From Anaerolineales bacterium (lineage in GTDB: Bacteria; Chloroflexota; Anaerolineae; Anaerolineales; JABWBV01): a stretch of 36,159 nucleotides of DNA. The notes beneath the pieces are model-generated. The model saw only the letters and a program-made list of their open reading frames with translations. It was not told where the DNA came from and did not search any database. The position numbers and the translations under genes are program-made. Each line of letters begins with the position of its first letter. Positions within the stretch are counted from its first letter, which is position 1. Below are positions 1 to 36,159 of this stretch, piece by piece. The stretch is taken from the NCBI GenBank assembly GCA_013359445.1, contig JABWBV010000005.1, forward strand, positions 1 through 36,159. The letters are read 5' to 3'.

Positions 1-587
1 CAGGCTGGACGGTGCGCCGCATCAATGAAGCATATCAACACGGCGGGTTTGAGTTGTTGGCCGATACGTTTGATTACAACTTTGGCATCCGACCTGAGTA
101 TTACGTGATGGTCAATTTTGAGATGTTTGAGGAGGTGGTAGATCAAATGGGTGGGTTGGAGGTTCAGGTGGCAAAGGCCCTGCGCGAGGGCGATTATTCC
201 GTCAAACCGGGCGCGGTGCATATGGATGGCGAAATGGCGCTTTGGTATGTCCGGTCCCGGTACACCACGAGTGATTTCGAGCGGATGACGCGCCAACAAG
301 AGGTCTTACTGGCTCTTTTCCAACGATTAATTTCACTGGATGCGTTGAAGAAAGTTCCCCAAATGTATGCCACCTACGAAGAAAAGGTGGTCACAAACGT
401 TACACTGCCAGAAACCCTGGCCTGGGCAGGGGCCGCCGGACGGATCGTAGAGGCCCCCGCCTCTTTGCAAACCCTCACCGTGGGACGAGATTATGTAACC
501 CCTTTCCTCACTCCTGCGGGCGCGCAAGTCCTGCTCCCGGAGCGGGATGCAATTTTAGAAGCTCTGCGCGATTTGCTGATAAAATAA
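1..587 (+). CDS. LytR-CpsA-Psr (LCP) family protein, C-terminal part
   Basis: The reading frame is open from the window edge (first full codon at base 3), so the N-terminus lies upstream. Visible features are typical of the second half of an LCP domain: an Arg-Arg-Ile-Asn-Glu stretch with a following Gly-Gly, then GAVHMDGEMALWYVRSR, and an acidic/Arg block ending in RQQEVL, which carries the conserved Arg residues that bind the pyrophosphate lipid. The family transfers wall polymers from undecaprenyl-pyrophosphate to peptidoglycan on the outer face of the membrane. About 90 residues follow the domain with no recognised fold. A strong terminator follows directly, so this gene ends its own transcript and is not part of the glycerol island. 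Confidence 0.85.
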   Translation, partial: GWTVRRINEAYQHGGFELLADTFDYNFGIRPEYYVMVNFEMFEEVVDQMGGLEVQVAKALREGDYSVKPGAVHMDGEMALWYVRSRYTTSDFERMTRQQEVLLALFQRLISLDALKKVPQMYATYEEKVVTNVTLPETLAWAGAAGRIVEAPASLQTLTVGRDYVTPFLTPAGAQVLLPERDAILEALRDLLIK

Positions 588-606
588 AGCCATGAAGAAA
601 ACACCG

Positions 607-638
607 AAAAAGCCCGGGCATGGTGTCCGGGCTTTTTT
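607..638 (+). terminator. Rho-independent terminator after the LCP gene
   Basis: An 11-bp stem (AAAAAGCCCGG paired with CCGGGCTTTTT) around a 9-base loop ends in a T-run. It lies 20 bases after the LCP stop codon and separates that gene from the regulator at 693. Confidence 0.85.
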
Positions 639-692
639 GCATCATGGCAACCTGCATGTGCCAGTGGGGTTTTCTTTTTTAGGAGAATGACG

Positions 693-2687
693 ATGAATTT
701 GGATTTAGATACCTTACGGAATGCCTGGAGTGAATTTGTGACGGGGCATGTGCTGAGTTCGGTGATCGATCCGGTTGTCGCGAACTCATGGGAACGGTGC
801 TGGGCACGTTTAAATCCCCTCCACAAAACAACGCCTGTCAAACTTAGCGCCGAACGAATTTTATCCATTCAAAAAACCCATAAAGAGTTAATTTCAGTTG
901 CGCGCCCTATCATGGAGGATATTTACCAGTACGTCGAGCGTTCGGATTCAGCTGTCGTTTTGGTGAATGGGGCAGGGTATGTGTTGGATATGTTAGGTGA
1001 TCCCTCCATTATGCAAGCCGCGCGCCCGTTTGGCATCGAAATTGGAGGCTCGATTTCCGAGATGCAAATTGGAACCAATGCTCTGGCCCTCCCCTTGCTA
1101 GATGGGGTGCCTGCGCGCACAGTTGGGGCGGAACATTATTTGGAAGATCTGCACTGGTTGGCGGGGGCCGCCGCCCCCGTCTTTTCGCTCACAGGACGTC
1201 CGTTGGGCGCGCTGGGGCTGATCAGCTTCGCTGAAAATTCACACCCCCATTCGTTGGGGCTGATGGTAGCGGGGGCAAAAGCCATCGAAGGGCAACTCCA
1301 AATTGCCAATTTGATCGCTGAACAAAACAATCAACTGAGCGAATTGAACACCATTTTATCTTCTATCTCGGAAGGCATTTTGGTATGGGACGCGCGGGGC
1401 ACCATTTTGCAGGCCAATTCCGCGGCCATGCGGATGCTCAATTGGCCGGTGCTGAGTTTTGTCGGAAAGCCCCTCCCCAACTACGTTGATTTTCCCGAAT
1501 ATATTGACGAAGCCCTGAGCACCCGAACCCCTATCAAAGACATCGAAACCAGCATCTGTGTGGGCGAACAAATTGTCAATTGCGTGGTAAGCCTGAATTA
1601 TGTCGCCCGGCTCAACGCCCCCCACTGGATCATTATGACCCTTCGACCCACCGAATTGGTTCATGCGTTGGTTCAGCGTCAGGTGGGGGCACAGACTTCG
1701 TTTACGATTGCGGACTTTGTGGGCAAATCAACCAAAATCCAGCAGGTTCGGCGCATGGCTCGGGCCGCGGCCCCCGCGGAAGCCGGGATTCTCATTCGGG
1801 GCGAAAGTGGCACAGGGAAAAATGTCCTCGCCCGGGCCATTCATCAGGAAGGTCCCAGAGCCAATGGGCCTTTTCTCATTTTCAATTGTGCTTCCATCCC
1901 CAATGAATTCATTTTGACCGAATTGCTGGGAGTCGAAGAGGGCTCGCACCGGCAAACGATGGGAGGACGCCCCAGTAAGTTTGAACTGGCGCAGGGGGGC
2001 ACCCTGTATTTCCAAGATGTTGATCAACTACCCCTCCAGGCGCAAACTGTGCTGACGAACGTGATGGACCTGGGCATTGTACTTCGCCTGGGCAGTGCGC
2101 GTGCCATCCCCGCGAACGTTCGGATTATTGCCTCCACCTCTGCGAATCTGGAAAAACTGATTTTGGAAGGGAATTTCCATCCCGATCTGTATTACCGGCT
2201 CAGTCCTTTTGAAATTGAACTGCCGCCTTTGCGAAAACGGAAAGGGGATATCCCCCTCTTGGTAGAAAGAATTCTGGAACGTTTGAACCAACAACACCAC
2301 AAAAATTTATCCTTTGCCGACGAAGTGATGGAATTGTTCAACCAATATCACTGGCCGGGAAATATTCGAGAGTTAGAGGTGACCCTGGAACGCACCGCCC
2401 TTCACGCCGATGAGACATCGATCATTTCCCTGGCCCACCTTCCGAATCACATTTTTAAGCATCTACACGCCACCTCCGAGGAGTTCGAACGCCAGACCGT
2501 TTCCCTGGACGAAATGGAGCGCGATGCGATCTTGTCGGCGGCGCAAGAATTCAAAGGCAATCTCTCACAAATGGCAAAACGTCTGGGCTTAAGTCGGACC
2601 ACCATCTGGCGGCGCATGAAAATGTTGGAACTTTCGCCCGATGAATTCCGTACCAAAGCCATTTATAGGAACACAGTACCATCGTAG
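693..2687 (+). CDS. dhaR: DhaR-like activator: GAF-PAS-AAA+-Fis HTH, without GAFTGA
   Basis: A 664-residue regulator of the AcoR/DhaR type. The order is a GAF-like sensory region (about 50-200), a PAS domain (about 215-320), an AAA+ domain (about 340-560, Walker A GESGTGKN at 370-377) and a C-terminal Fis-type helix-turn-helix (about 613-650). The loop that contacts sigma-54, normally GAFTGA, reads GSHRQT (417-422). The Walker B Asp-Glu pair reads Gln-Asp (441-442), and the first Arg of the usual FREDLYYRL segment is His. Such a protein should not work through sigma-54. E. coli DhaR is known to act at a sigma-70 promoter with DhaL as co-activator and DhaK as co-repressor; the adjacent dhaK and dhaL fit that scheme. 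Start: AGGAG at 681-685 is 7 bases from the ATG at 693 but only 1 base from the ATG at 687. Confidence 0.85.
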   Translation: MNLDLDTLRNAWSEFVTGHVLSSVIDPVVANSWERCWARLNPLHKTTPVKLSAERILSIQKTHKELISVARPIMEDIYQYVERSDSAVVLVNGAGYVLDMLGDPSIMQAARPFGIEIGGSISEMQIGTNALALPLLDGVPARTVGAEHYLEDLHWLAGAAAPVFSLTGRPLGALGLISFAENSHPHSLGLMVAGAKAIEGQLQIANLIAEQNNQLSELNTILSSISEGILVWDARGTILQANSAAMRMLNWPVLSFVGKPLPNYVDFPEYIDEALSTRTPIKDIETSICVGEQIVNCVVSLNYVARLNAPHWIIMTLRPTELVHALVQRQVGAQTSFTIADFVGKSTKIQQVRRMARAAAPAEAGILIRGESGTGKNVLARAIHQEGPRANGPFLIFNCASIPNEFILTELLGVEEGSHRQTMGGRPSKFELAQGGTLYFQDVDQLPLQAQTVLTNVMDLGIVLRLGSARAIPANVRIIASTSANLEKLILEGNFHPDLYYRLSPFEIELPPLRKRKGDIPLLVERILERLNQQHHKNLSFADEVMELFNQYHWPGNIRELEVTLERTALHADETSIISLAHLPNHIFKHLHATSEEFERQTVSLDEMERDAILSAAQEFKGNLSQMAKRLGLSRTTIWRRMKMLELSPDEFRTKAIYRNTVPS

Positions 2688-2734
2688 TGTTTCAGACTGA
2701 AACACTTTCAATTTCCCTGTTTCAGTTTGAAACA
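2687..2734 (+). promoter_or_regulatory. Twin palindromic operators, probable DhaR binding sites
   Basis: Two near-identical palindromes share the half-sites TGTTTCAG/TGAAACA. The first is a perfect 19-bp palindrome, GTGTTTCAGACTGAAACAC (2687-2705), and starts on the last base of the regulator gene. The second is TGTTTCAGTTTGAAACA (2718-2734). Their centres (2696 and 2726) are 30 bp apart, close to three helical turns, so two dimers would sit on the same DNA face. They lie about 60 and 90 bp before the predicted transcription start of glpF, a usual position for an activator. That the neighbouring DhaR-like protein binds them is inference. Confidence 0.75.
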
Positions 2735-2750
2735 AGAAAAAACCAGTTAT

Positions 2751-2778
2751 TTGACGGAGAAGAAAATAAAAATATACT
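2751..2778 (+). promoter_or_regulatory. Sigma-70-type promoter of glpF-dhaKL-glpK
   Basis: TTGACG (2751-2756) and TATACT (2773-2778) are separated by 16 bp, with transcription expected to start near 2785. No sigma-54 -24/-12 element (GG-N10-GC) was seen here, which agrees with the missing GAFTGA loop in the upstream regulator. Confidence 0.65.
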
Positions 2779-2784
2779 GACTTT

Positions 2785-3055
2785 ATGATGTGTGCAATTC
2801 ATTTTGAAACCAATAGGTTCCTCCTGTCCAATACATGTCATGGATGGCAGGGCACTATGCAGAATCTGAGTTTGCACGATACGTTTACCAAAGCCGTCAG
2901 CGCATTTTTTATGCTGGCGGTTTTTTATTTCCTCAACGTTCTATCCCATGTCTATTGGGAAGGAGGTGCGCTGATAAAAAAGCATTTCAAACCCGTCTAC
3001 TTCGTTGGTCTTTTTCATCACCCCTTTAAAATCCATTACTTTAGGAGAATTCACC
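2785..3055 (+). other. Long glpF leader (about 270 nt)
   Basis: The gap between the regulator and glpF is 368 bases. It holds the operators, the promoter and this leader. The leader contains a terminator-like hairpin (2889-2927) and, at 2958-2966, a strong unused ribosome-binding sequence, AAGGAGGTG, with no start codon at proper distance. A 94-codon open frame crosses it but looks non-coding. Confidence 0.55.
2889..2927 (+). terminator. Terminator-like hairpin in the glpF leader
   Basis: AAAGCCGTCA and GCAT pair with ATGC and TGGCGGTTT, with a two-base GC bulge and a T-rich loop. Six T residues follow (2921-2926). It lies about 105-140 nt after the predicted start, so it could act as an attenuator or end a short leader RNA. 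Confidence 0.55.
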
Positions 3056-3760
3056 ATGTTCCTTGCTGAAATGTTCGGCACGATGACCCTCATCGTTCTT
3101 GGCGACGGTGTTGTCGCCAACGTATTGTTAGCCAAATCCAAAGGCCAGAACTCTGGCTGGATCGTCATTACCGCGGGCTGGGCGTTTGCCGTCATGAGCG
3201 GTATCTTCGTTTCTGCCGCCCTCGGAGGTCCAGGTAGCTTGAACCCGGCCTTCCAGGTTGCCTCCATTATTCAAGGCGGCGACGCTGGCGCGGCGATTCA
3301 AAATATCTTAGGCGAATTTGTCGGCGCATTCGTCGGCGCAATCCTCGTCTGGTTGTTGTACCTGCCCCACTGGGCTGAAACCAAAGATGCTGGCCTCAAA
3401 CTGGCCGTCTTCTCCACTGGCCCCGCGATCCGCAACCCAACCTTGAACCTGCTCACCGAAGTTATCGCCACCTTTATGCTGGGCTTTATTGCGACCGCAA
3501 TCGGCAAAGCAACCGGCGTCCCCGGCGGTGTTGGCCCCTATCTCATCGGTGCCTTAATCTGGGGTCTCGGTCTGTCCCTCGGTGGCCCCACCGGATATGC
3601 CCTCAACCCTGCCCGTGACCTCGGTCCCCGCATCGCGCACTTTGTTCTCCCCATCGCAGGCAAAGGCGACAGTGACTGGGCCTACTCCTGGGTTCCCGTG
3701 GTTGGCCCCATCATTGGCGCCATCATCGCCGGTTTCCTGGGCACAGCCATTTTCCCGTAA
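3056..3760 (+). CDS. glpF: Glycerol facilitator (aquaglyceroporin)
   Basis: A 234-residue MIP-family channel for passive glycerol entry across the cytoplasmic membrane. Both pore motifs are present: NPA at 63-65 and NPARD at 184-188. The Asp after the second NPA-Arg is the usual mark of glycerol-conducting members rather than pure water channels. Six hydrophobic segments are visible. Start: AGGAG at 3043-3047 is 8 bases before this ATG, whereas the longer in-frame start at 3005 has no ribosome site. It is the first gene after the operator/promoter block, and the kinases follow it, which supports glycerol as substrate. Confidence 0.93.
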   Translation: MFLAEMFGTMTLIVLGDGVVANVLLAKSKGQNSGWIVITAGWAFAVMSGIFVSAALGGPGSLNPAFQVASIIQGGDAGAAIQNILGEFVGAFVGAILVWLLYLPHWAETKDAGLKLAVFSTGPAIRNPTLNLLTEVIATFMLGFIATAIGKATGVPGGVGPYLIGALIWGLGLSLGGPTGYALNPARDLGPRIAHFVLPIAGKGDSDWAYSWVPVVGPIIGAIIAGFLGTAIFP

Positions 3761-3773
3761 ATCTTTCTGAAAT

Positions 3774-3808
3774 AAGACATCGGAAGTTCCTCAGACTTCC
3801 GATGTCTT
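3774..3808 (+). other. Intercistronic hairpin between glpF and dhaK
   Basis: A perfect 14-bp stem (3774-3787 with 3795-3808, arm AAGACATCGGAAGT) has a 7-base loop. No T-run follows, so it is more likely an RNA-stability or processing element than a full terminator. It could make the glpF message more abundant than the downstream part. Confidence 0.6.
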
Positions 3809-3825
3809 GAAAAAGGCGAAACCAT

Positions 3826-4827
3826 ATGAAAAAATTGATCAATAGCCCCGAAAATGTTGTTCGCGAAGCTTTGGAAGGCATCGTTTACGCACACTCCGAT
3901 CTGGTCCGCGTCCACTATGACCCCAACTACATCGTCCGAGCCGATGCTCCTGTTCAGAACAAAGTCGGCGTGATCTCCGGCGGCGGAAGCGGTCACGAAC
4001 CCATGCACGGCGGTTTCGTCGGCATGGGGATGTTAGATGCGGCTTGCCCCGGGGCAGTGTTCACCTCCCCCACGCCCGACCAAATGCTCGAAGCAACCAA
4101 AGCCGTGAACGGCGGCAAAGGCGTCCTCCATATCGTCAAAAACTATACCGGCGACGTCCTCAACTTTGAAATGGCCGCTGATCTGGCCCGCGCCGAAGGC
4201 ATTGACGTTGAAGCCGTCGTCATTGACGATGATGTCGCTGTCAAAGATAGCCTGTACACCGCCGGACGCCGTGGCGTAGGCGCAACCGTCCTCGCCGAAA
4301 AACTGACTGGTGCGGCCGCCGAAGCCGGACGCTCCCTCGCAGAAGTGACTGATATTTGTAAAAAGGCCAATGGCTGGGGCCGCAGTATGGGCATGGCCCT
4401 TACCTCCTGCGCGGTTCCGCATGTTGGCAAACCCACCTTTGACCTGCCCGAAGATCAAATGGAAATCGGCATCGGCATCCACGGCGAACCGGGTCGTGTC
4501 CGCATGGACCTCAAATCCGCCGATGAAATCACCGAAATGTTGATGGACCCCATCATCACCGATCTCCCCTACAAAGCTGGCGACGAAGTTTTACTGTTCG
4601 TCAATGGCATGGGTGGAACCCCTCTCATTGAACTCTATGTCGTATACCGCAAGGCCTACGAAATCGCCACCAAGAGTGGTCTGAAAGTCGTCCGCAATCT
4701 GGTCGGCTCCTACATCACCAGCCTCGAAATGGCAGGCACCTCGATCACCATGCTCAAAATGGATGAGGATATGCTCAAACTGTGGGATGCACCCGTCAAA
4801 ACTGCCGCCCTCCGTTGGGGTGTATAA
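3826..4827 (+). CDS. dhaK: PEP-dependent dihydroxyacetone kinase, substrate-binding subunit DhaK
   Basis: At 333 residues it matches the DhaK family length. It binds dihydroxyacetone (Dha) covalently through a histidine, here His219 in GIGIHGEPG. The capping His57 is in GGGSGHEP. The E. coli equivalents are His218 and His56. DhaL carries the ADP that phosphorylates the bound substrate, and DhaM recharges that ADP to ATP from PEP. In E. coli, free DhaK also represses DhaR, so it may be both enzyme and sensor here. The ribosome site is weak (AAAAGGCG region), and a strong hairpin lies just upstream, suggesting lower translation than glpF. Confidence 0.95.
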
Positions 4828-4847
4828 CCGCTCAGAATCCACCAACC

Positions 4848-4897
4848 GATTCACGCATCACGCCTCACCCACAACCTTGAAACGTGATGCGTGAATC
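4848..4897 (+). repeat. Palindromic repeat, family A, copy 1
   Basis: Perfect 15-base arms GATTCACGCATCACG (4848-4862) and CGTGATGCGTGAATC (4883-4897) lie in the dhaK-dhaL gap. Related sequence recurs at 5576-5628 and 9698-9759. Confidence 0.7.
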
Positions 4898-4932
4898 TCG
4901 AATTCTTAAAAATTCTCCTCAGGAACCTAAGC

Positions 4933-5568
4933 ATGACTATTCGTCAGGAAGATGTTCTCGCGTGGATCAAAACCTACGCTGGCATAATCGCAGAAAATAA
5001 AGAATACCTCACCCAACTCGATGCCGCCATCGGGGATGCGGATCATGGGGCCAATATGAATCGCGGTTTTCAAGCCGTCGTCGGAAAAATGCCCGAAATG
5101 GCAGACAAAGACATTGGCACCATCCTAAAAACCGTCGGCATGACCCTCCTCTCCACCGTGGGAGGCGCGGGTGGCCCGTTATACGGCACCCTCTTCCTCC
5201 AAGCTGGTATGAAAAGCGTCGGAAAAATGGAACTGACCCTGGAAGATTGGGCAACCATGCTCGACGCGGCTGTCAGTGGGGTCGTCATGCGCGGTAAAGC
5301 AGAATTGGGCGATAAAACGATGGTCGATGCCCTCACCCCCGCCGTGCAAGCTCTCAAACAAGCTTGCGAAGCCGGACTGGACATCCCCACCGCCCTTAAA
5401 AATTCTGCCACCGCCGCCCAAGAAGGGATGCAAAAAACCATCCCCCTTGTCGCCCGAAAAGGCCGCGCCAGTTATCTCGGTGAACGCAGTGCCGGACACC
5501 AAGACCCCGGCTCCACCTCCTCCTACTTCCTGATCAAAACTGCCGCCGACACCTGGGGAAAAGCGTGA
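4933..5568 (+). CDS. dhaL: PEP-dependent dihydroxyacetone kinase, nucleotide-binding subunit DhaL
   Basis: A 211-residue protein, equal to the usual DhaL length. The metal/ADP-binding motif LDAAIGDADHG supplies the three conserved Asp residues that hold Mg-ADP. Also seen are the glycine-rich loop around Gly-Gly-Ala-Gly-Gly-Pro-Leu and the late segment GERSAGHQDPGSTSSY. ADP is a fixed cofactor, rephosphorylated by DhaM. In E. coli, DhaL-ADP also activates DhaR. Start: the ATG at 4933 follows CAGGA with about 9 bases spacing; a longer in-frame GTG at 4891 lies in the repeat hairpin and has no ribosome site. Confidence 0.95.
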   Translation: MTIRQEDVLAWIKTYAGIIAENKEYLTQLDAAIGDADHGANMNRGFQAVVGKMPEMADKDIGTILKTVGMTLLSTVGGAGGPLYGTLFLQAGMKSVGKMELTLEDWATMLDAAVSGVVMRGKAELGDKTMVDALTPAVQALKQACEAGLDIPTALKNSATAAQEGMQKTIPLVARKGRASYLGERSAGHQDPGSTSSYFLIKTAADTWGKA

Positions 5569-5575
5569 GCGTATA

Positions 5576-5628
5576 GAACGTGAACCGTGGTTGCACAAAT
5601 CATGAATCGCGTTCGCCCCTCACGTTTC
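5576..5628 (+). repeat. Palindromic repeat, family A, degenerate copy 2
   Basis: GAACGTGA (5576-5583) and TCACGTTTC (5620-5628) form a short stem in the dhaL-glpK gap. The words match those in the 4848 and 9698 copies, but the arms are shorter and interrupted. Confidence 0.5.
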
Positions 5629-5670
5629 AATCATTATCACTAACTCTTTTCATTTTCAGGAGACTTTAAA

Positions 5671-7167
5671 ATGGCTAAATACGCTGCCGCAGTAGACCAG
5701 GGCACGACCAGCACCCGCTTCATGATCTTCGATCACAGCGGGAATGTCGTCGCCATTGACCAAATGGAACACGAACAAATTTACCCCAAACCCGGCTGGG
5801 TCGAACACGATCCGCTCGAGATTTGGGCGCGCACCCAGGATGTTATCCGGGGTGGCCTCAAAAAAGGGAATGTTGACCCCACCGACATCGCCGCCGTCGG
5901 CATCACCAACCAGCGCGAAACCGCTGTCGTTTGGGAAAAAGCTACCGGCAAACCCGTCTACAACGCGATTGTCTGGCAAGACACCCGCACCGACAAAATC
6001 TGCAACGAACTGGCCGCCGATGGTGGACAGGATCGCTTCCGCGAAAAAGTAGGCCTCCCGCTCGCCACCTACTTCTCCGGCCCGAAAATCAAATGGATTC
6101 TGGACAATGTGGAAGGCGCCCGCGAAAAAGCCGAAAAAGGCGAAATCATCTTCGGTAACATTGATACCTGGGTGATCTGGAACCTGACCGGCGGCCCCAA
6201 CGGCGGCGCACACGTCACCGATGTCACCAACGCCTCCCGCACCATGCTGATGAACCTCGAAACCCTCGACTGGGACGATGAAATCCTAGGCATTATGGGT
6301 GTCCCCAAGGCCATGCTCCCCACGATCAAAGCTTCCAGCGAAGTGTACGGGACCGCGGTCGGTTCCCTGGGTGGCGTCCCCGTTGCGGGCGACCTCGGCG
6401 ACCAACAAGCGGCCCTCTTCGGCCAGGCGTGCTACGACCCCGGCGAAGCGAAGAACACCTACGGCACCGGCTGTTTCATGCTCCTCAACACCGGCACCAA
6501 AGCCGTCCAATCCAAAAATGGCTTGCTCACCACCCTCGGCTACAAGATCGGCAATCAACCCGCCGTATATGCCCTGGAAGGCTCCATCGCCATCACCGGC
6601 GCACTCGTCCAATGGCTCCGTGACAACCTCGGCCTGATCGAAAAATCCGCCGATGTCGAAGCCCTCGCCAAAACCGTCGAAGACAATGGCGGCATCTACT
6701 TCGTCCCCGCCTTCTCCGGCCTGTTCGCCCCCTACTGGAAGAGTGATGCCCGCGGCGCTATCGTCGGCATGACCCGCTACGTCACCAAAGGCCACTTCGC
6801 CCGCGCCACCCTCGAAGCCACCGCTTTCCAGACCCGCGAAGTGTTGGATGCTATGAACAAAGACTCCGGCGTAGACCTCACCGCCCTCAAAGTAGACGGC
6901 GGCATGGTGTACAACGAACTGCTCATGCAATTCCAATCCGACATCCTCGGCGTGCCCGTCATTCGCCCGAAGGTTGCCGAAACCACCGCCCTCGGCGCGG
7001 CCTATGCCGCCGGGATGGCCGTTGGCTTCTGGAGCACCTACGATGAACTCCGCGCCAACTGGGGCAAGGACAAGGAATGGGATCCCCAAATGGATGCCAC
7101 CCACCGCGAAGCCCAATATGGCAATTGGAAGAAAGCCGTCACCCGCACCTTCGATTGGGTTGAATAA
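5671..7167 (+). CDS. glpK: Glycerol kinase
   Basis: A 498-residue FGGY-family kinase that makes sn-glycerol-3-phosphate from glycerol and ATP, trapping glycerol brought in by GlpF. Visible motifs are DQGTTSTR at the N-terminus (phosphate loop), [18 protein letters not shown] (substrate region), [17 protein letters not shown], and the C-terminal signature region around [14 protein letters not shown]. Length and motifs are complete. AGGAG at 5658-5662 lies 8 bases before the ATG. It is the last gene of the glpF-dhaK-dhaL-glpK unit, closed by the terminator at 7241. Its product is the substrate of the GlpA-type dehydrogenase encoded at 8536. Confidence 0.97.
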
Positions 7168-7240
7168 AATTCCGCCCATGAGAAACCGCGCACGCTGTTA
7201 GCACTATCCTCTCGCGGATTTCTCGCCCCGTAACGAGAAG

Positions 7241-7278
7241 GGCTGAAGGAGGTCGACACTTCTCCTTCAGCCTTTTTT
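7241..7278 (+). terminator. Strong terminator after glpK
   Basis: GGCTGAAGGAG (7241-7251) pairs perfectly with CTCCTTCAGCC (7262-7272), and six T residues follow. It ends 4 bases before the next start codon. Its left arm contains AAGGAGG, a ribosome-site sequence that would be hidden in the stem. Confidence 0.85.
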
Positions 7279-7282
7279 CATC

Positions 7283-7879
7283 ATGCTACCAACCCTTACG
7301 CCCATTTCCGACAATACCCTCTGGGAGACCCTGTGGGCACCCTACCCCGATCTGTACGAGGAAGTCCTCGCCCACATCGGCCCGGAGGATATTGTGCTGG
7401 ATATTGGGGCGGGCGACATGCGGCTGGCCATCCCAATGGCAATACTGGCCCGCCACGTGTACGCCCTCGAAATTCAATCCTCGTTGATTGAAAGTGCCCT
7501 CCAAAAAGACCTGCCCCCCCGCTTGACCATTTTGCACGAAGATGCGCGCACGTACCCCTTCCCCGCTGGAATTACCACTGCCGTCTTGCTGATGCGGCAC
7601 TGCACGCATTTTCGTCTCTATGCCGAGAAACTCAAAGCACTCGGCTGTCCAAAACTCATCACGAATGCTCGCTGGCGCATGGGCCTGGAGGTGATCGATC
7701 TTCAGGCCCCCCGCCCGCTTTTTGACCAAATCTCATTTGGCTGGTATACCTGCTGGTGCGGAAGCACTGGCTACAAACCCGGCCCCGTCGAAGAACTCAC
7801 CGAAGAAACTTTCGACAACACGCACGAAGTGGCAACCTGTCCCAACTGTTCCCCTTCCGTTCGTAGTGAGGCACGTTAG
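7283..7879 (+). CDS. Class I SAM-dependent methyltransferase with Cys-rich tail
   Basis: A 198-residue protein. The SAM-binding motif I is VLDIGAGDMRLAI (about 38-50), followed by an acidic residue at the end of strand 2 (ALEIQ) and a later EDAR motif. Substrate is not recognisable. The last 50 residues hold Cys-Trp-Cys-Gly and, about 34 residues on, Cys-Pro-Asn-Cys, which could bind one zinc ion. The ATG is only 4 bases after the T-run of the glpK terminator and has no nearby ribosome site, so translation must be leaderless or depend on read-through RNA. The final residues (SVRSEAR) and the stop codon lie in a dispersed palindromic repeat (7863-7913), so the natural C-terminus may have been changed by its insertion. 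Confidence 0.7.
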   Translation: MLPTLTPISDNTLWETLWAPYPDLYEEVLAHIGPEDIVLDIGAGDMRLAIPMAILARHVYALEIQSSLIESALQKDLPPRLTILHEDARTYPFPAGITTAVLLMRHCTHFRLYAEKLKALGCPKLITNARWRMGLEVIDLQAPRPLFDQISFGWYTCWCGSTGYKPGPVEELTEETFDNTHEVATCPNCSPSVRSEAR

Positions 7880-7913
7880 TGCCGCCCAATGACGCACTTT
7901 CGTGCGTCACTAC
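7863..7913 (+). repeat. Structured palindromic repeat, family B, copy 1
   Basis: Outer ends GTAGTG and CACTAC enclose two small hairpins: GGCAC-GTTA-GTGCC and GACGCAC-TTTC-GTGCGTC. The stop codon of the methyltransferase (7877-7879) starts in the loop of the first hairpin. Same skeleton as the copies at 8467 and 35251. Confidence 0.65.
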
Positions 7914-7923
7914 CAACAAAAAC

Positions 7924-8445
7924 ATGAAACTAACCGGCAAAAAAATCATTTGCCTTCTCGATGAAGGATTTGAAGACCTCGAATTTTGGGTTCCGCTGAT
8001 GCGCCTGCGCGAGGAGGGAGCCGTGGTAACGGTCGCCAGTGCCAAAGTTCAACCCTATCGAGGCAAAGCCTGCCTGCAAGCCACCCCGGACGTGAAAGCC
8101 GACGCCATCCAGGCCGCCGATTTCGACGGGATCGTGGTCCCCGGCGGATGGGCACCCGACAAAATGCGCCGTTACCCGGCCATCACAAAACTCGTTCGCG
8201 ACACTTACGAACAGGGCAAAATCGTCGGCGCGATTTGCCACGCCGGACTGGTGCTAATCTCCGCGGGCATCGTGCGCGGCCACAAAGCCACCGGCTCCCT
8301 CGGCATCAAAGACGACCTGATCAACGCCGGAGCTGAATGGGTGGATGACCCCGCTTTTCGGGATGGCAACCTCGTGTGGGGACGCGTCGTCGAAGACATC
8401 CCCGATTTCTGCCGGGAGTTGGTGGCCGCACTGGCCGACGCTTGA
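7924..8445 (+). CDS. DJ-1/PfpI family protein
   Basis: A 173-residue protein with the class I glutamine amidotransferase-like fold. The nucleophile elbow is AICHAG with Cys105 and adjacent His106; the N-terminal acidic segment DEGFEDLE gives the conserved Glu14 near the Cys. Members include PfpI/YhbO proteins, described as stress proteins, peptidases or glyoxal/methylglyoxal-handling enzymes. Its position before the glycerol-3-phosphate dehydrogenase set makes a role against methylglyoxal formed from triose phosphates possible, but that is only inference. The start is the ATG after the family B repeat; a longer frame from 7879 would be encoded by the repeat and is unlikely. No clear ribosome site. 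Confidence 0.85.
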   Translation: MKLTGKKIICLLDEGFEDLEFWVPLMRLREEGAVVTVASAKVQPYRGKACLQATPDVKADAIQAADFDGIVVPGGWAPDKMRRYPAITKLVRDTYEQGKIVGAICHAGLVLISAGIVRGHKATGSLGIKDDLINAGAEWVDDPAFRDGNLVWGRVVEDIPDFCRELVAALADA

Positions 8446-8466
8446 AAGTTTGTCCATAAATTGATT

Positions 8467-8511
8467 GTAGTGACGACTTCAGTCGTTAAAAGCGGTTGAA
8501 ACCGCCACTAC
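8467..8511 (+). repeat. Structured palindromic repeat, family B, copy 2
   Basis: The skeleton is exact: GTAGTG, then hairpin ACGACT-TC-AGTCGT (8473-8486), then spacer TAAAA, then hairpin GCGGTT-GA-AACCGC (8492-8505), then CACTAC. It sits in the gap before glpA. Confidence 0.7.
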
Positions 8512-8535
8512 GAAATACGAAACACGCAAAACGCT

Positions 8536-9693
8536 ATGAAACCCCAAGCCCTCATCATCGGAGCCGGATTTACCGGCGTCGCCACTGCTCACGACCTTGC
8601 CCTACGTGGGTTTGACGTCACCGTCGTGGAACGTGGCCCGATTGTCAACGGAACCTCTGGCCGCACCCACGGCCTTTTGCACAGCGGTGCGCGCTATGCC
8701 GTCAACGACAAAGAAGCCGCCATCGAGTGCATCGAAGAAAACACCCTCCTCCGCAAGCTCGTTCCCGATGTCATCGAACCGAACGGTGGCATGTTCATCG
8801 GCCTGAACGACGAAGATCTGGCCTATGGCGAAAAATTTGCCCCGGCCTGTGAAGAGGCAGGGATCGAAATTCACCAGATCACGCCCAAACGCGCGCTCGA
8901 ACTCGAACCCAACCTCAACTCCCAACTCCTCACTGCCTACCTCGTCCCCGACGCGACGTTTGACCCGCTCCGGTTGGCGCTCGCCTTTGCCGCGACGGCG
9001 AAAGCGAATGGGGCCAAATTCCACTTCTACTACGAGGTCACCGGGTTGGTGATGGACGGGCAGGGTAACGTGGCGGGGGTGAAATATTGGGATCGGGCCA
9101 ACGACCGCCGCGGCGAACTCCGCGCGGATGTGGTCGTCAGCGCGACGGGGGCCTGGGCGGGGGAGATCACCGCGATGGGCGGGGCACACGTCCCAATCAC
9201 CCCCACGCCCGGCGTCATGGTCGCCTACGATCAACGTCTGGTCGAACGGGCGATCAACCGGCTCACCAAACCGAGCGATGGCGACATCGTGCTTCCCCAA
9301 CGCCGAATGATGGTCGTTGGTACCACGTCGTTTTCCGCCGAAAATTTGGATTACATCCCCGTGGTGGAAGATCAGGTCAAGCTGATGATGGAAAAAGGCG
9401 CGGAGATGATCCCCGGCCTGCGCCAGACGAAGGAACGCGGGGCCTACATGGCAACCCGCCCCCTGATCGGCGCAACCGCCCCCGGACGCAGTATCTCCCG
9501 CACGTTCAAATGTTACGACCACAAGGAAACCGATAACGTGGATGGGTTTGTGACCATCACCGGCGGCAAGGCCACCACCCTCCGCCAGATGGCCGAAAAA
9601 ACCGCCGATGTCGTCTGTCACAAACTGGGCGTCACCACTCCCTGCCGGACGAAGGAAGTGACATTGTTGTCGTATCGGAAATTTTATGTATAG
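8536..9693 (+). CDS. glpA: FAD-dependent glycerol-3-phosphate dehydrogenase, GlpA type, short form
   Basis: A 385-residue DAO-fold flavoprotein that oxidises sn-glycerol-3-phosphate to dihydroxyacetone phosphate. The N-terminal FAD motif is IIGAGFTGVATAHDL (6-20), followed by the acidic end of strand 2 (VVERG). The segment GRTHGLLHSGARYAVNDKEAA is the hallmark of the GlpA group and differs from aerobic GlpD. A late FAD-contact motif is ITGGKATTLRQMAEKTAD. E. coli GlpA (about 540 residues) has an additional C-terminal redox domain; that is absent here. Electrons would therefore leave through a partner, and the next three genes encode an SdhB-like iron-sulfur protein and two SdhC/D-like anchors. 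Other DAO-type substrates cannot be excluded, but glpK and glpF nearby argue for glycerol-3-phosphate. Confidence 0.88.
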   Translation: MKPQALIIGAGFTGVATAHDLALRGFDVTVVERGPIVNGTSGRTHGLLHSGARYAVNDKEAAIECIEENTLLRKLVPDVIEPNGGMFIGLNDEDLAYGEKFAPACEEAGIEIHQITPKRALELEPNLNSQLLTAYLVPDATFDPLRLALAFAATAKANGAKFHFYYEVTGLVMDGQGNVAGVKYWDRANDRRGELRADVVVSATGAWAGEITAMGGAHVPITPTPGVMVAYDQRLVERAINRLTKPSDGDIVLPQRRMMVVGTTSFSAENLDYIPVVEDQVKLMMEKGAEMIPGLRQTKERGAYMATRPLIGATAPGRSISRTFKCYDHKETDNVDGFVTITGGKATTLRQMAEKTADVVCHKLGVTTPCRTKEVTLLSYRKFYV

Positions 9694-9697
9694 CTCC

Positions 9698-9759
9698 GTG
9701 AAGCGTGAAACGTGATTTTATAAATCATCACGCATCACGCATCACGTTTCACGCTTCAC
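9698..9759 (+). repeat. Palindromic repeat, family A, copy 3
   Basis: Perfect 19-base arms (9698-9716 and 9741-9759; left arm GTGAAGCGTGAAACGTGAT) surround a loop containing tandem ATCACGC words. A further TTCACGTTTC follows. It fills the gap between glpA and the SdhB-like gene. Confidence 0.7.
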
Positions 9760-9777
9760 AGTTCACGTTTCAAAACT

Positions 9778-10509
9778 ATGACCTCCAATCTCTGGAACCT
9801 CAAATTCCTCATCTCCCGCCAAAAAGGGGATGGGCCGACAAAATTTCAGGAATTTAGCCTGGAAATTGACCCGAACGAATACGTGCTCGACGCGGTGGAA
9901 CGCGTGTGGGCGTTTCAAGATCGCTCGTTGGTGTTCCGCCATGCCTGCCATCACTCGGTGTGTGGGGCGTGCGGAATGCGCGTCAACGGGGTCGAAAAAC
10001 TCTCGTGTATCACCCGCATTCGGGACATTACGACCAATGGCAGTACGGTTAAAGTCGAACCGCTTCGCAACTTCCCCGTCATTAGCGACCTGTCTGTGGA
10101 TATGGGCGCGATGTACGCCCGCCTGGAAAGCGTTGGGGCGAAACAAATTCTGTCCCTGTCTATCGCCCCCGTGAGCGAGGACGTGTATCCCGCTAAAAAC
10201 GGCAAAAGCGAGTTCAGCCGGTTGGTGGATTGCATTGAATGTGGCCTGTGCATCAGCGCGTGCCCCGTCGCCGCCACCGATGCCGACTATCTCGGCCCCG
10301 CCCCGCTCGCCGCCGCCCAACTGAACGGCCTCGCGGACAATCCCAAAACCGTGCTCGAGCTGGTGGACAGTGCCGAAGGCGTCTGGCGCTGTCATAGTGC
10401 GTATGAGTGTACCGCCGTCTGCCCGTCCAACGTTCAACCCGCGTGGCGGATCATGGATTTGCGAAAACAAGTGATCGGCCAGCGGATCAAGAACTTTTTT
10501 GGAAAATAA
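9778..10509 (+). CDS. SdhB/FrdB-type iron-sulfur subunit next to GlpA
   Basis: A 243-residue electron-transfer subunit of the succinate dehydrogenase/fumarate reductase kind. The N-terminal ferredoxin domain has the [2Fe-2S] ligands Cys57, Cys62, Cys65 and Cys77 in the spacing usual for SdhB. The C-terminal domain has CIECGLCISACP (152-163) for [4Fe-4S], and Cys205, Cys211 and Cys215 in CHSAYECTAVCP for the [3Fe-4S] pattern. This is not GlpC, which has two [4Fe-4S] sites and heterodisulfide-reductase-like cysteine domains. There is no SdhA flavoprotein in the window; the flavoprotein directly upstream is GlpA-type. The stop codon is 1 base from the next start, so coupling with the membrane subunit is likely. 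A moonlighting role with an SdhA encoded elsewhere cannot be excluded. Confidence 0.88.
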   Translation: MTSNLWNLKFLISRQKGDGPTKFQEFSLEIDPNEYVLDAVERVWAFQDRSLVFRHACHHSVCGACGMRVNGVEKLSCITRIRDITTNGSTVKVEPLRNFPVISDLSVDMGAMYARLESVGAKQILSLSIAPVSEDVYPAKNGKSEFSRLVDCIECGLCISACPVAATDADYLGPAPLAAAQLNGLADNPKTVLELVDSAEGVWRCHSAYECTAVCPSNVQPAWRIMDLRKQVIGQRIKNFFGK

Positions 10510-10510
10510 T

Positions 10511-10894
10511 ATGCTTAAGCCTCCTCAAAAACCCTCCGACGCCTGGAAATGGTTCGACCCGCGCGGGCGCGAACCCGGTTCGTGGGCGTTCATCATCAAT
10601 CGTTTGTCGGCCCTGGGCTTGACCGTTTATCTCTACTTGCATTTGAGCGTCCTGGGAAAACTCGCGCAAGGCCCGGAAGCCTACGATAGTTTCGTTCACC
10701 TGGCCGAATCCCCAGTCGTGATTCTCGGTGAATTGCTCGTCATTTTTGCCGCGCTGTATCACGGCCTCAACGGCTTGCGGATCGCCCTCACCAGCTTTGG
10801 GATCGCCGTGCCCTACCAACGGCAACTTTTTTACGTCATCTTTCTGCTGACCATTCTCGGCAGTGTGATCTTCGCCGTGCGTATGTTTACGTAA
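10511..10894 (+). CDS. SdhC-like cytochrome b membrane anchor
   Basis: A 127-residue protein with three predicted membrane helices (about 27-48, 63-87 and 103-124). Helix 1 has the Arg-Leu-Ser stretch and His of the SdhC start (NRLSALGLTVYLYLHL). Helix 2 holds ALYHGLNGLRIAL, the His-x3-Gly-Leu-Arg pattern that carries heme b ligands in SdhC/SdhD proteins. It should anchor the iron-sulfur subunit and form part of the quinone site. Start: the ATG one base after the upstream stop; a TTG at 10499 would overlap the upstream gene. Confidence 0.8.
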   Translation: MLKPPQKPSDAWKWFDPRGREPGSWAFIINRLSALGLTVYLYLHLSVLGKLAQGPEAYDSFVHLAESPVVILGELLVIFAALYHGLNGLRIALTSFGIAVPYQRQLFYVIFLLTILGSVIFAVRMFT

Positions 10895-10917
10895 CCATTC
10901 AGGCAAATTGTAAAGAA

Positions 10918-11283
10918 ATGACCACTTCTCCCAAACCCACCGAAAACGCCTTCCTCTGGCTGACAAAAATCATCAGCGGCGTCCTTATCATTGTCATTCT
11001 CATCCTCCATCTCATCGTCAACCACTTTACCGCGCCCAATGGTCTGCTCAGCTATGCGGAAGTTGTCGCCTATTACCAAAACCCGCTCATCCCGATCATG
11101 GAAGGCTTTTTCCTGATCTTCGTCGTCACCCACTCGTTGATCGGCCTGCGAAGCATCCTGCTTGATCTCAAACCCACCCGGTCGGCGATGAATATCATCG
11201 ACGGCGGCTTAACCCTCTTTGGGTTGGTCGCCATTGTCTATGGTATTTGGCTCCTTTTCGCAATTGCACAGAATCCTATTTAA
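10918..11283 (+). CDS. SdhD-like membrane anchor
   Basis: A 121-residue protein with three predicted membrane helices (about 13-38, 56-84 and 90-115). Helix 1 has two His (LHLIVNH), and helix 2 has THSLIGLRSILLDL, again the His-x3-Gly-Leu-Arg pattern followed by Asp, as in SdhD. With the preceding protein it makes a two-chain, six-helix anchor, the usual plan for a quinone-linked complex with heme b. It is 23 bases after the SdhC-like gene and belongs to the same operon as glpA and the SdhB-like gene. Its function is inferred from position and helix pattern. Confidence 0.78.
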   Translation: MTTSPKPTENAFLWLTKIISGVLIIVILILHLIVNHFTAPNGLLSYAEVVAYYQNPLIPIMEGFFLIFVVTHSLIGLRSILLDLKPTRSAMNIIDGGLTLFGLVAIVYGIWLLFAIAQNPI

Positions 11284-11354
11284 TGATGCCTATCCTTCTG
11301 CCCGATCCCCTCACGCCGTATCAGGCAATGAACCCTCTCACCTTGGGATAAATT

Positions 11355-13847
11355 ATGGTCGGACTTGTCCTCGTTTCACATAGCCGTGCGCTCGCCCACG
11401 CCCTCCTCGCCCTCGCGCGTCAAGTGGCATCCCCAGAAGTTCCGATTGCCGTCGCCGCCGGCGTCGGCACAGACCGTCTGGAGTTTGGCACCGATGCTGT
11501 CGAAATCCACGACGCCATCGAAAACGTTTACAGCGCCGATGGGGTGCTTGTGCTCATGGATTTGGGCAGTGCCATCCTCAGCGCAGAAATGGCGCTGCAA
11601 CTCCTCCCCCCCGAAAAACACGCGCACATCCGGTTTTGCCCAGCCCCCCTTGTTGAAGGCACCATCACCGCAGCGGTTCAAGCCGGGTTAGGCAATTCAC
11701 TCGATACCGTCTTCACGGAAGCCAGTCAAGCGCTCCTCCCCAAACTGGAGCAACTCGGCGGTGCCCCCGCCCCAACCTCTGCCCCGCTCCCCACCACCGG
11801 GCAAGAAATCACCCTCGCCCTCCGCACCGCACACGGCCTGCACGCCCGCCCCGCCGCAAAATTTGTCCAAACCGCCGGGCGTTTCGATGCCACCATTTTC
11901 GTCCGCAACCAAACCACGGGCAAAGGCCCGGTTTCAGCCAAAAGCCTGAACGCACTCGCCACGTTGGGAGCACTGTTCGGGCATGAAATCACCATCGTCG
12001 CAGATGGGCCCGACGCTTCCAACGCCCTCGCCGCGTTGACCCACCTCGTGCAGGATAATTTTGGCGAACGCGAATCGTCCGCAAGCCCCACCCCCCATCG
12101 CGAACCCCACCCCACGCAGGAGGCCCTCCCCCTTCAAAACGGCGCCCTGCCCGTTGTTGCCATCTCCGAAGGCATCGCACTCGGCCCGCTCGCCCGATTG
12201 GTGGCCCCCCCTCCAACCGTGCCCGAACACCCAACGGACAACCCAGCCCTGGCCTGGGATCGGTTTGAAGCCGCCCTGGCGCAAGTATCGCAGGACATTC
12301 GGACTCGCCGCGACAACGTCGCCGCCCGCGCCGGGCGCGAAGAAGCCGGGATTTTTGACGCCCACCTGCTCATCCTCAACGACCCCGACCTGCTCACGCA
12401 AGCCCAAACCCAAATCACCGCCCACGGAATGAACGAAGCCCACGCGTGGCACACCGCCATTCAGACTGCCCAGGCCGCCTACCTCGCCCTCGACGATCCC
12501 TATCTCCGACAGCGCGCCGCCGACGTGGGGGATGTGGGCGAACAGGTGCTCCGCGCCCTGCTCGGCGAGGACACCGCCCCCCTCACCTTCTCCACCCCCG
12601 TCATCCTCGCCGCCGAAGACCTGACCCCCACGCAAACCGCCCAACTCGACATCACGAACGTGCTCGGACTGGCGACGGTTTTGGGCGGACCCACCTCCCA
12701 CAGTGCGATCCTCGCCCGGTCGCTCGGCATTCCCGCCGTGAGCAGTGCGCCGCAAACGATCATGGCCCTCGCAGAGGGCACCCTGATCGGGCTGGACGGT
12801 GGGCGCGGGGGCTTGTGGGTTTCTCCTTCAGAATCCGTTCAAGCCGAGTTGAATGCCCGCCGGGAAGCGTGGTTGGCACAACGGGCGCAGTGGCGGCAAA
12901 CCAGCCAACAACCCGCCCTCACCACCGATGGACACCCCATCGAAATCGTCGCCAACGTCGGCAATCTGGCCGATGCCCGCGCCGCGATGGAAAACGGGGC
13001 CGAGGGTATTGGCCTGCTCCGCACCGAATTTTTGTTTCTCTCCCGCACGACCGCCCCGGACGAGGACGAGCAGTACCACGCGTTGCGCGACATTTTTGAG
13101 ACGATGGGAGACCGCCCCGTGATCGTCCGCACGATGGACGTGGGGGGCGATAAACCGCTCGCGTACATCTCCCAACCCGTCGAAGCAAACCCATTTTTGG
13201 GCGTGCGCGGCCTCCGACTCTCGCTCCAGCGCCCGGATTTGTTCTCCACCCAACTGCGGGCTATTTTACGCGCGGGGGAGGGCTACCCGGTTCGCATCAT
13301 GTTCCCGATGGTTTCGAATGTGGATGAAGTGCTCCGCGCCCGTCAAATCCTGTCCGAGACCCACACCATGCTCGAAACCGAAGGTCTCCCCCACGCCTGG
13401 CCGGTGGAGACGGGCATCATGATCGAAGTTCCCTCTGCCGCGTTGCTGGCCCCGATCCTGGCTCCGCACGTGGACTTTTTCAGCGTCGGGACAAACGATC
13501 TGACCCAATACACCCTCGCCGCCGAACGGGGCAACCCCAACCTGCCGGGGTTTGCCGATGCCCTGCACCCTGCGGTGTTGAAGTTGATCTGGCAAGTGGC
13601 GGAAGCGGCCCGCGCGGCGGGAAAATGGGTGGGCGTGTGCGGCGAATTGGCGGGGGATCCCGTCGCGGCCCCGGTGTTGATCGGGTTGGGGGTCAAAGAG
13701 TTGAGTTTGAATCCAGCAGGGATTCCAAGAATCAAGGCGGTGGTCCGAAAATCCACCTTTGCCGAGGCACAGACCTTTGCCCAAACTGTGCTTTTGGCAG
13801 AAGATGCGCCGTCTGCTCGCAAGCTGGCTGAAAATTTCCTGGTATAA
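11355..13847 (+). CDS. dhaM: DhaM multiphosphoryl transfer protein with complete enzyme I
   Basis: An 830-residue PTS protein in three parts. The EIIA(mannose)-type DhaM domain (1-135) has phospho-acceptor His9 in LVSHS. The HPr domain (about 150-240) has His163 in HGLHARPAA. Enzyme I (about 265-830) has His449 in GGPTSHSAILARS, the PEP-binding TIM-barrel motifs GLLRTEFLF, GTNDLTQYTLA and active Cys762 in VCGELAGD. It passes phosphate from PEP to the ADP held by DhaL. E. coli DhaM (about 470 residues) has only the first part of enzyme I and relies on general PTS proteins; here the PEP-binding domain is fused, so the protein should work alone. It lies 71 bases after the SdhD-like gene with no terminator between. 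Confidence 0.93.
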   Translation: MVGLVLVSHSRALAHALLALARQVASPEVPIAVAAGVGTDRLEFGTDAVEIHDAIENVYSADGVLVLMDLGSAILSAEMALQLLPPEKHAHIRFCPAPLVEGTITAAVQAGLGNSLDTVFTEASQALLPKLEQLGGAPAPTSAPLPTTGQEITLALRTAHGLHARPAAKFVQTAGRFDATIFVRNQTTGKGPVSAKSLNALATLGALFGHEITIVADGPDASNALAALTHLVQDNFGERESSASPTPHREPHPTQEALPLQNGALPVVAISEGIALGPLARLVAPPPTVPEHPTDNPALAWDRFEAALAQVSQDIRTRRDNVAARAGREEAGIFDAHLLILNDPDLLTQAQTQITAHGMNEAHAWHTAIQTAQAAYLALDDPYLRQRAADVGDVGEQVLRALLGEDTAPLTFSTPVILAAEDLTPTQTAQLDITNVLGLATVLGGPTSHSAILARSLGIPAVSSAPQTIMALAEGTLIGLDGGRGGLWVSPSESVQAELNARREAWLAQRAQWRQTSQQPALTTDGHPIEIVANVGNLADARAAMENGAEGIGLLRTEFLFLSRTTAPDEDEQYHALRDIFETMGDRPVIVRTMDVGGDKPLAYISQPVEANPFLGVRGLRLSLQRPDLFSTQLRAILRAGEGYPVRIMFPMVSNVDEVLRARQILSETHTMLETEGLPHAWPVETGIMIEVPSAALLAPILAPHVDFFSVGTNDLTQYTLAAERGNPNLPGFADALHPAVLKLIWQVAEAARAAGKWVGVCGELAGDPVAAPVLIGLGVKELSLNPAGIPRIKAVVRKSTFAEAQTFAQTVLLAEDAPSARKLAENFLV

Positions 13848-13930
13848 ATAGGACACGGGTAACCGCGGAAGAACACGGATTTTTTAGAAGTTTCCGTGTG
13901 GCGCTGGGTTCATCTGTGTCCTATTTTTTT
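13846..13930 (+). terminator. Terminator built from a nested palindromic repeat
   Basis: AAATAGGACAC (13846-13856) pairs with GTGTCCTATTT (13916-13926), and an inner stem pairs ACACGGA with TCCGTGT. A run of T follows the outer arm. The left arm includes the dhaM stop codon. It probably ends the dhaM transcript; the sequence style also suggests a dispersed repeat. Confidence 0.6.
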
Positions 13931-13947
13931 TATCAGAGGTGCCTGTC

Positions 13948-15174
13948 TTGTCTGAATCGAATTTTGCTCCCTATCGTGATTTTTTTGAAAATAATTTACC
14001 CCGGTATCTGGAAATGCTCCGCCAAATGGTGGAGATCAACAGTTTTACGGCAAACGCGAAGGGGATCATCGCCCTGGCGGATTTGACGGCGAATGTTTTT
14101 TCGCATTTGGGGTTTCATGCGGAGTATGTGCCTTCGGCCAATCCTGAGTATGGGGTGCATTTGGTGATGAAACGGGCGGGGACGGGGGATCAGAAGCTGG
14201 CGTTTGTGTCGCATCTGGACACGGTGTATCCGGTCGAGGACGAAATTCACAACAATTTTCACTGGCGCGAGGTGGGGGATCGGATTTATGGGCCGGGCAC
14301 GGTGGACATTAAGGGAGGGACGGCGATGATTTATATGATCCTGGAGGCGATCCGCGAGTTTCAGCCGGAGGTGTTTGAGGCGACGAACTGGTACGTGTTG
14401 TTGAACGCGTCCGAGGAAACGATGACAAAGGATTTCGGGGAGGTGGCGATTTCGCGACTGCCCGGCGATACCCTGGCGTGTTTGATTTTCGAGGGCGGGA
14501 TTGTGCGGAACGGGGGGGCGAAACTGGTGACGAACCGGAAAGGGATGGCGGTGTACCGCGTCACGACCGAGGGGAAAAGCGCCCACGCGGGGAGTTCCCA
14601 CCCCCAAGGGGCGAACGCCATCGCCCAAATGGCGCACGTCGTCCTCGCCATCGAGGGGATGACCGATTACGAAAAGAATCTGACGTTCAACGTGGGGACG
14701 ATTTCCGGGGGGACGGTGACGAACCGGGTGCCGCATACCGCCGAAATCCGTGTGGAGATGCGGGCGTTTGAGACGGAGGTGTTCGATGCGGGGTTGGCGG
14801 GGATGTTTGCCCTGGCCGAGCGTTCGGACGTGGCGAGCAAGGACGGGTATCCGTGCAAGGTAAACGTGGAGTTGTTGAGCCGCACCGAGCCGTGGAATCC
14901 GAATCCGGGCAGTGAGATGTTGTTGAAAGTCTGGCAGGAGGCGGGGGAAGCGATTGGAATAAAGGTGGGGCGGGAAATTCGCGGGGGGTTGAGCGATGGG
15001 AATTTGCTATGGCACACTTTCCCCACCGTGGATGCTCTTGGCCCGGACGGAGGCAACGCCCACTCGTCGGAGCGAAGTGCGGACGGGAGCAAGGATCAGG
15101 AGTATGTGACGGTGAGTTCGTTTGTGCCGAAGGCGTGGGTGAATACGGTGGCGGTGTTGAAACTGCTGGCGTAG
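13948..15174 (+). CDS. M20-family metallopeptidase, carboxypeptidase G2-like
   Basis: A 408-residue zinc peptidase of the M20 family. Metal-site motifs in order are VSHLDTV, GPGTVDIKGG (bridging Asp), NASEE (catalytic and metal Glu), and NAHSSERSADGS (final His). The dimerisation-domain motif SAHAGSSHPQGANAI is also present. The closest recognised group cleaves C-terminal amino acids, often glutamate, from peptides or conjugates; the actual substrate is unknown. No signal peptide is seen. Start: AGAGG (13935-13939) is well placed for the TTG at 13948; a GTG at 13939 in the same frame would add three residues. It is separated from dhaM by a terminator-like repeat. Confidence 0.88.
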   Translation: MSESNFAPYRDFFENNLPRYLEMLRQMVEINSFTANAKGIIALADLTANVFSHLGFHAEYVPSANPEYGVHLVMKRAGTGDQKLAFVSHLDTVYPVEDEIHNNFHWREVGDRIYGPGTVDIKGGTAMIYMILEAIREFQPEVFEATNWYVLLNASEETMTKDFGEVAISRLPGDTLACLIFEGGIVRNGGAKLVTNRKGMAVYRVTTEGKSAHAGSSHPQGANAIAQMAHVVLAIEGMTDYEKNLTFNVGTISGGTVTNRVPHTAEIRVEMRAFETEVFDAGLAGMFALAERSDVASKDGYPCKVNVELLSRTEPWNPNPGSEMLLKVWQEAGEAIGIKVGREIRGGLSDGNLLWHTFPTVDALGPDGGNAHSSERSADGSKDQEYVTVSSFVPKAWVNTVAVLKLLA

Positions 15175-15345
15175 GGGTCTGTCCCAAAGGACAGTGGAAA
15201 TTTAGAAGGGGTCTCGATATACTTTCCCGCATCCTTCGACTACGCTTGACCAAAGTTTTTTTGAGTATTGAGCCATTTACCGCTCCGCTCAGGATGCTGG
15301 CGTACAGCCAACCGAAAAATCCAGTTTCTCAAAAGGAGTTCTCCC
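15175..15345 (+). other. Gap with short hairpin and degenerate repeat
   Basis: CTGTCC-CAAA-GGACAG forms a small hairpin near 15179-15194. Further on, TCCTTCGACTACGC and GCTCCGCTCAGGAT form an imperfect palindrome of the dispersed-repeat type. No gene is seen. Confidence 0.45.
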
Positions 15346-15840
15346 ATGTCTGATGATCTCATTAAAGACGCCTTGCACATGATTCCCTATGGCTTTTATG
15401 CCATTTCTACCACGGATGGGGCGGGCGAAGTGAATATTATGGTCGCAAACTGGCTGGTTCAGGCCTCGTTTACGCCCCGCATGGTCGCGTTGGGCCTGGC
15501 ACGGAAGGCGTATTCTCACGGGTTGGTCAAAACAGGCCGGAAATTTGTGGTGAATATTTTCAACAAAGCGGATGCGGAGGCCATTAAAGGGTTTACGAGA
15601 AGTCGCGCGAAAAACCCCGATAAGGTTGCCAACGCCACTTACACCCTCAGCCCCACGGTGGGGTGTCCGGTCGTGGAAGGGGCGGCGGCGTATCTGGAAT
15701 GTGAGGTGCGCGCGATGGTGGATGCAGGCGGGGATCACGATGTGGTGATTGCGGAGGTGGTCAACGCGGGAGTGATGAAACCGGGCAAGGCGGAGGAGAC
15801 GTTGACCTTGCATGATTTAGGCTGGAATTACGCAGGGTAA
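15346..15840 (+). CDS. Flavin reductase-like FMN-binding protein
   Basis: A 164-residue split-barrel flavin-binding protein of the flavin reductase-like family. Family features are the Tyr-Gly-Phe-Tyr opening strand, the ANWLVQASFTPRMVALGL block that contacts FMN, FVVNIF, and the CPVVEGAAAYLECEV strand. Members bind FMN and act as flavin reductases or electron carriers; the partner is unknown. Start: AAAAGGAG at 15331-15338 lies 7 bases before this ATG; the longer frame from 15268 runs through a repeat and is rejected. It is followed by a bidirectional terminator shared with the convergent gene. Confidence 0.88.
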   Translation: MSDDLIKDALHMIPYGFYAISTTDGAGEVNIMVANWLVQASFTPRMVALGLARKAYSHGLVKTGRKFVVNIFNKADAEAIKGFTRSRAKNPDKVANATYTLSPTVGCPVVEGAAAYLECEVRAMVDAGGDHDVVIAEVVNAGVMKPGKAEETLTLHDLGWNYAG

Positions 15841-15864
15841 AGATAAACTACCTAAAAAAAAAAA

Positions 15865-15900
15865 GAAGCGCCGCAAATTTGCGGCGCTTCTTTTTTTTTA
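15865..15900. terminator. Bidirectional terminator between convergent genes
   Basis: A fully symmetric 26-base stem-loop (arm GAAGCGCCGCAAA) has A-runs on one side and T-runs on the other, so it can stop transcripts from both the flavin reductase (+) and the gene ending at 15903 (-). Confidence 0.88.
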
Positions 15901-15902
15901 GG

Positions 15903-16328
15903 CTATTCTTCGTCATCCGGGGCGATCATGCCGGGTTGTTCCACTTCCAGCACGTCGCCGTGGACATTGATCCGCACTTTGAACCCCATCATGCCCAGGT
16001 AAGCTTTCTGTTCGTCGGGCAGGCCGATCTGGAAGAGCATTTCAAATTGTTGGTCAATATTTTTGAGTTGGTTGGCAATGGAAGCCTTGGTGAAGATGTC
16101 TTCCTGCCCCAACATTTGGGCGGTTTGATCGGTGATGAGGTCCTCATGCCCGGTGATGAACGCTTTCATAAAATTTAGCACCTGCCGGTCCACCTGTTCT
16201 GCCGGGATATGGCGGTGAAAGCCATCATCATCCACCACGTAACAGGGTTCGTCCCCCACAAAGGCCACCGAGACCGGGCGGTCATACTCGTCCACGACCA
16301 AACCATCAAAAAGAACTTTACGTGTCAT
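15903..16328 (-). CDS. Conserved-looking hypothetical protein, 141 residues
   Basis: Not recognised. It is an acidic, soluble protein with no membrane segment. The N-terminal part (MTRKVLFDGLVVDEYDRPV, then a YVVDDDGFHRHI strand) looks like a small beta domain. A helical middle section and a strand-rich end follow, closing with an acidic tail (PDDEE). The start could be the ATG at 16331 or 16328; both follow a weak AGGAC. It lies 13 bases after the LURP-one gene on the same strand, so the two are probably co-transcribed. Confidence 0.7.
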   Translation of the reverse strand: MTRKVLFDGLVVDEYDRPVSVAFVGDEPCYVVDDDGFHRHIPAEQVDRQVLNFMKAFITGHEDLITDQTAQMLGQEDIFTKASIANQLKNIDQQFEMLFQIGLPDEQKAYLGMMGFKVRINVHGDVLEVEQPGMIAPDDEE

Positions 16329-16344
16329 CATACCCGTCCTGGGG

Positions 16345-16914
16345 CTATTCCTGCCGCCCTTCGACAATGGCTAACAGTGCGGCGGCGGCGACGCCCAATC
16401 TTTTATCCAGGGGAGATTGGGGGAGAAAATCTACGTCCAATTCATAGCGAAATAAATTGAAGCGTTGTTTCACATCTACGACACGAGTTTGGCCCATCAC
16501 GATGTCGTAGTTTTGCGGAATGATGTTGAGCAAAAACCGTCGGATGAGGGCCAACTGCATCGAGTCTTCCTCCATCACAGCAATGGGGCGTTCGTTTGCG
16601 TCCATGATCTCCCATTTATCGCGGAGCATCGAACTAAACCCTTTGCGGCGGAGGACGCCGACGCGAGCGTTCTCGATGGGGTCAATGACATCGTACGCGG
16701 CGGCAAAATCGATGATCTGGCGGGCTTTGATGTGAAGGAGCATTTGGCTTTTGGATTCGTCCCCGAAAATTCGAATGTCCTCGCGGAGTTTGAACATTTT
16801 TTGCTCGGAAAAAAGCACCAGTTGACCATTGGGATCGTAAAAGCGCAGTTTCCCCGTCAGGGCAAAAACCTGGCGGCGGACCGTATAATGGTGGAATTGG
16901 AAAGCGGAGTGCAT
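16345..16914 (-). CDS. LURP-one/tubby-like beta-barrel protein
   Basis: A 189-residue protein resembling the LURP-one-related (phospholipid-scramblase-like) fold. It has repeated strand pairs of the form LRFYDPNGQLVLFSEQK, DIRIFGDESKSQMLLHIKA and WEIMDANERPIAVMEED, with a C-terminal hydrophobic helix (VAAAALLAIVEG). Bacterial members are poorly described, and a membrane-associated or lipid-binding role is only suggested by the fold. It is followed by the 141-residue hypothetical gene in a two-gene unit. Confidence 0.72.
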   Translation of the reverse strand: MHSAFQFHHYTVRRQVFALTGKLRFYDPNGQLVLFSEQKMFKLREDIRIFGDESKSQMLLHIKARQIIDFAAAYDVIDPIENARVGVLRRKGFSSMLRDKWEIMDANERPIAVMEEDSMQLALIRRFLLNIIPQNYDIVMGQTRVVDVKQRFNLFRYELDVDFLPQSPLDKRLGVAAAALLAIVEGRQE

Positions 16915-17040
16915 AGGGGGTACCTCGGGGGGAAGGGGATGGGAATTTGTAGGGATTTATTGGAATTCAAAGGAAGTTCCCACGAATTCCTGGAAGTTGG
17001 GGAACATCAGTTCCTACGAGTTCCCAAGAAAAACGTTTCA

Positions 17041-18141
17041 TCAATAATGGACGTTCACCACAGTCCCTACCACTGCAAACTCAAACATCCAGCCCGCATC
17101 GTCAATCGAAAGGTTCACACAACCATGGCTCATGGGGGTGCCAAAATTGTTGTGCCAGTACGTGCCGTGAATGCCATACCCCTGGTAGAAATACATCACA
17201 TAGGGCACATCGGGCAGGTAATATCCGGGCCCGGACATATCGGCGTACACGTATTTGACGTAAATCCGGTATTGGCCTGTGACGGTGGGGGTCGCCCAGG
17301 TTCCGGTGGATACGATAAACGTGCGGACCACCTGATTTCCGATCATCGCGTGGGCGATCTGGCGGGTTAAGTCTACGTCTATCCAATGTTCGTCTGCGCT
17401 GACGCCTTCGGGGAGGCCTACGGTGTATGGGGTGGCCGTGGGTGGGGGCGGGAGAGTGGGTGTTTCGGTCGGGAGGGGGGTTAGGCTGGGGGTGAGCGTA
17501 GGGGTTGGGGTCAGGGTATGGGTGGGCGTGAGGGTGGGGGTCTCGGTGGGCGTGTGGGTGGGGGTCGGGGTAAAGGTGGCCGTGGGGGTGGGGGTGAAAG
17601 TGGGTTTTTCGATATTTACCAGGGCCAGGGCAAAGTCACGTTGTTCTTCAAATGCTTGCGATAATTGCGGGGTGCTGACCCAGGCGAAAGCGATTAGGCA
17701 GGCAAACAGGAAGAGCAACAGCCAGGGCACGAGGACCGCGCGGGGGCGTTGAAGGTCAGCGGGGGTGGCGCGTTGAACGTGGACTTTGTGTCGGGCGGCG
17801 GGGACCGGGACAGGTTGGGTGGCCGCGAGCGGCGGGGCGGCCCGCACGGGGTGGGGACGGGTTGAGGCAGGCTGTTCGCGCAGGCGTTTGATCGCCCAGT
17901 GCATCCCTTTGCGGGCTGGTTCACTGTTGGGGTTGATTTCTAGCGCACGGGTCAAATATCCAACGCTGGCTTTGGGATTCGCCACGGCGGCAAGCATGAG
18001 CCAGGGGGCTTCTTGTCCGGGCGCAAGTTGGGCGGCGCGCGAGGCCCATTGCCGGGTCGCAATTTTGTCGCCACGGGTCATCGCCTTTTGGGCTTCGTGC
18101 ATGGCGTAGGTAAAGGCTTGTTTTTTCTGCGAAGGGGTCAT
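17041..18141 (-). CDS. L,D-transpeptidase (YkuD) with TPR-like head and Thr/Pro linker
   Basis: A 366-residue envelope protein. Residues 1-110 look helical and TPR-like and would be cytoplasmic. A membrane helix lies near 137-157 (LVPWLLLFLFACLIAFAWV). A Thr/Pro-rich spacer of about 55 residues follows, then a YkuD catalytic domain (about 250-366). The active site is intact: HGTYW, then SHGCVNL with Cys341. Such enzymes make 3-3 peptide cross-links in peptidoglycan or attach proteins to it. The ATG overlaps the stop of the upstream amidase gene (ATGA type, 4 bases), so the two are translationally coupled. The spacer is encoded by a strongly strand-biased GC tract (17420-17605). Confidence 0.9.
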   Translation of the reverse strand: MTPSQKKQAFTYAMHEAQKAMTRGDKIATRQWASRAAQLAPGQEAPWLMLAAVANPKASVGYLTRALEINPNSEPARKGMHWAIKRLREQPASTRPHPVRAAPPLAATQPVPVPAARHKVHVQRATPADLQRPRAVLVPWLLLFLFACLIAFAWVSTPQLSQAFEEQRDFALALVNIEKPTFTPTPTATFTPTPTHTPTETPTLTPTHTLTPTPTLTPSLTPLPTETPTLPPPPTATPYTVGLPEGVSADEHWIDVDLTRQIAHAMIGNQVVRTFIVSTGTWATPTVTGQYRIYVKYVYADMSGPGYYLPDVPYVMYFYQGYGIHGTYWHNNFGTPMSHGCVNLSIDDAGWMFEFAVVGTVVNVHY

Positions 18142-18905
18142 GGGGTCTCAGGGGTGACAGAATCGGAGGCGTCTTCGTTGCGGATGTAGCACAGGATGCC
18201 TTGCGCGATACCGTCCGCGATGGATTCGGGATATTGGGTGAGGATTTGGCGATCCAGGTTGAGGAAGCCGATTTCGATGATGGCGGCAGGGGTTTCGGGG
18301 GCGATCTCGTCAAAGGCGTGGTAACTGGTCATATCGGCGGTAATACTGCCGCTGTGATAGGACATGCCTGTGGCTTTGAAGTACCGGTCACGAATGCAAG
18401 CGGTGAGGCGTCCTGCTTTTTCGGGGTTGGGGCTGGCAAGGGCCGCGGCCACTTTGTACCCGGTGGCCTGATCGTTGATGTAATCACAGGAGTCGGCATG
18501 GATGGAAACCAGGGCAAGGGCGCGGTAGCTTGTCAAACGCGCATCAAATTCTTCAAGCAGATCGACATCAAATCCTTCGGCGATCAATTGATCCCGCACG
18601 AGATTGGCGACAATGAGATTAACTTGCACTTCTTGCAACCCATCGGGGCAAACTGCGCCGGAGTCGTTGCCCCAATGCCCGGCCACAATGCCCAAAAACG
18701 GGCGCGGGCGCGGCGTGGGGGTGGGAAAATCCCCTTCCGGGGTGGAATACAGGGTGGCGTCGTTCAGTTTTCCGGCCAGAGCAATGTTGATCACATCATC
18801 GGCGGTCAGCAAAGAAAACACCGTAGCCACCAACAAACCAAGCCCCAGTATGATCGCGACCTGTTGAAAAAGACTTGTGGAAGAGGGCGGGGATTTTTGA
18901 CTCAT
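18138..18905 (-). CDS. N-acetylmuramoyl-L-alanine amidase (Amidase_3), membrane-anchored
   Basis: A 255-residue zinc hydrolase that cuts the bond between N-acetylmuramic acid and the stem peptide. One N-terminal membrane helix (about 15-34) and a short Pro/Thr linker lead to the catalytic domain. Zinc ligands are His77 (AGHWGNDSGA), Glu92 (LQEVQVN) and His136 (SIHAD); the catalytic Glu is in AAIIEIGFLN. The mature domain should lie outside the membrane. No good ribosome site precedes the ATG, but a TATAAA lies about 8 bases upstream of it, so the message may be leaderless. It is the first gene of the amidase/L,D-transpeptidase pair. Confidence 0.88.
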   Translation of the reverse strand: MSQKSPPSSTSLFQQVAIILGLGLLVATVFSLLTADDVINIALAGKLNDATLYSTPEGDFPTPTPRPRPFLGIVAGHWGNDSGAVCPDGLQEVQVNLIVANLVRDQLIAEGFDVDLLEEFDARLTSYRALALVSIHADSCDYINDQATGYKVAAALASPNPEKAGRLTACIRDRYFKATGMSYHSGSITADMTSYHAFDEIAPETPAAIIEIGFLNLDRQILTQYPESIADGIAQGILCYIRNEDASDSVTPETP

Positions 18906-18989
18906 ATCTCTTTATACTACACCAGAACTAGAGAGAGGCGCAAGTCAAATTGCGTGTAAAACCGTTGCCGGGGGCAAAAGTTTTCAGGC

Positions 18990-18995
18990 TATAAT
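18990..18995 (+). promoter_or_regulatory. Probable -10 box for sixA
   Basis: A consensus TATAAT lies 28 bases before the sixA ATG. The best -35 match, TTGCCG at 18965-18970, has a long 19-base spacer. Confidence 0.5.
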
Positions 18996-19023
18996 GCGCT
19001 TAAGCCTTTTTCGGAGAAATGAT

Positions 19024-19512
19024 ATGAAAACACTTTTGATCCTGCGCCATGCCAAATCGGATTGGGACAATGCCCAGTTATCCGATCATGATCGCCCGCT
19101 GAACAAGCGCGGTTTGCGGGAAGCACCTCTGATGGGCGACCTGCTCCGCGCGCAAGGGCTTGCCCCCGATCTGATTCTGAGTTCAACCGCCGTACGCGCC
19201 CGCCAAACGGCAGAACTGGTTTCCGAGGGGTGCGGATATGCGAACGAGATCATCTTTTCGCGTGATCTATACCTCGCCGAGCCAGAAGGCTACCTTGAGG
19301 CGATTCACCTGATGGCCGGGGATGAGGAGACTGTGATGGTAGTCGGACATAATCCGGGGATGGAAGAGCTGGTCAGCGGGCTGACGAAAGAGTCAGTAAC
19401 CATGACAACAGCCAACCTCGCGCAGGTGGCGCTCCCGATTGAGCACTGGCGCGAGTTACATGAAAAAACGAAGGGGAAACTGATTCAGCTGTGGCGTCCA
19501 AAGGAAATTTAG
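19024..19512 (+). CDS. sixA: SixA-type phosphohistidine phosphatase
   Basis: A 162-residue histidine phosphatase of the small SixA type. The catalytic RHG-type motif is LILRHAKSDWD at the N-terminus, the second conserved Arg is in STAVRARQTAEL, and the second catalytic His is in VVGHNPGMEEL. SixA removes phosphate from protein phosphohistidines, including PTS or phosphorelay proteins. The window encodes one such PTS protein (DhaM), but no direct link is shown. Start: GGAGA (19013-19017) is 6 bases before this ATG, whereas the upstream in-frame ATG at 18994 overlaps the -10 box. The ASCH gene follows 2 bases later. Confidence 0.9.
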   Translation: MKTLLILRHAKSDWDNAQLSDHDRPLNKRGLREAPLMGDLLRAQGLAPDLILSSTAVRARQTAELVSEGCGYANEIIFSRDLYLAEPEGYLEAIHLMAGDEETVMVVGHNPGMEELVSGLTKESVTMTTANLAQVALPIEHWRELHEKTKGKLIQLWRPKEI

Positions 19513-19514
19513 CC

Positions 19515-19985
19515 GTGCAAAGTGAAAAACTCAGCCCTTTTTGGCAGTCGTATCTGGCCTCGCTCCCCGCGGATTTCCCCATACCAGCCGAACCCTACCC
19601 CGCCAGTTACTTCGGCGATAGCGCGGCGTTAGCCCACGAATTGGGGGAACTGGTCGCCGCGGGGATCAAAGGCGGGACGACCGGGTTGTTGAAAGGTTAT
19701 GAAGCCGATCAGGAACCGCTCCCTGTCGCGGGAACGCGGGAAATCGTCACTGAGTTCGACGGCACGCCCTTGTGTGTGATCGAAATTATGGATGTGGAGA
19801 TCAAACCTTTTCGGGAAGTGGACGCCCGGTTTGCCTATGCCGAAGGGGAAGGAGATCGCTCGCTGGCATACTGGCGCGAGGCGCACATTCAATTTTTTAC
19901 CCGCGAGTGTGCCGGGTATGGGTGGGAATTTAATGAAGAGATGTTGGTGGTATGTTCGCGGTTTCGGAAAGTGTTTCCTGAATAA
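19515..19985 (+). CDS. ASCH-domain protein
   Basis: A 156-residue protein matching the ASCH fold (PUA-like, predicted RNA binding). It has the family's helix-strand core: GELVAAGIKGGTTGLLKGYE, then a strand PLCVIEIMDVEIKPFREVDARFAYAEGEGDRSLAYWREAHIQF read in short pieces around Glu-Gly-Asp and Tyr-Trp-Arg, then a final strand LVVCSRFRKVF. Members are thought to bind RNA or modified nucleosides; the exact role is unknown. Start: GTG at 19515, with AAGGAA about 9 bases upstream, directly after the sixA stop, so co-expression is likely. It converges on the SPFH gene with only 4 bases between stops. Confidence 0.75.
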   Translation: MQSEKLSPFWQSYLASLPADFPIPAEPYPASYFGDSAALAHELGELVAAGIKGGTTGLLKGYEADQEPLPVAGTREIVTEFDGTPLCVIEIMDVEIKPFREVDARFAYAEGEGDRSLAYWREAHIQFFTRECAGYGWEFNEEMLVVCSRFRKVFPE

Positions 19986-19989
19986 AGGA

Positions 19990-20526
19990 TCACACGCGCG
20001 CAACTTCCAGGATTTCCACGGACGTTAATTCACATCCCCAAAGATTTACCGCCTCCCCCAGACGATTCTTAAGCTCCATCTCAATCTTGGGGCGCATCTG
20101 AAGGGCTTGCGCGGTGTCCACATCCCCCACGATGGATTTCAGCCGCGCGCGTGTGGCTTCGCGGAGGCTCATCGGCAAGTCGGGGACACTCAACACACTT
20201 TTTTCCGGATTCACAATCCGATACCCCACCCCTATCTGAAAACCGAACCGGGCATTATCCTGCGTGGTGGCTTCCCCGTTGATCATCTCTTTTTTCTCCC
20301 GCAAATCCACCTGGACGCCACGATCTATGAAAGGCAATACAAAAACGATGCCTGGCCCAACCGTTCCCGCCAATCGCCCAAGCCGAAAAACCACCATGCG
20401 TGCATATTCAGGGATAATACGGACGGCAGAGGTGATGATTACGAGCAACGCGACAAGGGAGATTGCGCTAACGCAAACGAGCGGAAGCCAGGCTGGAAAA
20501 TTTTCTTGAGCAAAAGGTGCAAACAT
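19990..20526 (-). CDS. Short SPFH/band 7 (stomatin-like) membrane protein
   Basis: A 178-residue protein. One membrane helix (about 13-35) is followed by an SPFH domain with the family opening IIPEYARMVVFRLGRL, VGPGIVFVLPFID and the QDNARFGFQIGVGYRI strand. Usual stomatins run 250-300 residues with a coiled-coil after the SPFH domain; this one stops right after the last strand (TSVEILEVARV), so oligomerisation may differ. Start: on the minus strand AGGAG lies 7 bases before the ATG at 20526 but touches the ATG at 20532, which overlaps the stop of the upstream small gene. Confidence 0.85.
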   Translation of the reverse strand: MFAPFAQENFPAWLPLVCVSAISLVALLVIITSAVRIIPEYARMVVFRLGRLAGTVGPGIVFVLPFIDRGVQVDLREKKEMINGEATTQDNARFGFQIGVGYRIVNPEKSVLSVPDLPMSLREATRARLKSIVGDVDTAQALQMRPKIEMELKNRLGEAVNLWGCELTSVEILEVARV

Positions 20527-20528
20527 GG

Positions 20529-20750
20529 TCATTCTCCTTTAGAAGGAACACGTTCAGAGGCCTCCTGGCTTGGAAGGGGCGCCGTTCCCGTTTCAAAGGC
20601 CTCACACCCAAACACGGGCAAACGCGGGTATTTCGACAACCGAGGATTAAACTTGCTGGCCTCACACAACCAAAACACACTCCCCCGGTCGTTGAGGATC
20701 GTCCGGGCATGAAGGCAGGATGAACAAAGGCCGGGGGAGTGAGAATGCAT
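20529..20750 (-). CDS. Small Cys-rich protein upstream of the SPFH gene
   Basis: A 73-residue soluble protein with a Cys-x2-Cys-x-His start (CSSCLHAR), then SVFWLCEAS, KYPRLPVFGCEAFE, giving four Cys that could bind a metal. The pattern resembles small conserved bacterial zinc-ribbon-like proteins, but no function is known. Support for coding comes from the exact coupling: its stop codon (TGA, 20529-20531) overlaps the ATG at 20532 just before the SPFH start. The start may instead be the GTG at 20756. Confidence 0.65.
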   Translation of the reverse strand: MHSHSPGLCSSCLHARTILNDRGSVFWLCEASKFNPRLSKYPRLPVFGCEAFETGTAPLPSQEASERVPSKGE

Positions 20751-20768
20751 AAACACCGAGCGAAAAGG

Positions 20769-22577
20769 CTACCCTAATACTTGTTCCAATCGGTCCACCA
20801 CTTCCGCCAACCCGGCAAAAGCGGCTTCCACTGGTTCAGGCGTGGTGAGGTCTACCCCAGCTTTGTTGAGGGCCTCAAGCGGGTAACGCGAACCACCCGC
20901 TTTGAGAAAATTCAGGTATTTCCGCGCCGCCCCTTTTTTCCCGGACAGCACGCCATCCGACAAGGCTTGCGCGCCGGAGATGCCAGTGGCATATTGGAAC
21001 ACATAAAAATTGGCGTACATGTGCCCAAACTGCGCCCAGGTAATCCCGGTGCGTTCGTAATCTTCTTCTACTTCATCCCCATACCCTTCCGCGAAGAGGT
21101 CGGCACAGAGTTTGATCAGGGAATCGGCGCTGATGGGTTTGCCTTGTTCCGCGCGTTCGTGAATTTCCAATTCAAACCGCGCCAGGGTGGGCATGATGAA
21201 GAAATAACGGTGGTAATTGGACATGGCCTCTTCGATCAGGGTGATTTGGAAGTCCGGGTCTGGGTGGGTTTTGAACAGGTGGGCGCGGGTCATCGCCTGG
21301 TTAAAGTTAGAGGCGACTTCCGCGACGAAGAGAGAGTACCCCGCGTAAACGGGTGGTTGGGTTTGGCGGGCGTAGTAGGAATGGAGCGAGTGACCGAGTT
21401 CGTGGGCGAGGGTGCTGAGGCTATACAAATCATCGTTGTAACTCATCATAATGTACGGGTGTGTATCGTACACACCGCTGGAGAAGGCCCCAGCCCGTTT
21501 GCCTTGATTGAGTGCCCAGTCCACCCACCGCTCTTCCAAACAGCCTTTCCGCAAAACTTCGACATATTCCTCGCCGAGCGGGGCCATGCCTTCGGCAATC
21601 CATTCGACCGCCTGCGCGTAGGGCACGACCGGGGGATTTTGGGCAAGGGGTGCTTTGATGTCGTACACGTGGAGTTTTTTGACACCCAACGCCTTTTTGC
21701 GAATTTGCCAGTAACGATGCCAGGTGGGCAGATTCTTTTTAAACACTTCGATCAGATTATGGAATACCTCGACCGGGATGTGATTGGGGGCCAGAGACGC
21801 TTCCAACGAGGAGCCGTACCCTCGACTGCGGGCGTAAAACACATCGCGTTTGACGGCAGTCGTAAGAGTAGAGGTGAGCGTATTTTTATAGGCGAGGTAG
21901 CCATCCGCGTAACTGCGCCAGGCGGTTTTCCGCACCTTACGGTTTTCGTCACTGATCAACGCCCCAATGGTGCTGTGCGTGACCGGGAGGGAGACTTTCT
22001 TTTTCTTGACGGCATCCGCAAATTTCATGTCGGCATTCGTCAAAACGCTATACGTGCCCATCGCGGTACCGAGCGGATCAGAAACCGTTGCCAAAACTTC
22101 CTCGACTTCGGCAGAGCGCACGTGCGGCTGGCGTTTTTCCAATTGGTCAAAATAGTGGGCGTAAATTTTTAGGCGGGGTTCTGCTTTGCCCCATTTTCGA
22201 AGCGTCTTAAACCCAATGGCCATAATTTCGGGATCATCAAAGGCGGTGGCCGCGCGCAAACGCGACATCAGGCTTCGCGCCTGCCCAGCCTGGGCGTTGG
22301 CGGCCTGATCGGTAGAGTCTGCGGCGGATTTTAGACTGGCATAGACCATCACTTTCATCGCCAGCCGCACGATTTTTTCTGAGGTTTCAAAGTAGTCGGC
22401 CAAGGTTTGCGGGCTTTCGCCGAGGCGGCCCTTAAAAACGCTCAACTGGGGAAGTTGTGCGCCCACTGCCTCAAGCGCGGCTTCCCATTCTTCTAGCGTC
22501 GGAAAAATACTTTCCAGGTCCCACGTTTGTTCTACGGGGACTTCGCTCCGCAACGGGAGGGAATTCGAGTGTGTCAT
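20769..22577 (-). CDS. pepF: Oligoendopeptidase F (M3 family)
   Basis: A 602-residue zinc metallopeptidase that cuts short peptides in the cytoplasm. The zinc motif is HELGH at 392-396 within LAHELGHSLHSYYAR, followed by the M3 Glu region about 25 residues on (YSLFVAEVASNFN). The N-terminal opening VEQTWDLESIFP is typical of PepF. The length is standard. Start: AAGGAG lies 7 bases before the ATG at 22577; a start 12 codons earlier has no ribosome site. No signal peptide. Confidence 0.94.
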   Translation of the reverse strand: MTHSNSLPLRSEVPVEQTWDLESIFPTLEEWEAALEAVGAQLPQLSVFKGRLGESPQTLADYFETSEKIVRLAMKVMVYASLKSAADSTDQAANAQAGQARSLMSRLRAATAFDDPEIMAIGFKTLRKWGKAEPRLKIYAHYFDQLEKRQPHVRSAEVEEVLATVSDPLGTAMGTYSVLTNADMKFADAVKKKKVSLPVTHSTIGALISDENRKVRKTAWRSYADGYLAYKNTLTSTLTTAVKRDVFYARSRGYGSSLEASLAPNHIPVEVFHNLIEVFKKNLPTWHRYWQIRKKALGVKKLHVYDIKAPLAQNPPVVPYAQAVEWIAEGMAPLGEEYVEVLRKGCLEERWVDWALNQGKRAGAFSSGVYDTHPYIMMSYNDDLYSLSTLAHELGHSLHSYYARQTQPPVYAGYSLFVAEVASNFNQAMTRAHLFKTHPDPDFQITLIEEAMSNYHRYFFIMPTLARFELEIHERAEQGKPISADSLIKLCADLFAEGYGDEVEEDYERTGITWAQFGHMYANFYVFQYATGISGAQALSDGVLSGKKGAARKYLNFLKAGGSRYPLEALNKAGVDLTTPEPVEAAFAGLAEVVDRLEQVLG

Positions 22578-22651
22578 GGAGGTCTCCTTTATCTGGGTTC
22601 TGGGACGCTTCAAGAAATCGTTATAGAAAGTTGAAAACGCCCAAAATCGGT

Positions 22652-23431
22652 TTAAACAACAAGATTCAACTGCATTTCCATTTCTCCGTCGTGTTCTACG
22701 CCCGTATCCACAAAACCAAGTTTGGCATAAAAAGGTTGGGGACTCCCGGGGCTGGGCACATAACTGAGTTTCATCGTTTTTGCCTGCGGGTATTGGGTTT
22801 TAACCATCTCAATGACCAATTCCAAAGCCTGACGACCAAACCCTTTTCCTTGATAGCGCGCGTCCATCATATAACGCCACAAATAATACTCACCCTCGTC
22901 TTTTTCCGGGTCAATGAACATCATCACGAACCCGACCGGGGTTTCATCGGCAAAAATCGCCCGGAACCAGGCTTTGGGTTCAAAATGGGCCTGGGCAATC
23001 GATACCGGATTGGGGGCAACAAAACGGTTTTGATATTCGGTCACTTTAAGTTTCAGGATCGCACGTAAATTTTCTTTTGTAACCTCGCGCAAAGTGACTT
23101 TGGCATCCTTTCCCATAGTGGTATCCGGTTCCAACGCATCCACCAATACCCAATTATGCCCCTCCCCGCGCCGCTGATAAATTTGTGGCTCGCCCAGATA
23201 AACATCTTTCCATCTCAAAAAATGTTGGGTTTGCAGATGAGCTTCGCGCGCGGCGGCATCCGCATACATTTCAAACAAACTGAAGTGTGTGGGATCATCC
23301 TGATCCTGGTAGAGTTCAAAGCGAACAATGCCCGCCTCTTTCACGGTCTCGCGGACATTTGCCAGCGTCTCTTCTTTATATTTTTCAACAAATTCGGGTT
23401 TGATATAGTGGTGGACTTGAAAAGTGATCAT
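22652..23431 (-). CDS. Fusion of ABM monooxygenase-like and GNAT acetyltransferase domains
   Basis: A 259-residue two-domain protein. Residues 1-90 match the antibiotic-biosynthesis-monooxygenase/quinol-monooxygenase (ABM) ferredoxin-like fold, with FELYQDQDDPTHFSLFEMYAD and HLQTQHFLRW. Residues about 110-255 form a GNAT domain (LREVTKENLRAILKLKV; acetyl-CoA loop RYQGKGFGRQAL; late ENPFYxKxGF-like PQPFYAKLGF), similar to diamine/spermidine-type N-acetyltransferases. Substrate unknown. Start: AGGAG lies 7 bases before this ATG; the longer frame adds eight residues without a ribosome site. Confidence 0.82.
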   Translation of the reverse strand: MITFQVHHYIKPEFVEKYKEETLANVRETVKEAGIVRFELYQDQDDPTHFSLFEMYADAAAREAHLQTQHFLRWKDVYLGEPQIYQRRGEGHNWVLVDALEPDTTMGKDAKVTLREVTKENLRAILKLKVTEYQNRFVAPNPVSIAQAHFEPKAWFRAIFADETPVGFVMMFIDPEKDEGEYYLWRYMMDARYQGKGFGRQALELVIEMVKTQYPQAKTMKLSYVPSPGSPQPFYAKLGFVDTGVEHDGEMEMQLNLVV

Positions 23432-23557
23432 GGTATGCTCCTGAAAATGACCCAAATTTCCTCATGATGAGAAACTACACACGCAGAAAGTTTGAGAATC
23501 CTCAACCTTCTCCGTTGGCACGGGGTTCAATAGATACCCCTGTATTATAATTCACGC

Positions 23558-24382
23558 ATGACCGAAACCCCGCCCCTCCCCAAAATTCAACGAAAGTCCC
23601 TTACCCCCCTCATTTATCTTGCCGCAGGGCTTGTCCTTTTCGGGTGGTTATGGAACACCCCCGAAGGCTTACTCGGCAAAGCAGATGCAGTTGGATACGC
23701 CGTTTGCCACCGGATCGATCTCCGCTCCTTTCATATCGGGGATCGCCCGATCTCCCTCTGTGCGCGGTGTACGGGGATGTACCTGGGCGCGTTACTCGGC
23801 CTGGCTTTTCAATGGCTCACCGTCCCCCGCGGGGGAGGTTTCCCACCCCGGCGCGTGATCGTCGCCCTCGCGGGGGTGGTTTTCCTCTTCGGCGTGGATG
23901 GCGTCAACTCCTTCGGCCACCTGCTCCCCAATTTTCCCAGTCTATACGAACCCAACAACACCTTCCGCATCCTGACCGGAACAGCTTTTGGCATCGTCAT
24001 GTCGGCGGCGGTTTTTCCCGCCTTCAACCAAACGATGTGGACCGATTGGGTAGAGCGCCCCACCCTGCCCGGCCTGCGCCAATTCTTCATCCTCCTCGCC
24101 CTGGGCATTGGCGCCGCCCTGATCGTAACCACGGAAAACCCGTTCATCCTCTACCCGCTGACGCTGATCAGTTCGGCGGGTGTGCTCATCCTCCTCAGTA
24201 TGATTTATGCCATGCTCTGGCTCATTGTTCTCAAAGCAGAAAACCAATATACCCACGCCTGGCAATTAATCACCCCCCTTACGGGCGGGTTTGCAATGGG
24301 TCTGCTCCAAATCGCCTTACTCGACCTGGGGCGTTTTCTTCTGACCGGAACCTGGGAGGGGTTTCACGTGTTTTTAGGATAG
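23558..24382 (+). CDS. DUF2085 membrane protein
   Basis: A 274-residue protein with about six membrane helices. The domain signature is VCHRIDLRSFHIGDRP and LCARCTGMYLG, giving one Cys-His pair and a Cys-x2-Cys that may bind metal or form redox pairs. The function of DUF2085 is not established. A consensus TATAAT (23546-23551) ends 6 bases before the ATG, so transcription should start at or near the A of the start codon, giving a leaderless mRNA. No ribosome site is present. Confidence 0.85.
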   Translation: MTETPPLPKIQRKSLTPLIYLAAGLVLFGWLWNTPEGLLGKADAVGYAVCHRIDLRSFHIGDRPISLCARCTGMYLGALLGLAFQWLTVPRGGGFPPRRVIVALAGVVFLFGVDGVNSFGHLLPNFPSLYEPNNTFRILTGTAFGIVMSAAVFPAFNQTMWTDWVERPTLPGLRQFFILLALGIGAALIVTTENPFILYPLTLISSAGVLILLSMIYAMLWLIVLKAENQYTHAWQLITPLTGGFAMGLLQIALLDLGRFLLTGTWEGFHVFLG

Positions 24383-24468
24383 GAAACAGCCCCATATGTT
24401 GAGACTGTCCCCGGCTATTTCCGTAAAGAAAATAACGTCGTTCGCCCTTTCCTTCCCTGGAGCTTTTT

Positions 24469-25047
24469 ATGAACCTCTTTACCAGTATTTTTTCTGCCTT
24501 TGGCTTGTCCGCCAGTGCGGGGTTAAACGCTTACATCCCGCTTCTGACGGTTGCCCTTCTCGCCCGTTTTACCGACCTGATCGAACTTTCCAGCCCGTGG
24601 GACACCCTGGAAGACTGGTGGGTTATTGGCACGTTGAGCGTTTTATTGCTCATTGAATTTTTCGCCGATAAAATTCCCGCCGTCAATCACATCAACGACA
24701 TCATCCAAACCTTTGTGCGCCCCACCGCGGGGGCCATTGCCTTTGCCGCGAGTGCGGGCGTCATCGCCGATTCACAACCCGCGTTTTCCCTCATCTTGGG
24801 TCTTCTGGTTGCGGGTGGGGTTCACGCCGCCAAATCGCTCGCCATTCGCCCAGCGGTAACAGCGACCACCGGCGGGGTGGGAAATGTTCCCATCAGCATT
24901 CTCGAAGATATTATTTCAACTGTTTTATCCATTTTGGCGATTGTGATCCCGATTTTATTTGCCGCGATTGCCATCGTCATCACAGCCTGGTTTGTTTGGT
25001 GGTTGTGGCGACGTGCCAGTCGTACAGAGGCCCGACAAAGGATGTAA
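24469..25047 (+). CDS. DUF4126 membrane protein
   Basis: A 192-residue integral membrane protein with about five hydrophobic segments. The opening SAFGLSASAGLNAYIPLL and central FFADKIPAVNHINDIIQTFVRPTAGAI in pieces are typical of DUF4126, and the charged C-terminus (WRRASRTEARQRM) should be cytoplasmic. Function unknown. GGAG lies 6 bases before the ATG. It follows the DUF2085 gene by 86 bases on the same strand. Confidence 0.82.
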   Translation: MNLFTSIFSAFGLSASAGLNAYIPLLTVALLARFTDLIELSSPWDTLEDWWVIGTLSVLLLIEFFADKIPAVNHINDIIQTFVRPTAGAIAFAASAGVIADSQPAFSLILGLLVAGGVHAAKSLAIRPAVTATTGGVGNVPISILEDIISTVLSILAIVIPILFAAIAIVITAWFVWWLWRRASRTEARQRM

Positions 25048-25126
25048 AGACCTCCTGCAAATTAACCTTGCCGATAAATATTTCGTGGTATTATCTTCGT
25101 GAAATTTTGAACTGGAGGATGTTCCC

Positions 25127-25456
25127 ATGTCGAATTACCCTGGTTATGAACAACCACCCCCTACTTACTACGTCCCCCCCAATAGCACATTGGCCGTGGT
25201 GAGTTTAATCTCAGGCGTTTTAGGATGGCTCGTTTTGCCCTTAATCGCTTCGCTCGTCGCAGTGGTCACCGGGCATATGGCAAAAAACGAGATTCGCGAT
25301 AGCGGCGGAAAAGTCGGCGGCGATGGCCTGGCTACGGCAGGTTTAATTTTGGGCTATAGCTCGCTCGTAATTTGGGGGGTTGGGGTCTGCTGTTTAATTG
25401 TATTGTTTGTGTTTCCATTATTTGGGTTAATGCTCGTTGATCCCAACTCTTTTTAA
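25127..25456 (+). CDS. DUF4190-type small membrane protein
   Basis: A 109-residue protein. A Tyr/Pro-rich head (SNYPGYEQPPPTYYVPP) leads to two membrane helices (about 22-50 and 70-100) separated by a GHMAKNEIRDSGGKVGG loop, the usual DUF4190 pattern of short proteins with a Gly-rich turn. Function unknown. The ribosome site is GGAGG, 7 bases before the ATG. The next small gene has the same polar-head/membrane-tail plan, and they may be co-transcribed. Confidence 0.8.
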   Translation: MSNYPGYEQPPPTYYVPPNSTLAVVSLISGVLGWLVLPLIASLVAVVTGHMAKNEIRDSGGKVGGDGLATAGLILGYSSLVIWGVGVCCLIVLFVFPLFGLMLVDPNSF

Positions 25457-25524
25457 TCCACCCCACAGAAACCCCTCAGGCTTTTCCTGAGAATTTTTAT
25501 TTTACTTATTTCGAGGAGAAAACA

Positions 25525-25692
25525 ATGAACGATCAATTTGGCACCCCTGAACAGCCGAAAAACAACAACCGGACCATGATCATTATCGGCGTCGTTGTTG
25601 CTGTTTTACTTTGTTGTTGTTGCGTTGTAGCGGTCGGCGCGTATGCCTGTGGCGATATGCTCATGGGTGTATCCAACACGTGCGGCTTCTAA
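25525..25692 (+). CDS. 55-residue single-span protein with four consecutive Cys
   Basis: A short gene of 56 codons including the stop. The polar head MNDQFGTPEQPKNNNR leads to one membrane helix (about 18-42, MIIIGVVVAVLLCCCCVVAV) and a short outer tail with two Cys (YACGDMLMGVSNTCGF). GAGGAG (25513-25517 region) is 7 bases before the ATG. Gene-like codon use and the ribosome site support coding. The Cys cluster inside the helix could be palmitoylated, oxidised or metal-bound; nothing is known. Confidence 0.7.
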   Translation: MNDQFGTPEQPKNNNRTMIIIGVVVAVLLCCCCVVAVGAYACGDMLMGVSNTCGF

Positions 25693-25778
25693 TTCATCTT
25701 TATTTCCCAATTTATTTGCCAACAAAAACAGGAACTGCTCAGGCTTAGAGAGGAAACTCCCCTCAGTAGTTACCAAAC

Positions 25779-25818
25779 ATCAAAAGCCGGTTTGCACCTT
25801 TGCAAACCGGCTTTTGAT
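25779..25818. terminator. Bidirectional terminator
   Basis: An 18-bp perfect stem (arm ATCAAAAGCCGGTTTGCA, 25779-25796 with 25801-25818) has a 4-base loop and A/T-rich ends. It serves the small membrane gene (+) and the lipoprotein gene (-), whose stop codon lies in the stem edge. Confidence 0.8.
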
Positions 25819-27338
25819 TACGGCCTCACCCAAAACGCGCCCGTCCCAAACACCCCCTCCCCCACCAACTCCGGCACAAAATCCGGGGCGTGAGCGACAA
25901 ACAGCCCCTCCTCTGCAACAAAAAACAAATATTGCCCATCGGGACTCCACACCGGCAGAGATGCCGGGCGCGAAAAAATCTGCCTCGGCTCCTTGTCCGC
26001 CGCGCCCACCCACACACCCGACGGGAGCGCCCACACAAACTTGCCATCCACTGAGGCTGAGGGCAGGGACATGCCCGGCGCAGGCACCACGTTGGCAAAC
26101 CCATTCGGCCAGGCCGCAAACACCTGATCGGACGTGCGGAAGAAAAACACCTGCCCGGTCGCATCCCACACCGGAATAAACGCATCCTGATCGGTCAGCA
26201 TTAACGAGGCTGGTCCGCCCGCGGGCAGATACACCGCGCCCGCCTGCCCGCCCGGCATACAATCTGCGAGAAACTGCTCGCTCGTGATCAGCACCCCGCT
26301 CGAACCCGGATCAAACGCCACCCCGTTAAACGCCCCTTCCCACAAAACCCGCACCTCACCCGTTTCAATGTCGAACGCCCGTAAATTCTCATTCCCGCAC
26401 ACCGGCGACCACGAATGGACCAGAAAGGTCTGGGCATCCAGCCACCCAACGAAAATCTCCGCGCCATCGTTGGGGGCATACAAATCTAGCACTTCGCCCG
26501 TTTGCGTGTCTGCGGCCCACACCCCGGCCATGTCATACCCTGCGCCCGTCCCCAGCGTATTCACCCCCGCGTGCAGGATGTAACGGCCATCGGGTGACCA
26601 ACTCGGCAAAATGCCCTGGCTGGGGCCATCGGTCCAACGCGTGAAGCCTTCTTCGCCGTCTTCCGGGGTAACAGCCCAAAATTCATCCATTGCAAAGGTG
26701 TATAAATCTGAGGTGGGGCCTTCGCGCATCCCCATAAAGGCCAGGAGATTTCCATCGGGCGACCACGCGAGGCTGGTTAACTCGACCAGGGCACGGGCCG
26801 CTTCCAATTCCGGGTCGCCGGGGAGGGTGTCTGTTTGCACGGCGTAATCCGGCGCGACGAGGGGAATCGTGCGGGTCAGGTTGCGTGGGAGGGTGAGAAT
26901 GTGTAAAGTCAGATCGCGCAGGCGAGAATCCCCCGTGATGAAGGCGGCAAAACCCCCGCGCGGGGCGGGCATCGCGAACGTGTTTTGCGGGGCCAAAATG
27001 GGGGCGCTAACCACGCGCGCGATCCCAGTCCCATCCGCGTTAAGCACCCACGCGCCATCCGGGGTGATGATCACAAGCCAGGGGCCAAGCACAGACGAGG
27101 TGGTCGGGAGGGGCGTTGAGGCAGGGGCGGCGGTTTCGGTGAGGGAGGCCGCGGGAGGGGTGCCGAGTGGGGGAGTCGCCGGGGCGGGTTCGGTGGAAGT
27201 GGGGGGGAGGGTTTCTTCCGAGGGGTCTACCACTGGCAGGGGAGAGGTGGCATCGGAGGGCGTGGGGGAGGTGTTTGGGGTGAAGGTGGTACACGCAAGG
27301 GCAAGGAAGAGCGGGAGGAGGAAGGTTATTCGTTTCAT
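25818..27338 (-). CDS. Lipoprotein with WD40-like (PD40/TolB-type) propeller
   Basis: A 506-residue secreted lipoprotein. The signal peptide MKRITFLLPLFLALAC ends in a lipobox with Cys16. A Thr/Pro/Ser-rich linker (about 17-85) leads to a beta-propeller with repeated SWSPDGRYILHAG, AWSPDGNLLAFMG and VWSPDGQYLFFVAEEG blades. No catalytic motif is seen; such proteins bind ligands or other proteins at the outer surface. No ribosome site is clear. The gene is monocistronic: the terminator lies at its end and a 94-base gap at its start. Confidence 0.85.
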   Translation of the reverse strand: MKRITFLLPLFLALACTTFTPNTSPTPSDATSPLPVVDPSEETLPPTSTEPAPATPPLGTPPAASLTETAAPASTPLPTTSSVLGPWLVIITPDGAWVLNADGTGIARVVSAPILAPQNTFAMPAPRGGFAAFITGDSRLRDLTLHILTLPRNLTRTIPLVAPDYAVQTDTLPGDPELEAARALVELTSLAWSPDGNLLAFMGMREGPTSDLYTFAMDEFWAVTPEDGEEGFTRWTDGPSQGILPSWSPDGRYILHAGVNTLGTGAGYDMAGVWAADTQTGEVLDLYAPNDGAEIFVGWLDAQTFLVHSWSPVCGNENLRAFDIETGEVRVLWEGAFNGVAFDPGSSGVLITSEQFLADCMPGGQAGAVYLPAGGPASLMLTDQDAFIPVWDATGQVFFFRTSDQVFAAWPNGFANVVPAPGMSLPSASVDGKFVWALPSGVWVGAADKEPRQIFSRPASLPVWSPDGQYLFFVAEEGLFVAHAPDFVPELVGEGVFGTGAFWVRP

Positions 27339-27432
27339 AGAAGCATTTGTATCAGGCGCATCGCAGAAACACCCGGAACGGAAACAATCCAGCGATTGAC
27401 CTTTTTGAGTCCAGTGTCGTCAAAGGTACGGG

Positions 27433-27969
27433 CTAAAGTTTGTTTTGGGGTAGCACAACAAAATCCGGCATTTTCAGATTTTGCCAGATTTTAAAAGCGT
27501 CTCCGCCGGAGAGGTGAGCCAGGTAGAGGGACATCACTGTGCCGTGCGTGACTACGATGGTCGTTTGGGCAGGGTGAAGGGCTAAAACGTGTTGAAGGGC
27601 ACGCGCGAAACGGGCATGGGCCTGCACGGCGGTCTCTGCGCCGAAAACGAGTTCGTCAGGGTGTTGAAAAAAGGAGGTGATGGCCGCGTGGAATGCGTCC
27701 GGGGAGACAAAGGGGAGGTGCGGACGTTCGTGTTCGTGGAGGCCGTCCGCCGTGGCCCAGGGAAGGTGAAGGGCCTCCGCAAGGCACGCGGCGGTTTCTT
27801 GGGCTTTGGGTTCAGTGCTGGAGAGGATGTGATCCGGCTGGGATTGGCGCAAAGCGGCGGCCAGGGGCACACACCGGGCGCGCCCTTCTGCTGATAGCCC
27901 CCACAAACGGGCTGGGCGCGCGGGGTCTATCTCCGGCGCAGAATGCCGAACCAAAATCAGGTTTCCCAC
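27433..27969 (-). CDS. Histidine phosphatase (phosphoglycerate mutase-like)
   Basis: A 178-residue member of the histidine phosphatase superfamily. The catalytic motif is LILVRHSAPE (Arg-His-Ser instead of the more usual Arg-His-Gly), the second motif is LSSTEPKAQETA, and the second catalytic His is in IVVTHGTVMS. The substrate is unknown. A GTG start at 27969 with no clear ribosome site is assumed. It is a second, sequence-distinct histidine phosphatase beside SixA at 19024. Confidence 0.85.
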   Translation of the reverse strand: MGNLILVRHSAPEIDPARPARLWGLSAEGRARCVPLAAALRQSQPDHILSSTEPKAQETAACLAEALHLPWATADGLHEHERPHLPFVSPDAFHAAITSFFQHPDELVFGAETAVQAHARFARALQHVLALHPAQTTIVVTHGTVMSLYLAHLSGGDAFKIWQNLKMPDFVVLPQNKL

Positions 27970-28011
27970 AGCGCACGACCCAGCGAAGGCACGGTACGGA
28001 AGGCGGAAAAG

Positions 28012-28251
28012 CTACCCCGAAATTCCCGGCTTGTAGGTATGTGCCCAACCTGCGCCATCGCAAATTTTACAGCGATCTTGCGTTTTTTCGTCAAAGCCCA
28101 GGCCCTTGCACCAGGGACATTTGCGGGCGGGTTGGGCAACCAAAACACTGCCATTCCCGCGGCAAACGTGGCATTGTTGATTGATGTACTTGCCTGTGCC
28201 TTCACACCAGGCACAGTCTTCGGGGGCAAATTGAATAAAAGGAGTAACCAT
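28012..28251 (-). CDS. Small DnaJ-type zinc-finger protein
   Basis: A 79-residue protein made almost only of four CxxCxGxG-type repeats: CAWCEGTG, CHVCRGNG, CPWCKGLG and CKICDGAG. In DnaJ these eight Cys bind two zinc ions and help hold unfolded protein. Here there is no J domain or client-binding domain. AAGGAAT lies 7 bases before this ATG; a longer in-frame start at 28287 lacks one. Function unknown. Confidence 0.82.
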   Translation of the reverse strand: MVTPFIQFAPEDCAWCEGTGKYINQQCHVCRGNGSVLVAQPARKCPWCKGLGFDEKTQDRCKICDGAGWAHTYKPGISG

Positions 28252-28332
28252 GAGATTCCTTGAGAGATTAAAGTTTTCATTAATCATAGCACACTTCCCC
28301 CGTAGTTACTCACACTTGACAGGGGTAGTCTC

Positions 28333-28383
28333 AAAAAAAAGGATGGGTAGGGGGATGTCCCTCCCCCCATCCATCCTTTTTTT
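28333..28383 (-). terminator. Terminator after the large cyclase gene
   Basis: AAAAAAAAGGATGG pairs with CCATCCTTTTTTT, and an inner GGGGGA pairs with TCCCCC. The A/T tails allow termination in both directions; on the minus strand it lies downstream of the gene ending at 28478. Confidence 0.75.
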
Positions 28384-28477
28384 CAGAATCTTCTACTCCG
28401 GTGAGTAATTACCTTTCCCAAAACCCTCTGTATTTCTTCCGCCTTTATCCCCGTCACGCGTGCCTACCAAAAAACCG

Positions 28478-31400
28478 CTACTTTTGCCCCATTATTTCCG
28501 CGTGAACTTCCACTCGTTCCAAATACGACCGCCACAACACATCATCTTGAATCCGGTTGGCAACTTTTTGCAAAAGCAGGCGTGCGGCGGTCAGGACTTG
28601 CTCGGCGCGCAGGTCTTGGGCGGCAGAGAACACCTGGTAACAACGCCAATAGACCTCAAACGGATGTTTGGTGCCAAATAGCTGATGGTTGTCTGCGCGT
28701 TGCGGGTTTGCCAGGACAGGGTCCAGCAGTTGGATAACCGGGGCAATTTTTTCGAGGGCGAGCGGTAATTGCTTTTGCGCCAGGTAAAGGCAAGCCTCCG
28801 CGGCGAAGGTTTCCATTAAGGCGTTGTGGGCCTTAAGCTCGCTAAAAATGCGCGCCGCATGGTGATAGGCTTCGGAGGCCAGGGAAACCCGTTCGCGGTG
28901 GGCTTGCGCTTGCCCAACGACGAGCCACGCACTGCCCTCCGTGGGGGGATCGCGCCATTTCTGTACGTGCGCGAGCGTGGCTTCGGCGAATTGCAAGGCT
29001 GTGCCCGGTTGGTTTTCGCGCAGGGCCAGATGACTGCGATTGAGGTAAATATGCCCAATGCCGCGCGAATCATTAATTTCCTGATAAATCCGAAAGGCGC
29101 GGTCATAATATTCGTGGGCGGCGTCATATTGCCCGAGGTTCATCGCAATTTGACCGAGGTGGTTTTGGGCGTGTCCCTGCCCGTGCCGGTCGCCCGTTTC
29201 GAGGGCCAGGGAAAAGACCCGCTGAAAGGTCTCGATTGCGAGGGGAAAATCGCCCCGATTGGCGGCAAACCCACCCAGGTTCGCAAGGGTATTCCCCTCG
29301 CCCTGCCGGTCGCCGGCTTTTTGATAGACTTCGATGGCCTGCTGGTAAAACCCAACAGCCTGCTCAAAGCGTTCACTTGTGTGCGCCAAAGTGCCCAAAT
29401 TGTTCAAACATGCGGCTTCCCCGCGCATGTCGCGAGTTTCAGCTTCGCGGCAATAGGCAAGGGCACGTTTGTATTGCGCCTCGGCGGCGTCAAACGCTTG
29501 CAAAAACCACAGCACCACTCCCAAATTCCGCCAGATTTCCGCGACGAGTTTTTGATCGGTAAAGCCTTTCGCCTGGGTCAATTTTTGGGCTTGTTCCAGG
29601 CGGGTTTTCGATTCGTCGTACCGGCCTTGGAGCCACAGAGCATGGCCGATCCGCACATGGGCAGAGGCCTCCTGGTTCGGATAACGGTTTGCGCTGAGCA
29701 GAATACAACGCTCTGCCGCTTTGATCGTTGCCGGGTAATCGTTGATCGCGCGATAGTAAAACGCGTAGCGGAGCGCGGCTTCGGCTTGTGAGAAGGGGTC
29801 CCGTAATTTTTTCGCCAGGGCTTGCAGTGTGTCACAGGCGATTTTTTGCAGTTCGCGTTTGCCCTCCAGATCATAGACTTTTTCCATCGCCTGCCAGATT
29901 CGAAATTGCCCCGCCACATCTGGGAGGGGCGTCAGTGCCAGTGCGCGCTGGTAGTGGTTCAGGGCCAGGGCGTTTTGATAGGTATAGGCCGCGGCATCGC
30001 CTGCCTGAACAAAATAAGGCAAGGCCAGATGCGGCAGGTTCGCCTGCTCGTAGTGGTAGGCAATCTCCCCGGCTTGAACGGTGATGCCCGCTGTTTGCAA
30101 ATGTTCCAGACTCTGAGCGGCAAGGGTGTGTAGTTCCTGCCGCCGAGAAAGGAGTTGCATGTTGTAGGCGGTGTCCCGAAGGAGGGCATGTTTAAACAGG
30201 TAATGCAACTGATTGAGCGCGGACCAAATGGACGCTTTGGACGCTTCTTCTACCTTTTCAAGGAGGTTCGAATCCTCCCGCATCATCTGCGCCAGGACGA
30301 GAATTTCAAATTCCCGGCCCAAAATGGACGCCGTTTGCACGACCGTTTTCACTTCCCCGGTCAGGCTGTCGAGGCGGGCGGTCAGGATAGCGCGCACATC
30401 CACGGGCAGGATTTCGGGATCGATCTCGTCTGAGGGGGCCAGGCCATCTTCGGTGGGGATCAGGAGATCGTTTTCTTCGAGATAGAGGAGGATTTGCTCG
30501 GCAAAGAAGGGGTTGCCTTCGGCGCGAGTGAAGAGGAAGGCGATCAGTTCGGGCGTGGCGGGCTGGCGGAGGGTTTCTTTGGCCAGTTGGCGGAGGCCGG
30601 GCAGGGTCAGCGGGGCGAGGGAAATTCGACGGGTGGGGAGGATGTTGAGGGGGTTTTCCCCTGTGCGGGTCGTGATCACCAGGCCGAGAGGGAAGGTTTC
30701 CACATTCCGGGTCAGATAATCGAAAAATTTACGGCTGTCCTCATCCAGCCATTGGGCATCTTCCACCACAATGACGAGGGGTTGGCGCAGGCTTTCCGTT
30801 TTGAGCAAGGCTTTGAGGCCCAAAAGGGTGTTTTGGAACCGTCCGGGCGGATCAAGTTGTTCGTAGTGCGACCCCGGCCAGTGCAACCCCACCAGCGCGC
30901 CGAGGCAGGAATACGTCAGGCTGAGGTCACTTTGCAGGGGCAAGTTGCCTGTGCCGATCAGGGCGCGGAGATGCGCCATAAAGCGGGTCTCGTTCGTGGG
31001 CGAATCGGCGATGAATTGAAAATATTTTCGTAAAAACGTGCGAATCGGGGCCAGGGGTTGAGATTGGGCTTGCTCGCACGGAAAAATCAAAAAGCGGGCT
31101 TCTTCGAGGCGGTGTTGGGCGGTGTAGACCAGGCGGGTTTTGCCCAACCCGGCCTCGCCCTCGATGAGTGTGACCCCGGCAAACCGTCGTTCAAAAATGG
31201 GCTGGAGACTGGCCACCAACTGCCCCAACTCTAACTCACGCCCGATCAACTCGCCTCCGTAAAAAATTTGGCTGGGCGCATGACGGCGGCTGAGGCGAAA
31301 CACGGGCAATTCGTCTTCAAAGCCCTTAAATTGCAAATGGCCCACCCACTCTAGCTCAAACGGGGGCCGTGCCCGCGCCACCTGCTCTTCCACCCAAATC

Positions 31401-32557
31401 TGATCCCAGGGGGCGGCTTCCATACAACGCGAGGCCAGGTTGACCCCCCGCCCATAACAGGCATAATTCGTTTGCAAGGCCGCGCCCACAAACCCCGCGT
31501 ACATAAACTGGTAGGTGATCCCCCCGCGGATTGCAAACGACAGACCCTGTTGCAAGGCCAGCGCAAACTGCAACGCCCGTTCCACGTCATTTTCATACGT
31601 GGTGGGGGTGCCCCAATACAATAACAAATGACAACCCTTATCGCCAAACAGCACGCCGTTCAAATAGCCGCCATACTGCGCTTGCAACGCAAACACCGTG
31701 CGGATCACCTCATCTATCCGACCGGGCAAATTGGGTTCCGGGACATTGACCATCAACGAAACCACCTGCCGAAACTCCCCCCGCACCGTCTGATGGCGGA
31801 TCGCCGACGGGATAAATCGGTTGACCAGCGCGGGATCAACTGCGTCGGCCTCCCCCTCTTCAGAGGCGAGGCCAGAAGTTGGGGGGATAGCCGCCTGCCC
31901 TCCCCGTGTGGGTCGGGACGGAAACTTCAGCGCGCGGATGCGGAAAAAGCTCGGCGACCCTATCGTTTCAATCGTGACAGTGGCCCGTAAAATTTGCAAC
32001 ACCTGCATGGAAATAATGATCTCGCTGGGCCGCGCCATATTTTCGGCCACCGTACTCTCTTCAATGGCTGATCCCCGAAAATAATACGCCGCCACGCGTT
32101 CGTACCCATCCCCCGGCTCCGGCTCCACAATGGCCCAGTCCACCTCGCCAAACGCCACCCCCATCTTGATCTCAAAGCGAAACGTGCCAAACGGCGTCTC
32201 TTGAAGGGGGTTTGCCAACAAATGCCTGCGAATACCCGACGCCGCATTTACCGCATTTTGGCACGCCTGAAAATGCTCCCCCGGAAACAACGCATAAAAC
32301 GCATCCCCTGCAAACCCGCTAATAAACCCGCCAAACGTATAAATCTGCTCAATTAACGGGTCAAAAACCGCCTGCACCGTATTCGCCAGGGTTTCGGCCC
32401 CCACCGCCCCCTCCTGCAACAGCGTCTCTGTCAGCGCTGTAAACCCGGAAATATCCACGAACAAACTCGCCGCGGAAAACTGCCCGGAAAACTGGCGGTT
32501 TGCCAGATGATTCAGAATAAAGCGCGGAACGAGAATCTGTGACCAGTGATTTTGCAT
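28478..32557 (-). CDS. Soluble adenylyl cyclase (sAC)-like: two cyclase domains, ATPase, TPR
   Basis: A 1359-residue cytoplasmic protein. Cyclase domain 1 (about 28-205) keeps the metal Asp35 (FVDISGFTALTE) and Asp85 (GFAGDAFYALF). Domain 2 (about 265-410) lacks these but keeps the transition-state pair Asn373 and Arg377 (GVNLASRC). Next is a P-loop ATPase (Walker A GEAGLGKT near 466-474; Walker B-like LVIVVEDAQWLDED), then TPR-like helical repeats from about 800 to the end. This order and split of active-site residues match mammalian soluble adenylyl cyclase, where C1 and C2 share one active site. The residues I align with the adenine-recognising Lys and Thr of sAC are Gly81 and Ala in YACYG, so nucleotide choice or activity is uncertain. 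Confidence 0.85.
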   Translation of the reverse strand: MQNHWSQILVPRFILNHLANRQFSGQFSAASLFVDISGFTALTETLLQEGAVGAETLANTVQAVFDPLIEQIYTFGGFISGFAGDAFYALFPGEHFQACQNAVNAASGIRRHLLANPLQETPFGTFRFEIKMGVAFGEVDWAIVEPEPGDGYERVAAYYFRGSAIEESTVAENMARPSEIIISMQVLQILRATVTIETIGSPSFFRIRALKFPSRPTRGGQAAIPPTSGLASEEGEADAVDPALVNRFIPSAIRHQTVRGEFRQVVSLMVNVPEPNLPGRIDEVIRTVFALQAQYGGYLNGVLFGDKGCHLLLYWGTPTTYENDVERALQFALALQQGLSFAIRGGITYQFMYAGFVGAALQTNYACYGRGVNLASRCMEAAPWDQIWVEEQVARARPPFELEWVGHLQFKGFEDELPVFRLSRRHAPSQIFYGGELIGRELELGQLVASLQPIFERRFAGVTLIEGEAGLGKTRLVYTAQHRLEEARFLIFPCEQAQSQPLAPIRTFLRKYFQFIADSPTNETRFMAHLRALIGTGNLPLQSDLSLTYSCLGALVGLHWPGSHYEQLDPPGRFQNTLLGLKALLKTESLRQPLVIVVEDAQWLDEDSRKFFDYLTRNVETFPLGLVITTRTGENPLNILPTRRISLAPLTLPGLRQLAKETLRQPATPELIAFLFTRAEGNPFFAEQILLYLEENDLLIPTEDGLAPSDEIDPEILPVDVRAILTARLDSLTGEVKTVVQTASILGREFEILVLAQMMREDSNLLEKVEEASKASIWSALNQLHYLFKHALLRDTAYNMQLLSRRQELHTLAAQSLEHLQTAGITVQAGEIAYHYEQANLPHLALPYFVQAGDAAAYTYQNALALNHYQRALALTPLPDVAGQFRIWQAMEKVYDLEGKRELQKIACDTLQALAKKLRDPFSQAEAALRYAFYYRAINDYPATIKAAERCILLSANRYPNQEASAHVRIGHALWLQGRYDESKTRLEQAQKLTQAKGFTDQKLVAEIWRNLGVVLWFLQAFDAAEAQYKRALAYCREAETRDMRGEAACLNNLGTLAHTSERFEQAVGFYQQAIEVYQKAGDRQGEGNTLANLGGFAANRGDFPLAIETFQRVFSLALETGDRHGQGHAQNHLGQIAMNLGQYDAAHEYYDRAFRIYQEINDSRGIGHIYLNRSHLALRENQPGTALQFAEATLAHVQKWRDPPTEGSAWLVVGQAQAHRERVSLASEAYHHAARIFSELKAHNALMETFAAEACLYLAQKQLPLALEKIAPVIQLLDPVLANPQRADNHQLFGTKHPFEVYWRCYQVFSAAQDLRAEQVLTAARLLLQKVANRIQDDVLWRSYLERVEVHAEIMGQK

Positions 32558-32638
32558 ACTTCACTTAGTATATCGAATTTTGAACCATCGGGGACGGGTA
32601 TCACTCAATCGAAATGGAAATAAACGGGTTTGGTAATT

Positions 32639-33688
32639 TCAAATAAAGGCTTGCACGGCCTCCGGCGGAACCGCAAGCCGCACCGGCGCGCCCTCTTCCG
32701 GTAGCGGTACCTGCCCCGCAAAATCGAACCGAAGCAACACCTCATTCACCCTCACCCCCAACCGTTGCACACTCCCCCGAAACGACACCTCCTGCACGAT
32801 CCCCGCAACCTGAAAAGCCTCCCCTGCCTCCGCCAACCGCACCCCATCCGGGCGGAGCAACACCATCACTGCCCCCTCTCTGTGTGCGGAAAGGGAACCA
32901 GCCGGTGCGCTAAACTCCCCCACCGCTGTTGAAAGCATCCACCCCGCCCCCACGCGATGCACCTCGCCCACCAACAGATTCCCAAACCCCAAAAACTGCG
33001 CCACGAACGGGCTGGCCGGATGCCGGTAAAGCGCCTGCGGCGACCCGATCTGCTCCACCTGCCCCGCGTTCATAATCACAACCCGATCTGCAAGCGCAAA
33101 CGCCTCTTCCTGATCGTGCGTGACATAAATCGCCGTCTGTCCCACCCGGCGCAAAATCTCGCGCAGTTCCACCAACAACCGTTCCCGTAACGTCCGGTCC
33201 AGGGCGCCGAGCGGCTCGTCCAGCATCAACAAACGTGGGTTCGGCGCCAGCGACCGGGCCAGGGCCACGCGTTGTTGCTCCCCCCCAGAAAGGGTGGAGA
33301 CATCACGGCGTTCGTAGCCTTTCATTCCGACGAGTTCCAGGAGTTCCCCAACCCGTTGCATCTCATGGGAATTTTGGGGAATAAATTTCAACCCAAACGC
33401 CACATTTTGCCCCACATTCATATGCGGGAAAAGCATGTAATCCTGAAACATCAACCCAAACCCACGTTGATGCGGGGGCGTGCCCGCGAGCGCTTGCCCC
33501 TCCCAAAGAATCTCCCCCGCGTCCGGCGCGTCCAACCCGGCGATCAGCGTCAACAACGTAGATTTACCGCACCCGCTCGGCCCCAACAGCGCGACAATTT
33601 CCCCTCGCGCGACCTCAAACGAGACACCGGCGAGGGCATGGGTGGAACCAAAAGATTTGTGGAGATTAATTAAAGATAGCACAGACAT
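32639..33688 (-). CDS. ABC importer ATP-binding protein (Fe3+/thiamine/polyamine type)
   Basis: A 349-residue ATPase of the FbpC/PotA/ThiQ kind. Walker A is GPSGCGKST (36-44), the Q-loop is FQDYMLFPHM, the signature is LSGGEQQR, Walker B is LLMLDEPLGALD and the H-loop is YVTHDQEEA. About 110 C-terminal residues form a TOBE-like regulatory domain (LLRPDGVRLAEAG region). Start at 33688, where homology begins (MSVLSLINLHKSFG); an in-frame start 41 codons upstream crosses a strong hairpin. The permease gene at 34359 is on the same strand, but two + strand genes lie between. The substrate cannot be told from the ATPase. Confidence 0.9.
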   Translation of the reverse strand: MSVLSLINLHKSFGSTHALAGVSFEVARGEIVALLGPSGCGKSTLLTLIAGLDAPDAGEILWEGQALAGTPPHQRGFGLMFQDYMLFPHMNVGQNVAFGLKFIPQNSHEMQRVGELLELVGMKGYERRDVSTLSGGEQQRVALARSLAPNPRLLMLDEPLGALDRTLRERLLVELREILRRVGQTAIYVTHDQEEAFALADRVVIMNAGQVEQIGSPQALYRHPASPFVAQFLGFGNLLVGEVHRVGAGWMLSTAVGEFSAPAGSLSAHREGAVMVLLRPDGVRLAEAGEAFQVAGIVQEVSFRGSVQRLGVRVNEVLLRFDFAGQVPLPEEGAPVRLAVPPEAVQAFI

Positions 33689-33711
33689 CGGCGGACATGC
33701 CCAATAGGGAG

Positions 33712-33761
33712 GAGACGGGGGAAACTGTTTTTGCAAAAGAAGCAAGTTTCCTACCCGTCTC
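33712..33761. other. Long hairpin upstream of the ABC ATPase gene
   Basis: GAGACGGG and GGAAACT-type arms pair with AGTTTCC and CCCGTCTC around a GC-poor loop with TTGC/GCAA. It lies 24 bases before the ATPase start and is not followed by a T-run on the minus strand. It could be a leader structure or a repeat. Confidence 0.5.
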
Positions 33762-33871
33762 GCCCCAACAAAGATGGTAGGAAACTGCGGAGGCTGAGAG
33801 AGGAAACTCAAGCTCTGGTTGGATAATAACGATGGTGAAAGTATAACGTGTCCGTGATAAAATCAAAGGGT

Positions 33872-34102
33872 ATGAACTTCGAGATCATCGGTCCCATTAC
33901 TGACATTGAATCTGTGGCAATGGGCAACACCGATGAAGCCAAACGTGTAAGAAAAAAGTATGGGGAACGCGATTGGAATAAATTCACAGGAAATGCGATG
34001 ATCCGGCTTCAAAACGGGCGCATACGCAAAGCTGAAATTCACTGGTACGAAAGCGACGGTGCTGGACCCAAAGAATTTAAGCGCAAAAGGTACCTGGACT
34101 AG
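33872..34102 (+). CDS. Small hypothetical protein, first of a two-gene cassette
   Basis: A 76-residue basic protein. The sequence pattern (MNFEIIGPITDIESVAMG, KKYGERDWNKFTGNAMIRL, AEIHWYESDGAG, KRKRYLD) looks like a conserved small family I recall from cyanobacteria and other phyla, often paired with the kind of gene that follows. Function unknown; a toxin-antitoxin-like or RNA-binding role is only a guess. The ATG follows AAAGGG closely. Two bases separate its stop from the next ATG. Confidence 0.65.
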   Translation: MNFEIIGPITDIESVAMGNTDEAKRVRKKYGERDWNKFTGNAMIRLQNGRIRKAEIHWYESDGAGPKEFKRKRYLD

Positions 34103-34104
34103 AT

Positions 34105-34362
34105 ATGGCAACAAAAAACAAATTCCCCAAATTCGCAATCTGTATCCATAACAAAGCCTATCCCGTCTCGCTGGAATTACACAAAATCTACCGCATCATT
34201 CCCGATGAGGATGCAGAGGCCGAGGGAGATTTGCGCGTGGTGGATGAAAGCGGAGACGATTATCTTTTCCCGGCGGAATATTTTCTCCTGCTCGCCTTGC
34301 CCGCCACCCTGACCCAAAAACTCAACACCTCCTTCGCCAACCTGGCCCAACAAGCGGCCTAA
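34105..34362 (+). CDS. Small hypothetical protein, second of the cassette
   Basis: An 85-residue acidic protein with strands ICIHNKAYPVSLELHKIYRIIPDEDAE and DLRVVDESGDDYLFPAEYFLLLALP. Small size and acidic character beside a basic partner fit an antitoxin- or partner-like role, but no DNA-binding motif is seen and function is unknown. Its stop codon overlaps the stop of the convergent permease gene by four bases, indicating insertion or tight packing in the ABC operon. Confidence 0.65.
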   Translation: MATKNKFPKFAICIHNKAYPVSLELHKIYRIIPDEDAEAEGDLRVVDESGDDYLFPAEYFLLLALPATLTQKLNTSFANLAQQAA

Positions 34363-36159
34363 AACGCCTCCCCCTCCCTCACGCGCAACCGCTCAATCGC
34401 CAACATCCCCCCCGCCGTTACCAACATCAAAATCGTACTGAGGGCCAACCCCTGCCCGTAGTTCAACGCGCCCGGACGCCCCAACAACCGGTAAATCGCC
34501 ACGGGAAGGGTCGGGTATTCCGGGCGGGCGATCAGTGCGGTCGCCCCAAACTCTCCCAACGAAATCGTAAAGGCAAACGTCGCCGCGACGAGCAGGGCGC
34601 GCCCCACGAGCGGCAAATCCACGAACCGGATCACCTGCCCCGGCGCGGCCCCCAGCACAGACGCCGCCTGCCGCAATCGGGGTTGAATGCTCTGCAACGC
34701 GGGTGTGAGGCTCCGCACCACGAACGGAAACGCGACCAGCGTATGAGCGAGGGGGATTAACAGGGGCGAAGTTCGCAAATCGAGCGGGGGACGGTTTAGC
34801 GCGACGATGAATCCCAGCCCCAACGTGACCGCGGACGTGCCGAGGGGGAGCATGAGCAGGGGGTCAAGCAAACGATTGAGGCGGGAGTCCCGGTCGCGGG
34901 CAAGCGCCCACGCGGCAGGCAGGCCCAACGCGAGGGACAAGATCACCGTCGCGGTCGCATAGCCGAGGGAGATCGTGAGCGCAGTACCGGGCGGGGCGGA
35001 GAAGGAAGTCTGGGAATCGTTCTCCGCCAGGGTTTGGTAAAAGATCAGGGTGGGACCGCGTTCCAGTTCCCCGGTGCGGGTGCGGGTGGGGGAGAGGTTG
35101 ACGAAGGAGCGTGCGGCAAGGGCGAGGAGGGGGGCGGTGGTGAGGAGGAGGATGAAGGCGAGGGTGAGGCGGATGACGAGGGCGGGGAGGAAGAGGGGGG
35201 CGGTTTGTGGGTTTGTGGGTTGGTTGGTTAGTTGGTTAGTTGGTTGGTTCGTAGTGGCGACTTCAGTCGCTCTGGCGCGGGTACGACTGAAGTTGTTACT
35301 ACGAAATAAGCCGGGGATTTTTTTCATCTTTACCTCGGTTGAGCGTTGTTTGAGGGGGCGGGAGACTTGGGCGGAGAGGCGGGTGTAGAGGATGGTCAGG
35401 GCGAGGGTGCAGAGGAGTTGGATCAGGGAAAGGACGGCGGCGAGGGGGAGGTTGAAGAGGGCGGTGGTCTGGTAGTAGATTTCGGTTTCGAGGGTGGCGA
35501 ATTGCGGGCCGCCGAGGACGAGGATGACGGCGAAAGAGCTAAAGTCGAAGATGAAAACGAGCAAGGCCGCGGCGGCAATGGCGGGGAGGAGCAGGGGCAG
35601 GCTCACGCGGCGAAACGTTTCCCAGGGAGACGCGCCAAGCACGCGGGCCGCGCTCCCCAACCGGGGGTCGAGCCGCGCCCAAAAATCCCCGACGACGCGG
35701 AGGACGATGGTGGTGTTGTAAAACACGTGGGCGGTGAGAATCGCGCCCAGGGTGTTGAGAAATTGGATCGGGGGGGCGGAGAGGTGAAAGGTCTCGATCA
35801 GGAGCGTGTTCACCCAGCCGGTGGGGCCGAGGAGGGCGTTGAACCCCGCGGCGACGACGAGGGTGGGCATCACGAACGGGACGCCAGTCAGCGCGCGGAA
35901 GAGGGACTTGCCCCAAAAATCGTACCGGGCAAGGATATACGCGCCCGGCAGACCAACGAGGAGGGTCAGGAGGGTGGACGCGGTGGCCTGCGCGAAGGTG
36001 AAGGCGATCACACTCCGGGTAGTGGGGGAGGTGAGGGCGGATGCGAGGGCTGAGATTCCGTCCGGGGTCTGTGCCCCCGCGCGGGTCAGGCTGAGGGTGG
36101 TGATCCGCGCGAGGGGGTAGAAGTAGAAGAGGGCGAGGAAGGTGAGGGGGATCAGCCAG
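34359..36159 (-). CDS. Double-module ABC permease (FbpB/ThiP type), N-terminus off the window
   Basis: The frame is open to the window edge, so the start lies beyond 36159; about 600 residues are visible. Two BPD_transp modules are fused, each with an EAA-type cytoplasmic loop: RLGSAARVLGASPWETFRRV and RLRQAASVLGAAPGQVIRFV. These contact the ATPase. The family includes Fe3+ (FbpB/AfuB) and thiamine (ThiP) importers. The linker between modules is odd: Thr-Asn-Gln-Pro repeats encoded by a tetranucleotide tract (35220-35247), and Arg/Thr-rich residues encoded by a dispersed palindromic repeat (35248-35305). The matching ATPase lies downstream at 32639-33688. The solute-binding gene is expected upstream, outside the window. 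Confidence 0.9.
   Translation of the reverse strand, partial: WLIPLTFLALFYFYPLARITTLSLTRAGAQTPDGISALASALTSPTTRSVIAFTFAQATASTLLTLLVGLPGAYILARYDFWGKSLFRALTGVPFVMPTLVVAAGFNALLGPTGWVNTLLIETFHLSAPPIQFLNTLGAILTAHVFYNTTIVLRVVGDFWARLDPRLGSAARVLGASPWETFRRVSLPLLLPAIAAAALLVFIFDFSSFAVILVLGGPQFATLETEIYYQTTALFNLPLAAVLSLIQLLCTLALTILYTRLSAQVSRPLKQRSTEVKMKKIPGLFRSNNFSRTRARATEVATTNQPTNQLTNQPTNPQTAPLFLPALVIRLTLAFILLLTTAPLLALAARSFVNLSPTRTRTGELERGPTLIFYQTLAENDSQTSFSAPPGTALTISLGYATATVILSLALGLPAAWALARDRDSRLNRLLDPLLMLPLGTSAVTLGLGFIVALNRPPLDLRTSPLLIPLAHTLVAFPFVVRSLTPALQSIQPRLRQAASVLGAAPGQVIRFVDLPLVGRALLVAATFAFTISLGEFGATALIARPEYPTLPVAIYRLLGRPGALNYGQGLALSTILMLVTAGGMLAIERLRVREGEAF
35220..35247. repeat. Tetranucleotide tract TTGG/TTAG
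   Basis: Seven 4-base units (TTGG or TTAG) run in series in the permease gene, read on the minus strand as Thr-Asn-Gln-Pro/Leu repeats. Because the unit is 4 bases, gain or loss of one unit would shift the frame. Confidence 0.7.
35248..35305. repeat. Structured palindromic repeat, family B, copy 3 (inside a gene)
   Basis: Terminal inverted ends TTCGTAGT and ACTACGAA enclose the hairpin GCGACT-TC-AGTCGC, nearly the same as the first hairpin of the 8467 copy. A second CGACTGAAGT word follows. It lies in frame in the permease linker. Confidence 0.7.

Follow-up and report, generated by a model that had tools for sequence, protein, structure and literature searches.

The window analysed here is a 36,159-nucleotide stretch of a contig from an Anaerolineales bacterium (JABWBV010000005.1). 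Its plus strand carries, from 687 to 13847, a glycerol catabolic cluster in which glpA-sdhB-sdhC-sdhD occupy positions 8536-11283, with glpF, dhaK, dhaL and glpK on the 5´ side of glpA and dhaM-HPr-EI on the 3´ side of sdhD:

687-2687, plus strand: sigma-54-type activator, the first gene of the glycerol cluster
3005-3760, plus strand: glpF-like aquaglyceroporin (MIP; PF00230)
3826-4827, plus strand: dhaK (PF02733)
4891-5568, plus strand: dhaL (PF02734)
5671-7167, plus strand: glpK, glycerol kinase, the supplier of substrate (TIGR01311, 760 bits)
Between glpK and glpA, plus strand: a small methyltransferase and a PfpI-family protein
8536-9693, plus strand: glpA, a short GlpA-type FAD glycerol-3-phosphate dehydrogenase of 385 amino acids (TIGR03377, 422 bits)
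9698-9759: perfect inverted repeat in the glpA-sdhB gap, a strong RNA hairpin (-31.6 kcal/mol, z -7)
9778-10509, plus strand: sdhB-like iron-sulfur protein of 243 amino acids (TIGR00384, 169 bits)
10499-10894, plus strand: sdhC-like membrane anchor (PF01127, 4.7e-14)
10918-11283, plus strand: sdhD-like membrane anchor (PF01127, 1.8e-9)
11355-13847, plus strand: dhaM-HPr-EI fusion, the phosphoryl donor to dihydroxyacetone kinase (TIGR02364, PF00381, TIGR01417)

The start of sdhC, which overlaps the 3´ end of sdhB, is probably TTG 10499 or ATG 10511. The profile matches uphold the coordinates and gene identities that a preliminary description of this DNA had given for 8536-11283. Gene and profile identification found no sdhA, glpB or glpC in the glycerol cluster, in agreement with its statement that SdhA, GlpB and GlpC are absent from the locus.

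Whereas E. coli GlpA covers the full TIGR03377 model, the match of the window GlpA is confined to profile positions 2-377 of 530, and the window protein thus lacks the C-terminal third, including the BFD iron-sulfur domain, as the preliminary description had recognized in noting a GlpA without its usual C-terminal redox domain. Residues of the FAD and substrate region (G9, G11, R53, Y54, R308, K345, T348 and R350) are invariant with canonical GlpA; the FAD motif and R53, Y54, R308, K345, T348 and R350 are also common to a GlpD-like protein of the same genome.

The SdhB-like protein has ligands for [2Fe-2S], [4Fe-4S] and [3Fe-4S] centres, with all 11 cluster cysteines in place and invariant across 53 module sequences, and can be taken, together with its TIGR00384 score, as the three-cluster iron-sulfur protein that had been described. 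Position 208, the site able to convert the third cluster to [4Fe-4S], is not Cys, and is A, S or H in 51 of the 53 module sequences. At the cut-offs used, four columns alone split GlpA-linked from SdhA-linked SdhB: H55 and H58, which flank the [2Fe-2S] ligand C57; E73, placed between ligands three and four; and E154, which adjoins the [4Fe-4S] ligands. In complex II, the [2Fe-2S] side of SdhB faces the flavoprotein, and the changes near this cluster thus fit a changed partner. Both anchors match PF01127 and each has the H-x3-G-L-R pattern (SdhC H88, SdhD H72) reported earlier. Candidate heme ligands are SdhC H48 and H88 and SdhD H31 and H72, located in helices I and II of each anchor. Among 42 relatives, the two SdhC histidines are kept in 98-100%, and the two of SdhD are invariant, as is SdhD H36. 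A four-histidine pattern of this kind is that of the two-heme anchors of type A/B complex II, and the four conserved histidines are positioned such that the anchors would be predicted to hold two b hemes.

The named nearest relatives of the genome point to a place in the Anaerolineae of the Chloroflexota. The genome (7.04 Mb in 822 contigs, with a completeness of 95% and a contamination of 6.6%) has a separate and complete succinate dehydrogenase operon, in the order sdhC-sdhD-sdhA-sdhB, on contig C820, and three close relatives (G202, G271 and G089) likewise have a separate sdhCDAB. According to the preliminary description, an SdhA without its own sdhB, sdhC and sdhD would assign the three window genes to ordinary complex II. 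The SdhA on C820 has its own B, C and D in an operon, and there is therefore no orphan SdhA in need of them. A genome-wide search for GlpB in this 95% complete assembly gave a best score of 26 bits, over 30 FAD-fingerprint positions, against a cut-off of 174. The GlpD-like protein is encoded on contig C578, and the GlpA-SdhBCD unit is therefore not the cell's only possible glycerol-3-phosphate oxidase.

A sample of 298 genomes of the class was searched with the window SdhB and with the window GlpA. By identity, the SdhB matches split into a group at about 39-66% and a second one near 30%. The window type of SdhB occurs in 53 of the genomes, with GlpA directly upstream in 45; three of the other eight are cut by contig ends, and five, all of one family (f7), have GlpA elsewhere, with no sdhCD seen adjoining either of the two unlinked genes. 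The window type of GlpA (at least 557 bits, with the match reaching the model end) is also found in 53 genomes and another type (at most 507 bits, mostly in frames of about 520-640 amino acids) in 92; of the 145 sampled class genomes with a GlpA, about one in three (53) thus has the window type. A third GlpA type in the class is linked to EtfAB. Both window-type proteins are present in 52 of the 54 genomes that have either; one exception is a contig that stops 9 bases past the GlpA match (G065), the other a contig that stops just upstream of sdhB (G112). The four-gene order, on the conservation of which the preliminary description had made its reading depend, is widespread across many families and is kept in 30 of the 30 best relatives. 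With this co-occurrence and a gene order kept in many families, the association of GlpA and SdhB is far beyond chance (Fisher p ~6e-56, a value that is too small since the genomes are counted as if they were independent).

Beyond the class, nine of 400 genomes sampled from the phylum have the window type of SdhB at E 1e-75 or better, and GlpA is adjacent in all nine. Named carriers include Leptolinea sp. HRD-7, Thermoflexus, Promineifilum, Thermanaerothrix and a Dormibacterota MAG. The occurrence in many genomes, including the complete genome of Leptolinea sp. HRD-7, rules out an oddity confined to the MAG of the window. In Thermoproteota, GlpA was found in 44 of 398 genomes and is of the short type in eight, seven of which have glpK-glpA-sdhB-sdhC-sdhD, the remaining one being cut by a contig end. 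In the Desulfovibrio class, six of 199 genomes have a short GlpA with SdhB, but not sdhCD, beside it, and 93 have other, mostly long GlpA. Such anchorless glpA-sdhB pairs are seen in Nitratidesulfovibrio-like loci and likewise in two Spirochaete MAGs. Two MAGs labelled Actinomycetota (loci L073 and L078) carry the unit, and the class to which L073 belongs, searched in 297 genomes, gave no further carrier. Mis-binning or transfer may account for these two, and we do not claim presence of the unit in that phylum.

The phylogenies point to a common origin of the pair. In a GlpA tree of 83 rows, every SdhB-linked GlpA, whether from Bacteria or Archaea, falls into one clade (100/99), to which neither the 24 long canonical GlpA nor the CoxG type included in the tree belongs. 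An SdhB tree of 72 rows groups every GlpA-linked SdhB in a single clade (100/100) and leaves outside it 19 SdhA-linked SdhB, the majority of them sampled for their nearness. Bacterial and Thermoproteota rows fall together in both clades, and the Thermoproteota loci most likely represent the Thermofilum pendens lineage. The archaeal rows are sister to all bacterial rows in the GlpA tree and stand beside Anaerolineaceae, on a long branch, in the SdhB tree, a difference that may reflect a long-branch effect or transfer. Across 15 loci, the distance correlation is 0.83 for GlpA and SdhB versus 0.26 for GlpA and GlpK.

At the MAG locus L073, one reading frame of 734 amino acids encodes both GlpA and SdhB, joined by a linker of about 66 residues rich in Ala, Pro, Ser and Thr. 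Both halves match their own families, and no ATG immediately precedes the SdhB half. The linker is 79% G+C and free of stops in all forward frames, and the open frame is therefore less telling than it would be in other DNA; the fusion frame in this MAG may have a sequencing cause. The GlpA/SdhB-like interface, to which the preliminary description had drawn attention, was modelled with AlphaFold. As GlpA and SdhB share a frame in the window, their read-through was folded as one chain (657 amino acids, 30 paired rows) and gave a pTM of 0.88 and a mean pLDDT of 85.8, with a disordered junction. Such a pTM means mutual placement, because an unplaced pair would be capped near the share of the larger partner (385/657, about 0.6). 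A GlpK-GlpA control of the same design gave a pTM of 0.58 and a mean pLDDT of 86.9, that is, no placement; few relatives have both genes in one frame, and the control had three paired rows only, with unpaired rows added. The predicted, confident placement of GlpA and SdhB against each other is supportive, the comparison with the control not being a strict one. When the model was searched against the PDB with Foldseek, only the GlpA half was re-identified, as glycerol-3-phosphate dehydrogenase/oxidase.

We propose, with a probability of roughly 0.85, that the four genes encode a membrane-bound glycerol-3-phosphate:quinone oxidoreductase, GlpA-SdhBCD; the complex, its activity, its electron acceptor and its hemes are what we infer from the genes. 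GlpK would make glycerol-3-phosphate, which would be oxidized to dihydroxyacetone phosphate at the FAD of GlpA. The electrons would run through the three clusters of the SdhB-like subunit ([2Fe-2S], [4Fe-4S], [3Fe-4S]) and reach a quinone, probably menaquinone, at the SdhC/D anchors. GlpA would thereby stand in for SdhA, and SdhBCD for GlpB, GlpC and the BFD domain of GlpA. The glycerol-3-phosphate/dihydroxyacetone phosphate couple lies at about -190 mV and menaquinone at about -74 mV, and oxidation of glycerol-3-phosphate by menaquinone is therefore energetically favourable and needs no input from the proton gradient; it is unlikely to run in reverse. The suggestion in the preliminary description that GlpA has taken the place of SdhA on an SdhBCD arm gains support from the separate complex II, the kept gene order, the co-inheritance, the fusion frame and the predicted placement. 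A purified or assayed enzyme of this composition is reported in none of the sources that we found.

Alternatively, GlpA and SdhB could form a soluble or peripheral two-subunit dehydrogenase, with SdhCD as an optional addition and perhaps an acceptor other than quinone. The Nitratidesulfovibrio-like and Spirochaete loci without sdhCD and the family f7 genomes, in which GlpA and SdhB are unlinked with sdhCD not nearby, imply that the pair does not strictly depend on the anchors. We nevertheless consider this improbable for the window, where, as at almost every Chloroflexota or archaeal locus, sdhCD come immediately downstream with the heme histidines invariant. Moreover, the anchorless forms sit inside the bacterial group in both trees, nested among anchored loci, and the loss of sdhCD beside the pair therefore looks secondary. 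The DAO superfamily is broad, and the substrate might be another 2-hydroxy or amino compound. That the window GlpA scores 422 bits with the GlpA-specific model versus at most 78 bits with the glycine oxidase or GlpD models, has substrate-region residues common to E. coli GlpA, and is encoded in one operon with genes for glycerol uptake and phosphorylation makes such a substrate very unlikely. Finally, that the window's recognizably complex II-like SdhB, SdhC and SdhD serve ordinary succinate dehydrogenase, their place beside glpA being incidental, is scarcely credible and was rejected, given the separate sdhCDAB on C820 and in the three relatives, an SdhB clade (100/100) that excludes all SdhA-linked SdhB sampled, and the appearance of this SdhB type only with the window type of GlpA.

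The preliminary description knew of no described enzyme of the GlpA-SdhBCD composition, which is wrong for Archaea. In Thermofilum pendens and Thermofilum-related archaea, glpA is followed by sdhB, sdhC and sdhD, and a GlpA-SdhBCD complex, predicted from synteny and phylogeny, has been drawn (Fig. 9b in Schmerling et al., 2025, PMC11962113). In a literature search without preprints and most subscription papers, we found no other paper naming GlpA-SdhBCD and none placing it in Chloroflexota. The window unit shares with that of T. pendens the short GlpA followed by sdhB, sdhC and sdhD, the lack of glpB and glpC at the locus, and membership, with the Thermoproteota loci, of the same GlpA and SdhB clades; it differs in being bacterial and in lying in an operon with glpF, dhaKLM and glpK. 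Compared with E. coli GlpABC, the catalytic domain is homologous and would carry out the same reaction. However, the window GlpA is without the BFD [2Fe-2S] domain, the genome search gave no GlpB, and the cluster has no heterodisulfide-reductase-like GlpC, such that electrons would travel via the SdhB clusters and SdhCD. With complex II (SQR/QFR) it shares a three-cluster SdhB and two heme-type anchors with four histidines, but the flavoprotein is GlpA, of the DAO family, with no SdhA/FrdA in the operon, and the GlpA-linked SdhB clade differs at H55, H58, E73 and E154. Lack of the BFD domain is also a feature of GlpA from Sulfolobus acidocaldarius, which is anchored by CoxG (PMC11962113). This type, the nearest group in the GlpA tree, differs from the window GlpA in its length of about 430-446 amino acids and has no adjoining SdhB.

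In conclusion, the window holds a bacterial member of an architecture already predicted in Archaea; what is new is how widely it occurs in Bacteria, the evidence that the pair arose once and is tightly coupled, the single-frame fusion and the related loci without anchors. On balance, we lean slightly towards viewing GlpA-SdhBCD as a separate, old class of respiratory dehydrogenase in Bacteria and Archaea, in which the complex II chassis took on a foreign flavoprotein once and was inherited as a unit, with anchors lost or subunits fused in places; GlpA would then be a head coupled to at least four acceptors (GlpBC, SdhBCD, a CoxG-anchored form and ETF). The unit would show that the electron-transfer arm of complex II can work with a different flavoprotein than SdhA, and not in Archaea alone but also in Bacteria. 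In Bacteria, glpA has been said to consistently co-occur with glpB and glpC (PMC11962113), a statement that loci of the window type contradict. Automated annotation is likely to label these SdhB, SdhC and SdhD as succinate dehydrogenase and thereby to mislead metabolic reconstructions of Chloroflexota. The complete genome of a carrier, Leptolinea sp. HRD-7, makes the activity, the hemes and the interface directly testable.

The gap between glpA and sdhB is filled by one element:

window 9691-9777, perfect 17-base inverted repeat CACGTTTCACGCTTCAC

The predicted fold of this region has an energy of -31.6 kcal/mol (z -7), and no further copies of the repeat were found elsewhere within the window. 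Control of the expression ratio is a possible role; alternatively, the repeat may be a dispersed palindrome. Immediately after sdhD, the last gene of the glycerol operon encodes DhaM, HPr and enzyme I as one protein (window 11355-13847).

In Nitratidesulfovibrio-like and Spirochaete genomes, GlpA-SdhB pairs are present with sdhCD absent beside them:

L091:4533-6738, pair
L106:4476-6828, pair
L209-L212, pairs
L082:1671-3676, pair
L119:4736-6609, pair

A single family (G293, G156, G003, G073, G284) retains SdhB of the GlpA-linked type (L190:352-3597) with the matching GlpA unlinked, elsewhere in the genome. Here, glpK and dhaL flank SdhB in one genome, and no sdhCD was seen adjoining the GlpA or SdhB gene. 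Canonical-type GlpA also occurs within reading frames of ~900-1250 aa (L214, L226 and other loci; genomes G030, G055 and G127), which are probably fusions with additional subunits.

Other genomes of the class carry another short GlpA (~390 aa, 430-468 bits), distinct from the SdhB-linked type and preceded in the glycerol operon by etfB and etfA:

L258:251-3232, plus strand, etfB/etfA-GlpA locus
L259:3103-6147, minus strand, etfB/etfA-GlpA locus
L260:375-3554, plus strand, etfB/etfA-GlpA locus

This gene order suggests a glycerol-3-phosphate dehydrogenase handing electrons to ETF; a literature search on etfB/etfA-linked GlpA found no paper. Outside the window, its own genome encodes another candidate enzyme:

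G000:C578:8064-9179, minus strand, GlpD-like glycerol-3-phosphate dehydrogenase of 534 aa (locus L131)

The organism may therefore have a second route of glycerol-3-phosphate oxidation.
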